Positions 1 through 64,000 of a stretch of DNA of 64,000 bases are shown here, in pieces. The notes beneath the pieces were generated by a model. It was not told where the DNA came from. It saw only the letters and a list, made by a program, of their open reading frames with translations, and did no database searches. The position numbers were made by a program, and so were the translations under genes. The DNA lies in the NCBI GenBank assembly GCA_003569205.1, contig BGOK01000002.1, forward strand, positions 124,001 through 188,000, read 5' to 3'. Positions within the stretch are counted from its first letter, which is position 1. Each line of letters begins with the position of its first letter. The DNA comes from Verrucomicrobiota bacterium. Its GTDB lineage: Bacteria; Verrucomicrobiota; Verrucomicrobiia; Opitutales; UBA953.

Positions 1-440
1 GCGTCGGTCCGTTCGACTTTCTTGACCGCCGTCTGGACACGGATGCGCACGAAGGACCGGTTGGCAGCTGCTTGGAGGCAGTCGATGATGGTGCCTGAGT
101 CGTCGGTGACCGGGAACATGCGACCATCCTCCTCGGTCTTAGTACCGACCCCGCGTTCGGCGAACCATGCGATGGTATCCCGCGGCTGGAAGCGGTGAAA
201 GGCCCCGAGGAGCTCACGCCCCCCGCGTGGGTATTTCTTCACAAGCTCCGCTGGTTCGAAGCAGCTGTGGGTCACGTTACAACGCCCGCCACCGGAGACA
301 CGGACTTTGGCGAGCAAGTGCGGGGTGGCCTCAAAGAGCGTCACGACCCCGCGACGGCCCAGCTTCTCCGCACAGGCGACCGCGGCGAAGAAGCCAGCGG
401 CTCCACCGCCAACAACGGCGACTGGGCGCGGCGTGGACAT
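1..440 (-). CDS. HI0933-like NAD(P)/FAD-dependent flavoprotein, partial
   Basis: The reverse strand is open from an ATG at 440 down to base 1, giving about 146 residues with the C-terminus outside the window. The N-terminus has an FAD-binding Rossmann motif, VVGGGAAGFFAA, at residues 8-19. Around residues 50-60 it has the family hallmark SGGGRCNVTH. Both are typical of the HI0933/YhiN (BaiN) flavoprotein family of roughly 400 residues, whose members are poorly characterised oxidoreductases. It is divergent from the exported fusion protein that starts at 542, so the roughly 100 bases between them probably hold both promoters. The exact substrate cannot be inferred. Confidence 0.9.
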   Translation of the reverse strand, partial: MSTPRPVAVVGGGAAGFFAAVACAEKLGRRGVVTLFEATPHLLAKVRVSGGGRCNVTHSCFEPAELVKKYPRGGRELLGAFHRFQPRDTIAWFAERGVGTKTEEDGRMFPVTDDSGTIIDCLQAAANRSFVRIRVQTAVKKVERTD

Positions 441-541
441 GCCGCCAAGTTGGGGCGGCCCGTCTCGCTTGGCAAGGCAGGGAGGTGGAACTCGCCAAGC
501 AATCACCGGTCTGCATCTTACCCCATGCCCCAGTCGTCCCC

Positions 542-3500
542 ATGCATGCATTTCTGAAGTCCACGCTCGTTGCCCTTTCACTGTTTGTGGGGCTACTTCC
601 GTCCATGGCCGCCGAGGAGCCGCTGTTCGCACGGGATAACCTAGCCGCTTGGTGCATCGTTCCCTTCGACGCCAAGCAACGTGGTCCTGAGGCTCGGGCG
701 GAGATGCTGGCGAAACTCGGCTTCAAGCAGTTCGTCTATGATTACCGGGCGGAGCATATCCCGCAGTGGGACGCCGAGCTCATCGCCTTAAAGAAACGTG
801 GCATCGCGCTCACGGGTTGGTGGTTTCCAACGGTCTTGAATGACGAGGGTAAGCAGGCCCTAGCACTTTTCCGCAAGCATGACGTGCACCCCCAGCTGTG
901 GGTGATGGGTAATGGCGGTTCCATCGCGGTGAAAGACGCGGCAGATCAACAAGCCCGCATCGCCGCAGAAGTGGCGCGACTCAAGCCCATCTGCGACGCC
1001 GGTGCCGCGCAGGGCTGCCAAGTGGGTCTCTATAATCACGGGAATTGGTTCGGTGAACCCGATAACCTCGTGGCGGTCGTGCAGGCCTTGCAGGCCCAAG
1101 GCGTGAAGAACGTTGGCATCGTCTATAACCTACATCACGGCCACGGGAAGGTTGAGCAGTTCGATAAGTTCCTGCCCAAACTTCTGCCGCATCTACTCTG
1201 CCTAAACCTGAACGGCATGGACGCCGATGGCGAAGCGAAGGGGCAGAAGATTAAGCCGCTGGGGTCTGGGCACCTCGACCTCGCCATCCTCCGACAGGTC
1301 CGGGCCAGCGGTTACCGCGGCCCGCTGGGAATTTTGAACCATACCAACGTCGATGCCGAAGGGCGCCTGCAAGATAACCTCGATGGGCTCGCTTGGTTGG
1401 TCGCACAGCTCGATAGCCCGATCGCACCCGCCGCCCCTAAGTATCGCACCTGGGCTGAGCCTGCGCCGAAGAAGAAGCTTACCCCCGCCGAGCCAGTTCC
1501 TTCGTTCGCGCCGGAGTTTGGGTATGCGTTGTCCGGTGGCTATGTGACTAAGGGCAAGCCGACGTTTCATGAATGGCCTATCACCGTCGAAGTGCGCGCC
1601 CGCTTGGACGGCAAGGCCAACTACAACGTCATCATCGCCTGTAACAATAAACCCGACCTCGGTCATTGGGAGCTGAAGACCGATCGCGGGACGGGCGCCT
1701 TTGGTTTATACATCCCCGGACGTGGTGGCGAATTCCCCACCGGCCGCGTTATGACCGATGGGAAGTGGCACGACTATGTAGCCGCTATTGGCAAGGAGCG
1801 TGTCCGCGTCTGGATCGACGGCGAACTCGTCTTGGATAAACCCATCGCAGCGGAAAAAGTCCGACCCGCCGCCGCAGAAGAGAAGTTAGCTTTCGGTCGA
1901 CTGGTAGATGGCACCGTCGGCTGCGATGGCCTCGTGGATGACGTGCGCCTGTCGCGGGGTGAGATCCCTCCGGAAAAGTCCGCTCAACCGATGCCGCGCC
2001 TGAAGCGCGATCAAGACACCTTGGGTAATTGGAACTTCGATGACCAGTTATCCGCCGCGGCCGCGGCCGCCGCGCCCACGCCCGCAGATTTTCGTTATAC
2101 ATTGCCGCCGTTGCAGCCCGAAGAGACGCGTCTCTGGAAGGCCTACGTCAACCGTGACCGGATCTACGACTTCTATGCCAAGCAGGCGTTGGCCTTCGGT
2201 GGGAAGGCGTTGCCAGCGTTGTTGCCAGAATATCCCGGGCTCGACGCCGGGCGCTATGGCCACCAAGGCAACCAGAACGACCAGGTCACTTGGCGCGACA
2301 AGCGCTGGGAACTGGCGGATAAGGGGTCGCTCTTCAGCGGTGTCATCCGTGGAGAAGGCCTGACCATCCCCAAAGGGGTAGCAGTGCATGAAGGCGAGCG
2401 CAGTGCGTGCTTTGACCCCGTGTCCTTATCATTCCCGCTCGAGTGGAAGGGTGGCTTCGTCCAGTTGGGCGAAATGCGCCACGGCTTCAATGATGGCGGC
2501 CGTCTCTTGGGTACGCTGGTGCGCAAGCAAGCGCTCGGCCAGCCGGCGAAGGATGCCGTCTACCACGGCTTCTACCGTCACGGTACGCAGACGATCTTTA
2601 GCTATACTCAAGGAGGCAAGGCTGTGCTCACTACGGCTTGGAGCGGACCGCAAGATACGGCGAAGCTCGCGTCACTTACTAAGGGCGGGCCAGCGCAGTG
2701 GCCGCAGTGGATTGAGACGAAAGGCGCGGTCGGGCAGGGGAAGCCCTTTGCGACCGATACCATCAGCGTACCGTTTCAGAATCCTTACGGCGCGCTCATG
2801 TTCTTGAGCGGCTTGGACTTCTTTGCCGATGGCACCGCGGCGGTCTGCACGATGACCGGCGAGGTTTGGCTCGTGCGCGGACTCGACATCGACCTAAAGA
2901 ACGTCCGCTGGAAGCGCTTCGCGACGGGCCTCCACCAACCCTTGGGCGTGCGCATTATCCAGAACCGACTCTACGTCCTCGGCCGCGACCAGGTCACACG
3001 CTTGCATGACCTCAATGGCGACGATGAAGCGGACTTCTATGAGAGCGTGACCAATGGCTATGCGACCTCCAACGGCGGCCATGATTACGTCATCGGCCTC
3101 GAGGCTGACGCCCGTGGTAACTTCTATACCTCTTCGGGTAACCAAGGCATGTTACGTCTCAGTGGTCGCCAAGGCGTGGAAGTCCTTGCGACGGGCCTAC
3201 GTAATCCGAACGGCACCGGGATGTCGGCCGATGGACGGTTCTTCACCTCGAGCCTGCAGGAAGGCAACTGGACGCCGGCTTCGGCGATTGTGCAGGTCGA
3301 GGTCGGCAAGGACCAAGCCGTGCACTTCGGTTATGGTGGACCAAAGAACGGCGCGGCGCCCAAGGCTCCGTTACTTTACCTCCCGCGCGGCGAAGATAAT
3401 TCTAGCGCGGGCCAAGTCTTCCTCTCCGAGTCCGCTTGGCCGGCCTTGCGTGGGGCGGGCAATCTGGTGCACCTCTCGTTCGGTGCCGGGTCGGCCCTAA

Positions 3501-4531
3501 TCGTCACGCGACAGAACATCGCCGGACAGTGGCAAGGCGCCGCGCAGCGCATCGCGGCTGACTTCATCTCCGGCTCACAGCAAGGACGGTTCAATCCGAA
3601 GGATGGGCATCTATACGTCAGCGGTATCGCAGGCTGGCAGACCTACACCACCGACGACGGTTGTCTCCAGCGCGTCCGCCACGTGGGCGGCTCGCCGGTG
3701 CTCGTCGGCCATGAAGTCCGCGACAACGGCGTGCTCCTGCGGTTCAACGAAAAGCTCGACGCGTCTGTGGCTAGTCAGGCCGCTGGCCATTTCGCGCAGT
3801 GCTGGAACTATCGTTATGCTGCGGCCTACGGGTCGCCGGAATTCTCAGTCGCCCATCCCGGCGTCGTTGGTCACGACCCCTTGGCGGTCCGCAGTGCGCA
3901 CGTGTTGGCCGATGGCCGCTCGCTCTTCTTGGAGATTCCACAGCTCAGCGTTGCTCATCAAGTGCACCTGAGCGTCCGCCTCGCTGCGCAACGCGCGACG
4001 GATGTTTTCCTCAGCGCCCATGCGTTGGCGGCTCCGTTCACCGACTTCCCTGGTTACACCGCGATCCCGAAGGCTGCGCATGCGCACGCTGCTCCAGTAC
4101 CGTCTGGGTCCACGCAGATGCGGCCCGTCCGTTGGGAAACGGAAGTCTGTGGCACGCCCCCGCAAGAGATTACGTTGGAGGCCGCGACCGGGTTGCAGTT
4201 TGCCCAGAAGGAACTGCGGGTGAAGGCAGGGAAGGGCGTGGCGCTCACGGTCGTCAACCCGGACAGCATGCCGCACAACTGGGTGCTCACGAAGCCCGAT
4301 GCGCTGGAGACGGTCACGCTCCTCTCGGCCAAGATGGCCTCGGAGCCCGATGCCTATTTCCGCCATTACGTCCCGGAAACCACCGACATCCTTTGCTACA
4401 CCCGCCTGATTGATGCGGGCAAGAAGACCACGGTCTTCTTCGATGCCCCGAAGGTCCCTGGCCGTTACCCGTACCTCTGCACCTTCCCCGGCCACGCGCA
4501 GATCATGCGCGGTGTGTTGATTGTGGAGTGA
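542..4531 (+). CDS. Exported TIM-barrel / LamG / DUF6797-like / beta-propeller / blue-copper fusion protein
   Basis: This 1,329-residue protein starts at the ATG at 542. The open frame extends upstream, but only this Met begins a signal peptide (residues 1-23, cut near MAA-EE). The modules, in order, are a xylose-isomerase-like TIM barrel (about 30-295), a LamG/concanavalin-type fold (about 325-477), a DUF6797-like region (about 529-673), a PVC-type beta-propeller with an EF-hand-like DLNGDDEAD loop (about 740-1050), an Ig-like module (about 1053-1155), and a C-terminal azurin/plastocyanin domain (about 1205-1329). The copper ligands are visible as His1245 (PHNW), Cys1313, His1318 and Met1322 (CTFPGHAQIM). 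Propeller and Ig-like parts resemble the protein at 11068-12594. A role in periplasmic sugar oxidation with electron transfer through copper is inferred; the substrate is unknown. Confidence 0.88.
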   Translation: MHAFLKSTLVALSLFVGLLPSMAAEEPLFARDNLAAWCIVPFDAKQRGPEARAEMLAKLGFKQFVYDYRAEHIPQWDAELIALKKRGIALTGWWFPTVLNDEGKQALALFRKHDVHPQLWVMGNGGSIAVKDAADQQARIAAEVARLKPICDAGAAQGCQVGLYNHGNWFGEPDNLVAVVQALQAQGVKNVGIVYNLHHGHGKVEQFDKFLPKLLPHLLCLNLNGMDADGEAKGQKIKPLGSGHLDLAILRQVRASGYRGPLGILNHTNVDAEGRLQDNLDGLAWLVAQLDSPIAPAAPKYRTWAEPAPKKKLTPAEPVPSFAPEFGYALSGGYVTKGKPTFHEWPITVEVRARLDGKANYNVIIACNNKPDLGHWELKTDRGTGAFGLYIPGRGGEFPTGRVMTDGKWHDYVAAIGKERVRVWIDGELVLDKPIAAEKVRPAAAEEKLAFGRLVDGTVGCDGLVDDVRLSRGEIPPEKSAQPMPRLKRDQDTLGNWNFDDQLSAAAAAAAPTPADFRYTLPPLQPEETRLWKAYVNRDRIYDFYAKQALAFGGKALPALLPEYPGLDAGRYGHQGNQNDQVTWRDKRWELADKGSLFSGVIRGEGLTIPKGVAVHEGERSACFDPVSLSFPLEWKGGFVQLGEMRHGFNDGGRLLGTLVRKQALGQPAKDAVYHGFYRHGTQTIFSYTQGGKAVLTTAWSGPQDTAKLASLTKGGPAQWPQWIETKGAVGQGKPFATDTISVPFQNPYGALMFLSGLDFFADGTAAVCTMTGEVWLVRGLDIDLKNVRWKRFATGLHQPLGVRIIQNRLYVLGRDQVTRLHDLNGDDEADFYESVTNGYATSNGGHDYVIGLEADARGNFYTSSGNQGMLRLSGRQGVEVLATGLRNPNGTGMSADGRFFTSSLQEGNWTPASAIVQVEVGKDQAVHFGYGGPKNGAAPKAPLLYLPRGEDNSSAGQVFLSESAWPALRGAGNLVHLSFGAGSALIVTRQNIAGQWQGAAQRIAADFISGSQQGRFNPKDGHLYVSGIAGWQTYTTDDGCLQRVRHVGGSPVLVGHEVRDNGVLLRFNEKLDASVASQAAGHFAQCWNYRYAAAYGSPEFSVAHPGVVGHDPLAVRSAHVLADGRSLFLEIPQLSVAHQVHLSVRLAAQRATDVFLSAHALAAPFTDFPGYTAIPKAAHAHAAPVPSGSTQMRPVRWETEVCGTPPQEITLEAATGLQFAQKELRVKAGKGVALTVVNPDSMPHNWVLTKPDALETVTLLSAKMASEPDAYFRHYVPETTDILCYTRLIDAGKKTTVFFDAPKVPGRYPYLCTFPGHAQIMRGVLIVE

Positions 4532-4537
4532 GGTAGG

Positions 4538-4603
4538 TAGGGACAGCACCACGTGCTGTCCTAGCGGCATCGTGGTAGGGTCGGCACTGCGTGCCGACCT
4601 AGC
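4538..4603. repeat. Pair of REP-like stem-loops
   Basis: Two adjacent imperfect copies of one design occupy the gap between two genes. Stem 1 pairs 4541-4549 with 4553-4561 and stem 2 pairs 4579-4587 with 4591-4599. Each has a 9-bp perfect stem and a 3-base loop. Each stem ends in GCAC/GTGC at the loop and is flanked by TAG on the left and CTAGC on the right. The outer five bases of the stems differ (GGACA versus GGTCG) but pairing is preserved, which suggests a mobile or REP-like palindromic family. There is no T-tract, so a simple terminator is unlikely. Confidence 0.7.
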
Positions 4604-4639
4604 CTTGCCCTCTGTCACTAGCACGTACAAAGTCCCCAC

Positions 4640-5614
4640 ATGCGCCTCGCCCCGTTCGCTTGTCTCCTCCTCGCTGCTGCTGGCTTTGCCCAGACTCCGG
4701 CCAGTCCCGAAGTGACGCTCAAGCCCGTTGAAGGCGCCGTCGAGGTGCAGCTTGGGGGTAAGACCGTCGCCGCTTACTTGACCGCGAATGACGTCTCCAC
4801 GCCCACGCGTGCGAACGAGACCTACAAGCCATACCTTCGTATCGTCGATCCGACTACTGGTCAGGCAATCACCAAGGGCCCGGGTGGCAAGTACCCGCAC
4901 CATCGCGGTATCTTCTTCGGTTGGATGCGGATTGGCTTTGAGCAGCAGAAGCTCGACCTCTGGTCAATGGGCTCGGGCCGGCAGGTTCACACGGCCTTCA
5001 AGGAACAGTCCGCCGCGAATGGCCGCGCTAAGCTCGTCTCGCTCATCAACTGGAACGATAAGAAAGGCCTGCTGATCCTCTCCGAAGAACGCACGATGGA
5101 ACTCAGCCCCTTGGCTGCCCCGGGTTTCCTGCGCGTGGACTTCTCGACCACGGTCAAGGCTGAGGCGGGCGACTTGCAGTTGGAGGCCGACCCTGAGCAT
5201 GGTGGCGTGCATTACCGTGCCCCCCAGGAAGTCGATGCGTCCAAGACCGATTACTTCTTCCCCGTGGCGAAGCCCCTGCCGCACAAGGATCTCGATTACC
5301 CTTGGGTCGGTATGAACTACACCTTGGGCGAAAAGAGCTACGGCGTTGTGCAGATTGACGCCCCCACCAACCCACGTGGCACCAAGTGGTCGGCCTACCG
5401 CGACTATGCACGCTTTGGCGCTTACCCCCGCGCCACGCTGAAGAAAGGCGAGACCCTCTCGCTCAAGTATCGCTTCCTCATCTCGCAGGGCGGCATCGTC
5501 TCGACCGAGCTCATTCAAGCCGAGCAGGCCGCCTTCACTGGCGCTAAGCCGGAGCCCGTGACTGTCACCAAGCTCAAGGCCGAGACCACTGGCGCGCCGA
5601 AGGCGAAGAAGTAA
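4640..5614 (+). CDS. Exported DUF6807 (PmoA-like) family protein
   Basis: This 324-residue protein has an N-terminal signal peptide ending near AAAGFAQ (residue 18). The body matches the DUF6807 family, whose database name 'methane oxygenase PmoA' does not imply methane oxidation. Diagnostic stretches are a KYPHHRGIFFGW segment near residue 85 and a PDPEHGG-like segment (EADPEHGGVHYRAP) near residue 187, both His-rich and probably substrate- or metal-facing. Family members are beta-sandwich proteins common in Verrucomicrobiota and Planctomycetota carbohydrate loci. It follows the giant fusion protein in the same direction, separated by two stem-loops, so a shared role in polysaccharide metabolism is inferred. 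Confidence 0.85.
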   Translation: MRLAPFACLLLAAAGFAQTPASPEVTLKPVEGAVEVQLGGKTVAAYLTANDVSTPTRANETYKPYLRIVDPTTGQAITKGPGGKYPHHRGIFFGWMRIGFEQQKLDLWSMGSGRQVHTAFKEQSAANGRAKLVSLINWNDKKGLLILSEERTMELSPLAAPGFLRVDFSTTVKAEAGDLQLEADPEHGGVHYRAPQEVDASKTDYFFPVAKPLPHKDLDYPWVGMNYTLGEKSYGVVQIDAPTNPRGTKWSAYRDYARFGAYPRATLKKGETLSLKYRFLISQGGIVSTELIQAEQAAFTGAKPEPVTVTKLKAETTGAPKAKK

Positions 5615-5632
5615 CTTCAGCGGGTCACAGGG

Positions 5633-5713
5633 TACTCGGGGCGGGGGTCGAACCCGCACACCTTGCGGCGCCAGAACCTAAATCTGGTGTGTCTGCCATT
5701 CCACCACCCGAGC
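5633..5713 (-). tRNA. tRNA-Leu(UAG)
   Basis: The reverse strand folds into an 81-base class II-like tRNA. The acceptor stem is GCTCGGG/CCCGAGT with a terminal G-T pair, and the discriminator is A at 5633. The D arm begins GTGG and the anticodon stem is CCAGA/TCTGG around loop TTTAGGT, so the anticodon is TAG (complement of 5678-5680). A 13-base variable arm is followed by a T arm GCGGG-TTCGACC-CCCGC. CCA is not fully encoded after the discriminator. It sits convergently after the DUF6807 gene. Confidence 0.93.
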
Positions 5714-5773
5714 GTACCTGTGGGCGGTAAGGTTTGCACCTTGGGCCCTGCTGGCAAGCGCTTTGCGTGGGGC

Positions 5774-6679
5774 TTAGGCGAGTCGACCCAGTGGGGACCC
5801 GACTTTGGCGTAGAGTTCAACGCCCGTTTCGCCCGCTTGGATGAGGTCATCCTCAAGGCGGATGCGGCCGGGCTCGAAGAGCGTCGCTAAGAAGGAACCC
5901 CCAAAGCGGAAGTAGCCTTTTTCGTCACCCTTCGCGACTGGTGCGCCCGGACGGTAGGTTTCAATGATGGTCCCGACGTTCGTGGCACCGATGGCGATAA
6001 TCGTCACGAGCCCGAAGGGGCCGGCATCGAGCGTCACGCGTTGGCGTTTGTTCTCCCAGAGATAAGCGACGTTGCGACGGAGGGCGATCGGGTTGACCGA
6101 ATAAAGCCAGCCATTGGTGAGCACCGCTTCGCCTGGTGTACCGGCGACGGGGAAGTGGAAGCGGTGGTAGTCGACCGGGCAGAGGCGTGAGCAGACCACC
6201 GTGCCTTTAAGATAGCGTTCGCCGAGGGCGCGGTCGCCGACGAGGGCAGGGATATCGAAGGACTGGCCTTTCGCGAAAATCCCTTTCACCGAGCTGGCAT
6301 CTTGGAAACCCAAGTGACGCCCATCGGCGGGCAAGACCGCCATCTCTGGACGCGGGTCGACGGGGCGTGCGGACGGCTTGAGCTTCCGGTAGAAGAATTC
6401 GTTGAAGGTCTTATAGGAATCAGGATCGGGGTCGGCGAACTCGCTCACATCGAGGCCGAAGTCACGAATGAAGGGTTTCACTCGTTTGGCACTGCTTGGG
6501 CGGTCGGCGGTCCATCCGTAGAATTTGGAGACAAACGACCGTTTTGCGGCCGCATGGAGCGTCAGTTGGCCGAGGGGATTGCCGTAAATACGCTTTAACC
6601 ACGCCTCGCCATAGACCTTCTCGATCTCAGCGCCACCGGTGTGGCGGTTGTGTAGGTGGATGGGGTCGTCGGCATTCAT
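5774..6679 (-). CDS. psd: Phosphatidylserine decarboxylase proenzyme
   Basis: It converts phosphatidylserine to phosphatidylethanolamine at the inner membrane, using a pyruvoyl group made by self-cleavage. The ATG at 6679 (301 residues) is preferred over an in-frame start at 6718 because the extra 13 residues have no family counterpart. Chlamydial-type Psd proteins begin close to this point, before the EKVYG segment. The catalytic Asp lies in PADGRH, the His in DYHRFHFP, and the self-cleavage site is FGGS, where the family more often has (L/F)GGST or LGST. The next residue here is Phe rather than Thr, a small deviation. The gene is divergent from the exported ClpP-like gene at 6746. Confidence 0.93.
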   Translation of the reverse strand: MNADDPIHLHNRHTGGAEIEKVYGEAWLKRIYGNPLGQLTLHAAAKRSFVSKFYGWTADRPSSAKRVKPFIRDFGLDVSEFADPDPDSYKTFNEFFYRKLKPSARPVDPRPEMAVLPADGRHLGFQDASSVKGIFAKGQSFDIPALVGDRALGERYLKGTVVCSRLCPVDYHRFHFPVAGTPGEAVLTNGWLYSVNPIALRRNVAYLWENKRQRVTLDAGPFGLVTIIAIGATNVGTIIETYRPGAPVAKGDEKGYFRFGGSFLATLFEPGRIRLEDDLIQAGETGVELYAKVGSPLGRLA

Positions 6680-6745
6680 GTGAGTAGATTTGCTAAAATA
6701 GGGCTTCAAGGGAACCATTTATCTGACAAAAAGAACATCCCTCCC

Positions 6746-7936
6746 ATGCCCCGACTGGTCCTTACCCTTTTGTTTCTGACCGCCGCGCTCCCTGCGCAGC
6801 AGTCGCCCACCCGTAAGTCTCCCGAGACGATCAAGGCCGAGGTCGAAGCCGAAGTCATCCGGGCCCGGCTTGACCTCGCCGCGTCGACGCGTCGCTTGGC
6901 CAATCTCCCTGATAGCCTGGAGATGCGTAAGCTGGAGGCCGAAGCCCAAGTCCGTGCCGCCCGCGCCGAGGCCGCCGCGGCTGGCCAGGAAGCCGAACGC
7001 GCCCGCTTAGGGTTGGAGTCCTCCGTCGCTTATGCCCGCGCTTCCGCTGCTGCCGCCGATAAAGATCGCGCCCGCGCCGATCTTGAATCCGAAGCCAAGC
7101 TAGCGCTGGCGCAAGTCTCGCTGGAATACGCCAAGGTCTCGTCGGTGGTCGCTATTGCCCGTCTCCAGCAGAAGACCTCCGAAGTCGCCAGCCAGGCGAA
7201 GATGACTTACCCGCAGGACCCGCTGGTTGATGGTGTTCTGCAAATCAGCGACCGCCGCATCCCCTTCAATGGCGTCGTCAACGACGCCCTCGCTCGCTCG
7301 GTGTGCGACCGCATTGCCTTCTTCAACGCCCAGAATTCGGAGGCCCCGATCTTCATCGTCATCGACCGCTCTCCCGGTGGCTCGGTGATGTCTGGTTACA
7401 TGATCTTGCAGGCCATGGAAACTTCGAAGGCCCCTGTTTATGTGGTCGTGAAGGGGTATTGCGCCTCGATGGCGGCGATTGTCACCACGCTGGCCAAGCG
7501 CTCCTTTGTCTACCCGCAGACCCTTGTTCTCCATCACCAAGCTTCGACGGGTGTTAGCGGTAACATGACGCAGATGCAGGAGCAGCTCAAGTGGAGCAAG
7601 GTCTGGTGCGAGCGTATTTTTATCAAGGTCGCCGCCCGCATTGGCGTCCCACTCGATGACTTCATCAAGGACATGTATAAGGCCACCGTCACCGGGGACT
7701 GGAAAGTCCATGGCGACGAAGCGGTCAAGCTCAAGTGGGCGACGGATGTCGTCGAGCGCATGAACGAAAACAGCTTTACCACTGCGGGCGCAACGCCCGC
7801 GCCGGCGCCGTTACCATTGACGGGCTTTGGCGACACCAACCCGGCGACTGGCCGCGTCCAGCAGGAGATTCCTCCGGCTGGTCCTTGTGACCTCTGGTGG
7901 ATGTACGACCCGACCATCGAATACGTCATCCGCTGA
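6746..7936 (+). CDS. Exported coiled-coil ClpP-like serine protease (paralogue 1)
   Basis: This 396-residue protein starts at the ATG at 6746, which opens a signal peptide (MPRLVLTLLFLTAALPAQ). Residues about 30-140 are rich in Ala, Glu and Arg with heptad-like spacing, predicting a long coiled coil. Residues about 150-335 are a ClpP/crotonase fold: nucleophile Ser241 in GYCASMAA, catalytic His264 in VLHHQ, and Asp318 in TGDWKV, so the triad looks intact. The oxyanion/strand motif DRSPGGS is also present. The C-terminus ends in a Trp-Trp-x-Tyr-Asp-Pro tail shared with the downstream paralogue. Classical ClpP is cytoplasmic and needs an AAA unfoldase; an export signal implies ATP-independent work in the periplasm. 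It is the first gene of a tandem pair with a 36-base gap. Confidence 0.88.
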   Translation: MPRLVLTLLFLTAALPAQQSPTRKSPETIKAEVEAEVIRARLDLAASTRRLANLPDSLEMRKLEAEAQVRAARAEAAAAGQEAERARLGLESSVAYARASAAAADKDRARADLESEAKLALAQVSLEYAKVSSVVAIARLQQKTSEVASQAKMTYPQDPLVDGVLQISDRRIPFNGVVNDALARSVCDRIAFFNAQNSEAPIFIVIDRSPGGSVMSGYMILQAMETSKAPVYVVVKGYCASMAAIVTTLAKRSFVYPQTLVLHHQASTGVSGNMTQMQEQLKWSKVWCERIFIKVAARIGVPLDDFIKDMYKATVTGDWKVHGDEAVKLKWATDVVERMNENSFTTAGATPAPAPLPLTGFGDTNPATGRVQQEIPPAGPCDLWWMYDPTIEYVIR

Positions 7937-7972
7937 ACCCTTCTACATAATAACTAAAATCCTATTCTCACT

Positions 7973-9382
7973 ATGAACCTCTCCTCCACCTTCCGTCTCC
8001 TCGCGCTGGCCGCCTTGGTCACCGCTCCGGTGCTCGCGCAGCAGACCACCCGCCGCGTCATCGTCGTCCCAGCTGGCGCCACGCCAGCGGGCGCTCCCGC
8101 AGCTCCCGCACCTGGCGGCACGCCAGCCGCCCCGGCCACGACCGGCCTACCGACCGCTCCGGCTGGTGCCACGACCGTCGCGCCTGGTCCCGGTATCAAC
8201 CGCGAAGAAATCTCGCCGGAGCAGAAGGCTGCCATGAAGGAAGCCGACCGCATGCGCACCGAGAAGGCCCGTATCGACGCCGAGGTTGCCTTGGCTGAAG
8301 CCAAGCGCACCGAAGAGCTCGCCCCCCTGAACGCCGAGACCGCCAAGCTGAGTGCCGAACGCGCCCTCCGCCTGGCGAAGGCCTCCGCCGAAGCTGCCGC
8401 CCTGGAAGATGAGCGTGCTAAGCTCGAACGCCAGGCTGCCTTGGAGGCCGCCCGCTCGACCGCTCGCCTCTCTGAGCGCAACAACAAGATTCGCGAACTC
8501 GAAGCCGAAGCCAAGCAACTGCAGCTCGAGGCCGCCAACACCATCTCGCGTCTCAGCAATGAGCTCTCCCGCTTCCAGAAGGAAGACGAAGCCCGCAAGG
8601 TGGCCACGAAGGCTAAGCCGAAGTACCTCAAGGAGCCCTTGGTCGATGGCACGCTGGTGATCAGCGACCGCCGCATCGCCTTTAACGGCGCGGTCACGGA
8701 AGGCTTGGCCGACTACGTCAGCCAGCGCATCAACTTCTACAACAACCAGTCCTCGGAATTCCCAATCTTCATCGTCGTTGATAATAGCCCCGGTGGCTCT
8801 GTCGCGGCGGGTTACCAGATTCAGAAGGCCATGGCCGCCTCGAAGGCGCCCGTCTACGTTGTCGTGAAGGGCTTCGCCGCCTCCATGACCGCGGTGATTG
8901 CGACGCTCGCTGAGCGTTCCTATTGCTACCCGAACACCATCATCCTGCACCACCAGGTTTCCAACTCGGCGCGCGGTAACATGACCGTGCTGAAGGAACA
9001 GGTTGAATTCACGAACCGCTGGTTCGAGCGCCTCGGTACCCCAGTGGCCAAGAAGATGGGCCTCACCTTGCCGGAGTTCGTGAAGCAGATGTATGCCAAC
9101 GATTCGTCGGGTGACTGGCAGGCATTTGGCGAGAAGGCCAAGGAGCTGAAGTGGGTCGATAACATCGTCGAACGCATCGAAGAGACGGCCATCCTCGATC
9201 TCCTGCCCCCGGCCCCGACCGTCGTCGCTATGCCGACGCCCCGGACTGCTCAGGCGGACGCCGCGGGCGTGGTCCAGAAGACCGACGACAAGGGCCACAC
9301 CTACTTCGAACTGCCCGCGCTCTCCAATCCCTTCGACGCTTGGTGGATTTATGACCCCCGCGGTCAGTATCGCTCCCGCTAA
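7973..9382 (+). CDS. Exported coiled-coil ClpP-like serine protease (paralogue 2)
   Basis: This 469-residue protein has a signal peptide to about residue 22, then a Pro/Ala/Gly-rich linker (about 30-70), then a long Ala/Glu/Lys/Arg coiled coil (about 80-200), and a ClpP-like domain (about 215-400). The triad appears intact: Ser304 in GFAASMTA, His327 in ILHHQ and Asp381 in SGDWQ. The DNSPGGS motif corresponds to DRSPGGS in paralogue 1. The tail carries the same Trp-Trp-x-Tyr-Asp-Pro signature. The two proteins are clear duplicates that diverged most in the N-terminal half; they may form a mixed oligomer. A strong terminator follows directly. Substrates are unknown. Confidence 0.88.
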   Translation: MNLSSTFRLLALAALVTAPVLAQQTTRRVIVVPAGATPAGAPAAPAPGGTPAAPATTGLPTAPAGATTVAPGPGINREEISPEQKAAMKEADRMRTEKARIDAEVALAEAKRTEELAPLNAETAKLSAERALRLAKASAEAAALEDERAKLERQAALEAARSTARLSERNNKIRELEAEAKQLQLEAANTISRLSNELSRFQKEDEARKVATKAKPKYLKEPLVDGTLVISDRRIAFNGAVTEGLADYVSQRINFYNNQSSEFPIFIVVDNSPGGSVAAGYQIQKAMAASKAPVYVVVKGFAASMTAVIATLAERSYCYPNTIILHHQVSNSARGNMTVLKEQVEFTNRWFERLGTPVAKKMGLTLPEFVKQMYANDSSGDWQAFGEKAKELKWVDNIVERIEETAILDLLPPAPTVVAMPTPRTAQADAAGVVQKTDDKGHTYFELPALSNPFDAWWIYDPRGQYRSR

Positions 9383-9404
9383 GCGGCCGATTTGAGCGTT
9401 TTTG

Positions 9405-9434
9405 AAGGCCACGGACTCGTTCCGTGGCCTTTTT
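9405..9434 (+). terminator. Rho-independent terminator after ClpP-like pair
   Basis: An 11-bp perfect stem (9405-9415 with 9421-9431) closes a 5-base loop and is followed by a run of T to 9434. It ends the transcript of the two exported ClpP-like genes just before the cytochrome c gene. Confidence 0.9.
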
Positions 9435-9459
9435 CGTTTGCTCGGAACTATCTATTAAT

Positions 9460-11046
9460 ATGACTGTCCTTATCCCCATGCGATTCCCCGCGCTCCTAGC
9501 CCTCGTGGCTACCACTACTGTATCCTTTGGTGCCGAAGACGGTGCTCAAGTTTACAACACCCTTTGCGTGGCTTGCCACGGCCCAGACGGCAAAGGCCTC
9601 AACGGTCTGCCTCCCTTAGTCGGCAGCGATTGGCCCAAGGGACCAGCCGAGCGCACCATCAAGATTGTGCTCCACGGCATGACCGGCCCGGTAGAAGTAG
9701 CGGGTAAAGCCTACAACATCGTCATGCCTCCGCAGGGTGCCGTGTTGAGCGACGAGAAGATCGCCGCCGCCCTGACCTACGTCCGCAAGAACTTCGCTGG
9801 CAATGCCGGTGCCGTCACCCCGGAGCTCGTCAAGTCCGTGCGCGCCGCGACCGCCACCCGGACCACCCCTTGGACCGCGGAGGAACTCCTGAAGGATCAC
9901 CCGTTCCCTCCGCCCAAGACCGCCCTGCGGAACCTCGTCGGCACGATGTATAAGGGCGAGTGGAAGGAGATGCCTGATTTCTCTAAGTTGAAGCCAGCGC
10001 AGATTGAAGACGAAAACACGGGCATCATCAGCCCCGCCCAGGCCAGTTTGAAGGACGCTTTCGCCATGGTTTGGACCGCACAGTTCCAGGCCCCCGAAGA
10101 CGGCAAGTATACCTTCGCCTTCGACTGCGATGATTACGGTGCCCTCTATGTTAACGGCGAGCGCGTCGCTGAAATCAAGGGTATCGGCCCGGTCGGCGAG
10201 CGCCGTAAGGAAGTCTCGGTCTTGCTCAAGAAGGGTGCCGTGCCGTTCCGCCTCGAATACGTCGAGGTCTCTGGCCATGAGATTATCCAGCTTAGTTACA
10301 AGGGTCCGAAAGATAAGGAATACAAGTGGCTCTCCGACACCAAGGGGACGGTCGCTAAGTCCAAGCGCGCCCCCATCCCGGTCGAAGCTAAGGACGGCTA
10401 CACCGCCAGCTACCGTAATTTCATTGGTGGTACGACCTCGCGTGCGATCGGCTTTGGTTTCGCGAACGCCACCAACCTCACTTACAGCGCGGACAATTGT
10501 GCCGTCGAACTTCTCTGGACCGGTAAGTTCATGGACGGTGCCCAACACTGGGTCGACCGCGGCCAAGGCAATGCACCGCCGGCCGGTGACGGCGTGGTGA
10601 AAGTTTCGGACGGTATGGTCGTCGCAGGTCCCTCCGCCCCGAGCGGGGCGATTATCTCCTACCAGGTGAACAAGGACGGCGGTAAGGGCGCGAGCTTCAA
10701 GGTCGTGAACGAGCCCGCTGAATTCAAGGGCTACCAGCTCGATAAGAACGGCAACCCGACCTTCAAGATCGCCGGCGAAGGTTTCAGCCTCACGGACGCA
10801 TGGACGCCCGCGGATATGCGCGGATCGGCGGGTCTCGCCCGTAAGATTGTAGCGGCTGGCGACAAGCCCGTGACCATCGTCCTCTCACGCGGGCTCACGG
10901 TGCAGGCTAATGCCGGCGCCTTCGAAGTCGGCCCGCGCCTCGTGGTTCGTGCGATCTCGGGCGTCGCTCCCGCGGCCGCTGGCCCGGACCTCGTGCTCAC
11001 CCTCAAGCCCGGCGAATCCGCCGTGCTGGGTTACTCCTTCCGCTAA
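9460..11046 (+). CDS. Exported c-type cytochrome with PA14-like domain
   Basis: The ATG at 9460 (528 residues) is chosen because its context nearly matches that of the next gene; Met7 at 9478 is an alternative. A signal peptide ends near residue 25. The haem c site is CVACH at residues 36-40 and a likely axial Met lies in NIVMPPQG, as in the mono-haem cytochrome c domains of PVC proteins. Residues about 170-300 resemble a PA14 carbohydrate-binding beta-barrel (WTAQFQAPEDGKYTF, DDYGALYVNG). The C-terminal half is a PVC-specific beta domain. With the propeller protein 21 bases downstream it probably forms a dehydrogenase-cytochrome pair in the periplasm. Confidence 0.88.
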   Translation: MTVLIPMRFPALLALVATTTVSFGAEDGAQVYNTLCVACHGPDGKGLNGLPPLVGSDWPKGPAERTIKIVLHGMTGPVEVAGKAYNIVMPPQGAVLSDEKIAAALTYVRKNFAGNAGAVTPELVKSVRAATATRTTPWTAEELLKDHPFPPPKTALRNLVGTMYKGEWKEMPDFSKLKPAQIEDENTGIISPAQASLKDAFAMVWTAQFQAPEDGKYTFAFDCDDYGALYVNGERVAEIKGIGPVGERRKEVSVLLKKGAVPFRLEYVEVSGHEIIQLSYKGPKDKEYKWLSDTKGTVAKSKRAPIPVEAKDGYTASYRNFIGGTTSRAIGFGFANATNLTYSADNCAVELLWTGKFMDGAQHWVDRGQGNAPPAGDGVVKVSDGMVVAGPSAPSGAIISYQVNKDGGKGASFKVVNEPAEFKGYQLDKNGNPTFKIAGEGFSLTDAWTPADMRGSAGLARKIVAAGDKPVTIVLSRGLTVQANAGAFEVGPRLVVRAISGVAPAAAGPDLVLTLKPGESAVLGYSFR

Positions 11047-11067
11047 TCCCAAAGACCTATCTTTAAT

Positions 11068-12594
11068 ATGAAAAAGTTTACCCTCACACTCTTAGCCTTA
11101 CTCGCCCTCGCTCCGTTTGCGGAAGCGCAGGCGAAGAAAAAGGGCGCGGACGGCAAGGCCGTGCCTAGCAAAAAGGCGTCGGCTGGTCCGGAAGCGATGG
11201 CGCTCCAGGATAAGTATTACGAACGCGTCCAGATCCCGACCCCGCCGGGCGAGGTCGTTGAGGTCTCCTCCATCGCCCTGTTGCCAGGGAAGAAGGTCGC
11301 CATCGCTAGCCGCCGCGGCGACGTCTGGGTCTGCGAAGGTGCTTACGAGGCCGACGTCACCAAGGTCAAGTGGACCAAGTTCGCTTCCAATCTCCATGAA
11401 CCGCTCGGCATGTTCTATAAGGGTGGCTCGCTCTACCTCACGCAGCGTCCCGAGCACACCCGCCTGACGGACACCGATGGCGACGGCAAGGCCGACGTCT
11501 TTGACACCATCTGCGCCAAGTGGGGCATCAATGGTGACTACCATGAATACGCCTTCGGTACCGACCCCGACAAGGATGGCAACGTCTGGGTCGTGCTTTG
11601 CTTGACGGGTTCGTTTCACGCCTACTCGCCTTGGCGCGGCTGGTGCGTGCGCATCACCCCTGAGGGCAAGATGATCCCGACGACTTCGGGTATCCGTTCG
11701 CCCGGTGGCATCGGCATGAATGAGAAGAGCGATGTCTTCTATACGGATAACCAAGGCGTGTGGAACGGTTCCTCGTCGCTCAAGTGGCTCCGCCCCGGTT
11801 CCTTCCAGGGTAACCCGACGGGTAACAAGTCTGCGCAGCTTGCGAATTTCCCGGCGCCGCCCGAGCCCAAGAGTGGCTCGCGTGTCCTCACCGAGCGCCT
11901 GCAGTTCCCAGAGTTCGTTCCGCCGGCGGTGGTCTTCCCGCACGGTAAGGTCGGCAATTCGCCTTCGGGTATGGCTTGCGATATGACCAAGGGTAAGTGG
12001 GGTCCGTGGGCGAACCAGATGTTCGTCGGCGAGCAGACTGCTTCGCAGGTTCAGCGCGTTAACCTTGAAGTCGTCAATGGCCTCTACCAAGGCGCCGTGT
12101 TCCACTTCCTCCAAGGCTTTGAAGCTGGCCTCGTGCCCGTGCGCATGGACCAGGAAGACGGCACACTCTTCATCGGCGGCACCAACCGTGGTTGGGGTTC
12201 GCGTGGCTCGCAGCCGTTCACCTTTGAGCGCGTCCGCTACAAGGGCACGGTGCCGTTCGAGATGCACAACATCTCCGCCCGCTCGGATGGGTTTGAAGTG
12301 ACCTTCACGCATCCTGTCGATGCCGCTACCGCTGCCGATACGGCGAGCTACTCCATGGATGCTTTTACCTATATCTATCAGTCTTCCTACGGCAGCCCCG
12401 AGGTAGATCAGGCGAAGCCCACGGTGAAGTCCGCCACGGTCTCGGCGGATGGCCTTAAGGTGCGCCTCGTGATCGATGGCCTCGTGCGTGGCCATGTCCA
12501 TCACCTCGTCGCTGACGGCGTCCGCAACAAGGCGGGCGATGCGCTCTGGCACAACGAAGGCTGGTACACGCTAAACGAGATTCCTTCTAAATAA
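11068..12594 (+). CDS. Exported PVC-type beta-propeller dehydrogenase-like protein
   Basis: This 508-residue protein has a signal peptide to about residue 21. It carries a beta-propeller domain of the PQQ sugar dehydrogenase/DUF7133-like type found in Planctomycetota and Verrucomicrobiota. A calcium-loop-like DTDGDGKAD motif lies near residue 135. The last roughly 100 residues form an Ig-like module (PVDAATAADTASY, YGSPEV) also present in the giant fusion at 542-4531. Whether it binds PQQ cannot be decided from sequence alone. The gene lies 21 bases after the cytochrome c gene and upstream of a symporter, which suggests extracytoplasmic sugar or polyol oxidation. Confidence 0.85.
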   Translation: MKKFTLTLLALLALAPFAEAQAKKKGADGKAVPSKKASAGPEAMALQDKYYERVQIPTPPGEVVEVSSIALLPGKKVAIASRRGDVWVCEGAYEADVTKVKWTKFASNLHEPLGMFYKGGSLYLTQRPEHTRLTDTDGDGKADVFDTICAKWGINGDYHEYAFGTDPDKDGNVWVVLCLTGSFHAYSPWRGWCVRITPEGKMIPTTSGIRSPGGIGMNEKSDVFYTDNQGVWNGSSSLKWLRPGSFQGNPTGNKSAQLANFPAPPEPKSGSRVLTERLQFPEFVPPAVVFPHGKVGNSPSGMACDMTKGKWGPWANQMFVGEQTASQVQRVNLEVVNGLYQGAVFHFLQGFEAGLVPVRMDQEDGTLFIGGTNRGWGSRGSQPFTFERVRYKGTVPFEMHNISARSDGFEVTFTHPVDAATAADTASYSMDAFTYIYQSSYGSPEVDQAKPTVKSATVSADGLKVRLVIDGLVRGHVHHLVADGVRNKAGDALWHNEGWYTLNEIPSK

Positions 12595-12603
12595 TCGTTA
12601 TCG

Positions 12604-12670
12604 GTCTTTCCCCTCAGGGGAAGACTGTTGCCAAGGGGGTGTGTTTCTGGGAAATCAGAGACATACCCCC
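12604..12670 (+). promoter_or_regulatory. Two hairpins directly upstream of the symporter
   Basis: Hairpin 1 pairs 12604-12613 with 12617-12625 around TCA with one bulged T. Hairpin 2 pairs 12635-12649 with 12656-12670 in 15 pairs including two G-U wobbles, with a 6-base loop. Hairpin 2 ends only 9 bases before the symporter ATG at 12680, so it could limit ribosome access or act as an mRNA processing or stability element. Neither has a T-tract typical of an intrinsic terminator. Pairing is seen directly; the role is inferred. Confidence 0.6.
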
Positions 12671-12679
12671 TAACCATTT

Positions 12680-14653
12680 ATGCAACTCACCTGGATTGAT
12701 TGGGCCATCGTCATCGCATCGATTCTGATCTGCTTTGTGCCAGCGCTTTTCTACGCCAAGCGCTCGAGCCAAAGTACCTCAGAGTTCTTCGCCTCCGGCC
12801 GCTCGGTACCGTGGTGGCTCGCCGGCCTTTCGATGGTCGCCACGACCTTTTCGTCCGACACCCCTAACTGGGTCACCGAGCAGGTCCGTAGATACGGCGT
12901 CGCTGGTAACTGGCAGTGGTGGGCCTTCGTGCTCACGGGGGTGGCCACGGTCTTTTTCTTTGCCCGCCTCTGGCGCCGTTCTGGCGTCATGACCGACCTC
13001 GAGTTCTACGAGCATCGCTACTCGGGCAAGGCCGCCTCGTTGGTCCGCGGCTTCCGCGCGGTCTACCTCGGCTTCTTCTTTAACTGCTTCATTATGGGCA
13101 TGGTGACGTTGGCTGCCTGTAAGATTGCGAACATCCTCTTTGGTATGCCTGCGTGGCAGACGATTGTCATTTGCGGGGTGCTCAATGTCGTCTTCGCCGC
13201 CCACTCTGGCCTCTGGGGCGTGCTGATCATCGATATGATTCAGTTCTTCATCAAGATGACGGCGGTCTTCGCGGCCGCTTGGTTCTCGCTCGTCGAGGTC
13301 GGCGAGCGCCTCGTCGGTAAGGGCGCTGGCGGCTGGGCGGGCCTCAAGGCCTTGGTTGAGAAGCTTTCGACCCAACAGGTCGTTATACCTAAAGTTCAGA
13401 AGATGGTCGATGGAGTCGCCCAGGTTAAAGACGGAGTTCCCGTCATGGTCGAGGGTCAGCCCGTGATGTCGGTGATTAATGGCACTGGTCAGCCGTTCCT
13501 CGATATGCTCCCTAACTTCTCGATGTCGGAGTTAGCGCTCATGATCTTCATCTTGCCGATCGCTATTGGTTGGTGGGCCAACTGGTACCCGGGCGCTGAG
13601 CCAGGCGGTGGCTCCTACATCGCCCAGCGTATGCTGGCCTCGAAGTCCGAGAAGGATTCCCTCGGCGGTACGCTCTTCTTCAACATCGCGCACTACGTGC
13701 TCCGTCCGTGGCCCTGGATCATCACCGCCCTGTGTTCGATTATCGTTTATCCCGACTTGGCCTCGATCAAGTCCGCCTTCCCGGCGGCTGATGTCGCCCT
13801 GATTGGTCATGACTCGGCCTTCCCGGCGATGCTCAAGTTCCTGCCGGTGGGCTTCGTTGGCCTGATGGTCGGTGGCCTGATTGCGGCGAACTCTTCCACG
13901 ATCCTGACGCACCTTAACTGGGGTTCGTCTTACCTGGTGCACGACTTCTATCGTCGCTTCATCAATAAGGATGCCACCGAAGGCCATTACATCAACGTGG
14001 GACGTCTCTCCACGGTCGTACTCTACGTCTTCGCTGCCGTGCTCAGCCTCTTCATGACGTCCGCGCAGCAGGCGTTCGAGGTGCTCCTCTCCATTGGCGC
14101 CGGTACTGGCCTCATCTACATTGCCCGCTGGTTCTGGTGGCGCGTCTCCGCTTGGTGCGAAATCGTGGCCATGGTGATGTCGCTCGTGACCTCCTTGGCG
14201 GTACCGTTACTGATGCCTGACACCGGTTTTGCTACCCGTACCATCGTGCAGGTTACGATTACGACGCTGGCTTGGCTAATCACGGCCTATGTCGGTCCGG
14301 AAACGGATCGCGCGACGTTGATTTCCTTCTACCGCAAGGTGAAGCCAGTGGGTCCGGGCTGGACCGATATCCGTGCCGAAGCGGGCGTAACGGATGCGGA
14401 AGTCGCTCAAGAGAATCGGATTGGCTCCGCTCTCCTCGGCTGGATTTCGGGCTGCGTGGTTATCTGGTCCTCGCTCTTCGCTATCGGCAACTTCCTTTAC
14501 TCCTCGGGTGATCCTACTCGCCTGAAGATGGCTTGGATCCTGACGGCCGTCTTTGCTGTCAGCGGTTACGTCCTCTTGAAGGTGACCCAGCAGCTCTGGG
14601 CGGACAGCACTGCCTCCCAGGCCCGCGAAGACGAGCGCCTCAAGCAGGGCTAA
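12680..14653 (+). CDS. Sodium:solute symporter (SSS family)
   Basis: This 657-residue multi-pass membrane protein has about 13-15 hydrophobic segments. The N-terminus shows the SSS pattern: a first helix, then SSQSTSEFFASGRSVPWW, then an Ser/Thr-rich unwound helix region (FSSDTPNWVTEQ) expected to lie at the sodium site. A larger periplasmic or cytoplasmic insertion is seen at about residues 225-270. Members import sugars, sialic acids or other solutes with sodium. The gene follows the cytochrome/propeller pair and precedes the epimerase, consistent with carbohydrate uptake. The exact substrate is not predictable. A terminator follows. Confidence 0.9.
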   Translation: MQLTWIDWAIVIASILICFVPALFYAKRSSQSTSEFFASGRSVPWWLAGLSMVATTFSSDTPNWVTEQVRRYGVAGNWQWWAFVLTGVATVFFFARLWRRSGVMTDLEFYEHRYSGKAASLVRGFRAVYLGFFFNCFIMGMVTLAACKIANILFGMPAWQTIVICGVLNVVFAAHSGLWGVLIIDMIQFFIKMTAVFAAAWFSLVEVGERLVGKGAGGWAGLKALVEKLSTQQVVIPKVQKMVDGVAQVKDGVPVMVEGQPVMSVINGTGQPFLDMLPNFSMSELALMIFILPIAIGWWANWYPGAEPGGGSYIAQRMLASKSEKDSLGGTLFFNIAHYVLRPWPWIITALCSIIVYPDLASIKSAFPAADVALIGHDSAFPAMLKFLPVGFVGLMVGGLIAANSSTILTHLNWGSSYLVHDFYRRFINKDATEGHYINVGRLSTVVLYVFAAVLSLFMTSAQQAFEVLLSIGAGTGLIYIARWFWWRVSAWCEIVAMVMSLVTSLAVPLLMPDTGFATRTIVQVTITTLAWLITAYVGPETDRATLISFYRKVKPVGPGWTDIRAEAGVTDAEVAQENRIGSALLGWISGCVVIWSSLFAIGNFLYSSGDPTRLKMAWILTAVFAVSGYVLLKVTQQLWADSTASQAREDERLKQG

Positions 14654-14670
14654 GTAAACCTCCAGTCACT

Positions 14671-14704
14671 AAAAAGGGGCCGGCTGATGCCGGCCCCTTT
14701 TGTT
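14671..14704. terminator. Bidirectional intrinsic terminator
   Basis: A 9-bp G/C stem (14676-14684 with 14689-14697, loop TGAT) is flanked by five A residues on the left and four T residues on the right, so it can terminate both the symporter on the plus strand and the convergent epimerase on the minus strand. Confidence 0.9.
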
Positions 14705-14746
14705 TGGTATAGACGCCCGACCTTTGCCAGGGCTAGGGCCATGGCT

Positions 14747-15889
14747 TCAGCGACCAAAACGATAAATCATCCGTTGGCGGTAGTGCTCGCCTGGGCGGAG
14801 TACGCCAGAGGGATAGCCGGCATGGTGGAATGACGCTTGATTAGGAGAGTCGGGGAAGAGTCCCGGCTCGAGGCAGAAGCCGTGGCGGTAACTGAACTTT
14901 CGTTCCGCTCGGCCAGTGATTGAGCCATCGAGGAAATTACCGGCGTAGAACTGAATCCCCGGGGCGTCGGTGAGGACTTCCAGCGAACGTCCGGAACTAG
15001 CTTCCGTGACGCGGGCAGCGAGGCGGAGGCCGGTGGGGCTGCCGAGGTCGAAGCAGTGATCGTAGCCACCAGCCAAGCGAAGTTGGCGGTGCTCGGCGTT
15101 AATATCTTGGCCGATGCGGCGGGCGTGGCGGAAGTCGAAGGGCGTGCCATCAACGGTGGCACGTTCGCCCGTCGCGATCAACGAGGCATCAGTCGAGATG
15201 AAGCGCTCCGCCGGAATCGTCAGCGTGTGGTCAAGGATGTCTCCCTTGCCAGCGAGGTTGAAGAACGCGTGGTTCGTTAGGTTGCACAGCGTCGGCGCAT
15301 CCGTCGCTCCAGCGAAGTCGATGCGCAGTTCGTTGGTGTCGTGGGGCAGGGTGTAGGTGACCGCGACCGTGAGGTTTCCGGGGTAGCCTTCGTCGCCCGC
15401 TGGGCTGACGTGCGTGAAGCGAACGGCGGTGGCCCCGCTGACGGATAGGACCTCCGCGGACCAGACTTGCGTGTGCATGGCGTGGACGCCGCCGTGGAGG
15501 TGTTGGCCGTTATTATTTTGGGTTACCTGGAAATCCTGTCCATCGATGCTAAAACGGCCGGCGCGGAGACGGTTGGCATAGCGACCGACGGTGCTGCCGA
15601 GGTAGGCGTTGTGGTGGACGTAACCATCGACGTGATCGTGGCCCAAGGTGACCTCGCCGACTTCGCCCCGGCGGTCGGGTACGCGGACGGAGGTGAGGGT
15701 GGCGCCGTATTCACTGATCGCTACGCTCATGCCACGCCCATTATTCAGGACATGTAGCCGGATGGATTTACCATTAACCTGGCCGTGGATGCGTGACCGA
15801 TGGCCGGAGACGCGCTGGCGAGCGAAGGCGACGAGGAGCCCAATCAGGGTAAGGGCAGCGACGGCAAACAAGGCTAGGTCCATGCCCAC
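14747..15889 (-). CDS. galM: Aldose 1-epimerase (mutarotase), membrane anchored
   Basis: The enzyme interconverts alpha and beta anomers of aldoses. The 380-residue protein has a hydrophobic N-terminal helix (about residues 5-22) followed by a full mutarotase beta-sandwich. Family motifs are NRLRAG and GQHLHGG near residues 108-135, the catalytic His in NLTNHAFFNL near residue 210, and the catalytic Glu in FCLEPG near residue 344. The N-terminal helix suggests it is anchored and possibly faces the periplasm, unlike cytoplasmic GalM. Met3 at 15883 is an equally possible start. It converges on the symporter gene and shares its terminator, fitting sugar handling at the envelope. Confidence 0.92.
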   Translation of the reverse strand: MGMDLALFAVAALTLIGLLVAFARQRVSGHRSRIHGQVNGKSIRLHVLNNGRGMSVAISEYGATLTSVRVPDRRGEVGEVTLGHDHVDGYVHHNAYLGSTVGRYANRLRAGRFSIDGQDFQVTQNNNGQHLHGGVHAMHTQVWSAEVLSVSGATAVRFTHVSPAGDEGYPGNLTVAVTYTLPHDTNELRIDFAGATDAPTLCNLTNHAFFNLAGKGDILDHTLTIPAERFISTDASLIATGERATVDGTPFDFRHARRIGQDINAEHRQLRLAGGYDHCFDLGSPTGLRLAARVTEASSGRSLEVLTDAPGIQFYAGNFLDGSITGRAERKFSYRHGFCLEPGLFPDSPNQASFHHAGYPSGVLRPGEHYRQRMIYRFGR

Positions 15890-15919
15890 AAGTTGGTGGG
15901 CAGACGGGTGTGAGCCAAG

Positions 15920-15944
15920 AAAAAGCCCCGCGGTGGCGGGGCTT
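15920..15944 (-). terminator. Intrinsic terminator after the Prc-like gene
   Basis: On the minus strand an 8-bp stem (15936-15943 with 15924-15931, loop CACC) is followed by five T residues, directly downstream of the stop codon at 15952. It probably ends the clpP-rhomboid-protease transcript. Confidence 0.88.
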
Positions 15945-15951
15945 CGTAGGC

Positions 15952-18153
15952 TTATTTGGTGGTCTCGGTTGGCTTGGCGCCGAGGGACTTGGTCCAGTCG
16001 GCCGCAATTCGGACCGCTTCCTGGAGCTGGATATCGTAGTCAGGCCAGTCTTCGTCTTCAAGTGGGTCACGGACGCGCGACATACGCTTCGACTTACTGG
16101 TCCACTCGGCCCCTTCCTTTTTCTCCTGCTCGAGGGCGGCGTCCAGTTTTACGTCGGTGGCCTTGATCGCTTTGGTCGCTAGCACGGTGAGTTCCTTCCG
16201 CACCTGCTCACGGAACACGAGGTCATCGCTCCGCTCTTGGCGGCGCTGGTCCAGGGAGAGGGAGACTTCCTTGCGGAGCTGACGGCTCTTGGTCCATTCG
16301 ATGGAATGGGTCAGCGTGAGGAATTCCGGCATTTCGGCCTGACGCTTAGCGGAAGCCTCACCCAGCAGTTTGACTAGGCCGTCGGAGAGCTTGGCCTTTA
16401 GCCAATCGCCTTCGTCGGCCTTTGTAAGGGAGGGCGGAATGGAGTCCCAGGCCAACGGACGCTCCAGGTCGGATTCGGCCACGGGTAGAACCGAGAAGAC
16501 GGACGGCACGACGATGTCGGCGGGAACGCCCTTGAGCTGGATGGAGGAGCCGCTGGGGGCATACCATTTTGGATGGTCACCTTGACGGCGGACTTCACGT
16601 CGAGACCGCGGAAGACACGGTTCAATTCGATGATGTTCTGGACCGAGCCTTTACCGTGAGTCGTCGTATCGCCAACGATGAGGGCGCGGTTGTGGTCTTT
16701 CATGGCGCCGCAGAAGATCTCCGATGCGGAAGCGGAGAGCTTGGTCGTGAGCACGATGAGCGGGCCATTCCAGACAACCTTCTCATTTTCGTCACGGTAG
16801 TCTTCGATGCGTCCTTGGCTGTCGCGGACTTGGAGGATGGAGCCTTTCGGGATGAATAAGCCAGAGAGGTCGACCGCTTCAGTTAGGAGGCCGCCCCCGT
16901 TTTTACGGAGGTCCATGATGAGGGCCTTAATGCCGAGCTTCTTCATCTTCTCGATCAGCTGCTCGACGTCCTTAGTCGGGCTCGAGCCTGTGCCGTCGGG
17001 GTTCTTGCCGTAGAAGGCGGGGAGATCGATGACGCCGACGGTCACGTTGCCGTTACCGTTGGGGGCCTCGAAGCAACGGGCGGAAGCCATCTGGCCGACG
17101 AGCTTGATTTGATCACGTTTGAGGGCGACCGTCTTACGGACGCCGGCGGTATCGATGAGCAGTTTGACGGTGGTGCCTTGCTTGCCGCGGATACGGCTGA
17201 TCGCCTTCTGCAGGCGGAGGCCGACGATGTCATCCATTTCGCCCGCTTCACCTTGGCCGACGGCGATGATGCGGTCACCCGTTTTTACTTGGCCCGAGAG
17301 GTCCAGCGGGCCGCCTGGAAGCACTTCCTTGATGGTGCAGTAGCCATCTTCGTCCGACAGGGTGGCACCGATACCGCAGAGCGAGTTACGCATCGCGATC
17401 TCGAACTCCTCGAGCGACTGCTGGGAGAAGAAGATCGAGTGTGGGTCGTACTGCGTGGAGTAGGCGTTGAGGAAAAGCTCTTCGACCTCCTGCGGGTCAA
17501 ACGTCAGGTAGACACGAACCTTTTCGTAACGCTTCTTGAGGCGGGCGACGGCTTCTTTGACCTTTTCAGGCGTGATAACCGGGGCTGTCGTCTCATGCGA
17601 AGGCTTGGCTTTGGGGCCGGCGGTGGTGCTGGGCTTATCTTCACCGAGTAGTTCGGAGAGGATATCGAGGCGGAGGCGCCGGGACCAGAGGTCATCGGCG
17701 TCGGCATCGCTGGCTGGCCAGTTGCCTTTACGGCGGTCGGTCGGGAAGACGCCAGGTTGACTGAGGTCGATTGGTTGGTTGAGGGCGGCGAGAGCTTCGT
17801 CTGTCCGCTGGACGACCTTGGCCTTGAAGGCCTTGTAGATTTCAAACGCCGGCGTCAGGTTGCCGCGCTGTAAATAGAGATCTAGGCTCTTAGCGTAGCG
17901 GGCGGTGAACTCATCGACTTCCTTCTGCGTGAAGTACATTTTCGCCGGGTCGAGGCTTTCGAAGTAGGTCTTGATGACTTCGTTGGTGTCGATCGACGAC
18001 ATCTCCTTTTTGCTGATGTGGAGCTTCTCGAGTAACGCGACGGTGGCGCGGGTCTCGTTCTGCATGAGCTCCGTAGTCGTGTAGTTCTGGGTCGTCTGAC
18101 CGAAGGCGGCAGCCGACAGCAAGGACCAGTAAAGACGGGGGAAGGAAACGCAT
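15952..18153 (-). CDS. prc: Carboxy-terminal processing protease (Prc/Tsp, S41), reading frame broken
   Basis: A periplasmic tail-specific protease of the Tsp type. The gene is about 733 residues when corrected but is split by two apparent indels. From the ATG at 18153 the signal peptide only stays in frame if one G is removed from the run 18137-18141 (giving MRFLPRLYWSLLSAAAFGQ). The largest intact stretch is 18122-16398, with the TSP N-terminal domain, a PDZ domain (about residues 250-330) and an S41 domain. Catalytic Ser477 (SASASE) and Lys501 (THGKGS) are present. Near 16567-16570 one base is missing; the C-terminal part continues in another frame from about 16566 to 15952 and still reads as the family's helical tail. 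Either sequence error or recent decay explains this. Confidence 0.85.
16567..16570 (-). other. Apparent -1 frameshift site in prc
   Basis: The coding strand has four A residues where five would join the S41 domain frame to the C-terminal frame (restoring KWYAPSGSSIQLKG as in other Tsp proteases). No pseudoknot or other stimulator is evident, so programmed frameshifting is not favoured. Confidence 0.75.
18137..18141 (-). other. Apparent +1 frameshift site at the prc signal peptide
   Basis: A run of five C on the coding strand puts the ATG at 18153 out of frame with the protease. Four C residues would give a well-formed signal peptide running straight into the mature protein. Confidence 0.65.
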
Positions 18154-18163
18154 AGTGGGGTAT

Positions 18164-19077
18164 TCAGCGGAGGCGGGCGCTGAGTTCTTCAAGTTTGCGT
18201 TTCTCGCTCTCCGTGAGCGAGCCGAAACCCTTCTCGGAGATCTTATCAAGCAAGTGGTCGAGCTCCGCCCGGGCTTGGCCCGCGAAAGTCCTCCGGTGGA
18301 GCTTTTGGTGGCTGTTTCGGGGTGGTAGGCTTCGGGGGATGCAGGCATGGGCTGGCTTTGTACGACATAAGCGCCGCCGGCCTCAGGAATTGTCCGTCCC
18401 AACCAGCGCCACATGAGCCAACCTGAAAGCAAACCGCCTAAATGGGCCGAATGGGCGATGGCTTGCTCGGGGTTCATCGGCCAGGCGGGATTCCAGAAGG
18501 TCCACTCATGCCGGCTGGGGAGTTCGAGGAAGATCCAGCCGAGCGCTGCAATGCCGGTGGCAAAGATGAGGACCCAGCGGGCTTTGATGGACACCGGGAA
18601 GAAAAGAATCAGCAATGAGATGGTGTTCTCCAGTCGGTCGAGCAGGGCGACGACCATCAACGCGTAGACGCCGCCAGAGATACCCAGTAGGTGCACATTA
18701 CTGCTTGGCCCGCCGATTCCCGTGAGCCACCAGACGATGGCTCCGAGGAGGACGCCGCCGAGGAGGGTCTGTAGATAGGCGCGGCGGCCGTAGCTTTCTT
18801 CGACGAGGTTGCCTAGCCACCAGAGGCCTAAGGCATTCAATAAGAAATGCCAAACGCCACCGTGGACCAGCGCATAGGTCAGCCACTGCCAGGCTTGGGG
18901 GGCGGCATTGTTTAACTCCAGTGGCTCTAGGAAGTTGTAGCCCTTGAAGCGCGTGCTCCAGTCAATGAGGCCGAGGATACCAAAGGTCAGCAGCACCCCG
19001 AGTGTCCAAGCCGTCGCGGTCAGCTGCCGGCGTTCCGGCGTGCTGTCGCGCATGTAGGCTCGGTCACCGATGCCCAC
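18164..19077 (-). CDS. Rhomboid family intramembrane serine protease, C-terminal frame disturbed
   Basis: A GlpG-like rhomboid with six or more membrane helices. Motifs are YALVHGGVWHFLLNALGLWWLG near residues 68-89, catalytic Ser134 in GISGG, and catalytic His212 in AHSAHLGG. The membrane core is intact. After about residue 245 the frame must shift twice, at the five-base run 18334-18338 and near 18285-18287, to reach the conserved cytoplasmic tail (LDHLLDKISEKGFGSLTESE) that ends at the TGA at 18164-18166. Read literally, the frame runs on into the prc gene to 17911. The gene lies 12 bases after clpP and 11 bases before prc, so the three proteases look co-transcribed. Met9 at 19053 is an alternative start. 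Confidence 0.85.
18285..18338 (-). other. Two apparent frameshift sites in the rhomboid tail
   Basis: Removing one base from the five-base run 18334-18338 and one from the three-base run 18285-18287 restores a Pro/Lys-rich linker and then the family's standard C-terminal helix. Both are extra bases in homopolymers, matching the pattern at 18137-18141. Confidence 0.6.
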
Positions 19078-19089
19078 GGCTGGTTCGGG

Positions 19090-19698
19090 TTAGAGCTTCT
19101 TCACGATCTCGTCGGCGAGGCCATACTCGATGGCCTCCTCGGCGGTCATGTAGAAGTCGCGGTCGGTGTCCTTGGTGACTTTTTCAATCTTTTGCTTCGA
19201 GGCCTTCGCAAGGATTTCGTTCAGTTCGGAGCGGAGACGTTCCATCTCCAGAGCCTGGATGTGGATGTCCACGGCCGGGGCTTGGATGCGGCCCATGATG
19301 AGGGGCTGGTGAATCATCACGCGGGCGTGCGGGAAGACGAGGCGCTTGCCCTTGCCTTTGGGCGCTTGGAGCAGGATGGAGCCCATCGAGGCGGCCATGC
19401 CAGTGACGACGACCGTGACGGGGGAGCTGATGAGGCGGATGGTGTCATAGACGGCCATGCCTGCGGTGATCGAGCCGCCCGGGGTATTGATATAGAAGGT
19501 GATGTCCTTACCGGGGTCCGAGGTCTCCAAGTAGAGGAGCTTCTCCACGATGTCCTTGGCGGAGGCGTCGTCGACGGCACCCCAGAGGAAGAGCTTACGC
19601 TGTTCCAGGAACTTCTTCTGGATGAGCATCGCGCTGGGCGAAGCTTCCTTGGGAGCTGCGGGGGTCTTCTCGTCCTCGTCTTCGTCGTCGTGAGCCAT
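19090..19698 (-). CDS. clpP: ATP-dependent Clp protease proteolytic subunit
   Basis: A canonical cytoplasmic ClpP of 202 residues. The ATG at 19698 is chosen over the longer frame to 19854 because the extra residues lack family similarity. It has Ser104 in GMAASMGS, His130 in VMIHQP and Asp181 in the DTDRDF segment, the standard triad, and the hydrophobic-groove residues. The first 20 residues are very acidic (MAHDDEDEDE), longer than the short propeptide of many ClpPs. No clpX or lon lies alongside; instead a rhomboid and a Prc protease follow on the same strand. It is divergent from the ABC ATPase gene. Confidence 0.95.
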   Translation of the reverse strand: MAHDDEDEDEKTPAAPKEASPSAMLIQKKFLEQRKLFLWGAVDDASAKDIVEKLLYLETSDPGKDITFYINTPGGSITAGMAVYDTIRLISSPVTVVVTGMAASMGSILLQAPKGKGKRLVFPHARVMIHQPLIMGRIQAPAVDIHIQALEMERLRSELNEILAKASKQKIEKVTKDTDRDFYMTAEEAIEYGLADEIVKKL

Positions 19699-19865
19699 GG
19701 GAAGAGTTAACTTGGCACAAAAGGGAGCGGAGGCAAGCGTCTCGAGGAGGGTTTTTATGCACAATTCTTGGCTCAATCCTAAGCATGTGGGGTGGAAATC
19801 TGGGTTTGCCCAGCCCCCTTGCCGCTGGCGCTTGCGCCCAGCCGAGACTTCCAACTAATGGGGGC

Positions 19866-20936
19866 GTGCTTTCTGTCCGTGTCACCGGCCTGCGTCGGCG
19901 CCTCGGTTCCGCCGAGGTCCTGAGTGGCGTCGACCTCTCCGTCGAAGCGGGGACGCTCTACTGCCTCGTGGGCCCTTCCGGGAGCGGTAAGACAACGCTG
20001 CTGAAAATCTTAGCTGGTCAGTCGGAGTCCGACGGTGGCCGGGTCCTCTTGGGTGGCAAGGACCTCAAGGCCCTCGACCCGCGTGACCGGGCGACGGCGA
20101 TGGTCTTCCAGAACTACGCTTTATTTCCGCACCTGACGGCTCTCGAGAACGTCGCTTTTGGCCTGGAGGCCTTGGGTTTAACGGAGTCAGAAATCCGGAG
20201 CCATGCCCTCGAGGCGCTGACGGCCGTCGGGGCGGAGGCTTGGGCTTTGCGTCGCCCACAGGAACTTTCTGGCGGCCAGCAGCAACGCATCGCCTTGGCC
20301 CGGGCCTTAGCCGCGAAACCGAAGCTACTCCTGCTCGACGAGCCTTTGAGCAATCTCGATGCCGCCGCGCGCATAGAACTCCGGGATCGGCTGCGAGCAC
20401 TCGTTCGCTCGCAGGGCTTAACGGTCATCTGTGTGCTCCATGATCAGAAGGATGCGTTAGCGATGGCGGATCAGCTGGGCGTGATGCGGCAGGGTAAGAT
20501 TATCCAGTCGGGCGCGCCCATCGACGTGTATCGTCGGCCGGTCGACAGTTGGACCGCGACCTTCCTGGGTTCAGCCAATCTTTTTCCAGGGACGGTCGTG
20601 CATGCAGCTGCGGGCGAATTCATCGCGAGCACTGCTCTGGGTGAAGTGCGCGGGGCACTCTCACAGCCGGCGCAGCCGCCGGCGGTCGGGGCAACGCTCA
20701 TCATCTGTATCCGCCCCGAATGCCTGCACCTGGATGCAATGGCGCCAGACGAGAATGCCTTCGCCGGTAAGGTCACCGACTCGCTATTCCAAGGTGATCT
20801 TTCAGTGCATCGGTTCACGACCCCCGCCGGACTGGTCTTGCAGGTGGCAGAGCTCAACCCCCGCCAGCGGATGGGTTCCAAGGCCACCGTCTATGCTTGG
20901 GCGGAGCCAGAAGACGTAGTGGGCTTAGTAAAATAG
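19866..20936 (+). CDS. ABC transporter ATP-binding protein with TOBE domain
   Basis: The likely start is GTG at 19866 (356 residues); the upstream extension to 19785 has no family counterpart. Walker A is GPSGSGKT at residues 36-43, the signature is LSGGQQQR near residue 136, and Walker B is LLLLDEP near residue 156, followed by the D-loop SNLD. The last roughly 100 residues form a TOBE-type regulatory domain (IICIRPECLHL). This architecture belongs to the CUT1/POT/Fe3+ importer group such as PotA, CysA and FbpC. No permease or binding-protein gene adjoins it, so its partners must be elsewhere and the substrate is unknown. Confidence 0.9.
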   Translation: MLSVRVTGLRRRLGSAEVLSGVDLSVEAGTLYCLVGPSGSGKTTLLKILAGQSESDGGRVLLGGKDLKALDPRDRATAMVFQNYALFPHLTALENVAFGLEALGLTESEIRSHALEALTAVGAEAWALRRPQELSGGQQQRIALARALAAKPKLLLLDEPLSNLDAAARIELRDRLRALVRSQGLTVICVLHDQKDALAMADQLGVMRQGKIIQSGAPIDVYRRPVDSWTATFLGSANLFPGTVVHAAAGEFIASTALGEVRGALSQPAQPPAVGATLIICIRPECLHLDAMAPDENAFAGKVTDSLFQGDLSVHRFTTPAGLVLQVAELNPRQRMGSKATVYAWAEPEDVVGLVK

Positions 20937-21015
20937 GCTTTTATAGCGTTTAGTAATGGCCGTGGAGGGGTGGTAGCAGGGTTGCGTTCTATCGTAATGG
21001 GTATTTAGTGCGTTT

Positions 21016-24000
21016 GTGGCCCGCCCCGCCCCCCAGACGTCCTCTCGACGCCCCGGCTTTTCGCTGGTGCTGTCGTTGATGGTGGCCGCGTTCCTAGTCC
21101 TGACGATTATCGTTCTCGCCAGCTTCATTCGCGTAGAGTCACAGCTCGCCTATAATCGGCATGCGGTGCTGCGCGCCCGCCTGAATGCCTTGGCCTCGAT
21201 GCGGCTCGCGGGGGCTGCCTTGCAACAGTTTGTCGGCCCAGACACCCGGGTCACGGCACCTTCGTCACTCTTCGAGGACCCCGCTGTCACGACCGGTAAC
21301 TATACTTATCCGGTGCTTGGGGTTTGGCAGAGCTGGCAGGGCCGTGACCACGATACGGGTGGGCGTTACGCGGGTCGTCCGTATCGGCCGGACTATAATA
21401 TCAAGGCCTCCAATTACACGGACAACTTTGGGGTGCCTGGAGCCGGTCGATTCCTGACCTGGCTGACGTCTTCATCGATTGGGTATTACGTAGCGTCGTT
21501 GACTCCGCCCCCGCCGCCCCCCCCGCCAGTGGTGATTGTTCCAAGGCCCGTGGTGCCAGGCGTGCCTGGGACGATACCGACGCCGCCACCACCCCCAGTA
21601 CCGCCGCCGAACAAGCCGACGCCACCGCCCGTCAACCCGAAGCCGACCGCTCCGCCAAAGGTCACCCCCGCCTATGATTCGTCTGCCCTCGGGACTTGGC
21701 GTTTTGCGGCTATCCGGCCGACGTTCGGCCACTTCAACTACATCTCACCTTTGGTGGGTCCAGCCACCACGGCAGTCGCATCCGGCCGAATCTATCTGAC
21801 CCCGAACGCCTTTCCCGATGGGACTGGAGCTTTCGCTTGGTGGATCTCAGGCGAAAACCAAAAGGCCCTGCTGCATCCAGCCGACAATCCAGCGGCGCCC
21901 GCACCCACCATTGATGAGGCCATGCAACGCGTGCGTACTTATGGGAATACCGATTTAGCCGCCCTCGGCTTGGTCGGAACTCCGCCCGGCACTTCCTTGC
22001 CGACCCGTGGTACCGCCGCGCTCGTGCCGGTGGCGACCGTTGGAAAGTCGGGCTTCCATGACTATACGACCTACTCCGTTGGGTTACTGACGAACACCGC
22101 TAATGGTGGCGTCCGGAAAGACCTGTCGTTGCTCGCTGAAACTTGGGATTGGATGGACGAAGCGGATCCCCGCCGCGAGGTGAGGTTGCCGCTGTTCCGG
22201 GCTCGGCCGCGGGTGGCGGCTTCGTCAGCGCCCTACGCGGACCTCTTGTATGCGCGTCCTAAGTCCGCGGAGGTTGAGGGCACCGCGGTTGGTAACCGCT
22301 ACCGCCATACCTTGATGTACTGGTGGTCGGATTACGGTTCCAGCGGAGGCTCGACGAGTTACAACGCCGGGACCTTCGGCTCATTATCCTATATTCCACC
22401 AATCCGCAGTTGGAATACTTTGGTGGACTACACCTTGCAGTATCGCAAAGCCGTCGTGAACCGTAGCGCGGGTGGATTGGTCGAAATGGCGCAGTCGCAA
22501 GCTGGCAGCAGCCCGCTCTTCAGTTACCACGAAACAGTATATCGGCAGCCGGTCGTCGCGCGCGTGCAGTTCGTCTTTGCGCAAGCCGCCACCGATAGTG
22601 GCGTTCTCGACGGCACGCAGTGTCGCGCCATCTTGGCTCAGCCCGTCGTCACCGTTTGGAATCCCTATAACGTCCGGATGAAGGTGAAGAACTTTTCGCT
22701 GACGATGAAGGGGAATAGCCTGCCTGTGGCTTTTGAGTTATCACCGATTTCGACGGCGGGTGGACCGCTGCCGATGGGCTCTTGGTTCAATGGTAACTGG
22801 GGTTCGCTTGGCCTGTCCTTGCAGGACCCTTCGGGGTACATTGACCTCATGCCTGGAGAGACGCGGGTCTTTTCCTCGTCGACCGAAAGCGCCCAGCTCT
22901 CGCTCGCCTCGCCTGGCTCCGTCCGTCTGCCTTTATCGCCAGGGTATGCGGCCGGCCTGCCAGTGGGGATATTCCTGAACTTGGAGAACCTTCAGGGGAG
23001 TACGCGCATCACGGCGCGGATGTTGAAACTGAATACCGGACGCGATGCCATCGCGGCAGATATCAATATTCCAGGATGGACTCGGGGGACGCCGATTCGC
23101 TTGAGCTTCCGGAATAACGACCCCATCGCGGCGGCCTTCATCTTTACGACGCTGTATGGGCCCGACGATCCGCCTGGCCCCGAGGCGACTTTGGTCGACG
23201 TGCGGACGAGCCCTCGTCCGTTTGGGACTTTCTCTTTCGGTCTGCGGGCGGCTAACGACGGCACCGTGAAACTAGACCGGGGCGTCGTTTCCCGCGGCAC
23301 GATCCAGTCCAGTCCGTTCTCTGGCTATACGGAGCTCGGCGATAAGTCCCGCGAGGTGCTTACGGACCTATCGCCAACGACTAATCAGGTGACCGCCCTC
23401 GGCGATGGTATCCAGTATCAGGGTGCGCTGCACCCAGTGAACGCACCCTTTGACCTCTATTACCGTCCGCTGAGCGGCTGGATGGATAGCTACGCGCCAC
23501 AGGTCGACGCAGGTCAGCGTGGGTTTATTGTTTCCGGGTTGGATGCCTCCAGTGGCTTAAGCCGCGCGGTCGTGGCGGAACTGCCGACGGTCCCGCCCCA
23601 GTCGCTCGCTGACTTGCAAGGGTGGGATGCACGTGGCTTCAATCCGGCCCCGCCCTTCCAATACGGCTTGATTGGTAATTCCGATGCCTCGCCGATTTTG
23701 CCGGCCGAGGACGTCGTCGGCCGTTGGTTTGATAACGCTGGTAATTACCACCTCCGCACCGAGCTCTCGACGACTTTCTTGCAGCACGACGACAGCTTCT
23801 GCCTGAACCACGTTCTCTTCGATGATTGGTTTGTTTCTTCCCTCGCTCCCGATCAGTCCGCCTGGGGTCGCCTTAACGGCTCTGCGTCCGGCAGTCAGGT
23901 GGTCGCTGAACTTAAGTTATCCTACCAAAAGTACTTGGCGGGTAAGCCGCTGCCGAATGCGTGCTATCGTTTGGGCGCGGACGCCCCGAGCTTTTCGCCT

Positions 24001-24897
24001 GACAGCGTTGACGCGACTAAATTCCCTGATGCGTATCTACGCTTCGGTGCCTACCTGACCGTGCCCGGACAGTTTAACGTGAACAGCTGCTCCGTGCCAG
24101 CTTGGCGGGCAGTGCTGGGGCACCTCCGCGACCAGCAGGTGCCGGTGGCTAAGGCTGCTTCGGGTGATGTCGCCCTCGAGAAGTCTCGGAACCCGCTTCC
24201 GCGCATGTTGCCATCTCCGGAAGCTTCTACAGGTAGCGGCACGCCGGCGGCGGCCCTGACGGGTTTCGCTGCCTTGACGGATGCGCAGTTAAATCAACTG
24301 GCCATCGAAATCGTCAAGCAGGTGCGGGCACGTGGGCCTTTTCTTTCGCTCTCGGAATTCGTCAATCGGCGGCTGCGGCTCTACGATGGCACGGACAAGG
24401 ATTTGGCGCTCAATGGCGCCCTGCAGGCGGCGTTGAAGGCCTTAGAGCAGTCGCCAACGCTCCATCCCGCTACGCGGGCCGCGGCGCTGGGTAAGCCGAC
24501 AACCCCGCCGACGGATGCGCGCTTGTCGCCGGCCGGTTACCCCAGCGATTACATCAACCCGCGCGCCTCCGTCGGTAACTCAACGCACGGTTTACCTGGC
24601 TGGCCGCGGCAGGCTGATTTGCTACGTGGTTTGGCCCCGATTATCTCTGTCCGCGACGACACCTTCATCGTGCGTTCCCTCGGTGAGTCGCCGCACGGCG
24701 AGAGCACGGCCCGCGCATGGTGTGAGGCGGTTTATCAACGTGTGCCTGAATACGTCGATAGCCGGATTCCGGCTTACGAGGCACCGTTGGGCAATAAGCC
24801 TGACCCGACCAAACCCACCGTTGGCTTGGTGAATACGGTCCTCGGTCGCCGGGTTAAGTTGGTATCCTTTCGCTGGCTGCGCTTCGACGAAATCTAG
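21016..24897 (+). CDS. Very large pilin-like membrane protein, Verru_Chthon cassette protein A-like
   Basis: This 1,293-residue protein probably starts at GTG 21016. The N-terminus has a prepilin-like signature: a basic stretch ending RRPGF, then a hydrophobic helix (about residues 15-38) and a charged segment with Glu soon after, as in PilX-type proteins. A Pro-rich hinge covers about residues 160-220. The rest is a long beta-rich extracytoplasmic region without catalytic motifs I recognise. Size and layout match the Verru_Chthon cassette protein A family of Verrucomicrobiota, which normally sits next to smaller prepilin-like proteins B, C and D; none is present here. The function of the family is not established. 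Confidence 0.7.
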   Translation: MARPAPQTSSRRPGFSLVLSLMVAAFLVLTIIVLASFIRVESQLAYNRHAVLRARLNALASMRLAGAALQQFVGPDTRVTAPSSLFEDPAVTTGNYTYPVLGVWQSWQGRDHDTGGRYAGRPYRPDYNIKASNYTDNFGVPGAGRFLTWLTSSSIGYYVASLTPPPPPPPPVVIVPRPVVPGVPGTIPTPPPPPVPPPNKPTPPPVNPKPTAPPKVTPAYDSSALGTWRFAAIRPTFGHFNYISPLVGPATTAVASGRIYLTPNAFPDGTGAFAWWISGENQKALLHPADNPAAPAPTIDEAMQRVRTYGNTDLAALGLVGTPPGTSLPTRGTAALVPVATVGKSGFHDYTTYSVGLLTNTANGGVRKDLSLLAETWDWMDEADPRREVRLPLFRARPRVAASSAPYADLLYARPKSAEVEGTAVGNRYRHTLMYWWSDYGSSGGSTSYNAGTFGSLSYIPPIRSWNTLVDYTLQYRKAVVNRSAGGLVEMAQSQAGSSPLFSYHETVYRQPVVARVQFVFAQAATDSGVLDGTQCRAILAQPVVTVWNPYNVRMKVKNFSLTMKGNSLPVAFELSPISTAGGPLPMGSWFNGNWGSLGLSLQDPSGYIDLMPGETRVFSSSTESAQLSLASPGSVRLPLSPGYAAGLPVGIFLNLENLQGSTRITARMLKLNTGRDAIAADINIPGWTRGTPIRLSFRNNDPIAAAFIFTTLYGPDDPPGPEATLVDVRTSPRPFGTFSFGLRAANDGTVKLDRGVVSRGTIQSSPFSGYTELGDKSREVLTDLSPTTNQVTALGDGIQYQGALHPVNAPFDLYYRPLSGWMDSYAPQVDAGQRGFIVSGLDASSGLSRAVVAELPTVPPQSLADLQGWDARGFNPAPPFQYGLIGNSDASPILPAEDVVGRWFDNAGNYHLRTELSTTFLQHDDSFCLNHVLFDDWFVSSLAPDQSAWGRLNGSASGSQVVAELKLSYQKYLAGKPLPNACYRLGADAPSFSPDSVDATKFPDAYLRFGAYLTVPGQFNVNSCSVPAWRAVLGHLRDQQVPVAKAASGDVALEKSRNPLPRMLPSPEASTGSGTPAAALTGFAALTDAQLNQLAIEIVKQVRARGPFLSLSEFVNRRLRLYDGTDKDLALNGALQAALKALEQSPTLHPATRAAALGKPTTPPTDARLSPAGYPSDYINPRASVGNSTHGLPGWPRQADLLRGLAPIISVRDDTFIVRSLGESPHGESTARAWCEAVYQRVPEYVDSRIPAYEAPLGNKPDPTKPTVGLVNTVLGRRVKLVSFRWLRFDEI

Positions 24898-24958
24898 GAC
24901 CTAATCGCTGGCGGGTTTTTCTCGCCAACCCGCTCGGTTACTTACCTCCTGTGGGCAC

Positions 24959-26323
24959 TTGGAAACCGCGCCCACCATTCGTTCGGAAATCGGACCCACG
25001 CTTAAACTGGCGATTCCCATCATGCTCGGGATGTTGGGCTATGGGCTGATGTTCTACGTCGATGTCGCGATGGCTGGGCACTTGGGCGAAACGGCCCTCG
25101 CGGCCTCGGCCTTGGCTTCAAACCTTAGTTATATTCCGTATGTCTTTGGCATCGGGGTGGTCGGAGCCGTCGCGGTCTATCAGTCGCAGGATAACGGCGC
25201 CGGCGTGGCCGAATCTGCGCCCGCCATCTTGCGGCACGGCATGGCTTTGGCGCTGGCAATCGGCCTCGTCACCGCAGTCTTGAGCCATGCCTTCGTCGGC
25301 TTCCTCCCGCTCTTAGGTTCTTCCAAGGCTGTCACCGACGAAGCCCGCGAGTTCTTCATTCTGATGTCTTGGTCGATGATCCCGGGCTTGTTATTCCATG
25401 CCTTGCGTGGGCATCGTGACTCGCAGCATCAGCCCTGGATATCATTGGCGTGGCTGAGTGTGGGCATTCTCGTGAACATCCTCCTAAACTGGCTCTGGAT
25501 GTTCGGTCATTGGGGCTTTCCAGACTTGGGACTGGCTGGGGCCGGGTGGGCGACCTTAGTCGCACGCTGCGTGATGCTCATCGGGCTCTGGTTCACCCCG
25601 GGGCGTGGGGAGGTCCGCTGGGCGGAAGGCCTGCAGCTCGCGGTGTTACGTCGCTTGCTCAAGACGGGCTGGCCCGCGGGCCTGCATAGCTTGAGCGAGG
25701 TGGGTATCTTTGCGGTCGTCCCAATCATGGCCGGCTGGCTTTCCCCGACGGCCCAAGCCGCGCACCAAGTCGCCATCAGTACCGCTTCCGCGGCCTTCAT
25801 GTTGCCCTTGGGCTTAGGCATCGCCGCCGGGATTCGCGTGGGCGAGGCCTATGGCGCCAAGGACCCGCGGCGGGTACAGGCGATTGGCCATGGTGCCTTA
25901 ATCCTGGGGGGCCTCATCATGTCTGTCTATGGGCTCGGTATGGTGCTCACCCGGCCATGGTTGATGCAGACCTATGGCGTGGCGGGGACGGACATCGCTA
26001 CAGTCGCCTCGGCCCTCCTGATCTTCGCCGCCCTCTGGGCGCCCTTCGATGGCTTGCAGGTCGTCGCGGCTCATCTCCTTCGCTCCGTCAACTGCGCGAG
26101 CTGGGCTTCCTGGAGCGTCTTCTTGGTCTACTGGCTCTTTTGCCTACCATTCTCCTTGGCCTTGGCTTTCCCGCGTGGGTTCACGCTCTTCGGCGTGCCC
26201 GTCGGTTGGTATGACCTCGGTCCCACGGGAATCTGGATTTCCTTGGCGACCGGCTTGACGCTCGTCGCCCTGGCGATGACCTGGAAGTTCCGTCGCGTCG
26301 CCCAGGCTGGCGTTGCTAGCTGA
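24959..26323 (+). CDS. MATE family efflux transporter
   Basis: This 454-residue inner membrane protein has about 12 transmembrane segments. Family features are GPTLKLAIPIMLGMLGYGLM in helix 1, MAGHLGETALAA after it, and an internal duplication with a matching second half from about residue 235. These proteins export drugs or cationic compounds in exchange for sodium or protons. The start is uncertain: the best in-frame codon is TTG at 24959, and no ATG or GTG occurs before helix 1 in this frame. It begins 61 bases after the preceding large protein; the two may share a transcript. Confidence 0.88.
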   Translation: METAPTIRSEIGPTLKLAIPIMLGMLGYGLMFYVDVAMAGHLGETALAASALASNLSYIPYVFGIGVVGAVAVYQSQDNGAGVAESAPAILRHGMALALAIGLVTAVLSHAFVGFLPLLGSSKAVTDEAREFFILMSWSMIPGLLFHALRGHRDSQHQPWISLAWLSVGILVNILLNWLWMFGHWGFPDLGLAGAGWATLVARCVMLIGLWFTPGRGEVRWAEGLQLAVLRRLLKTGWPAGLHSLSEVGIFAVVPIMAGWLSPTAQAAHQVAISTASAAFMLPLGLGIAAGIRVGEAYGAKDPRRVQAIGHGALILGGLIMSVYGLGMVLTRPWLMQTYGVAGTDIATVASALLIFAALWAPFDGLQVVAAHLLRSVNCASWASWSVFLVYWLFCLPFSLALAFPRGFTLFGVPVGWYDLGPTGIWISLATGLTLVALAMTWKFRRVAQAGVAS

Positions 26324-26423
26324 AAATAACCGTCACACGTTCGCCACTTTGTTGCGGTACAATCTTAACTCGCCCCGGGCTTTGCAGGTCGCGGCGAGCG
26401 GTTAGTCTTTCGGTGCACCCCAA

Positions 26424-26690
26424 ATGCACCTCACTCAAGAAATCAAAGATTCCTGGGAGATGGAAGAAGATCCGGAATACGGCTACCGCGAGGAAGCCGA
26501 AGCAGACGTCACCCTCATGTCGCTCGAAAAAATCCAGTTACTCATCGCCGAGCTGCGTGTACTGGAAGGCAATCATGGCCTACCGAGCGAAGTAATGGAA
26601 CGCGTCTGCGATTATGTGGCGCGAGACCCCGTGTACTCTGCGTCCACCCGTTTACTCTTCCGTTCGACCATCGATCCACTCCGGCCGTAA
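26424..26690 (+). CDS. Small acidic protein of unknown function
   Basis: This 88-residue ORF starts at ATG 26424. The N-terminal third is strongly acidic (WEMEEDPEYGYREEAEAD) and the rest is predicted helical, with a Leu-rich stretch LEKIQLLIAELRVLEG. No signal peptide, Cys or known motif is visible. Composition differs from random antisense frames in this genome, and a TACAAT -10-like box at 26358-26363 lies upstream, so I judge it real. I do not recognise a family. Confidence 0.55.
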   Translation: MHLTQEIKDSWEMEEDPEYGYREEAEADVTLMSLEKIQLLIAELRVLEGNHGLPSEVMERVCDYVARDPVYSASTRLLFRSTIDPLRP

Positions 26691-26762
26691 GCCGGATAGC
26701 AGCCGTCTTTAGGACGCGCGCGACCTAGGAAAACCTAGGCAGGGGCAGTGTCGTCTCGGCAC

Positions 26763-26788
26763 AAAAAAACCGACCTTGCGGGCGGTTT
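26763..26788 (-). terminator. Intrinsic terminator after rpmA
   Basis: On the minus strand the stem AAACCG/CGGTTT (26783-26788 with 26767-26772), extended by a CC/GG pair after one mismatch, is followed by a T run ending at 26763. It closes the rplU-rpmA transcript. Confidence 0.82.
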
Positions 26789-26810
26789 CAGAAGCGAACT
26801 TTCGTTCAGC

Positions 26811-27077
26811 TTAGATCGAACAGGCGGACGAGGTCGTGGGAACGATTTCCACCTTGCGGTGTTCGCTGTCCCACTTCACGAGGCCGTCGGCCTTAGCGAA
26901 AAGGGTGTGGTCGCGACCCATACCCACGTTGCGACCGGCACGCATTTGCGTCCCGCGCTGGCGGATAAGGATAGAACCAGCAGAGGCGAATTCGCCGCTG
27001 TAGAGTTTAACGCCGAGGCGCTTGGAGCGAGAATCGCGGCCGTTGCTGGAAGTGCCGCCACCTTTCTTTGTTGCCAT
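26811..27077 (-). CDS. rpmA: 50S ribosomal protein L27
   Basis: An 88-residue L27. The N-terminus [16 protein letters not shown] and the motif [23 protein letters not shown] (split here by family alignment) are diagnostic. L27 reaches the peptidyl transferase centre with its N-terminal tail. There is no Firmicutes-type cleavable N-terminal extension. It lies 26 bases downstream of rplU in the usual L21-L27 pair; no obgE follows. Confidence 0.97.
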
Positions 27078-27103
27078 GGTAGTGTCTGGTTAAAAGGGAT
27101 TAT

Positions 27104-27418
27104 TTAGGCAGAGATGGTCTCAACCTTGATCACGGACAGCTCTTGGCGGTGGCCGCGACGACGGTAGTAGCCCTTACGGCGGCGGTGCTTGAAGATGTCG
27201 ATCTTCTCGCCGCGCTTGTTCTCCAAGATCTTGGCGGTGACCGTCGCGCCAGCGACAGTAGGGGTACCGATCTTTGCATCGGCTCCTTCCCCCACGAGGA
27301 GGACTTGGTCAAAGGTAAGGAGATCCCCTTTGTTCTTACCAGGGTACTGGTTAACAATGAGAACGTCGCCTGGCTTGACGGTGAACTGGCGACCGGAGGT
27401 GATAAATGTGGCCTTCAT
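27104..27418 (-). CDS. rplU: 50S ribosomal protein L21
   Basis: A 104-residue L21. The ATG at 27418 gives the standard N-terminus [12 protein letters not shown]; the longer frame to 27463 is rejected. The conserved C-terminal RNA-binding stretch [17 protein letters not shown] is present. It is the first gene of the rplU-rpmA operon, divergent from the gamma-carbonic anhydrase gene. Confidence 0.96.
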
Positions 27419-27599
27419 GGCTGTCGGAAGGTCGGAGCAAACGGAGGGAAGGGGGGTTGGCAAGGGGATTTTAGGTTCGGGGGCGATTAAACCCAGAATT
27501 ACCCGGGAGAATGGCCTTGGAGGGCTTTAAAGGGTGTTTTTCGGCGAACTTATTTGATTCGGGCTTTCCTGCTCCTTGCCCTCCGCCACAGTCCGAGGG

Positions 27600-28178
27600 G
27601 TGAACCCGTTCCAGTCCACCCCCCATTCCTTCGAAGATTTACCCGATAAAGACGAGGAACTCTCCCGGGAGCTGACCCGTAACCTCGCCAAAGGGCCCAC
27701 GGTACATGCCGCTGCCTTTGTCCACGCTAAGGCCGTGGTCATCGGTAACGTGACGGTCGGCGCGAAGGCCAGTATCTGGCCCTGCGCAGTCCTGCGTGGT
27801 GATATCGCCCCGATCAGCGTGGGCGAGGGGACCAATATTCAAGATGGGGCGGTCGTCCATGTGGCCGATCGTCTACCCGCACTTATCGGCCAGCGCGTGA
27901 CGGTTGGGCACTTGGCCATGATCCATGCATGCACAATCGGCGACGAATGCCTCATTGGTATGCATGCGACGATTCTCGATGGTGCCGTCATCGGCGCGCG
28001 TTGCATCATTGGTGCAGGCGCGTTGGTCACCAAGGGCACCATCATTCCGTCTGGTTCGATGGTCTTAGGTTCGCCGGCCAAAGTCGTGCGTCCCTTGACG
28101 GCGGCGGAGCAGGCAAGCTTACCTAGCTGGGCTGAGAAATACGTGAAGGTCGCCGCGCACCACCGCCGTTTCGAGTGA
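27600..28178 (+). CDS. Gamma-carbonic anhydrase family protein (left-handed beta-helix)
   Basis: This is a 192-residue protein from GTG 27600; a TTG at 27576 is a weaker alternative. Repeated hexapeptides such as VIGNVTVG and VIGARCIIG indicate a left-handed parallel beta-helix. Three likely zinc ligands are the His in GAVVHV and the two in VGHLAMIHAC, matching Cam-like gamma-carbonic anhydrases. Many relatives (YrdA, PaaY) have uncertain or thioesterase-type activity, so carbon dioxide hydration is not assured. The stop overlaps the next gene by four bases (GTGA), implying coupled translation. Confidence 0.9.
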   Translation: MNPFQSTPHSFEDLPDKDEELSRELTRNLAKGPTVHAAAFVHAKAVVIGNVTVGAKASIWPCAVLRGDIAPISVGEGTNIQDGAVVHVADRLPALIGQRVTVGHLAMIHACTIGDECLIGMHATILDGAVIGARCIIGAGALVTKGTIIPSGSMVLGSPAKVVRPLTAAEQASLPSWAEKYVKVAAHHRRFE

Positions 28179-29065
28179 CCGTACCAGGCGTCCAGTCGGC
28201 GGAAGTAGTGCTCGGGCCGGAGGCCTGGCGCCCGCGGCGTGATGCCCATCAAGCCCGTGGGGCAGCCCTCGGGGACGCCCGACGGCAGCGCGCCGCGACC
28301 GCTACACGCGAGCCGGTGGAGGATTTCCTTTTCACGTATTATCCCTTTCGCCTCAGCGCGCTCCAGCGGTGGACGCCGGGAGTAGGCGTGGCGTTAGTCG
28401 ACGCCGATGAATTACTGGTGGATGGACGCTTCCAGCGTGGTGCCGATGGGTATGTGCGCGTCGTGGCGCCAGATGAATTGGAGCGCTCCCGCTTGACCTT
28501 TACGCGCGACCTGTGCGTTGCCGTCGCGGGTCGCCCCGCGTTCCTCGGGTGCTTCGGCCTGCACGAATGGGCGATGGTCTATCAGCAGGCCGCCGAACGC
28601 CGACACCAAGGCTGGCCCCTGCGGCTCGGGTCGGAAGGTACCGATGCGGTCGTGCGGGCCTTGCCCATTCGTTGCACTCACTATGACGCGTTCCGTTTCT
28701 TCACGCCGCCGGCTCGGCCGCTGAATAAACTGAACCCTGACCTCGACGGCCGCTTGGTGAATGAACAGCCGGGCTGCGTGCACGTCACGATGGATCTCTA
28801 TAAGTGGGCGATGAAGTCGGCGCCGTGGGTGCCAGCCGAACTGGCCGCCGATTGCTTCGAACTCGCGCGTGATGCGCGGTCGGTCGATATGCGCGCGAGC
28901 CCTTACGATTTCTCCGCCGTTGGCCTCGCGCCTATCTGCATTGAGACGCCGGAAGGGCGCAGCGAGTATGAGCAGGAGCAACGTCGACTCACAAAAAAGG
29001 CGGAACCCTTACGGGCCCGCCTGATTACGTCGCTGAACGGTGCGCTCAGCGTTTCGGTTCAGTAA
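28175..29065 (+). CDS. Conserved protein of unknown function ('3-methyladenine DNA glycosylase' in some annotations)
   Basis: A 296-residue soluble protein starting at GTG 28175, which overlaps the stop of the carbonic anhydrase gene. Recognisable conserved segments are DFLFTYYPFR near residue 50, GCFGLHEWAMVYQ near 125, RCTHYDAFRFFTP near 167, and DLYKWAMK and DMRASPYDF near 210 and 248. Actinobacterial relatives carry the label 3-methyladenine DNA glycosylase, but I see no helix-hairpin-helix or other glycosylase motif that supports it. The many conserved His, Asp and Tyr residues suggest an enzyme. The stop codon directly abuts the stop of the opposing DUF1080 gene. Confidence 0.8.
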   Translation: MTVPGVQSAEVVLGPEAWRPRRDAHQARGAALGDARRQRAATATREPVEDFLFTYYPFRLSALQRWTPGVGVALVDADELLVDGRFQRGADGYVRVVAPDELERSRLTFTRDLCVAVAGRPAFLGCFGLHEWAMVYQQAAERRHQGWPLRLGSEGTDAVVRALPIRCTHYDAFRFFTPPARPLNKLNPDLDGRLVNEQPGCVHVTMDLYKWAMKSAPWVPAELAADCFELARDARSVDMRASPYDFSAVGLAPICIETPEGRSEYEQEQRRLTKKAEPLRARLITSLNGALSVSVQ

Positions 29066-29713
29066 TTAAGGCAGCTGCTCGACCTTGAGGTCCTTGTAGT
29101 CGACCTTGCAGCCTGGGTCGTGCGCCTGCAGGGCGAACGTGCCAGTGCCGAGCTTGCGACCAGCCATGCCTTTCGGCGGAGTCCAATCCGCTGGTTCAGT
29201 GAAGTCGACGGTCTGCTTGCCGTTGATCCAAATCTGGATGCGCTTCCCTTCGACGCGGATACGGTAGTCGAACCACTCGTCGTCTGGGGCCGGGGCGACG
29301 TCCATAACATCCTTCACAGCGTAGAGGCCGCCGGTCTTCTTCTTATCGCCGTGCGTGGCGTTCACTTGGCACTCGTAGCCCGCGGCGGGCCAGCCAGCGT
29401 CTTGGTAGGCGGTGTGGAAATAGATGCCCGAGTTGGCGGTCTTGTAGGTCTTTACCTTGGCGGTGAATTCGAAGTTCTTGAAGGAGGCCTTCCCGTCGGG
29501 GCCGACGTAGTAAAGGTGACCTTGTCCCCCGCGGAGCTGCAGCACGCCGTCAGCGACCTTATAGGTACCTTCGGGGGAGTTCTTCGAGGGCTTCCAGCCC
29601 GCGAGGGACTTGCCGTCGAAGAGGGTTACGGCGTCGGCGGCGAAGCCAGCGGCGGCGGTGAGGAGGACGCACGCCGAAGCGGCAAGGGTCCGGAGGGAGG
29701 CACGGGGTAGCAT
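29066..29713 (-). CDS. Exported DUF1080 (3-keto-disaccharide hydrolase) protein
   Basis: A 215-residue protein from the ATG at 29713, which begins a signal peptide ending near AAAGFAADA. The mature part is one DUF1080 jelly-roll domain: LFDGKSLAGWKP near residue 32, GDGVLQLRGG-like VADGVLQLRGG, then NSGIYFHTAYQ near residue 92 and GYECQV near 108. Family members bind or cleave (keto)glycosides; some hydrolyse 3-keto-disaccharides. The family is greatly expanded in Verrucomicrobiota and Planctomycetota. No oxidoreductase neighbour is adjacent here. Confidence 0.9.
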   Translation of the reverse strand: MLPRASLRTLAASACVLLTAAAGFAADAVTLFDGKSLAGWKPSKNSPEGTYKVADGVLQLRGGQGHLYYVGPDGKASFKNFEFTAKVKTYKTANSGIYFHTAYQDAGWPAAGYECQVNATHGDKKKTGGLYAVKDVMDVAPAPDDEWFDYRIRVEGKRIQIWINGKQTVDFTEPADWTPPKGMAGRKLGTGTFALQAHDPGCKVDYKDLKVEQLP

Positions 29714-29759
29714 GACGGGTTCTAGCAAAGCCACTCCCCGCCAGTTCGGAAGTCTTAAC

Positions 29760-31262
29760 TTAGCTGAAGACCTTGATGCCGGCCTCGCGCATCTCAATCA
29801 GGCGCTTCTTCAGCGTCGAGCGGTTGATGCCGAGAATCATGGCAGACCGCAACTGGTTGCCACGGGTTTCTTCCATGGCACGACGGATCATCTCCACTTC
29901 GATGGTGTTGAGGATGTTCAGGCCCTCGTTGAGGCGGTTCTGGCGGTAAATGGCCTCGTACGCCGCGGCCATCGAAGCCCCGGCCACGGGCGCGGTCTCG
30001 GTCAGCGGGGTGGCCGTGGGCGAAGCCGCGTAGCTCGCAACGGCCGCCGTGGCGATGGGCGCGGCGGCCCGGCGCGGGTTAAGCACTTCCTGCGGGAGGT
30101 CCTTCGCGAGGATGGTTTCGCCCTTGGCGAGAACGTTGGCTCGCTGCACGACGTTTTCGAGTTCGCGGACGTTGCCCGGCCAATCGTGCGCCATAAGGGC
30201 GTCGAGGGCCTCGTTGGAGAGGCGCTTCGGACGTAGCTTCTTCGCCGCGGCCTGACGTTGCAGCATGTAGTCAATGAGCAGAGGGATGTCGTCCTTGCGC
30301 TGACGCAGCGCGGGGAGACGAATGCGGAAGACGTTGAGACGGTAGAAGAGGTCTTCGCGGAATAGGCGGGCCGCGACCATCGCTTCGAGGTCCTTGTTCG
30401 TTGCCGCCACGAGGCGAACGCTCACTTTGAGCGTGGTCGTTCCGCCGACTCGCTGGATCTCGCCATCCTGGATGGCGCGGAGGACCTTGGTCTGCGTCGG
30501 GAGTGACATGTCCCCGATTTCATCGAGGAAAATCGTGCCGCCATCGCAGAGTTCAAACTTCCCCGGCTTCATGGCGGTAGCTCCAGTGAACGCGCCCTTT
30601 TCATGGCCGAAGAGCTCCGACTCAATGAGGTTTTCTGGGATGGCTGCGCAATTGACGGCCATGAACGGGCCCTTGGCGCGCAAGGAATGCTGGGCGATGC
30701 AACGGGCGACGAGTTCCTTGCCCGTGCCGCTTTCGCCAGTGATGAGGACCGTCGCGTCGCTGGCAGCGACCTGGCCGATGGACTTGAGGACTTCCTGCAT
30801 TGGCTCGGAACTCCCCACGATGCCTTCCTTGTAGTCGGCTGGGTTGACGAGGGAGCGTGCGGACTTACCGGCGGACGCGAGGTCACGGCGGGCGCCGAGT
30901 GCTCGGTCGACCAGCGCGATGAGCTTCGCCTGATCGAAGGGCTTCATGACGTAGTCGTAGGCGCCGAACTTCATCGCCTCGATCGCGGTCTGGGTCGTGC
31001 CAAACGCGGTCATGAGAATCACCATGGCCTGCGGCTGCGCACCACGGAGCATCTGCAAAGTCTCGATGCCAGTCATCCCACCCATGCGGTTATCGAGAAG
31101 GATGACGTCGGGCTGGTCGCGCTTGGCGAAGGCGACGCCGGTTTCGCCGCTGTCGGCTTCAATCACCGTGTGCCCCTGACCAGCGAGGGCTCGCTTAAGC
31201 GAGTAGCGCAGGTCCTTGTCGTCATCGATGACGAGAACTTTGTCGGGAACGGTTGAACTCAT
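29760..31262 (-). CDS. Sigma-54-dependent response regulator (NtrC family)
   Basis: A 500-residue three-domain activator. Residues 1-120 form a receiver with phospho-acceptor Asp57 (VILLDNRM) and conserved Lys in VMKPFD. Residues about 145-380 form the AAA+ domain with Walker A GESGTGKE (176-183) and the sigma-54 contact loop GAFTGA (223-228). After an Ala/Pro-rich linker, a Fis-type helix-turn-helix closes the protein ([17 protein letters not shown]). It should activate sigma-54 promoters after phosphorylation. No histidine kinase lies nearby, so it is an orphan regulator here, and I found no clear -24/-12 promoter in the neighbouring gaps. Confidence 0.96.
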
Positions 31263-31411
31263 GGATAAAAGTAGGCAGAAAGCGTGCCAGAGAGTGGATT
31301 CAGTTCATTTTGACGCTAATGAGTCGTTAAGCAACAGGGCCGTGCTTATTTTTAGGCAATTATACCTTTAAAAGGCCTTTTCTTAGCTTTTAAACGGGTT
31401 TAGGTTGGGGC

Positions 31412-32044
31412 GTGCTTAAAAACCTCCGCCAAATTCTACAGATTAGTGCAGGTTTTTTAGTAGTTTTAGGGCTATTTACAAACGCTTGGCTTTGGTTTGC
31501 CGGGGTGGGGCGGTCCCACGTGAGACCCGAGCAAGTTCCGCCGGGGTCCGTCATGGTCCTCCTCGGTACTAATGAGTTCGTCGGTCAATCGACCAACCCC
31601 ACTGGTACTTATCGTCCGCGCATCGCGGCGGCCGCGGAGCTCGCCAAGTCTGGTCGGGTGAAGGTTGCCGTGGTTTCTGGGATTGAAACGCAGACATTGA
31701 CGATGACCCGCGACCTGCGTGCCGCGGGCGTCACTTGTCCCATCGTCCGCGATCCGTATGGTTGGCGGACCCTCGACTCGGTGCACCGTGCGGCGGCCAG
31801 CTATCCTGGTGAGTCAGTAGTCTTTGTTTCTCAAGGTTGGCATTGCGACCGAGCGCTCTGGATGGCGGATCGCTTGCAGCTCCGCGCCTGTGCTTATCCT
31901 GCGGCGTTCGGTGATGGCTGGCGTCCGGTTTTGGGAGCCGCGCGCGATTTACTCGCCAAGCCTAAAGCCGTTTGGGATTGGCTCACCGGTAGTGAGCTCT
32001 CGACGCCGCAGCCGGTCGCCACGGGTAACGTGCCGACGCTTTGA
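31412..32044 (+). CDS. DUF218 / SanA-YdcF-like membrane-anchored protein
   Basis: A 210-residue protein starting at GTG 31412, with an N-terminal membrane helix (about residues 8-30). The remainder is a DUF218-type Rossmann-like domain: VMVLLGTNEFV near residue 48, an arginine-containing NPTGTYRPRIAAAAEL, VAVVSGIETQ near 88, and FVSQGWHCDRALWMA near 139. SanA-like proteins influence envelope permeability and ElyC affects peptidoglycan, but the biochemical role is unclear. The gene follows a 149-base A/T-rich gap shared with the divergent regulator gene. Its stop codon abuts that of dprA. Confidence 0.82.
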   Translation: MLKNLRQILQISAGFLVVLGLFTNAWLWFAGVGRSHVRPEQVPPGSVMVLLGTNEFVGQSTNPTGTYRPRIAAAAELAKSGRVKVAVVSGIETQTLTMTRDLRAAGVTCPIVRDPYGWRTLDSVHRAAASYPGESVVFVSQGWHCDRALWMADRLQLRACAYPAAFGDGWRPVLGAARDLLAKPKAVWDWLTGSELSTPQPVATGNVPTL

Positions 32045-33130
32045 TCACACCCGCTCGTGGCGGCCGTCGCTGCGACGGAGTAAGTGTCCTTTAATCTCCA
32101 GCATCGTCAGAGCGACGGCCGCCTCCGCCAGCGAACACTGGGTCAGCTGGGCCAGCGATTCGGAATGATGCGCAGTGCCTCCGCCAAAGTGCTTGAGCCA
32201 TCGCGCGTCCGCGGCATCCAGCTTTTCGAGGGGTAGCGTGAGTTGGCCCCGCGCTTCGCCGAGTTCGGCCAAGATGTCATCGAGCGACGAGACTAACGTC
32301 GCCCCGTCCCGAATGAGTGCATGGCAGCCGCGGCTGGTCGGGCTGTCGACTCGGCCCGGCAAGGCACAGAGGGTCTTGCCTTGTTCGCCAGCGAACCGCG
32401 CGGTGATCATACTGCCGCCATCGACATCGGTTTCGACCACGATGACGGCCTGGGCGAGCCCCGCGACGATGCGGTTACGCTGCGGGAAACTTTGCCGATC
32501 CGCGGGTCGACCCAAGGGGAACTCGGCTAGCACGCAGCCCCGCTCAATCATGCGTTGGCGGAGTTTAAAGGCCTCCGGTGGGTAGGTGAGGTCGAGGCCG
32601 TGCCCTAAGATGGCGGCGGTGCGACCCTCCGCTTCCAAAGCCCCTTCGTGCGCGGCGAAATCGATGCCCCGGGCGAGGCCGCTGACGATCCACCAGCCGA
32701 GTTTAGCCAGGTCGCGCGCTAAACTCCGAGCGAGGCCCGCCCCATACGGCGTGCAATGCCGTGAGCCGATAATAGCGACCGCGCGTTCATCGGGCACGGC
32801 GACGCCTTCCATATACAGGACCAGCGGGGCATCCCAGAGTTGTCGGAGTGATGCGGGCCAAATGGCATCGCCCTCATGCAGAATACGAAAGTTTAGGGTA
32901 TTCGCCCGTTCGAGTTCGGCCGCATAATCGAAATCACGACGCAAGAGGCTGGCCACCATCGGGGCCGTGAGCCCTTTGACTTGTTGAAGCGCTTTTATGT
33001 CGGCCGATAGGGCGCGGCGTAGATCGCCGTCAAAAGCTTCTTGTAGCCGTCTGGCGGAGACTGGGCCGATACCAGTGAGTCCGTTCAAAAGGAGACGAAG
33101 GGTGCGAACGTCGGAAGGCAGCGGGTGCAT
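32045..33130 (-). CDS. dprA: DNA processing protein DprA
   Basis: A 361-residue DprA that loads RecA onto incoming single-stranded DNA in transformation. It has an N-terminal helix-hairpin-helix/SAM-like part (LTGIGPVSARRL), a Rossmann-like core with GSRHCTPYG near residue 122, SGLARGIDFAAHEGAL near 149 and FPQRNRIVAGL near 215, and a C-terminal winged-helix region (about 300-361) typical of longer DprAs. It ends a minus-strand operon and lies 20 bases after the nnrD remnant. Its stop codon overlaps none but directly faces the stop of the DUF218 gene. Confidence 0.95.
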   Translation of the reverse strand: MHPLPSDVRTLRLLLNGLTGIGPVSARRLQEAFDGDLRRALSADIKALQQVKGLTAPMVASLLRRDFDYAAELERANTLNFRILHEGDAIWPASLRQLWDAPLVLYMEGVAVPDERAVAIIGSRHCTPYGAGLARSLARDLAKLGWWIVSGLARGIDFAAHEGALEAEGRTAAILGHGLDLTYPPEAFKLRQRMIERGCVLAEFPLGRPADRQSFPQRNRIVAGLAQAVIVVETDVDGGSMITARFAGEQGKTLCALPGRVDSPTSRGCHALIRDGATLVSSLDDILAELGEARGQLTLPLEKLDAADARWLKHFGGGTAHHSESLAQLTQCSLAEAAVALTMLEIKGHLLRRSDGRHERV

Positions 33131-33150
33131 TCCGCTGAATCGTGGCGGGC

Positions 33151-33339
33151 TCAGCGTGGCCGCAAGACCTGCGATAACCTAGGAAGAAGCTCCGTGGTTC
33201 GGATAGCTTCTTCCCCTCGTTGCTCCCTGAGGAGATCCGCGGCTTGCGCATGCCAGGTGACGGCCGCGACGACGGCGTCGAACGCGGTCAGGCCCAAGCG
33301 GTGTCGCAGGAAAGAACCGGTAAGCGTGTGCGCGGCATC
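33151..33339 (-). pseudogene. C-terminal remnant of NAD(P)H-hydrate dehydratase (nnrD-like)
   Basis: Directly after the acpS stop, and in the same frame, the minus strand is open for 62 codons to a TGA at 33151-33153. The translation begins near DAAHTLTGSFL, then GLTAFDAVVAAVTWHAQAADLL, and ends RTTELLPRLSQVLRPR (quoted in pieces). This matches the last third of NnrD (a TG motif, then GL-x-x-F-x-A, then H-x-x-A-x-D, then an acidic Leu-rich tail). There is no start codon suited to a full protein and the nucleotide-binding body is missing. acpS and nnrD are often neighbours, so a deletion that removed most of nnrD is the simplest reading. Confidence 0.6.
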
Positions 33340-33735
33340 TTAGCGGACAATCACCGCGAAGGCTTGGGCGAGGTCGTCGGTGTGCGTGAGCGAGACGAGC
33401 ACGCGCGTACCGCCCTGGCGGGCCAGTAAGGCGCGGGCCTTGTCATCCAGGACCACGAGCGGGCCTTCCTCTGGACCGTGGAGAACCGAGACGCTCGTCA
33501 GGTGGAGTTCGGCGCCTAAGCCCGTGCCAAAGGCCTTGCTGACGGCTTCCTTGGCGGCGAAACGGGCGGCGAGGGAAGGATAGGGGTTGGCTTTGGCTAA
33601 GCACAGCGCCTGTTCGGCGGGGGTGAAGACTTTATCGAGGAAGGTAGCGCCATGTTTCTCATGGGCAGAGCGGATGCGGGCGACCTCTGTGAGGTCCACG
33701 CCAACACCGATCACGTTGCCGCCTTCGAGGTTCAT
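33340..33735 (-). CDS. acpS: Holo-[acyl-carrier-protein] synthase
   Basis: A 131-residue AcpS that transfers 4'-phosphopantetheine from coenzyme A to acyl carrier protein. Magnesium-binding motifs are present: GVGVDLTEVARI near residue 10 and RFAAKEAVSKAFGTG near residue 57. The C-terminus VSLTHTDDLAQAFAVI is standard. The ATG overlaps the pdxJ stop by four bases (ATGA), a classic coupled arrangement also common in other bacteria. Confidence 0.95.
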   Translation of the reverse strand: MNLEGGNVIGVGVDLTEVARIRSAHEKHGATFLDKVFTPAEQALCLAKANPYPSLAARFAAKEAVSKAFGTGLGAELHLTSVSVLHGPEEGPLVVLDDKARALLARQGGTRVLVSLTHTDDLAQAFAVIVR

Positions 33736-34481
33736 GCGCCGCGGAGTAGGTGGGCCTTCATCTCGGCCACTGCGGCTCGGGCTCCCGTGAGGAGTGAGCG
33801 GGCGACGATGGTATGGCCGATGTTCAGCTCATGCAGGTGCGGGAGCGTGAGGATGGCCCGGATATTGTCGTAGTTGATGCCGTGGCCCGCGTTGACGATG
33901 AGGCCGAGCCGATGCGCTAGTTCGCAGCCGGTGCGGAGTCGGGCGAGTTCCTCATCCGCTGTCGGGCTCAGCCAAGCGTTGGCGAAAGCGCCCGTATGGA
34001 GTTCGACGACCGGTGCGCCGATGGCATGAGCGGCTTCGATTTGGGCGGCCTCTGCGCCGATGAAAAGGGAAACCTCGATGCCGACGTCTTTGAGGGCGGC
34101 GACGGTGGCCGCCACGCGCTCGCGCTGACCCGCGACTTCTAGGCCACCTTCAGTGGTGACCTCTTCACGGGATTCTGGGACTAGGCAAACAGCGGCCGGG
34201 CGGAGGCGGCGCGCAAAGTCCGTCATCCAAGGCGTGCAGGCCATCTCGAGATTTAGGCGGACGCCAGGTAACTGGGCGATGGCGAGCACATCCTCTTCTT
34301 GAATATGGCGGCGGTCTTCGCGGAGGTGGACGGTGATGCCGTCGGCCCCTCCGGCCAAGGCTTCGCGGGTGAAGGCAAGCGGGCTCGGTTCGGCGTGCAC
34401 CGAGTCGTGCGTGCCGCGGTAACGCGCTTGGCGGACCGTTGCCGCGTGGTCGATATTAACGCCGAGGAGGATTCGACTCAT
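33732..34481 (-). CDS. pdxJ: Pyridoxine 5'-phosphate synthase
   Basis: A 249-residue TIM-barrel enzyme that condenses 1-deoxyxylulose 5-phosphate with 3-amino-2-oxopropyl phosphate in vitamin B6 synthesis. The N-terminus GVNIDHAATVRQARYRG is diagnostic. HLREDRRHIQ near residue 50 and the C-terminal phosphate-binding region (NIGHTIVARSLLTG) are intact. It overlaps both neighbours by four bases, placing it in one translationally coupled unit with the transglutaminase-like gene and acpS. Confidence 0.96.
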   Translation of the reverse strand: MSRILLGVNIDHAATVRQARYRGTHDSVHAEPSPLAFTREALAGGADGITVHLREDRRHIQEEDVLAIAQLPGVRLNLEMACTPWMTDFARRLRPAAVCLVPESREEVTTEGGLEVAGQRERVAATVAALKDVGIEVSLFIGAEAAQIEAAHAIGAPVVELHTGAFANAWLSPTADEELARLRTGCELAHRLGLIVNAGHGINYDNIRAILTLPHLHELNIGHTIVARSLLTGARAAVAEMKAHLLRGA

Positions 34482-36781
34482 TGCTTTTTGAGTTTATCGA
34501 GTTCCTTTTGGATTTTCGCCTTATCGCGTTCAAATTCTTTCTTCATGTCCGGTTGGTTACACTTATCGAAGTAAGGCTGCATCGTATCAATCAGGCCTAG
34601 CACGGTCTTCATGCGGAAGACGTCATTTCCGGTATCGGACATCTCATTCTGATAGAGCCGGCGGATTTCGCGGAGGAAGCTGAGCTCCAAGGTCGCGTTG
34701 CCTTTGACTGCCAAATAGAAGTTGTCGAGGAGGCTCCGGAAGGTCGGAAGGTGTTCGAGGTTATCTTTCAGGCCTTGGCGCATGAAGAAGAAGAGGTTTT
34801 CCTGCCCCTTCGCAGACTTGTCCTTCGCAAGCTGGCGGCCGGTGCGTTCGATAGAGACCACAATGAGGTCGTAGCGCGTTTTGTCGAAGGTCTGCCCCCG
34901 CAGGCGCTTCTTCTCGCTCATGAACTGGTTGTAGGAGTTCTTACATTCCATGTAGACCTGCTCGGGGGTCATTTTAGGGTCCGTCCAAACGTGCTTCTCG
35001 GCGAGATCGTCGGCGTATTTAATCATATCTAGCCAGCGCCGGTCTTCATCGAAGGTATGGAAGGCGGAACGCCACGACTTTACGAACTCGCGCCAGCGGT
35101 CGTAGGAAATCTTCTTGTCCATCGCTTCTAGGCAGGCGGCGGTCTCGAGCCACGCATCCAGGGACATCTTGGCGACCTGCGTCGAGAACTGCAGGCATTC
35201 CAATTGGCCTTCTTGGTCTTTATTGCCTTGAAAGACTTTGGCGGCGAAGCGGAGGCGGAGGCTCTTGGGGTAGTGCTCGGACATGCGGCGTTGGGGGTCG
35301 CCCGTGAGTTGAACCTCGAATTCGCCGATACCCTTGCCGGTCTGCGGATCTCTGGTGTGGCCATTGGCGTAGCCATCAGCGTAGCGGCCCGTGCCAGGAA
35401 GATTGCGCGGTTCGCTAAAGGGATGGAAACTGTTGCCCATGTTCCACTGGTGCGTGGGCATCATGTACGCGAACCAGGCGTGGCCGCCGCGGTTCCCGTC
35501 GCCGCCGACGGAGGCGGCGGGGATGCCGTAGGCGCGGGCGGCGGTGGTACCAAAGTGAGACTGGTCCATACAGATGCCGCCGACTTCATGGATTTCTTCC
35601 AAGGTCCCCCGCGTGAAACTCTCGGCGAGTGGCTTGTAGGCCTTCTTGCCTGGCGGAGCCTTCGACGGCTTGGCGCCGGTCACGAAGTCCATACGGTAAT
35701 TAATCATCGGGTAGGCTTCGCTCCAGTCATTCTTCTGGTCGGTCGTGGCGAGCTTCAGCCGCTTCAAGTCGTTTTCCTTGAGGGCCCATTCCATTTCCTC
35801 TGCGGTGGCTTCGGCACTGACCACCCAGACGAGTTCGTAAGGCTCCAGCCGCTTGATGTCGGTTTCGAGGCGTTGCCGCTGCGCGTTGTCGCGGAAATAG
35901 CGGTAGCGCTCGAGCGGGTTAACGGTGAAGGACTCGCCCTTGGGGTCGCGGGCGCGGCGGAAACTAAAACGCCTATCAAAGACGAACGCCACGGCGAGCT
36001 GCAGGTTGACGTACTTGCCTTTGAGTTCTTTCGAGTCGTCGGCCACCAGCTTGGACCAGACCTTGATGGCTTCGCCGGCGTCGTCCTCGGCCTTGATGTT
36101 CGCCAAAAACTTTTCCATCAGTGCCGAGTCGGCCATGAGTTCCTGCAGGAATGGCAGGGTCTCTTCCTGGGTGATAAAGGAGCGCAAGGTGGCGGGCGTG
36201 ACGCGTTGGATGAACGCGTATTGGGTCATGCCCAGCGCGAAGTACGGACTCTGCCAGAGGCCGTCGAAGCGGCGGACGCCGTCGTTCTTAGAGGCACCCG
36301 TTAGCGCTGGGTAGAGGCCGTATTTGACGCGATCGGAATGGCTTTCCCACTTTCCATCGAAGGTGCGTGCCTTCGTGTCTTTGAGAAGCGTGGCTAGACG
36401 TTGCGGGTCGCGGAGGTCAGGTCCCGTGAAGGGGTAAGGCTGCAGGGCCATCGGCGGCAGGGGCTCTTCGACGACCTTAGGTGGCACTACGACGATGGGC
36501 TCGACCGTCGGTTTGGGTGGGACGATGACCACCGGGGGAACTTCGGTCTTCGTTTCAATGGCTTCAGCTGGGCGAAAGACACCCGCGAGGTTATCGATGA
36601 GGCCGCGATCCGCCTTAGGCGGGAGTTTGGCCTGCGACGTCGCGCGTTCATAAACTTGCCAGCCCAACCAGCTACCGACGACTAGGATTGGAAAGAGAAT
36701 GCCGATGATCCAAAGATCGGCATTATTGCTCGGCTGTGGTGCGGTGACGCGAGGGCGCGGTTTTTGAGGGGAGCCAGTCAT
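34478..36781 (-). CDS. Membrane-anchored transglutaminase-like protein
   Basis: A 767-residue protein with one N-terminal transmembrane helix (about residues 24-42) and a Pro/Val-rich linker (about 80-110, PPKP-type repeats). The central part, about residues 385-460, has a transglutaminase/papain-like core: likely nucleophile Cys in HEVGGICMDQSHFG, His in GNRGGHAWFAYM, and a following Asn/Asp-containing strand. The C-terminal 250 residues are helical and highly charged, ending KELDKLKKQ. The combination is not one I can name. Its stop overlaps the pdxJ start (ATGA). A protease or cross-linking function at the envelope is inferred from the core only. Confidence 0.75.
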   Translation of the reverse strand: MTGSPQKPRPRVTAPQPSNNADLWIIGILFPILVVGSWLGWQVYERATSQAKLPPKADRGLIDNLAGVFRPAEAIETKTEVPPVVIVPPKPTVEPIVVVPPKVVEEPLPPMALQPYPFTGPDLRDPQRLATLLKDTKARTFDGKWESHSDRVKYGLYPALTGASKNDGVRRFDGLWQSPYFALGMTQYAFIQRVTPATLRSFITQEETLPFLQELMADSALMEKFLANIKAEDDAGEAIKVWSKLVADDSKELKGKYVNLQLAVAFVFDRRFSFRRARDPKGESFTVNPLERYRYFRDNAQRQRLETDIKRLEPYELVWVVSAEATAEEMEWALKENDLKRLKLATTDQKNDWSEAYPMINYRMDFVTGAKPSKAPPGKKAYKPLAESFTRGTLEEIHEVGGICMDQSHFGTTAARAYGIPAASVGGDGNRGGHAWFAYMMPTHQWNMGNSFHPFSEPRNLPGTGRYADGYANGHTRDPQTGKGIGEFEVQLTGDPQRRMSEHYPKSLRLRFAAKVFQGNKDQEGQLECLQFSTQVAKMSLDAWLETAACLEAMDKKISYDRWREFVKSWRSAFHTFDEDRRWLDMIKYADDLAEKHVWTDPKMTPEQVYMECKNSYNQFMSEKKRLRGQTFDKTRYDLIVVSIERTGRQLAKDKSAKGQENLFFFMRQGLKDNLEHLPTFRSLLDNFYLAVKGNATLELSFLREIRRLYQNEMSDTGNDVFRMKTVLGLIDTMQPYFDKCNQPDMKKEFERDKAKIQKELDKLKKQ

Positions 36782-36927
36782 GGTGCTAGGCCGATAGATA
36801 ACCCGAAACGGGGACGGGTCAAAGCGAACCTAGCACGAGTGCACGACGAGAAGGTTACGAAGGCAGTGTGGTAGGTCATATCGTTCGCTATTCGTACGCA
36901 TTCCTGCCCGCGGCTAAGGTATTTCCT

Positions 36928-39552
36928 TCAGGCTTTCTTCTTGGGCGCGGCCTTCATCATCCCGCGCTTCAATGTCAAAGCCAAGGCGGGTGCCGTGGGG
37001 GAGCCTTTCTTGGCCGCCAGGGACTCGGGGTCACCTTGGTGGACGAGTTGCCCGCCCGCTTGCCCGCCCTCTGGTCCAATTTCCACTACCCAATCCGCTT
37101 CGGCAATGACGTCGGGATGGTGCTCGATGACTACCACGGTGTGACCTTGGTCGACCAGCGCGTGCAAGAGTTCGATGAGGCGACGGCAATCGGATTGGTG
37201 CAGTCCGATGGTCGGTTCCTCCAGGAGGTACAGGTTAGGACGAATCTGTCCCCGGGCGCGCTCCCGGAAGGTCGGTAGTCCCTTGGCGAGTTCACTCACG
37301 AGTTTGAGGCGTTGAGCTTCGCCACCGGAAAGTGTCGGGCTGCTTTGTCCGAGCGTGAGGTAGCCCAAGCCGGTCTTGGTCATTAGGCCACAGAGGTCGC
37401 GGAGTTTGGCGTCGAAGGAGAAGAATTCGGCGCCTTCCTCGAAGGTCATGGACAGAAGGTCAGCCGCAGATTTTCCGTTCCAGCGGATGGCGCGGGCGAC
37501 GGTGCCGTAGCGCGTGCCCTGACATTCTTCGCAAGGCACATAGGTGTCCGGGAGGAAACTCATTTCCAATTTAATCCGCCCAGCGCCGGAGCAAGCTTCA
37601 CAGCGACCGCCAGAAGTGTTGAAGGAAAAGAAGCCGGCGCCATGCCCGCGAATCGAGGCTTCCGGTAACGCGGCTAAGCGTTCACGGATTAAATCCCAGG
37701 CGCCGATATACGTCGCTGGCGTCGAGCGCGGCGTCTTGCCGATGGGCTCTTGGTCGACAATCACAAGCTGGCGGAAAGACTTCAGGCCAGTCAGGTTGTG
37801 GAACGCTGGTTTGCCGCCGTTGGCGATGACTTCGGTGGCTTCCTTGCCGTGCAGGCCGTCCTTCTTCTTGGAAATCGCCAGCCGGGCCGCAGGGGCGACT
37901 AGGTCCGTCATGAGCGTGCTCTTCCCAGCGCCCGATACGCCACAGACCACCGAAAGTCGCCCAGTCGGGAAAGTGACGTCGAAGTGCTTGAGGTTGCGTA
38001 ACGAAGCTTGTTTCACGCGAATCCATTCCGCGGGTGCATCCTTGCCGGCGATGGCCCGGCGCGTTCCGCGAAGGGGGTGGGGGATGGCCGACTTTAGAGA
38101 CTGTCCCGTGACCGAAGCGGGATTACTTTCGAGGTCGTGTGCCGTGCCTTCGGCGATGATGCGTCCACCGTGGACGCCCGCGCCTGGTCCGAGGTCGATA
38201 ATGCGATCAGCGGCGCGCATGGTATCTTCGTCGTGTTCAACGACGAGGACGGTGTTGCCGCGGTCACGGAGGTCGCGGAGCGACTCGATGAGTCGATCGT
38301 TGTCCCGTGGGTGTAAGCCGATGCTAGGCTCATCGAGGACGTAGAGCGCGCCCGAAAGGGTCGAACCGAGTTGGGCGGCGAGACGGATGCGTTGGGCTTC
38401 ACCACCCGAGAGCGTGTCGGCGCCACGGTCCAAGGCGAGGTAGCCTAGGCCCACGGAACTAAGGAACTTCAGGCGGGCAGCAATCTCGGGCAGGAGCGCG
38501 CCGACCACCGCCTTTTCGCGCGGCCCCAAGGTCAGGCCACCGAGGTAAGTGAGTGCCTCGTCGGGTTGGAGGCGCAGGAGATTCGGGAGCGAAAGGCTCT
38601 TACCGCCTTTGCCGTGTAATTTTACCGAGCGGCCAATCGGACCCAAGCGTTCGCCTCGGCACGTGGGGCAGACGGCTTCACCGACGCGATCGGCCAGCGC
38701 ATTTTCGTTCAGGGTTTCTTCTTCGTCGGCGGCGAAAGTAGTGACTTCGAGGCCATGGCCGCGACAGTCTGGACACCAGCCACGAGGGGAGTTCCAAGAG
38801 AGATGCTTTGGGTCAACCTCTGGATACGATTCACCGGTAGCGGGATCGCTGCGTGAGGTGGAGAGGAAGGCGACCTGCTGGCCACGTTCGTCAATAAGGA
38901 GACAGGCCCCTTTGCCGGCGAGGAGTGTCACGCGCACCAGCGTGCGTAGGGCTTTCTCTCCGCTCTCTTCGGTTTCATCGGGGTGTACGATGGTACCGTC
39001 TGCACGCAGCACCGCGAAGACCGCGTCGACATCATGTTCGCGGTAACGGTCGAGCCCTTCGAAGCCGGCGACGGGCGTCAGTTTACCGTCGCAGCGCATG
39101 AGGCGGAGCCCCTTATTCTCGGCCCATTCGGCGAGCGGACGGTGATGGCCTTTGCGGGAGCGAACCAGCGGCGCTGCTAAGAGTAGCTTGCCCTTCTTTA
39201 AAGCCTGTAAGCGTTTGGCGACGAGTCGGATGACGGCGTCTTCCGTCATCTCTTCCAGTGGCTCGCCGGTGACGGGGCTATGGAGCACTCCCGCTCGGGC
39301 AAACAAGACGCGCAGGTATTGGGCGACTTCCGTCACGGTCGCGACGGTCGACTTAGAAGAGCCCCGCGTGACGCGCTGTTCGATGGCCACGGTCGGCGGC
39401 AGGCCAGTTAAGGAGTCGATGTCTGGCTTAGGCAACTGCTCGACGAATTGGCGCGCGTACGCGGAGACGCACTCCAGGAAGCGGCGTTGGCCCTCGGAGA
39501 ATAGAATATCGAAAGCTAAAGACGATTTGCCCGAGCCCGATACGCCCGTCAT
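36928..39552 (-). CDS. uvrA: UvrA-like tandem unit 2 (C-terminal half of a double-length UvrA)
   Basis: An 874-residue open stretch from its first Met; coding similarity continues upstream to the frameshift at 39614-39616, so this is the second UvrA unit of one larger gene. It has Walker A GVSGSGKSS at its start, zinc site 1 (CPDCRGHG and CPTCRGE), signature LSGGEAQR, Walker B/D-loop YVLDEPSIGLHPRD, a second Walker A GVSGAGKST, zinc site 2 (CEACSGAGR and CEECQGTR) and a second LSGGEAQR. UvrA recognises bulky DNA lesions and recruits UvrB. All ATPase motifs are intact. The Lys-rich tail ends KAAPKKKA. Confidence 0.92.
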   Translation of the reverse strand: MTGVSGSGKSSLAFDILFSEGQRRFLECVSAYARQFVEQLPKPDIDSLTGLPPTVAIEQRVTRGSSKSTVATVTEVAQYLRVLFARAGVLHSPVTGEPLEEMTEDAVIRLVAKRLQALKKGKLLLAAPLVRSRKGHHRPLAEWAENKGLRLMRCDGKLTPVAGFEGLDRYREHDVDAVFAVLRADGTIVHPDETEESGEKALRTLVRVTLLAGKGACLLIDERGQQVAFLSTSRSDPATGESYPEVDPKHLSWNSPRGWCPDCRGHGLEVTTFAADEEETLNENALADRVGEAVCPTCRGERLGPIGRSVKLHGKGGKSLSLPNLLRLQPDEALTYLGGLTLGPREKAVVGALLPEIAARLKFLSSVGLGYLALDRGADTLSGGEAQRIRLAAQLGSTLSGALYVLDEPSIGLHPRDNDRLIESLRDLRDRGNTVLVVEHDEDTMRAADRIIDLGPGAGVHGGRIIAEGTAHDLESNPASVTGQSLKSAIPHPLRGTRRAIAGKDAPAEWIRVKQASLRNLKHFDVTFPTGRLSVVCGVSGAGKSTLMTDLVAPAARLAISKKKDGLHGKEATEVIANGGKPAFHNLTGLKSFRQLVIVDQEPIGKTPRSTPATYIGAWDLIRERLAALPEASIRGHGAGFFSFNTSGGRCEACSGAGRIKLEMSFLPDTYVPCEECQGTRYGTVARAIRWNGKSAADLLSMTFEEGAEFFSFDAKLRDLCGLMTKTGLGYLTLGQSSPTLSGGEAQRLKLVSELAKGLPTFRERARGQIRPNLYLLEEPTIGLHQSDCRRLIELLHALVDQGHTVVVIEHHPDVIAEADWVVEIGPEGGQAGGQLVHQGDPESLAAKKGSPTAPALALTLKRGMMKAAPKKKA

Positions 39553-39557
39553 GACCG

Positions 39558-42458
39558 TTAGGGAGCCGTGCGGAATCTCGAGCGAGACATCGCGCAGGTT
39601 GTGCTCACGGGCGCCCGCAGAGAAATGCTGGTTGGTCTAGGTTTGGCTGTCCGCGTATCCGGCGTCGCAAACGCAGCGTCGCCCGCTGCCAAGAAATTCC
39701 CCGTCGTCGTACCCGCTTGGGACACCTGTGCTGGCGTGCCTTCGGCGACGAGCAGGCCGCCGCCAGGGCCGGCTTCGGGGCCCATTTCTAAAATCCAGTC
39801 GCAAGCCTTGAGCACGTCGAGGTGGTGCTCCACGACGATGAGCGAATGGCCGGCGTCAGCCAGACGATGGAGCAGGGCGATCAAGCGGGCGACATCTTCG
39901 CGGTGCAGGCCGGTCGTTGGTTCATCGAGCAGCAACAGGGCGCCGGGCTTACGTGGGTCGAGGCGACCGAGGTAGCGGACGAGTTTGAGGCGCTGGGCTT
40001 CGCCGCCGGAAAGTGTGGTCAGCGGTTGTCCGAGGGAAAGGTAGCCGAGGCCGACCTCTTCGAGGACCGCGAGCTGTTGGCTGGCCGGCGTCCGTCCGCC
40101 GAGGAATACGCGCACTTCCGTGACGGACATGGCCATGAGGTCACCCACCGACTTGCCGTCGAACTGAAAGGCTAGAACCTCGTCTCGGAAGCGCTTGCCG
40201 TTACAGGAGGGGCAGGGCAGTGCGACGTCGGAGACGAATTGCATCTCGACCGTCTCCCAGCCTGCGCCGCCGCAGCGTTCACAACGCCCTTCGCCGGCAT
40301 TGAACGAAAAGTGCGAAGGCGTTAAGCCCGCGGCCTTTGCCTCTTCGGAGTTACCGAGTAAGTTACGAATCGCATCCCAAGCCCCTACATACAATGCGGG
40401 GTTCGAGCGTGGGGTGCGGGTCGCAGGTGATTGGTCGACGAGCGCAACTTCCTCGTGCTCGCGATCGAACTTAAGTTTACCGTGCCCTTGGGCCGATGTG
40501 TCGCCTGATTCCGGATCGCGGCGACCGATGACTTGGTGGAGTAGGGTAGATTTTCCTGAGCCGGAAACGCCGCAGAGACCGACGAGCCGTCCGAGCGGGA
40601 GCGTGCAGGAGAAGTCACGGAGGTTATTGACCGTGGCACCTTCGATCCGCAGGCGGGGCGTGGTGTCGGTGACTGGGCGGGGCGCTCGCGTGGCCGGTTG
40701 GCTGCGGCCGCTCAGCCAGGCGCCGGTCACGGAATCTTTGGCCTTGAGGATACCTGTTGGTTTCCCCGCGTAAACGAGGTGACCACCGGCTGCCCCTGGC
40801 CGTGGACCGATTTCGATGAGCCAATCGGCTGCACGCATGACGGATTCATCATGCTCGACGACAACGACGGTGTTTCCTTGTTCGACGAGGCTGCGGAGGA
40901 TTCCGACCATCCGTGAAAGGTCGCGTGCGTGCATGCCGACGCTGGGTTCATCGAGTACGAAGACCGTATCCGCTAGGCAGGCGCCGAGACAGGAGGTCAG
41001 GTTGACGCGCTGGACTTCACCGCCGGAAAGCGTCCGGGAGAGACGATCGAGTGCGAGGTAGCCGAGCCCGACGGCTTCGAGGTAGCCGAGGCGGGCGAGC
41101 ATGGCCTCGAGTGCGTGGTCGGCTGGGTGGCGCGAGTCCTTCGGGGCGTAGGGCCGGAGTAATGTACGCAGTTCGGTAACCGGCAGTGCATAAAGTTCGG
41201 GCAGGCTGCGTCCCTGCCAGCGCCACCAGAGTGACTCCTCGCGGAAACGTTGGCCACGGCACTTGGGGCATTCCTCGTAGGCGCGCCAGCGCGACAGGAA
41301 CACGCGGACGTGCATCTTGTAGGTGCTTGATTCGAGCCAGCGGAAAAAGCCGCGGATTCCATACCACTTGGATTCCCATTCGCCGGGCACGTACGTAGGG
41401 TCACCGTCTTCAAGGTAGCGGCGGTGGGCGGCAGTGAGTTTATTCCAAGGCACATCCAGCGGGATGCCCTTCTTCTTACATGCCTTGGCTAAATCACGCT
41501 GGCTCTCGCCGTAGACATTGCCTTGGAAGGGGGCGACCGCGCCTTCGGCGAGCGTGAGCTTGGGGTCTGGGATGATTTTCTTCCAGTCGAGGCCGATGAC
41601 GCGGCCAAAGCCCCGGCAATCAGGACAAGCGCCGATCGGAGAATTAAACGAGAACAACGCTGGCGTGGCTGGGCGGAAGCGGCGGCCATCGACTGGGGAT
41701 TCGAGGATCTCGCTGAAGCGCCCGATCTCGACGCCCGCGTCCGTCAGTAGGCGCATGCGGCCACCGCCCAGACGGAAGGCAACCAAGGCGGCCTCATGGA
41801 AGCGCGAAGCCTCGGCGGTCGAAATGGTTAGCCGATCTTGAATGATGAGCGCCTCGTCGGCGTCCTCAGGAATAGCTTCTTCGCCGAGGCGGAGCCGTTG
41901 GCCAGACACGAACGCCCGCGTGAAGCCGGCGCGCACAAATTCTTCGGCGATGGCCGGCCAAGCGAGCCCGGCTGGCTTCTGCACGGCGAAGGCTAGGACG
42001 ACCGCTTGGCCGACGTGTGCTTGTAGGCAAGTGTCCCATGCGGCCGCGGGGCCTTGCGGGACGACTGGTTGACCGCTGGCGGGATCAAGTAACTCCGCGC
42101 GGTGGGCGAACCAGACCTTAAACCAATCGCAAAGCTCGGTCATAGTTCCGACTGTCGAGCGCGAGGTCCGGACCGCATTCCCTTGCTTGATGGCGACGGA
42201 CGGACGGACGTTTTCGGCCGAGTCGAGGGCGGGCGCGGGCAGGAGCTCGAGGAATTGCCGGACGTAGGGGCTGAAGGTTTCGACGTAACGGCGTTGGCCC
42301 TCGGCATGCAAAGTGTCGAAGACGAGCGAGGATTTACCGGCACCGCTGAGGCCCGTCACGACCACCAGTTTCCCGATGGGGATGTCGATATCGAAACCCT
42401 TCAGGTTGTTTTGGCGGACTCCGCGGAGTCGAATGGCATCGGGTTGGGCGGCAGGCAT
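39558..42458 (-). CDS. uvrA: UvrA-like tandem unit 1 (N-terminal half of a double-length UvrA)
   Basis: About 966 residues from ATG 42458; a GTG seven codons upstream is possible. It contains Walker A GLSGAGKSS near residue 33, zinc site 1 (CPDCRGFG, then CPKCRGQ), signature LSGGEVQR, FVLDEPSVGMHARD, a second Walker A GVSGSGKST, zinc site 2 (CERCGGAG and CPSCNGKR) and LSGGEAQR. Only the last roughly 20 residues are out of frame. With one base restored at 39614-39616 the frame runs into unit 2 as ISLRGAREHNLRDVSLEI, giving a single protein of about 1,843 residues. Chlamydial UvrA is known to be a similar tandem duplication of about 1,790 residues. Confidence 0.92.
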   Translation of the reverse strand: MPAAQPDAIRLRGVRQNNLKGFDIDIPIGKLVVVTGLSGAGKSSLVFDTLHAEGQRRYVETFSPYVRQFLELLPAPALDSAENVRPSVAIKQGNAVRTSRSTVGTMTELCDWFKVWFAHRAELLDPASGQPVVPQGPAAAWDTCLQAHVGQAVVLAFAVQKPAGLAWPAIAEEFVRAGFTRAFVSGQRLRLGEEAIPEDADEALIIQDRLTISTAEASRFHEAALVAFRLGGGRMRLLTDAGVEIGRFSEILESPVDGRRFRPATPALFSFNSPIGACPDCRGFGRVIGLDWKKIIPDPKLTLAEGAVAPFQGNVYGESQRDLAKACKKKGIPLDVPWNKLTAAHRRYLEDGDPTYVPGEWESKWYGIRGFFRWLESSTYKMHVRVFLSRWRAYEECPKCRGQRFREESLWWRWQGRSLPELYALPVTELRTLLRPYAPKDSRHPADHALEAMLARLGYLEAVGLGYLALDRLSRTLSGGEVQRVNLTSCLGACLADTVFVLDEPSVGMHARDLSRMVGILRSLVEQGNTVVVVEHDESVMRAADWLIEIGPRPGAAGGHLVYAGKPTGILKAKDSVTGAWLSGRSQPATRAPRPVTDTTPRLRIEGATVNNLRDFSCTLPLGRLVGLCGVSGSGKSTLLHQVIGRRDPESGDTSAQGHGKLKFDREHEEVALVDQSPATRTPRSNPALYVGAWDAIRNLLGNSEEAKAAGLTPSHFSFNAGEGRCERCGGAGWETVEMQFVSDVALPCPSCNGKRFRDEVLAFQFDGKSVGDLMAMSVTEVRVFLGGRTPASQQLAVLEEVGLGYLSLGQPLTTLSGGEAQRLKLVRYLGRLDPRKPGALLLLDEPTTGLHREDVARLIALLHRLADAGHSLIVVEHHLDVLKACDWILEMGPEAGPGGGLLVAEGTPAQVSQAGTTTGNFLAAGDAAFATPDTRTAKPRPTSISLRAPVSTTCAMSRSRFRTAP
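39614..39616 (-). other. Apparent -1 frameshift joining the two uvrA halves
   Basis: The coding strand has three G residues where four would keep one frame across both UvrA units. On either side the translations are perfect matches to UvrA-family linkers and N-termini. No slippery heptamer is obvious, so sequence error or a recent mutation is the likely cause. Confidence 0.8.
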
Positions 42459-42503
42459 CGGCGACCCACCAACGGACACAAAACCGACTAATAGGCAAAC
42501 CTC

Positions 42504-43085
42504 CTAGCGAGAGACCTTAGGCACCACCCCAGCCGGGGTGACAATCGCGTGGAGGCAGTGGTCGTGGCTTTCGGCCGGGACCTCGGGGGCGATTTGAAAT
42601 TCAAACCCATAGCCCACGGTGAAGGCGGTCGGCTTGGCTTGGTTGAGTAGACGATCGTAAAAGCCGGCACCATAGCCCAGGCGGTGTCCGTCGGCGGCGA
42701 AGGCGAGCCCGGGGACTAAGAAGAGGTCGACCTCGGTGACGTCGCGTCGCGGTGCGCTGGGGGCAGGCTCTAAGATGCCGAGGTGCGAGGAGGTCAGGGT
42801 GCTCAGGTCGGAGACCTCGTGCAGGCTCAAGGTGCCGTCGGGCTGGGTGCGCGGCAGGACCAGCACCTTACCTTCATCCAACGCCGTTTGGAGTAAGCGG
42901 TGAGTCCCAAGTTCGTGTTTAAACGACGCGTAGAGGCAGACGACTCGGGCAACTGACCACTGCGGTAATGATAAGAGGACACTCGCCGCCTGGGCCGCCT
43001 GCTGCTCGTGCGAAGCGGGTGAGAGCTCAGCCCGTAACGCTTTCATTTCGGCGCGGAGCTGGGCTTTGGCCGCACGCAAGTCCAT
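42504..43085 (-). CDS. 5-formyltetrahydrofolate cyclo-ligase
   Basis: A 193-residue enzyme that converts 5-formyl-THF to 5,10-methenyl-THF using ATP. Family features are KAQLRAEMKALR at the N-terminus, VCLYASFKHELGTHRLL near residue 50, and the nucleotide-binding loop LGYGAGFYDRLL near residue 136. It is four bases downstream of ctaB and upstream of uvrA on the same strand. Confidence 0.94.
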   Translation of the reverse strand: MDLRAAKAQLRAEMKALRAELSPASHEQQAAQAASVLLSLPQWSVARVVCLYASFKHELGTHRLLQTALDEGKVLVLPRTQPDGTLSLHEVSDLSTLTSSHLGILEPAPSAPRRDVTEVDLFLVPGLAFAADGHRLGYGAGFYDRLLNQAKPTAFTVGYGFEFQIAPEVPAESHDHCLHAIVTPAGVVPKVSR

Positions 43086-43089
43086 GTCC

Positions 43090-44016
43090 CTAGAAAAGCC
43101 GATTTAACGTCAGAGTCAACAGGACCACTGGGAGGTAGAGAATCGACGCGAGAAAGAATGGTTTAGCGACCTCCGCCCGGCGGTGCGGTAACGCGAAGTC
43201 GAGGCTCAGCTTAAAGAACCAAGCCCCCGCCAGCAGCGAAACCCAGAGATAGGGGCTCTTGAAGCCACCAAGTTGCCCCGTGTAGCCCGGCTCGAAGAAC
43301 GTCATCGCGATCTTACCAGCGACAAAGATCATCGGGATAATGAACGCCATGGCCCAGAGCGAGGCGGATCGCCCGGAGGGGTCGTCGACGGTCGCAACCT
43401 TGAAGCCACCGCGGGCGTAATCGTCGCGGCACATCACGGCGAGGGCCATGAAGTGGGGAATCTGCCAGCAGAAAAGCAGGGCGAAGAGGAGCCAGCCCAT
43501 GGCGTCGATGTTTCCGTTGGCTTGGCCTTGGCCGAGCTTGGCGGCCGTGCCGATAATGGGTGGGATGGCACCGGGCAAAGAACCGACGAGCGTGCACCAA
43601 GACGTTACCGACTTAAGCGGCGTGTAAAAAAGAAGGTAACTGACGATGGTGGCCAGCGTCAGGAAGCCCGCGAGGGCATTGGCGCCGTTCCAGACGAGCG
43701 TGACGCCAGCGATACAGAGTACGCCTCCGAAAAGTAGGACGATGCCGGGGTGGACGACCTTAGCGGGGATGGGACGATGCTTCGTCCGTTCCATCCGCGC
43801 GTCAGCTTCGCTTTCCCACCACATATTGAGCGCGCCGCAACCGCCGGCTGCTAAGGCCGTGCCCACGGCGAGCGAGACGAGCACGCGGGCGTCGGTTAAG
43901 CCTTGTGGATTACTGCAAAAGTAGCCGGCCAGTGCCGTCAGGACGGAAAGGAACGACAACCGGGGCTTGGTTAACTCCCAGAGGGCGGCAGGAAGAGATC
44001 CAGCGCGTTCGCTCAT
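43090..44016 (-). CDS. ctaB: Protoheme IX farnesyltransferase (heme O synthase)
   Basis: A 308-residue inner membrane prenyltransferase with about nine helices that adds a farnesyl group to heme b. Polyprenyl-pyrophosphate motifs are NMWWESEADARMERTKHRP near residue 64, where the Asp-rich site carries Glu/Asp, and the second loop DDYARGGFKVATVDDPSG near residue 196. It lies directly after the heme A synthase gene. Both serve aa3-type terminal oxidases, but no oxidase subunit gene is in this window. Confidence 0.94.
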   Translation of the reverse strand: MSERAGSLPAALWELTKPRLSFLSVLTALAGYFCSNPQGLTDARVLVSLAVGTALAAGGCGALNMWWESEADARMERTKHRPIPAKVVHPGIVLLFGGVLCIAGVTLVWNGANALAGFLTLATIVSYLLFYTPLKSVTSWCTLVGSLPGAIPPIIGTAAKLGQGQANGNIDAMGWLLFALLFCWQIPHFMALAVMCRDDYARGGFKVATVDDPSGRSASLWAMAFIIPMIFVAGKIAMTFFEPGYTGQLGGFKSPYLWVSLLAGAWFFKLSLDFALPHRRAEVAKPFFLASILYLPVVLLTLTLNRLF

Positions 44017-44071
44017 GCACTTGTCGTGGCGACTTTCCTCAACGGGTTAAAGGTAAATCGGAGCGCCGCGC

Positions 44072-45022
44072 TTAGGCTTCGGAAGACTTAGCTCGGTGGA
44101 CCAGGGCCGCATGGGCACAAAGGGTCGAGAATAAGGCGGCACCTACTACTAGGTGGATGGTGCGAACGTGTGGATTGAGCGGCAGCACGATGCTCAGAAC
44201 GCCCAGCGAAATCTGGACGCCTAGGAGCAGGGCGAGGGGCACCCATCGACTGGCGCGCCTTTCCCCGGTGGCGGCGAAGATGAGCACCGCTACGCCGGCG
44301 ACGAGCGCACCGGAGCGGTGGAATAGGTTCATCAACCAGGGAAGCCCGTCGCCGGCCGGCAGGAAGAGTTCGGTGAGGCTTCCGCTCGTCACCCAAGAGG
44401 TAAAATGGTTCTGGCGCATGATTGCCCCAAAAATGATGACCGTGAAGACCGCAGCAGCCGCGATCTTGCCGGCGAGCCGTTCTCGCGGTTGGGCGGGGTT
44501 CGCTTGACGCCAGGCGAGCGTATGGCTGGCGGCGATAACGGCGAGTAGCGCGATGGTGAGTTGGGCATTGACCGCATGTCCGACGGCAAAACAGATGGCC
44601 TTTAGGTTACCATCTCCGCCGATGTTTAGTTGGTCGAGGAGGACGCGCAGGCCACCGAGGCCGCCTTGGAGAATCACGAGGCCGGCTAAGGCATAAGCCG
44701 CCAAGCGAATGCCTCGGCGCGGCTCACGTGCATAATGCAAGGCGGCGATGGCGAGGCAGAGAAGCCCTAGCCCGGTGGCGGCAAGGCGATGCGAATGTTC
44801 GGCGAATTTATCGATTTCGGTTAGCCAGCCCGGTGGGTTAATCGAGCCGTTCGAGAGCGGCCAATCGAGGAAGGCCATCCCCGCGCGGATACTCGTCGTG
44901 AAGCCGCCCGCTTGGAGTACGATCACCGTCCAACCGAGGGTCGCGAAGCAGAGCCATTTCAGCCATGCATCCGGCTGTCCCGAGTTCGCGGTGGCGGAGG
45001 ATGGGTGGGCCGACGTTTGCAT
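44072..45022 (-). CDS. ctaA: Heme A synthase (COX15/CtaA)
   Basis: A 316-residue inner membrane protein with eight helices that oxidises heme O to heme A. Haem-ligating or catalytic His residues are seen in EHSHRLAATG near residue 74, AVGHAVNAQ near 148, FHRSGALVAG near 233 and IHLVVGAAL near 288. The Cys pair found in the extracytoplasmic loop of Bacillus CtaA is not evident, so it resembles the other subtype. It is upstream of ctaB with a 55-base gap. Confidence 0.92.
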   Translation of the reverse strand: MQTSAHPSSATANSGQPDAWLKWLCFATLGWTVIVLQAGGFTTSIRAGMAFLDWPLSNGSINPPGWLTEIDKFAEHSHRLAATGLGLLCLAIAALHYAREPRRGIRLAAYALAGLVILQGGLGGLRVLLDQLNIGGDGNLKAICFAVGHAVNAQLTIALLAVIAASHTLAWRQANPAQPRERLAGKIAAAAVFTVIIFGAIMRQNHFTSWVTSGSLTELFLPAGDGLPWLMNLFHRSGALVAGVAVLIFAATGERRASRWVPLALLLGVQISLGVLSIVLPLNPHVRTIHLVVGAALFSTLCAHAALVHRAKSSEA

Positions 45023-45090
45023 CCCTCCATCAGACTTGCGGAGGCCGAAGGTGCAAATCCCTTTCGATGAAATTCACCCAATCGGGCGTT

Positions 45091-45504
45091 TTAGCGGCCA
45101 GCGACTTGACCGAAGGTGCGGATTTTACCGACTAAATTGGTGAGACCGTTGCGACGATTGGGGGAGAGGTGTTGGGTCACGCCGACCTCGGCCAGGAAGT
45201 TTGCGTCTGTGGCGGCGACTTCTTGCGGGGAGCCTCCGTCATAGAGTTCACAGACCAGTGCTGCAATCCCCTTGGTGATGAGTGAATCGGCGTCGCAACG
45301 AAAGCGGCAGACGCCATTCTCGACCGTCGGCACCAGCCAAAGATTAGAGGTGCAGCCCTCGACGAGGAAGGCGTCGAGTTTAAGTGCGCCGTCGAGGCCG
45401 GGCGCGGTCTTCGCGCGGTCGATGATATATTGGAAGCGCTCGTGGTGATCTCCGAATGGTTCCAGTTCGGCGATGAGTTGCGCACGCTTGGCGGCGAGGC
45501 TCAT
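45091..45504 (-). CDS. sufE: SufE family Fe-S cluster assembly protein
   Basis: A 137-residue SufE that accepts sulfur from the SufS cysteine desulfurase. The active Cys is in LVEGCTSNLW near residue 51, and the SPNRRNGL segment near residue 113 matches the family C-terminus. It begins five bases after the TPR protein gene on the same strand. No sufBCDS genes are in the window. Confidence 0.94.
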   Translation of the reverse strand: MSLAAKRAQLIAELEPFGDHHERFQYIIDRAKTAPGLDGALKLDAFLVEGCTSNLWLVPTVENGVCRFRCDADSLITKGIAALVCELYDGGSPQEVAATDANFLAEVGVTQHLSPNRRNGLTNLVGKIRTFGQVAGR

Positions 45505-45509
45505 GTTTT

Positions 45510-47297
45510 TTAGCGACCGTTGAGCGCTTCTTGATCGAGGTCCGGACGGGCCAGCGGTGCGATGGCTCGGTCGAGGCGCTCGGCCTGTTCCTTCGGTAGC
45601 TTCGCCTCGCTCCGAAGCCAGGAAAGGGCTTCGTGCCAGATGAGCGGCGACGGGCGGCGCATCTTCAGGAGTTCTTCCAGTTCCTCGCCGACCGATTTAC
45701 GTGTGCCGTAAGCCTCTGTCTGGCCAGCGAGCATCCGGGCACCTATGTAGTCGGCACGCAGTTGAGCGTAGCGGGGGAAGAGTTGGACGCCGGCCTCCAG
45801 CACGCGGACGGCGGCCTCGGTGGCGCGGATGCGCTTCAGGTGCTTGCCGACGGAGCGATAGGCTTCGGGACCGAGGTTCTGGGCCGTGAGGAACTCTTTG
45901 AGATAACGGTCACCGATGTTTCGGTCGCTCTTGCCGGCGACGTCATCTTTCTTCGGCCGTGCATGGTAGGAGATTCCGAGCAGGGCGTTGATGATCGGCT
46001 GGTTAGAGGAAAAGTAGCCACGGTCGGCGGCGTTCACTTGCTGGTATTGCGCGATCACCTGATCGGGCTGCTGTCCGTTCAGCAACGCTTCTAGGTGGAG
46101 GGCCGCGAACGTTGAGCGCTCGAAGCCGCGACTGGCGGAAGCTTCGGCTAAGGTGGAAGTGAGGCCATCGTAGCCGCGTTCAGCGGCGAAATTCGCGAGC
46201 GCAATCATCGCCCCAGCGTTGCCGGCAAAACGTTCGGCGATCAGTTGCAGCTCTTTTTCGTACTCGTCTTTAAGATTCAAGCGGTCGAGTAGCATCAACC
46301 GCTGGATATGCGGGAAGGGGGCCTTTTCATCGAGCGCGATGCGCTCGTTGGTCACGGTCAAGGCGACCTTGGATTTACCGAGCAAGATTTGGAAGCGGGC
46401 CTGTTGGGCGTAGAGGGCATCTTTGGCCGAGCCGCTAAAGAGCGATGTCTTGGATTCGAGCAGGCCGACCGCTTCCTGGGTCTTGCCCCCGTCGAAAAGG
46501 GCTTTTGCTTTGAGTAAAAGCCCCCCCACATTCGCGTCTAAGCTGTTAATATTGATGATGTTAACCGACTCAGCGTAACGGCCCACCCAGTAGAGGGACG
46601 TCGCGGCGGAGAGGGCAATGGTCTGGCGGGTAGGTGGGGGGAGGTCCTTCCCCCTTTGAAGTAGTTTAAGGCTTTGCTCGACCACCTCAGCGTCGCGCTC
46701 GCGGAGCTGCAGGAGCTGAAAATAACGATCGAGGTAATCCCGGCCGAGCGGGTCATTGACGTTAAGGAACTCGAGCCCATGAAGTAAAGTCTGGATACCG
46801 TCATCCGTCCGGTTGAAGTTGCTGTGTAAAATGTTGGCAAAGAACAACTTACCTTTTACATTACCCGGGCTGATACGGACCGTAATTTGGGCCAATTTAA
46901 AGGCCTCATCAATCCGGTTGGACTGCAGGGCCTCTTGCGCTTGGCCTAAGAAGTATTCGCCCACCTTGATGAGGTGCTCCTCGCGAATGAGGGCCGCCTT
47001 ATCGGGTTGATCTTCGATCCGGGAGAGGGCGAGCCGGACCCATTGGCGCAGAACGACGTCCTTAACTAAATCGGACTTTACGTAGGTCAGGCGGCTGTAG
47101 CGAAGAATCTCTTCCTTGGATTTGGTAATCGGCAGCCCTGCCAGGATGATGAACTCGGCATCGACCTCCTCCTTACTGTTGATCGGGGCGGCTGGCTTAT
47201 CTTTGCCTGCGGCCGGGGTGGGGGCAGGGGATTGGGCCCATCCCTGCAGGCAAAGGGCGCACAGGCTGAAGACGAGAAGCGGGCGGGGGGGGGACAT
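45510..47297 (-). CDS. Exported TPR-repeat protein of unknown function
   Basis: A 595-residue protein with a signal peptide ([21 protein letters not shown]) and then about 14 helical-repeat units of roughly 34 residues with TPR-like spacing (for example [50 protein letters not shown]). It probably acts as a periplasmic scaffold. The codons immediately after the start contain nine consecutive C residues (plus-strand G run at 47285-47293), so the start region could be phase variable. It heads the sufE-ctaA-ctaB run, and its upstream gap (47298-47470) is shared divergently with the ribosomal operon. Confidence 0.82.
47285..47293. repeat. Nine-base G/C homopolymer inside the TPR protein start
   Basis: Nine G residues on the plus strand (nine C on the coding strand) cover codons 2-5 of the TPR protein. 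A change of one base would shift the frame before the signal peptide, so the tract could switch expression on and off by slippage. Confidence 0.7.
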
Positions 47298-47411
47298 ACG
47301 AGGACGGGCATCATGGGAAACCCTCCCCCAATTGTCTCGCCCAAAAACGGGGAGGGGGAGGGCCCAGCCAGCACTCGAGTAAAGAAATCTTAAAACCTAC
47401 GCACTTTCCGC

Positions 47412-47439
47412 TTGCACGAGGTCTCCCGAACCCTATGCC
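47412..47439 (+). promoter_or_regulatory. Possible sigma-70-type promoter of the ribosomal superoperon
   Basis: TTGCAC at 47412-47417 and TATGCC at 47434-47439 are separated by 16 bases, roughly 32 bases before the rpsL start. Match to consensus is moderate; it is proposed from position and spacing only. Confidence 0.35.
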
Positions 47440-47470
47440 CAAACCCTCTTTTCCCTATTTCCTTCGGTCC

Positions 47471-47854
47471 ATGCCTACCATCAACCAGCTCGTCCGCAAC
47501 CCACGCGTACAACCCAAGTCCAAGTCCAAGTCCCCGGCCTTGAACAACTCCCCCTTCCGCCGTGGCGTCTGCGTGCAGGTCATGATCCGCACGCCCAAGA
47601 AGCCGAATTCGGCTCAGCGTAAGGTCGCCAAGGTGCGCCTCACGAATGGCCAGGAAGTCATTTCCTACATCCCCGACGAAGGCCATAAGCTCCAGGAGCA
47701 CTCCGTCGTCCTCGTCCGCGGTGGCCGCGTGAAGGACCTTCCAGGCGTCCGCTACCACATCGTCCGCGGTCCGCTCGATTGCTCCGGCGTCGAAAAGCGT
47801 CGTCGCTCCCGCTCCAAGTATGGCGTGAAGCGTCCGAAGGAAAAGAAGGCCTAA
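47471..47854 (+). CDS. rpsL: 30S ribosomal protein S12
   Basis: A 127-residue S12 at the decoding centre. The ATG at 47471 gives the standard N-terminus MPTINQLVR; the upstream frame is rejected. The streptomycin-relevant loop [16 protein letters not shown] near residue 40 and the conserved [13 protein letters not shown] near residue 85 are intact, with Lys at the classical resistance positions as in wild type. It is the first gene of the str operon. Confidence 0.98.
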
Positions 47855-47886
47855 TCTCCGTCCCTAACTTTTAGCACACCCTCCTC

Positions 47887-48360
47887 ATGTCTCGTCGTCG
47901 TAAAGCAGTTAAGCGCGTCCACCAGCCGGACGCTCGTTATGGTAGCCCTCTGGTCAGCCAGCTCATCAATATGGTGATGAAGTCGGGCAAGAAGTCTATC
48001 GCCCAAAGCATCGTCTACGGTGCGATCGAGAAGGTTTCCGAGAAGCTCATGAAGGGCAACCCAGTCGAGCTCCTGCTCGGCGCCCTCGAAAACTGCCGTC
48101 CGAAGCTGGAGGTCAAGAGCCGCCGCGTCGGTGGTGCCACTTACCAGGTCCCGGTCGAAGTCAGCCACGAACGCCAAAACAGCATTGCCCTTCGCTGGGT
48201 CGTCCTTGCTGCCCAAGGCCGTAAGGGTTCCCCGATGGCCGAAGCCCTCGCCTCTGAAATCGTCGATGCCTATAACAATACGGGCAACGTCGTGAAGAAG
48301 CGCGAAGAAACGCACAAGATGGCTCAGGCCAACCGTGCTTTCGCCCACCTCCGCTGGTAA
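47887..48360 (+). CDS. rpsG: 30S ribosomal protein S7
   Basis: A 157-residue S7 that nucleates assembly of the 30S head. MSRRRKAVKRVHQPDARYGS and the GGATYQVPVEV segment near residue 84 are diagnostic. It sits between rpsL and fusA in standard str order, with gaps of about 32 and 39 bases and no clear Shine-Dalgarno sequence. Confidence 0.98.
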   Translation: MSRRRKAVKRVHQPDARYGSPLVSQLINMVMKSGKKSIAQSIVYGAIEKVSEKLMKGNPVELLLGALENCRPKLEVKSRRVGGATYQVPVEVSHERQNSIALRWVVLAAQGRKGSPMAEALASEIVDAYNNTGNVVKKREETHKMAQANRAFAHLRW

Positions 48361-48399
48361 TATAATTCCTCCTTTTCCGTCTGATTTCTGGTTCCGACC

Positions 48400-50565
48400 A
48401 TGGCTAAACTTTCCGAGCTCAACTCCCCGTCCCGCGCGTTCCCCCTAGAGCACACGCGCAATATCGGCATCGCTGCCCACATCGACGCCGGCAAGACGAC
48501 CACCACGGAGCGTATTCTTTTCTACACGGGCGTCGTCCATAAAATGGGCGAAGTGCACGATGGCACTGCGACCACCGACTGGATGGAGCAGGAACGCGAG
48601 CGTGGCATCACGATCACCGCGGCCGCTATTTCCGCTGGCTGGACGACCAAGGAAGGTCACTTCGCCAACATCGATCACCGTATCAACATCATCGACACCC
48701 CTGGTCACGTGGACTTCACGGCCGAGGTGGAGCGCTCCTTGCGCGTCCTCGATGGCGCTGTCGCTGTCTTCTGTGCGGTCGCCGGCGTTCAGCCCCAGTC
48801 CGAAACGGTCTGGCGCCAGATGAACAAGTACGGCGTACCCCGCGTTGCTTTCGTCAATAAGATGGACCGTACCGGTGCCGATTACTTCGGCGCCGTGGAC
48901 GACATCCGCACCAAGCTTAAGGGCAATGCCCACCCGCTCTTCATCCCTATCGGCCAGGGCGAAGACTTTAAGGGCATGATCGACCTGATCAAGAACGTCG
49001 CTTACGTCTACGACGAGACCGACCCGAAGGGAATGAAGTTCGACACGGTCGAAATCCCTGAAGGCCAGAAGAAGGAAGCCGCTGAATGGCGCACCAAGCT
49101 CGTCGAAGGCCTTGCTGACTTCGACGACGTTCTCGCCGCGAAGTACCTCGACGGCCAAGAAGTGACCATCGAGGAGATGCGCACTGGCATCCGTAAGGCC
49201 ACCCTGTCCCTCAACTTTATCGGCGTCATCCCTGGTTCTGCTTTCAAGAACAAGGGTGTGCAGATGCTCCTCGACTGCGTTGTCGACTTCCTCCCGTCCC
49301 CAGTCGACATGCGCCCCCAGAAGGCGTTCACCGACGGTGGTGACACGGAAATCACGATTGGTCCAGACGACAAGGCCAAGGTCACCGGCCTCTGCTTCAA
49401 GCTTTGGTCCGACCCCCACGTCGGCCAGCTGGTCTTCTACCGTGTGTACCGTGGACAGCTTAAGAAGGGCGAAGCCCTCTACAACCCGCGCACCCGCAAG
49501 AACGAACGCGTCTCCCGCATCGTGCTGCTCCGTGCGATGGACCGCGAAGAAATCGACGTCGCCTATTCGGGTGACATCTGCGCCATCATCGGCCCGAAGG
49601 ATATCGCCACCGGCGACACGCTGACCGCCGAAGACGACTTGATTCTCGAAAAGACCACCTTCGCTGAGCCGGTAATCTCGATGTCGATCGAGCCGAACTC
49701 GAAGGGTGACCAAGAACGTCTCTCGCTCGGCTTGCAGCGCCTCGCTCAAGAAGACCCGACTTTCCGCGTGACCTCTAATCCTGAGACGGGCCAGACCCTC
49801 ATCTCGGGCATGGGCGAGCTCCACCTCGAAATCATCGTCGACCGTCTGAAGCGCGAATTCCGCGTCGAAGCGAAGTCCGGTAAGCCACAGATTTCCTACC
49901 GCGAAACCATCACGGCCAAGGCCGAAGGCGTGGGCAAGTTCATCCGCCAGTCCGGTGGTAAGGGTCAGTATGGCCACGTTGAGATTAAACTCGAACCAAA
50001 CCCTGGCTCGGCCCGTTTGCCTGGCGTTCCTGGCGAAGAAATCATCAACGAAATTGTGGGTGGCGTCATCCCCAAGGAATTCATCAAGCCGACCATCGAA
50101 GGCATCAAGGATGCCGCGAAGAATGGCACCATCGCCGGCTACCCGGTCATCGATTTCAAGGTCAGCATCGTCTTCGGTTCCTACCACGAAGTGGACTCGA
50201 ACGAAATGGCCTTCAAGATGGCTGGCATCTTCGCGTTTAAGGACGCCATGAAGGATGCTAAGCCTCAGCTCCTTGAGCCCGTTATGAAGGTCGAAGTCGT
50301 GACCCCGGAAGAATACCAGGGTGACATCATGGGTGACTTGAACCGTCGCCGTGGCCAGATCCAAGGCATGGAAACCAAGATGGGCCTCTGCAACATCGAG
50401 GCTCGCGTCCCGCTCGCCGAAATGTTCGGCTATTCGACTGACGTCCGTTCCCTCTCCAAGGGCCGCGCCTCCTACTCTATGGAGCCAGCCACTTACGAGC
50501 GGGTTCCTGAACAGATCCTCAAGCAGGTCGTCGAGACATCCTCGCGCGCCCCTGCCCGCACCTAA
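48400..50565 (+). CDS. fusA: Elongation factor G
   Basis: A 721-residue translocase GTPase. P-loop AHIDAGKTT lies near residue 26, the switch [10 protein letters not shown] near residue 98, and NKMD near residue 152. The G', III, IV and V domains are full length. It is slightly longer than E. coli EF-G (704), mainly through short insertions. tuf normally follows fusA in many bacteria but here rpsJ comes next after 21 bases. Confidence 0.98.
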
Positions 50566-50586
50566 CCCCCCACACTTCCTCCCAAG

Positions 50587-50898
50587 ATGGCCAGCAAAAC
50601 CAAGATTCGTATTAAGCTTAAGGGCTTCGATTACCGCATGGTGGATCACTCCGCCAACGAGATCGTCGACACCGCCAAGCGTACCGGCGCCCGTGTTTCG
50701 GGTCCGATTGTTCTCCCGACCTCGATTGAGCGTCTCACCGTTAATCGTTCCCCGCACGTCGACAAGAAGTCGATGGACCAGTTCGAGATCCGCACGCACA
50801 AGCGCCTGATCGAAATCATCGATCCGAACTCCCAGACGGTGGATGAGCTGCGTAAGCTCAACATGCCCTCCGGCGTGAATTTCAACATCATCGCCTAA
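50587..50898 (+). CDS. rpsJ: 30S ribosomal protein S10
   Basis: A 103-residue S10, also known as NusE in antitermination. [18 protein letters not shown] at the start, [24 protein letters not shown] centrally (in parts) and the C-terminal PSGVNFNII are standard. It starts the S10 gene block and is followed by an unusually long, structured 140-base spacer before rplC. Confidence 0.97.
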
Positions 50899-51038
50899 CC
50901 CTCACCTTCAACCTCAACCCCCAAAGCAGGCGCCACGCGACCCTACGACAGGACCAAGATTCCGCAAGGACATCCAAAGCCTAACGCAGGTCATCACTGA
51001 CCTAAAGATTCCGCAAGGAATCACCTGCCTCTTAGAAA
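50899..51038 (+). promoter_or_regulatory. Structured spacer before rplC, possible ribosomal-protein leader
   Basis: Three local hairpins are visible. GATTCC-GCAA-GGAATC at 51007-51022 is a perfect 6-bp stem with a GNRA tetraloop. A bulged copy of it lies at 50958-50974. AGGTCA-TCAC-TGACCT is at 50988-51003. A competing long-range stem GCAGGT (50986-50991) with ACCTGC (51023-51028) overlaps the second hairpin and covers the region where a ribosome would bind, 10-16 bases before the rplC ATG at 51039. The two folds are mutually exclusive, which suggests a switch. Confidence 0.55.
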
Positions 51039-51671
51039 ATGAAGCACCAACTACTCGGTAAGAAAATCGGAATGACCCAGGTATACGACGGGGAAAATAA
51101 CCTCGTCCCTGTTACGGTCGTCCAAGCTGGCCCTTGTCCCGTGACACAGGTCAAGACCGTCCTCAGCGACGGCTACAACGCCGTCCAGATCGGCTTTGGC
51201 GAACAGAAGGAGAGCCGTCTCTCGGGCGGCGAACTCGGCCACCTTAAGAAAGCCGGCGTCACTCCGGTCAGTCACCTCCAGGAAATCCGCCTCTCGGCCG
51301 CCCCTGAAGTCAAGGTTGGCGACATCTTCACCGTTGAGAAGTTCACCGTCGGCCAGATGGTCGACGTCATCGGCACCGTCAAGGGCCGCGGCTTCCAAGG
51401 CGTCATGAAGCGCCACGACATGGATGGTCAGCCTGACTCCCACGGTCACATGATGCACCGCCGTATCGGCTCGATCGGTATGCGTCAGACCCCTGGTCAC
51501 GTCTTTAAGGGTAAGCGCATGCCGGGCCATATGGGCTCCGTCCAGCGCACCGTCCAAAACCTTCGCGTCGTGCAAGTGCTCGCCGAGAAGAATCTCCTCC
51601 TCATCAAGGGCAGCTTCCCCGGTGCCAACGGCGAGCTTGTGCTCGTTCGTCCTGCCAAGAAGTCCAAGTAA
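51039..51671 (+). CDS. rplC: 50S ribosomal protein L3
   Basis: A 210-residue L3 near the peptidyl transferase centre. KKIGMTQVYDGENNLVPVT at the N-terminus and the conserved loop RHDMDGQPDSHGHMMHRRIG-type region near residue 125 (quoted in part) are standard; the Gln corresponding to the methylated Gln is plausible. It follows the structured spacer and precedes rplD. Confidence 0.97.
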   Translation: MKHQLLGKKIGMTQVYDGENNLVPVTVVQAGPCPVTQVKTVLSDGYNAVQIGFGEQKESRLSGGELGHLKKAGVTPVSHLQEIRLSAAPEVKVGDIFTVEKFTVGQMVDVIGTVKGRGFQGVMKRHDMDGQPDSHGHMMHRRIGSIGMRQTPGHVFKGKRMPGHMGSVQRTVQNLRVVQVLAEKNLLLIKGSFPGANGELVLVRPAKKSK

Positions 51672-51693
51672 CCCCTAACGTACGTACGCAGCC

Positions 51694-52320
51694 ATGAAGC
51701 TCAAAGTTTATAAGTCCGACGGTTCCTCCTTCTCGGAGAAGGAATTCGACATCACTTCCTTCGAAGGCGACAAGGGTGTCGCTCTCCTGAAGCAGGTCAT
51801 CGTCTCCTACCAGGCCAACAAGCGCCAGGGTACTTCCAAGACCAAGGACTACGGCGAAGTCGCCGGTTCTGGTAAGAAGATGCTCCCGCAGAAGGGCTCC
51901 GGCGGTTCCCGCCACGGCGACAAGCGCGCCCCTCAGCTCTACAAGGGTGGTATCGTCTTCGGCCCTCGCCCTCGCGATTGGTCCAAGACCATCACCGTGC
52001 AGGCCAAGAAGATCGCTCTCCAGCGTGCCCTCTTCGACCTCGCCACCGACGGCGGCCTTGCCGTTATCGAGCGCTTCGAAGTCGCTAAACCTAAGACCGC
52101 CCTGTTCGTGAAGGTGCTCAAGAACGTCAGCCCTGAAGGCAAGCGCCTCCTGGTCGTCGACAGCACCTGGAGCGAGCCGGTTCTCCGTGCGAGCCGCAAC
52201 ATCAGCCGCGCGCTGTTCTCCAATTCCTCCAACCTGAACGCCCTCGACCTCGTCAAGACCCCCCGCGTCCTGATCACCCTCGAAGGTCTCACCAAGGTGC
52301 TTGAGCGCACTAAGAACTAA
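51694..52320 (+). CDS. rplD: 50S ribosomal protein L4
   Basis: A 208-residue L4. The extended tunnel loop KKMLPQKGSGGSRHGDKRAP near residue 67 and GPRPRDWSK after it are diagnostic. In E. coli L4 represses its own operon by binding the S10 leader; whether it acts on the spacer at 50899-51038 here is unknown. Confidence 0.97.
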   Translation: MKLKVYKSDGSSFSEKEFDITSFEGDKGVALLKQVIVSYQANKRQGTSKTKDYGEVAGSGKKMLPQKGSGGSRHGDKRAPQLYKGGIVFGPRPRDWSKTITVQAKKIALQRALFDLATDGGLAVIERFEVAKPKTALFVKVLKNVSPEGKRLLVVDSTWSEPVLRASRNISRALFSNSSNLNALDLVKTPRVLITLEGLTKVLERTKN

Positions 52321-52327
52321 TCGAACA

Positions 52328-52615
52328 ATGAAGCCCGCTTCCGAAATCATCAGCCGCCCAATCCTCACGGAAAAGGCCTCCGGCTTAGCTGAAGCCAACA
52401 AGTACGTCTTCGAAATCCTGCCCGGCTGTGACCGCGCCCAGGTGAAGACCGCCATCGAGGCCGCCTTCAAGGTGACCGTCCTCAAGGTGAACATCCTGAT
52501 CCGCAAGGGCAAGATGCGCCGTAGCCGCCTCAGCGGTGGCTCGGTCTACCAAGAGACCCGTTCGCGTCGTGCCATCGTCACCCTGAAGAAGGGCGACGTC
52601 ATCTCCCTCGCCTAA
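52328..52615 (+). CDS. rplW: 50S ribosomal protein L23
   Basis: A 95-residue L23 at the polypeptide exit, docking site for trigger factor and SRP. The ATG at 52328 gives MKPASEIISRPILTEKA; the earlier in-frame Met is rejected because it overlaps rplD. VNVLI-type KVNILIRKGKMRR near residue 55 is standard. Confidence 0.96.
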   Translation: MKPASEIISRPILTEKASGLAEANKYVFEILPGCDRAQVKTAIEAAFKVTVLKVNILIRKGKMRRSRLSGGSVYQETRSRRAIVTLKKGDVISLA

Positions 52616-52635
52616 TTTTCGGAGTAGACACCGCC

Positions 52636-53496
52636 ATGCCCATCGTCACCCATCGTCCTATCACCCCCGGCACGCGCTTCCTTGTTCGCGTGAAGACCGA
52701 GGGTCTGCACCCTGGTCGCCCCGAGCGCTCCCTCACGGAGAGCAATCACCGCGCCATGGGCCGTAATTGCTACGGCCGCATTACCTCCCGCCGTCGTGGG
52801 GGAGGTCATAAGAAGCTCTACCGCACCATCGACTTCCGTCGCGACCGCTTGGACGCTCCGGCCACCGTGCTCCGTATCGAGTACGATCCGAACCGCACCT
52901 CCCACTTGGCTCTCATCGAGTATGCCGATAAGACCCACTCGTACATTCTCGCCCCTGATGGCCTGAAGGTCGGTGATGTTGTCGTCAGCACCATGAAGCC
53001 ACAGGAGCGTTTGACCCCTGGTCTTTCGCTGCCGCTCCGTCTGATTGCTCCTTCCACCTTCATTCACTGCATCGAACTCGAGCCCGGTAAGGGTGCCCAA
53101 GTCGCCCGTTCTGCTGGCGGCTTCGCGCAGCTCCTCGGCATCGAAGGCGACCGCGCGATTCTCCGTATGCCCTCGGGCGAGCAGCGTTACATCAACGCAG
53201 ATTGCCGTGCCACGGTGGGTATCGTCGGCAACGTCGATCACCACAACGCCAGCCTCGGTAAGGCCGGTCGTAGCCGCTGGAAGGGCATCCGTCCTCGTCA
53301 GCGTGGTATGTCCATGAACCCTGTCGACCACCCGAACGGTGGTGGCGGTGGTAAGAAAAAGGGTGGTGGCGGTCGCCAGCACCTCAAGTCCCCCTGGGGT
53401 CAGCTCGCGAAGGGTTTCCCGACGCGCACCAAGGCCAAGGCTTCGAACAACCAAATCATCCTGCGCCGCAACGGTCGCAAGACGAAGAAGGTCTAA
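52636..53496 (+). CDS. rplB: 50S ribosomal protein L2
   Basis: A 286-residue L2 required for subunit joining and peptidyl transfer. RHRGGGHK is represented by SRRRGGGHKKLYR near residue 54, and GKAGRSRWKG with the following RG(V/M)SMNPVDHPNGGG contains the conserved His of the family near residue 233. The Gly/Lys insertion GGGGGKKKGGGG is slightly longer than usual. Confidence 0.98.
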   Translation: MPIVTHRPITPGTRFLVRVKTEGLHPGRPERSLTESNHRAMGRNCYGRITSRRRGGGHKKLYRTIDFRRDRLDAPATVLRIEYDPNRTSHLALIEYADKTHSYILAPDGLKVGDVVVSTMKPQERLTPGLSLPLRLIAPSTFIHCIELEPGKGAQVARSAGGFAQLLGIEGDRAILRMPSGEQRYINADCRATVGIVGNVDHHNASLGKAGRSRWKGIRPRQRGMSMNPVDHPNGGGGGKKKGGGGRQHLKSPWGQLAKGFPTRTKAKASNNQIILRRNGRKTKKV

Positions 53497-53518
53497 CTCT
53501 TAAACGTTACCCAAGCAC

Positions 53519-53797
53519 ATGGCACGCTCTCGTAAAAAAGGTTTCTTCGTCGACCCGCATATCCTCGACAAGGTTATGGTGGCCCAAAAAGCCAACAGCC
53601 GTAAACCGATCAAGACCTGGTCCCGTCGCTCGACGGTCACCCCGGATTTCATCGGTCTCAATCTGGAAGTCCATAACGGTAAGGCCTTCGTTCCCGTCTA
53701 TGTGACGGAAAACATGGTCGGTCACAAGCTCGGCGAGTTCGCTCCAACGCGTACCTTCCGCCAGCACACCCAGCCTTCTCGTAAGGAAGCCCAGTAA
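53519..53797 (+). CDS. rpsS: 30S ribosomal protein S19
   Basis: A 92-residue S19 in the 30S head. [15 protein letters not shown] and [16 protein letters not shown] are diagnostic, as is the C-terminal [13 protein letters not shown]. It is followed after eight bases by an exported protein gene instead of rplV. Confidence 0.97.
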
Positions 53798-53805
53798 TCC
53801 TTTTC

Positions 53806-54144
53806 ATGCGCTTCGCCCTCTCCATGTCGGTCTTGCTCGCTTCCGCTGCTGCGGTTTGCGCAGGCAGCCGTACGTTGGGGTCGGCCGAGTCGAATGGTCA
53901 GGCCAACGTCGTCGAAGTGGTCGTCGGTCGCAGTGCGGACCTTGTGGTCCTCGCCAGCGGTTACGACGCAGGTCTCCGTCCGGGTACCGTTTGTACGGTC
54001 TTCCGCGCGGGCCAAGCCTTCGGTTCGATTGTCGTCGCTGATGCCTCTGAGCATCGCGCCGTGGCCTTGATTCTTTCGCTCGACGGCGGCGCCCGCATCA
54101 ATCCGGGCGACACCGTTACTCTCCGCGCTAATCCCCGCATCTAA
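53806..54144 (+). CDS. Small exported protein inserted in the S10 operon (FlgT-C/SH3-like domain)
   Basis: A 112-residue protein with a signal peptide (MRFALSMSVLLASAAAVCAGS). The mature part looks like a small beta-barrel: LVVLASGYDAGLRPGTVCTVFR, then GSIVVADASEHRAVALIL and INPGDTVTL (given in pieces), a pattern resembling the C-terminal domain of FlgT and related bacterial SH3-like modules. It lies on the same strand with gaps of 8 and 24 bases to rpsS and rplV, so it is surely co-transcribed with ribosomal genes. I do not know a function. It is not a ribosomal protein. Confidence 0.85.
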   Translation: MRFALSMSVLLASAAAVCAGSRTLGSAESNGQANVVEVVVGRSADLVVLASGYDAGLRPGTVCTVFRAGQAFGSIVVADASEHRAVALILSLDGGARINPGDTVTLRANPRI

Positions 54145-54168
54145 CCTAAACACCCTTTTATAACCGTC

Positions 54169-54507
54169 ATGGAAGTCCACGCTCTCACCCGTTTTGCCCG
54201 CATGTCGCCCCAGAAGGTGCGCGAAGTCGCCCGCCAGATTCAGGGTCTCCCTGCCGAGGAAGCCGTCCAGCTCCTTCGCTTCATCCCGCGTAAGTCGGCT
54301 CGCCTCCTGTCCAAGACTTTGGCCAGTGCGATTGCCAACGCCGAGAACAACCACCAGCTCTCCAGCGCCGATCTCATCATCGTTTCCGCCACGGTGAACC
54401 AAGGTCCGGTGCTCAAGCGCTCGATGCCCGCCGCACGCGGCTCGGCCCACCCGATCCACAAGTCTATGAGCCACATCCGCATCGCGCTGGGCTCGGCCAC
54501 CAAGTAA
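54169..54507 (+). CDS. rplV: 50S ribosomal protein L22
   Basis: A 112-residue L22 lining the exit tunnel. RMSPQKVREVARQI near residue 10, KTLASAIANAENNH near residue 44 and the beta-hairpin tip PAARGSAHPIHK near residue 85 are standard. It is separated from rpsS by the exported protein gene. Confidence 0.97.
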   Translation: MEVHALTRFARMSPQKVREVARQIQGLPAEEAVQLLRFIPRKSARLLSKTLASAIANAENNHQLSSADLIIVSATVNQGPVLKRSMPAARGSAHPIHKSMSHIRIALGSATK

Positions 54508-54525
54508 CCCCTTACAAACCACACA

Positions 54526-55173
54526 ATGGGACAGAAAGTAAATCCGATCGGCTTCCGTCTAGCCGTCCGCCGCAACTGGGAATCTCGCTGGTTCGCAACG
54601 ACGCGCGATGGCGCCTTCGCTCGCAACATCCTCGAGGACTACCGCATCCGCGAGTTCCTTAAGGAAAAGCTCCGCCAGGCTGCTGTGCCCCGCATCTTCA
54701 TCGAACGTGCTGGCCCCAAGGTCCGCGTCCGTATCTGGACCGCCCGCCCGGGCGTCGTCATCGGCCGTAAGGGCGATGAACTCAAGAAGCTCCGTGAGGA
54801 GATCGCTGTCGTCGCCGGCAAGGCGAAGGCCGAGGACGTCATCCTCGAAGTCAACGAAGTGAAGCGCCCCGATCTCGTGGCCCAGCTCGTTGCCGAAAAC
54901 GTCGCCCTCCAGCTTGAGCGCCGCATCTCTTTCCGCCGCGCCATGAAGAAGGCCATCCAGTCCACGATGCAGAACGGTGCCGATGGCATCCGTCTCCGCC
55001 TCGGTGGTCGCCTCGGTGGTGCTGAAATCGCCCGCGTTGAGTCCGCTCGCGTCGGTCGCGTTCCCCTCCACACCCTGCGCGAGAACATCGACTACGGTTT
55101 TGCCGAAGCCCGCACCCTCTACGGTAAACTCGGCATCAAGTGCTGGATTTGCGCCAAGGACTCCGAGTTCTAA
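54526..55173 (+). CDS. rpsC: 30S ribosomal protein S3
   Basis: A 215-residue S3 at the mRNA entry channel. MGQKVNPIGFRL, the KH-domain GxxG-type motif VVIGRKGDELKKL near residue 83, and GRLGGAEIAR near residue 160 are standard. Length is typical without the C-terminal extension of some phyla. Confidence 0.98.
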   Translation: MGQKVNPIGFRLAVRRNWESRWFATTRDGAFARNILEDYRIREFLKEKLRQAAVPRIFIERAGPKVRVRIWTARPGVVIGRKGDELKKLREEIAVVAGKAKAEDVILEVNEVKRPDLVAQLVAENVALQLERRISFRRAMKKAIQSTMQNGADGIRLRLGGRLGGAEIARVESARVGRVPLHTLRENIDYGFAEARTLYGKLGIKCWICAKDSEF

Positions 55174-55210
55174 ACCGCCCCCGCACCCCTCTAACTAAAG
55201 ACCCGCTTCC

Positions 55211-55639
55211 ATGGCCAATCTTCAACCCGCCCGCACCAAGTGGCGCAAACACCGCAAAGGCAAGATCCGCGGTAATGCCACGACCTGCAACACCCTCGCT
55301 TTCGGCGATTTCGGCATCCAGTCCTTGGACCGTGCCCGTATCCCCGCTAACCAAATTGAGGCTGCTCGTATCGCCATCTCCCGCGCTTTGAAGCGTAAGG
55401 GCAAGATGTGGATGCGTATCTTCCCTCACACCCCGGTGACCCGGAAGCCCGCCGAAGTCCGAATGGGCTCTGGTAAGGGTAGCGTCGAGTACTACGTGGC
55501 TGTGATTAAGCCTGGAACCATGCTTTTTGAGGTGGGTGGCGTGACGATCACCGTCGCCCGCGAGGCCATGCGCCTAGCCGATACGAAGCTCCAGGTCCGT
55601 TGCCGCTTCCTCGCCCGTGAAGAACTCGAAAAGTATTGA
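55211..55639 (+). CDS. rplP: 50S ribosomal protein L16
   Basis: A 142-residue L16. TKWRKHRKGKIRG near residue 9 and the conserved RMGSGKGSVEYYVAVIKPG near residue 82, which carries the arginine that is hydroxylated in some bacteria, are diagnostic. It precedes rpmC with a 41-base gap. Confidence 0.97.
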   Translation: MANLQPARTKWRKHRKGKIRGNATTCNTLAFGDFGIQSLDRARIPANQIEAARIAISRALKRKGKMWMRIFPHTPVTRKPAEVRMGSGKGSVEYYVAVIKPGTMLFEVGGVTITVAREAMRLADTKLQVRCRFLAREELEKY

Positions 55640-55680
55640 TGCCTAAGGCCTTCCTCACCCATAACTGACCTCTTTTCCCG

Positions 55681-55905
55681 ATGCGTACCTACCAAAAAGG
55701 CAAGCCTTCCGCCGCTTCCGCACTGCGTCCCCTGGCCGCCGCTGAGCTCCAGAAGCGCGTGCGCGAAGCCCGCGAGGAACTCCTCCAGCTCCGTCTCCGT
55801 AAGGCGACCGGCGCTGTCGAAAACTCTGCCCGTTTCCGTTTCCTCCGCGTCGACATCGCTCGATGCCTGACGGTGCTGAAGGCTCAGGCCACCGCCGCTA
55901 AGTAA
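55681..55905 (+). CDS. rpmC: 50S ribosomal protein L29
   Basis: A 74-residue L29 at the tunnel exit. It has the two-helix layout with LRLRKATGAVENSARFR near residue 37, the family signature being the (L/F)-x-x-(A)-x-G-x-(L/V)-x-(N/D)-x-x-(R) pattern. Slightly longer N-terminus than E. coli L29 (63). Confidence 0.94.
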   Translation: MRTYQKGKPSAASALRPLAAAELQKRVREAREELLQLRLRKATGAVENSARFRFLRVDIARCLTVLKAQATAAK

Positions 55906-55924
55906 CCCTTAAACCATTATTCCG

Positions 55925-56209
55925 ATGTCCGAGACCCGCTCCAACCGCAAGACCCTCATCGGCTTCGTCGCCACCCGTTCGGGCGACAAGTCTGTGAAGG
56001 TTAATTTCCAATACACCGTCCTTCACCCCGTTTACGGCAAGGAAGTGAAGCGCCGCACCGTGCTCCACGCCCATGACGAGAAGAACGAGTGCAAGGTGGG
56101 CGATAAGGTCGAGATCATGGAGACCCGCCCTTTGTCCAAGCTCAAGCGCTGGCGCGTGATTCGCGTCGTCGAAGCCGCGAAGATTGCTGCCCAGCCCATT
56201 GACGGCTAA
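55925..56209 (+). CDS. rpsQ: 30S ribosomal protein S17
   Basis: A 94-residue S17, a primary 16S binder. [20 protein letters not shown] and [27 protein letters not shown] (in part) are standard. It follows rpmC in classical order. Confidence 0.97.
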
Positions 56210-56229
56210 TCACCCCACTACCTACTTTT

Positions 56230-56595
56230 ATGCTTCAGATGCTTTCCCGACTCGACGTCGCCGATAATACCGGCGCTCGTCAGGTCCAGATGATCCGCCG
56301 CCTCGGCCAGATCACCGACACCGCCGGTATCGGCGACGTCATCATTTGCTCCGTCAAGGACTCGACCCCCGATGCCCAGTGCAAGAAGGGTAGCGTCGTC
56401 CGCGCCGTCATCGTTCGCACCGTGGCCCCAATCCGTCGTAACGACGGCAGCTACTTGCGCTTCGACTCGAACGCGGTCGTCATCCTGGACGACAACGGCA
56501 ACCCGAAGGGTACCCGCATCTTCGGGCCCGTCGCCCGCGAACTCCGCGGCAAGAACTTCATGAAGATCATTTCCCTCGCTCCCGAGGTCCTCTAA
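56230..56595 (+). CDS. rplN: 50S ribosomal protein L14
   Basis: A 121-residue L14 at the subunit interface. [20 protein letters not shown] and [18 protein letters not shown] are diagnostic. It starts the spc block; the order L14-L24-L5 follows the standard. Confidence 0.98.
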
Positions 56596-56601
56596 TCCGC
56601 T

Positions 56602-56874
56602 ATGTCTAAGACTGATATCAAACGCGGCGACGAAGTCGTCGTCATTGCCGGTGCCGATAAGGGCAAGCGCGGCGAAATCCTCACCTACGATCGGGACGCA
56701 GAACGTGTCACCATCAAGGGCCTTAACCTCGTCAAGCGCCACCTGAAGCGCACGCAGGAAGGCACTGGCGGCATCACCGAGAAGGAAGCCCCGATTCATC
56801 GCTCTAACGTGATGCTCGGCTCCCTCTGGGACGCCCGTCGTGCCAAGAAGCCAGCCAAGAAGGCTGCTAAGTAA
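56602..56874 (+). CDS. rplX: 50S ribosomal protein L24
   Basis: A 90-residue L24 assembly initiator. The KOW motif lies in KRGDEVVVIAGADKGKRGEIL near residue 7, followed by the family's KGLNLVKRHLK and APIHRSNVML. It is only six bases after rplN and has a Lys/Ala-rich tail. Confidence 0.96.
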   Translation: MSKTDIKRGDEVVVIAGADKGKRGEILTYDRDAERVTIKGLNLVKRHLKRTQEGTGGITEKEAPIHRSNVMLGSLWDARRAKKPAKKAAK

Positions 56875-56906
56875 CCCTGACGAAACCACCCGAGATTTAC
56901 ACGAAG

Positions 56907-57491
56907 ATGTCTACCAAGCCCTACCTTAAGAAGGCCTACCTCGAGAAGGTCGTCCCCGAGCTCATCAAGGCCCGCGGTTACAAGAACGTCCACCAGGTCC
57001 CTAACCTCACCAAGATTGTCCTTAACTCAGCTTTCAAGGCTGACGCCGACAAGGCCCACATGGCCGAAGTCGTGAAAGAAATCACCAAGTTGTCGGGTCA
57101 AAAGCCGATCATCACCTACGCTTCCAAGAGCGTCGCGAGCTTTAAGGTGCGTGAAGGCATGCCCCTCGGCTGCGTGGTTACCCTCCGGGGTGCCCGCATG
57201 TGGGAATTCATGCTCCGCCTCACCGCGGTGGCCCTCCCGATGATTCGCGACTTCCGCGGTGTCAGTAACCGCCTCGACGGTCGCGGTAACTTCTCCCTCG
57301 GGATTGTGGACCATACCATCTTCCCCGAAACCCAAGCTGACGGCTCCCAGCGTGCGAACATCGGGATGGATGTCGTCATCGTGACGACCGCCACCAACGA
57401 CGACGAAGGCCGCGAGCTGCTCCGCATGCTCGGTATGCCGTTCCGCCGCTCCTCCGCCGCCACCGAAGCCGCCGCCACCGCGAAGGCCTAA
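56907..57491 (+). CDS. rplE: 50S ribosomal protein L5
   Basis: A 194-residue L5 that binds 5S rRNA. NLTKIVLN near residue 32, ITGQKP-like LSGQKPIITYASKSVASFKVREGMPLG (in part) and RDFRGVSNRLDGRGNFSLGI near residue 113 are standard. The C-terminal 15 residues are Ala-rich and extra. Confidence 0.97.
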   Translation: MSTKPYLKKAYLEKVVPELIKARGYKNVHQVPNLTKIVLNSAFKADADKAHMAEVVKEITKLSGQKPIITYASKSVASFKVREGMPLGCVVTLRGARMWEFMLRLTAVALPMIRDFRGVSNRLDGRGNFSLGIVDHTIFPETQADGSQRANIGMDVVIVTTATNDDEGRELLRMLGMPFRRSSAATEAAATAKA

Positions 57492-57512
57492 CCCCTCACC
57501 TTACACACCAGT

Positions 57513-57818
57513 ATGGCCAAGAAGTCTGTCATCCAACGCGCCCTCAAGCGCGATCGCCTTGTCGCCAAGCACGCTGCCAAGCGCGCCGAGCTCAAGGCAA
57601 TCCTCCTCAGCCCCAAGACCACTGAGGAAGAGTTCTACGTCGCCCAGCGCAAGCTTACCGAGTTGCCCCGCAACTCGTCGAAGGTTCGTCATAAGAACCG
57701 CTGCGCTATCTCAGGTCGTCCACGTGCGTTCATTCGCAAGTTCGGCCTCTCCCGTATCACCTTCCGCGAACTCGCCCTTGGTGGCCAGATTCCCGGTGTC
57801 ACCAAGGCATCCTGGTAA
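57513..57818 (+). CDS. rpsN: 30S ribosomal protein S14
   Basis: A 101-residue S14 of the long, zinc-free type; only one Cys is present, so no CxxC pair exists. [16 protein letters not shown] and the C-terminal [20 protein letters not shown] are diagnostic. Standard order between rplE and rpsH. Confidence 0.97.
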
Positions 57819-57836
57819 CCTCCGACCGCAACGACT

Positions 57837-58235
57837 ATGTCCGCTTCTAACGATACCATCGGAGATTTCCTGACCTCCATCCGCAACGCATCTAAGGCCG
57901 AGAGGGCTACGATTGTCGTCCAGTGGTCGCGCCTCCGCGAAGGCGTGGCCCGCATCCTCACGGAGGCCGGCTACGTTGCCAGTTTCCGCAAGGCTGAGCG
58001 CGAAGAAAAGCCCGTCCTCGAACTTACCCTCAAGTACGTCTCCGGCGTGCCTGCGATCACCAGCATCGAGCGTGTCTCGACCCCTGGTCGCCGCGTCTAC
58101 GCCGGCTACACGACCGTGCCGAAGGTGATCGGTGGCATGGGCGTCTCCATCCTTACCACTTCCCGTGGCGTCATGACCGATGCCGAGGCCCGTCGCCAGA
58201 AGGTTGGCGGCGAACTCCTCGCCAAGGTCTGGTAA
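57837..58235 (+). CDS. rpsH: 30S ribosomal protein S8
   Basis: A 132-residue S8 that binds the central domain of 16S rRNA. DTIGDFLTSIRNASKA and the C-terminal GVSILTTSRGVMTDAEARRQKVGGELL (in part) are standard. Confidence 0.97.
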   Translation: MSASNDTIGDFLTSIRNASKAERATIVVQWSRLREGVARILTEAGYVASFRKAEREEKPVLELTLKYVSGVPAITSIERVSTPGRRVYAGYTTVPKVIGGMGVSILTTSRGVMTDAEARRQKVGGELLAKVW

Positions 58236-58258
58236 TCCAACCCCCTAATAAAAAAGTC

Positions 58259-58795
58259 ATGAGCCGCATTGGCAAACAACCCGTCCCCGTCCCCGCCTCC
58301 GTCAAGGTAGCGATTAACGGCCAGACCATCTCCGTCGAAGGCCCGAAGGGTAAGCTTTCGCACACATTCCCTGCGAAGATTGGCGTGACCGTCGACAAAT
58401 CCGTCGTCCAAGTCGCTGACCTCTCTGAAAAGAAGGACGCTGGTCCTGTTTTTGGTACCACTCGCGCCATCATCCGTAACATGGTGGAAGGCGTTGAGAA
58501 GGGCTACAGCAAGACTCTCCTAATCGAAGGCGTCGGCTTCAAGGCTGCCCTCAAGGGGAACGTCCTCGACCTCGCCCTCGGTTACTCCCACCCGATTCGT
58601 TACACGGTACCTGTAGGCGTCACGGTCGTCGTCACCGACGGCACGAAGCTCCTCATCTCCGGTGCCGATCGACACATGGTTGGCCAGGTCGCTGCCTCCA
58701 TCAAACTCTACAAGCCGGTCGAGCCTTATAAGGGTAAGGGTGTTCGCGTCGAAGGCGAATACGTCCGCCGCAAGGAAGGCAAGAAGACCGCCTAA
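58259..58795 (+). CDS. rplF: 50S ribosomal protein L6
   Basis: A 178-residue L6 with the duplicated fold. MSRIGKQPVPVPASVKV at the start and PEPYKGKGVR-type VEPYKGKGVRVEGEYVRRKEGK near the end are standard. Confidence 0.98.
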   Translation: MSRIGKQPVPVPASVKVAINGQTISVEGPKGKLSHTFPAKIGVTVDKSVVQVADLSEKKDAGPVFGTTRAIIRNMVEGVEKGYSKTLLIEGVGFKAALKGNVLDLALGYSHPIRYTVPVGVTVVVTDGTKLLISGADRHMVGQVAASIKLYKPVEPYKGKGVRVEGEYVRRKEGKKTA

Positions 58796-58815
58796 CCCGC
58801 TCGCCACTCACCTTC

Positions 58816-59178
58816 ATGAATATTTCCAAGAAGAACCTGCTCGTGCAGAAGCGCCGCTGGCGCATCCGCAAGACGGTGCAAGGCACCGCCGCCCGTCCGC
58901 GCCTCGCGCTCAAGCTGACCCATCTCCACCTCTACGCCCAGGCGATCGACGACGATCGTGGTGTGACCCTCGTGGCCACTTCCACTACCTCGAAGGATTT
59001 CCGTGGCCAGAAGCTCCGTCCGACCGTCGCCGGTGCCACCGCTTTCGGTGCCGCTTTCGGCGCGAAGGCCAAGGCCGCTGGTCTCACCACCGTGGTCTTC
59101 GACCGTGCTGGTCGCCGTTACCATGGCGCCGTCAAGGCGTTTGCCGATGCCGCCCGCGCCGCTGGCCTCCTCTTCTAA
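58816..59178 (+). CDS. rplR: 50S ribosomal protein L18
   Basis: A 120-residue L18 binding 5S r[23 protein letters not shown] near residue 14 and the C-terminal [20 protein letters not shown] region are standard. Confidence 0.97.
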
Positions 59179-59188
59179 TAAAAATTCC

Positions 59189-59830
59189 ATGAGCGAAGAA
59201 ACCAAGAAAGCTGCGGCCCCAGCCACCCCTGCTGGCAACACCGGTCCTGCTGGTAACGCCGGTCCTGGCCCTGGCGGCGACCGTCGTGGTCCTGGCGGTA
59301 ACAATAACCGTCGTGGTCCTGGTGGCCCCGGCGGTCCTCGCGGCCCGCGCCGCGATAATCGCAACGAAGGTCCTGCTTCCGAATACAACGACAAGGTCGT
59401 GCACATCAACCGTTGCTCGAAGGTCGTCAAAGGTGGCCGTCGCTTTAACTTCGCTGCGCTCATCGTGGCGGGTGATGGCAAGGGCCGCGTTGGCGTCGGT
59501 TACGGCAAGGCCAAGGAAGTACCCGATGCTATCCGCAAGGGTACCGACCGTGCTCACCGCGCCCTCGTCCACGTCAATCTGCGTAACAACACCATCCCGC
59601 ACGAAGTCATCGGCCGCGCTGATGGTGGCGTCGTCATGCTCCGCCCAGCTTCTCCGGGTACCGGCCTCATCGCCGGCGGTGGCGTCCGTGCTGTCCTCGA
59701 AGTGGTCGGCCTAAAGGACGTCCTCTCGAAGTCCATGGGTTCGAATAACCCTCAGGCCATCGTGAAGGCGACCCTTGATGGTCTCGCCCAGCTCCGCACG
59801 CTCGAACAAATCAAGTCTCTCCGCGCTTAA
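59189..59830 (+). CDS. rpsE: 30S ribosomal protein S5 with Gly/Arg-rich N-terminal extension
   Basis: A 213-residue S5; E. coli S5 has 167. The ATG at 59189 precedes about 45 extra residues of low complexity with repeated GPGG, NRRGPGG and RGPRR units, resembling RGG-type RNA-binding tails. The body then begins with [21 protein letters not shown], and the rest ([37 protein letters not shown]) is standard. rpmD (L30), which normally follows, is absent; rplO starts 15 bases later. Confidence 0.97.
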
Positions 59831-59845
59831 GCGGACCTCCCAACT

Positions 59846-60307
59846 ATGAAGCTCCATTCTTTGCCCGCCATTAAGGGCTCCACTCACCGTCACAAGATCC
59901 TCGGCCGCGGTCGCGGTACGGGTCACGGTAAGACTTCCGGTCGTGGCCACAAGGGTATGAAGGCCCGTTCTGGCGGCGGCCACCGCCCTGGTTTCGAAGG
60001 CGGCCAGATGCCCCTTTACCGTCGTCTGCCTAAGCGCGGTTTCAATAACGTGAACCGTATTGATTACGCCGTGGTTAACCTCCGCGACATCGAAGCGCTC
60101 GAAGGCTCGACCCTCGGCCTCGCTGAGTTCAAGGCCCAGGGCGTACTCCGCTCCAACGCCCCTCTCCTCAAGGTGCTGGCTACGGGCGAAATCACCCGCG
60201 CCGTCACCGTTTCGGCCCATCGTTTCTCCGAAGCTGCTAAGCAGAAGATCCTCGCCGCTGGCGGAAAGGTCATCGAGCTCGCGGTCAAGGCGACGAAGGC
60301 AGAGTAA
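59846..60307 (+). CDS. rplO: 50S ribosomal protein L15
   Basis: A 153-residue L15. MKLHSLPAIKGSTHRHKILGRG (in part) with the Gly/Lys/Arg-rich GTGHGKTSGRGHKGMKARSG region and RRLPKRGFNNV are diagnostic. It is directly followed by secY after 23 bases. Confidence 0.97.
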   Translation: MKLHSLPAIKGSTHRHKILGRGRGTGHGKTSGRGHKGMKARSGGGHRPGFEGGQMPLYRRLPKRGFNNVNRIDYAVVNLRDIEALEGSTLGLAEFKAQGVLRSNAPLLKVLATGEITRAVTVSAHRFSEAAKQKILAAGGKVIELAVKATKAE

Positions 60308-60330
60308 CCTTCGGAAAGACGCCTTCCGCG

Positions 60331-61857
60331 ATGTTTTCGGCTTTTGCCAATTGCTGGAGGATTCCTGAACTCCGGGCCCGTCTGCTTGCGACGGTCGCCC
60401 TCGTTTTCGTAGCGCGTATTGGGGCGAACATCCCGCTGCCGGGTATCGACCCGAAGGACATCATGGATTACTACGCCACGATGTCCGATAAGGCATCGGG
60501 CGGCGTGGTGGCTATGTACAATATGTTCACGGGGGGTGCGCTCCTTAAGGGGGCAATCTTCTCTTTGGGCATCATGCCCTACATCAGCGCTTCGATTATC
60601 ATGCAGTTGATGTCGGCGGTGGTGCCTTCCATCGCCCGCCTCCAGCAGGAAGGTGAAGTCGGCCGCCAAAAGGTCGCCCAGTATTCCCGCTACCTCACCA
60701 TTATCATCGCAGTGGTCCAGTCGGCCCTGTTGTTGGGCGCCTTCTGTAATCCCACTAAGGTTGGACAGGCCCTCGGCTTAGGGAGTTTCGTCGGCGAGAT
60801 TGTGGTCATGGAGAACAAGACGCTCTTCGTCTGCCTTGGCGTGACGATTTTAACCTCTGGTTCGATTGTGATGCTTTGGCTGGGCGAACAAATTACGCAA
60901 CGTGGCATCGGCAACGGCACCTCCATTCTGATTACTATTGGTATTTTGTCCGACATCCCCGGTGCTATCACCAGTTTTGTCGATGTGGCTTTTGGCGGTA
61001 AGATTGGTGCTGCCGCCGTCAACTCCCATGGTTGGGAAAAGGCGGCCGGCATGATCATCCTCTTCGTCCTCGTGACCGCGGCGATGGTGGCCATCAATCA
61101 AGCCGTTCGTAAGATTCCGATTCAGTACGCCCAGCGTATGGTTGGGAAGAAGATGTATGGTGCACAGACCAACTACCTGCCGCTCAAGGTGAACTACGCG
61201 GGCGTGATGCCGGTCATTTTTGCTGGTGCGATTCTCAGCTTTCCGCCGATGTTGCTCAATCCATTGAGCACCCTTTCGCCGACGCTAGATTTCCTCCGTG
61301 GTTGGGCTGACGTCTTCCAGAGCCAAGGTTGGTTCCACTACCTCTCGTACGCTGTCCTTATCTTCGGGTTCAGCTACTTCTGGATTTCCATCATGTTCCG
61401 CCCGGTGCAGATCGCGGATGACCTTAAGAAGAATAACGGTTACATCCTCGGCGTGCGTCCTGGCGAGCACACCGCGGCCTTCCTAGACTTTGTGATGACG
61501 CGCCTCACGGTGGCCGGTTCACTCTTCCTGCTCATCATCGCCCTGATGCCTGACTTGTTCATGCTGCAGCTGGGTTTCCCGGCGCGTCTCGCGACCTTCC
61601 TCGGCGGTACGGGTGGCCTCATCACCGTTGGCGTTATGCTCGACACGATGCGCCAGATTGAGACCTACCTCTTGCAACGTAACTACGAAGGTTTCTTGAA
61701 GAAGGGTCGAATCGGCAGCTTGCCGGTGCCAGCTCCTGCCCAGCGTCCGGCTGATTCCGCCGCCGCCCTCGGTTCCATGGAGAAGACCTGCATGGTGCTC
61801 TTTGTCCTCGGGGTGGCTGCTTGGATTGCCAACCACTGGAGTTCGTTCGCTAAGTAA
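60331..61857 (+). CDS. secY: Preprotein translocase subunit SecY
   Basis: A 508-residue channel protein with ten predicted helices. RIGANIPLPGID near residue 30, the plug region and GIMPYISASIIMQL near residue 89 are diagnostic; the cytoplasmic loops with QYAQRMVGKKMYG and MFRPVQIADDLKKNNG, which contact SecA and the ribosome, are present. It is longer than E. coli SecY (443), mainly in loops around residues 120-230. adk, which often follows, is missing; map is next. Confidence 0.97.
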   Translation: MFSAFANCWRIPELRARLLATVALVFVARIGANIPLPGIDPKDIMDYYATMSDKASGGVVAMYNMFTGGALLKGAIFSLGIMPYISASIIMQLMSAVVPSIARLQQEGEVGRQKVAQYSRYLTIIIAVVQSALLLGAFCNPTKVGQALGLGSFVGEIVVMENKTLFVCLGVTILTSGSIVMLWLGEQITQRGIGNGTSILITIGILSDIPGAITSFVDVAFGGKIGAAAVNSHGWEKAAGMIILFVLVTAAMVAINQAVRKIPIQYAQRMVGKKMYGAQTNYLPLKVNYAGVMPVIFAGAILSFPPMLLNPLSTLSPTLDFLRGWADVFQSQGWFHYLSYAVLIFGFSYFWISIMFRPVQIADDLKKNNGYILGVRPGEHTAAFLDFVMTRLTVAGSLFLLIIALMPDLFMLQLGFPARLATFLGGTGGLITVGVMLDTMRQIETYLLQRNYEGFLKKGRIGSLPVPAPAQRPADSAAALGSMEKTCMVLFVLGVAAWIANHWSSFAK

Positions 61858-61869
61858 GCCTTTTCCGGG

Positions 61870-62631
61870 ATGATTGATCTTAAGTCGGAGGCGGAGGTAA
61901 ACCGGATGCGGGCTGCTTGTACCGCCGCCGCCCGCGTACTCCAAGATCTCTCTTCGCTGGTCGTGCCCGGTGTTTCGACGGCCGGCCTCGACGCGGCCGC
62001 CCGCGGCCTGATGACTCGCCATGGTTGCGAGAGCGCCTGCCATGGCTATGTGGTCGGTCGCCTGACCTACCCCGGTTATGTCTGCATCTCCGTGAACGAC
62101 GAAATCGTCCATGGGATCGGTGCCCCTGATCGCATCATCCGCGACGGCGACCTCGTCTCGCTCGACGTCGTCGTCCGCCGCGAGGGCTTTATTGGCGACA
62201 ACGCCCGGACCATCGTGGTCGGCAACGCCCCCGCCGAAGCTCTCGCCCTCTGCCGGGACACCGAAAATGCCCTCCATGCCGGCATCGCGGCCGTGAAGCC
62301 CGGGAATAGGGTAGGGGACATCTCAGCTGCTATCCAAGCGGCCTTAAGCCCCCAGGGGTACGGCATCGTCCGTGACTTCGTGGGCCATGGCGTTGGGCGC
62401 CAGATGCACGAAGAGCCGCAAATCCCTAATTTCGGTAAGGCTGGAACTGGACCTAAACTACTGGCTGGTATGGCTTTAGCCATTGAGCCTATGGTAAATT
62501 TAGGCACCCATAAGATCATTATGGCGGCCGACGGTTGGACCGCTCGGACCGCTGACGGCAAGGTTTCCGCCCACTTCGAACACACTGTTTTAGTGACCGA
62601 AAAAGGGGCTGAAATCCTGACCCTGCCATAA
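61870..62631 (+). CDS. map: Methionine aminopeptidase, type I
   Basis: A 253-residue enzyme that removes N-terminal Met. The five metal ligands are visible: Asp in VSLDVVV, Asp in IGDNARTI, His in [12 protein letters not shown], Glu in IEPM and Glu in FEHTVLVTE. The N-terminus lacks the zinc-finger extension of some type Ib enzymes. It lies 12 bases after secY; infA and rpmJ, usual neighbours, are absent before rpsM. Confidence 0.97.
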
Positions 62632-62710
62632 ACTATATTTTTTGCTTCCAAATCCACCCAGAACCTTCAAGTTCCGACCTCTTTCCCACCTTCCAACCAG
62701 CACGGACACC

Positions 62711-63091
62711 ATGCCACGAATCCTCGGCGTAGACATTCCCAATAACAAGAAAGTAGAGTACTCGCTCCGCTACATCTATGGCATCGGCCCCTGCCGCGCC
62801 ACAGAGATTTGCGATGCCCTCGGCTTCGACCCCGCCATGCGCGCGTCGAATCTGTCGGAAGAGCAGCTCAACAAGATTGTCGAGTACATCGTCCGCATGG
62901 GCTATAAGTGCGAGGGTGACCTCCGCCGCGACATCGCGCAGAACTTGAAGCGTCTCCAGGCCATCAAGTGCTACCGCGGTCTCCGCCACTTCCGCGGCCT
63001 CCCGGTCCGTGGTCAGCGTACCCGGACCAACGCTCGTACTCGTAAGGGTAAGCGTAAGACCGTCGGCGTCGCCGCGGCCCCTGCTAAGTAA
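62711..63091 (+). CDS. rpsM: 30S ribosomal protein S13
   Basis: A 126-residue S13. The ATG at 62711 gives [19 protein letters not shown]; the longer frame to 62642 is rejected. [17 protein letters not shown] and the C-terminal [18 protein letters not shown] are diagnostic. The 79-base gap after map has a short A/T-rich stretch (62634-62643) and could hold an internal promoter for the alpha block. Confidence 0.97.
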
Positions 63092-63118
63092 TCATTTAAC
63101 CACTACATATATTTCCCG

Positions 63119-63682
63119 ATGAGCGAAGAAGCCCCCAAGACCCCCAAGGCACGCAAGCCCAAGGCCACCGCGCCTGACGCTGCTGCTACTGCCGCCGCCG
63201 CCCCGGTGACCGACGTCACCGCTGCCGCGGGTGCTGCCCCTGCGGCTGCCCCCGAGCGCAAGGAGATCACCGCCAAGGAACTCCTTGGTGAAGAAATCGG
63301 CGAGATTAAGGTGCGTCGCGCCAAGGGCTCGAAGAACATCACCGTGGGTATCGTCCACGTCCTCGCGACTTTCAATAACACCAAGGTTACCATCACCGAT
63401 GCCAACGGAAACGTGATCTCTTGGGGTAGCGCCGGTCGCCACCAGTTCCGTGGTTCCCGCAAGTCCACCGCTTACGCCGCTCAGGTCGTCTGCCAAGAAG
63501 CCGCCAAGCTCGCTATGGCGCACGGCCTCAAGGACGTCTCCGTTCGCGTGAAGGGTCCAGGTATGGGTCGCGACAGCGCCATCCGTGCCTTGCAGCTCCT
63601 CGGCCTCAACGTCTCTTCGATCGTCGACACCACGCCGATTCCTCACAACGGCTGCCGCCCGCCCAAGCGTCGCCGCGTCTAA
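63119..63682 (+). CDS. rpsK: 30S ribosomal protein S11 with Ala/Pro-rich N-terminal extension
   Basis: A 187-residue S11; E. coli S11 has 129. About 58 extra N-terminal residues are dominated by Ala, Pro, Lys and Thr ([20 protein letters not shown]). The body starts near [17 protein letters not shown] and keeps the standard [18 protein letters not shown] and [11 protein letters not shown]. No frame break is needed for the extension; it begins at the only sensible ATG, 63119. Confidence 0.96.
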
Positions 63683-63768
63683 GTCTTTCCCGCTTTCCGC
63701 ATCACCGTCCGGTTATGGCAACCCGGGCGGGTCCTTCCCTCCGCCACCTCTACTCATAAAAAACTCCT

Positions 63769-64000
63769 ATGTCTCGTTACACCGGTCCCACCACGAAGCT
63801 CAACCGTCGCTTCGGCCAGAATATTTTCCCCACCTCCAAGGGTGAAGAGCGCCGTCCATACCCTCCGGGTATCCACGGTAAGACCACGCGCCGCAAGGTG
63901 TCCGAATACGGCGTCGGCCTCAATGAGAAGCAAAAGCTTCGCATGATGTACGGCATGACTGAAAAGCAGTTCCGCCTTTCCTTTGAGCGCGCTAAGCGTC
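63769..64000 (+). CDS. rpsD: 30S ribosomal protein S4, partial
   Basis: From ATG 63769 the frame encodes at least 77 residues and runs off the right edge. [20 protein letters not shown], then [21 protein letters not shown] and [10 protein letters not shown], match the N-terminal part of S4 (about 200 residues), which binds the 5' domain of 16S rRNA. The conserved Cys zinc site of some S4 proteins is not present. It belongs to the alpha block (rpsM-rpsK-rpsD). Confidence 0.97.

Follow-up and report, generated by a model that had tools for sequence, protein, structure and literature searches.

Tandem ClpP-fold genes in Opitutales (Verrucomicrobiota) predicted to encode exported peptidases that may act without an AAA+ unfoldase

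ClpP is the textbook protease chamber, dependent on an ATP-driven unfoldase, and a number of its relatives have been described. ClpR-type proteins are inactive members of the Clp rings found in plastids and cyanobacteria; the ClpP-like head maturation protease of phages is related to ClpP and works without an ATPase; SppA is an ATP-independent envelope peptidase of the ClpP superfamily, which uses a Ser-Lys dyad; and the long form of NfeD (1510-N type) is an exported ClpP-fold protease, NfeD and SPFH genes being usually adjacent. In open-access papers, no description of an exported ClpP family like the one considered here was found among the matches listed. A “membrane-anchored ClpP” is named among Staphylococcus aureus surface proteins in the available part of PMC7023439, whose passages on that ClpP describe no signal peptide, helix or tail, and the terms Verrucomicrobi and Opitutus are absent from the available part of PMC2605481.

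Here we analyze a pair of genes, A and B, in a 64,000-nt stretch of a Verrucomicrobiota genome (contig BGOK01000002.1, positions 124,001 to 188,000; hereinafter, the window). The genes lie in tandem on the same strand, 36 bp apart, and the features considered below are as follows.

5777..6718, minus strand: phosphatidylserine decarboxylase gene, divergent, the upstream neighbour of A
6746..7936, plus strand: gene A, ATG at 6746 to stop at 7936, 396 aa, ClpP-type protease, predicted to be exported; signal peptide at approximately 1–18 (by eye), helix 26–148, ClpP core approximately 160–341, WWMYDP 384–389; triad S241/H264/D318
7973..9382, plus strand: gene B, ATG at 7973 to stop at 9382, 469 aa, ClpP-type protease, predicted to be exported; signal peptide at approximately 1–22 (by eye), Pro/Ala-rich linker to approximately 80, helix 82–213, ClpP core approximately 222–404, WWIYDP 457–462; triad S304/H327/D381
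9404..9432, plus strand: terminator-like hairpin, 12 pairs followed by a T-rich stretch, just 3' of B
19090..19854, minus strand: canonical ClpP, the comparison protein in this analysis

The last of these is the third, canonical ClpP that an earlier note on this DNA had placed downstream of the pair; the genome also has a second canonical ClpP-like gene (L003, G000:C3:40490-40993). The hairpin hints at an A–B transcription unit, with two terminator-like sites observed in the scanned stretch versus 3.8 expected from shuffles. Genes encoding cytochrome c, PA14, plastocyanin-like, laminin G-like and DUF6797/DUF7133 domains flank the pair on both sides (551–4528 and 9460–12591).

Score, fold and triad all place A and B in the ClpP family of Pfam. 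Both match CLP_protease (PF00574) with E-values of 8.3e-21 and 4.3e-20, respectively, and scores of 75.1 and 72.8 bits, exceeding the gathering score of 20.2 (the window's canonical ClpP scores 215.9). AlphaFold2 models of the monomers (pTM 0.54 and 0.53) contain a confident ClpP core, handle helix included, in each protein, so that both the domain match and the models bear out the fold claimed in the earlier note. The PGG loop and the Ser-His-Asp triad of ClpP (S14) are present in both, the catalytic residues standing exactly where that note had put them. The solved-structure matches of A and B are ClpP, among the matches listed, and the best 60 of 94 PDB sequence matches of B are all ClpPs. 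At the same time, A and B are not filed as ATP-dependent ClpP, because their predicted location, docking pocket and NCBIfam scores, taken together, do not correspond to it. The NCBIfam scores of A and B are 67 and 70 bits for PRK12553 (cut-off 228), 63 and 59 for PRK00277 (249), and 53 and 47 for TIGR00493 (308.6). This is the weakest of the three tests, since the window's canonical ClpP, used as a control, passes PRK12553 (239) and itself misses PRK00277 (216) and TIGR00493 (196.6).

The claim of export signals on both proteins could fail if the signal peptides resulted from wrongly chosen starts. We examined 104 rows of relatives, excluding the window's own genome and leaving out rows lacking [SR]PGGS or having a short N-terminal part; signal peptides were scored by simple hydrophobicity and the last passing ATG among the upstream ones was chosen, which is a permissive procedure. 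In 103 rows the first residues after an ATG include a hydrophobic stretch, the sole exception, L051, starting at a contig end; in 37 of the 103, no more than 10 codons separate the opening of the frame from the signal-peptide ATG. Moreover, in 6 out of 121 rows (L054 and L057–L061, all second genes of pairs) a lipobox, FAGC, LSGC or LGGC, closes the signal, and a seventh lipobox, LAGC, is found in the partner of L082 in genome G304. The replacement of the signal peptide by a lipobox in seven relatives of B constitutes independent evidence of export and argues against a wrong start. Lipidation is no rule even among gut relatives, as B of L056, also gut-derived, has no lipobox. For A, we rejected the alternative GTG at 6656, which falls within the oppositely oriented decarboxylase gene; furthermore, the A frame of relatives including L005–L008, L013 and L032 opens seven codons before the same ATG. 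Hence the suspicion of a wrong start did not hold, and the signal peptide or lipobox predicts a location other than the cytoplasmic or organellar one of ATP-dependent ClpP.

The catalytic residues were counted in ORFs chosen by profile score alone (176 ORFs, 147 of them distinct in the last 230 residues). Among rows with a letter at the respective position, Ser is kept in 144/145, His in 143/144, and Asp in 143/144, all three exceptions being the same protein, the second gene of G304. The count supersedes that for a set picked by motif (119/119, 119/119, and 118/118), in which A rows with NPGG or CPGG were dropped and the Ser and His motifs were required for 22 rows. Loss of the triad in close relatives, named in the earlier note as a ground for abandoning its reading, is thus not what we observe, the triad being intact in all but one of approximately 144 readable relatives. 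Judging from substitution rates in ten comparisons (dN 0.013–0.175 vs. dS 0.288–1.011), the family is under purifying selection.

At positions 62, 82, and 92, which we take to be the ClpX/ClpA docking pocket, we compared the family with five canonical ClpPs of this genome and related ones. The position of E. coli Tyr62 is occupied by Val, Ile or Met in 143/143 family members and by Tyr in all five canonical ClpPs; the position of Phe82, by Ala, Ser, Thr or Gly (143/143) versus Leu or Phe; and the position of residue 92 is Lys throughout the family (145/145) and varies (Thr/Ile) among the canonical proteins. The Arg of the DRD motif, presumably a ring–ring contact, is replaced by Gly before the catalytic Asp (xGD) in 143/144 profile-picked rows, as well as in 52/53 rows of a smaller alignment, 14 of them picked by motif. 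The altered pocket and the loss of DRD fit ATPase-free work in the envelope by a chamber that would no longer meet an unfoldase. Together with the predicted envelope location, the pocket leaves no obvious ATPase route, which supports the suggestion of ATP-independence made in the earlier note.

The core is flanked by two additional parts. The N-terminal one is, in the AlphaFold2 models, a helix of 123 residues in A and 132 residues in B, rich in Ala (23%), Glu and Arg. It had been described as a long Ala/Glu/Arg coiled coil; its length and composition agree with this description, but the coiled coil itself is not supported, as heptad periodicity is not above that of shuffled sequences in A or B (p of 0.07–0.18 in one test; in the other, 0.88 for A and 0.41 for B). 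We therefore rejected a heptad coiled coil for the pair and refer to a long charged helix. Among 17 sequences tested, heptads reach the 0.05 level on both measures in L077, L079 and the A partner of L056, and on one measure in L099.

The C-terminal part is a tail of approximately 55–65 residues with a WWxYDP motif in both proteins. It is present in 114 out of 118 motif-picked rows with room for it; the exceptions are L049 (contig end), L047 (diverged end), and the variants L082 and L083. Among profile-picked rows with a letter, the first Asp of the tail is invariant (140/140), the first Trp is Trp in 109/141 and Tyr in 28/141, and the second is Trp in 104/141 and otherwise Phe, Met, Tyr, Ala or Leu. 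Accordingly, of the conserved Trp-Trp-x-Tyr-Asp-Pro tail claimed earlier, the sharing by A and B and the preservation in kind stand, but the Trp pair is not strict in relatives. A tail preserved to this degree points to a role in structure or binding, of which the docking or assembly signal suggested in the earlier note may be one form.

A profile search across Verrucomicrobiota, along the lines proposed in the earlier note, finds the family in 33 out of 387 sampled genomes. In this phylum sample 277 genomes match the profile at 1e-15; matches above 250 bits constitute the family, while the others score at most 85 bits and resemble canonical ClpPs. The only listed score between these values is that of the second copy of G304 (212 bits), and by profile score the family is clearly separated from canonical ClpP. 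As 354 genomes have no member above 250 bits, the family is dispensable in the phylum. In a sample of the order, 17 out of 177 genomes have the family: all 15 of these that belong to the same taxonomic family have two copies, two genomes of other families have one, and no same-family genome occurs among the non-matching rows listed. Outside that taxonomic family, most members are solitary genes that share the order of parts and carry a tail matching LPRLxPxDxYxLYNPDxYYR. The tandem pair of G277, from another family of the same class (L116, 7515–9554), indicates that the duplication may have occurred more than once; G199 has two separate copies.

Scanning of genome contigs with the core and tail of B yielded 66 loci, 64 of them covering more than half of the query. 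Their records name Opitutae, Opitutales, Opitutus, Puniceicoccales or Verrucomicrobia, two say just “bacterium”, and one, L018, is recorded as Akkermansia muciniphila. The latter bears an Opitutae-like pair with 79% identity to B, and may be a mislabelled bin. Plasmids gave four matches at 28–30% identity (three annotated as clpP, one unannotated) and viral contigs, one distant match from 60 candidate stretches; since the search beyond Verrucomicrobiota covered these two sources, these counts do not speak of restriction to the phylum.

A tree built from 52 family cores plus four canonical ClpPs, and rooted only at the midpoint, splits the family from the canonical proteins on one branch (100/100). 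The A rows of closer relatives and gut genomes form one group of 17 (98/87), and gut B rows are not part of the 15-row B group (97/92) that the closer relatives form. The second gene of G304 (G304:C23:36927-37649), not included in the tree, is B by position and lipobox. None of the triad residues (Ser, His, Asp) is left in it and QGG replaces PGG, and it retains the helix and the tail (DGWWIYDP); its partner, L082, belongs to the A group of the tree and has all three triad residues. A dead lipoprotein copy beside an intact partner favours a mixed complex in which the inactive subunit would provide the anchor, and A and B probably form a mixed complex.

The decarboxylase gene is located upstream of A in 44 out of 47 A-bearing loci of closer relatives, the other three having contig ends within approximately 0.2 kb of the gene or inside it; it is probably outside the A–B system. 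In nine loci, all from relatives close to the window, an S41 tail-specific protease gene directly follows B, with a rhomboid gene beyond it in all eight whose contig reaches there. This adjacency hints at a link of the pair to envelope proteolysis and is a lead, not a partner. The window has an S41 gene on the minus strand (15955–18122), split over two overlapping frames, its signal-peptide start seemingly lying in the frame of the preceding rhomboid ORF; in a relative (L013:6769-9006) the gene occupies one frame, and the split is a sequencing error or decay. Across 33 loci of all clades we see no other widely shared gene, and no neighbour conserved across clades names a substrate or a partner. 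Besides the family itself, three neighbour clusters span clades in these loci: in two of them, 29/29 and 50/59 members are located largely within a family gene, read in a different frame, with the remaining nine found in five loci, and the third is an ABC-type ATPase present in four loci.

Taking the sequence comparisons and models together, we favour, with some reservation, a reading in which A and B are active exported ClpP-fold serine peptidases working in envelope quality control without an AAA+ unfoldase, as a ring with a helix stalk. Both would be exported by Sec, act in the envelope, and build a single or double ring of the ClpP type. The long helix, which enters the core at the site of the axial N-terminal segment of ClpP, may form a stalk on the ring in place of the ATPase, tethering or gating the chamber; in some gut-type relatives the tether could be the lipid anchor on B. 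The tail would fold onto the core or a neighbouring subunit, and the chamber would degrade unfolded proteins or peptides, for instance, misfolded secreted proteins or cleaved signal peptides. A more specific version is tentative: a membrane-tethered, motor-free chamber made of a mixed A–B ring, with a pore-side crown of helices replacing the ATPase and reaching across the periplasm to a lipid or membrane anchor, their length being 18–20 nm as 123–132 residues contribute 0.15 nm each. Unfolded substrates would enter passively, the tail would cap the vacated ATPase pocket, and B could become a dead lipidated anchor, as in G304.

It is less likely that the pair stands in for SppA, chiefly removing cleaved signal peptides and small fragments close to the inner membrane while the helix acts as a spacer. 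Export and the ClpP-superfamily fold are compatible with this role, SppA_dom matches 11 out of 36 members at 1e-5 or better, and there is one extra residue before the PGG loop (VVDNSPGG vs. YI-NSPGG), which we take to be a feature of SppA and NfeD types; however, the SppA_dom scores of A and B (20.1 and 23.8 bits) are far below the cut-off of 155.45, the Ser-His-Asp triad is kept and aligned with that of ClpP, and the listed solved-structure matches are ClpP. Still less probable is an envelope scaffold, in which the ClpP ring would do little proteolysis and chiefly provide a base on which long helices assemble. The helix and the conserved tail together approximate the core in length, and the second gene of G304 keeps both after losing its triad, but its partner and all other readable relatives retain the catalytic residues. 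An NfeD/SPFH-like membrane protease acting with a stomatin-type partner seems highly improbable, as the weak NfeD1b_N match of B (2.1e-6, 27.9 bits) is below the gathering score of 40, A has no match at E up to 1, and no neighbour is conserved across clades, even though the helix is Ala/Glu-rich, as are helices of stomatins.

If the favoured reading of A and B as exported peptidases is correct, a ClpP fold and active site moved to the envelope, with an altered pocket and an added helix, would show re-engineering to a motor-free chamber and represent a new class in the envelope quality control of the phylum. The natural dead-subunit variant in G304 makes the question of assembly directly testable.

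On the best reading of these comparisons, an exported, AAA+-independent envelope peptidase would be a variant of ClpP unlike those described. With ClpP S14 (PF00574) it shares the core fold with the handle helix, the PGG loop and the triad, as well as the best sequence and structure matches; it adds a signal peptide or lipobox, the helix and the tail, and differs in the ATPase pocket, in xGD for DRD, and in scoring below all NCBIfam ClpP cut-offs. The product of the second gene of G304 resembles ClpR-type proteins in being a ClpP-fold paralogue that lacks catalytic residues and is encoded next to an active one; the A/B family, however, has predicted export and lipoboxes, and inactivity in it is the exception, not the rule. 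SppA is likewise an envelope peptidase of the ClpP superfamily working without ATP, from which A and B differ by the Ser-His-Asp triad and a score far below the cut-off. Unlike the phage head maturation protease, A and B are host genes with a signal peptide and a long helix, and their scores of 53.9 and 54.9 bits fall short of the cut-off (120) of the model for that ClpP-related protease, NF045542. Finally, the long form of NfeD differs from the family in that B stays below the NfeD1b_N cut-off and no SPFH-type neighbour is conserved.
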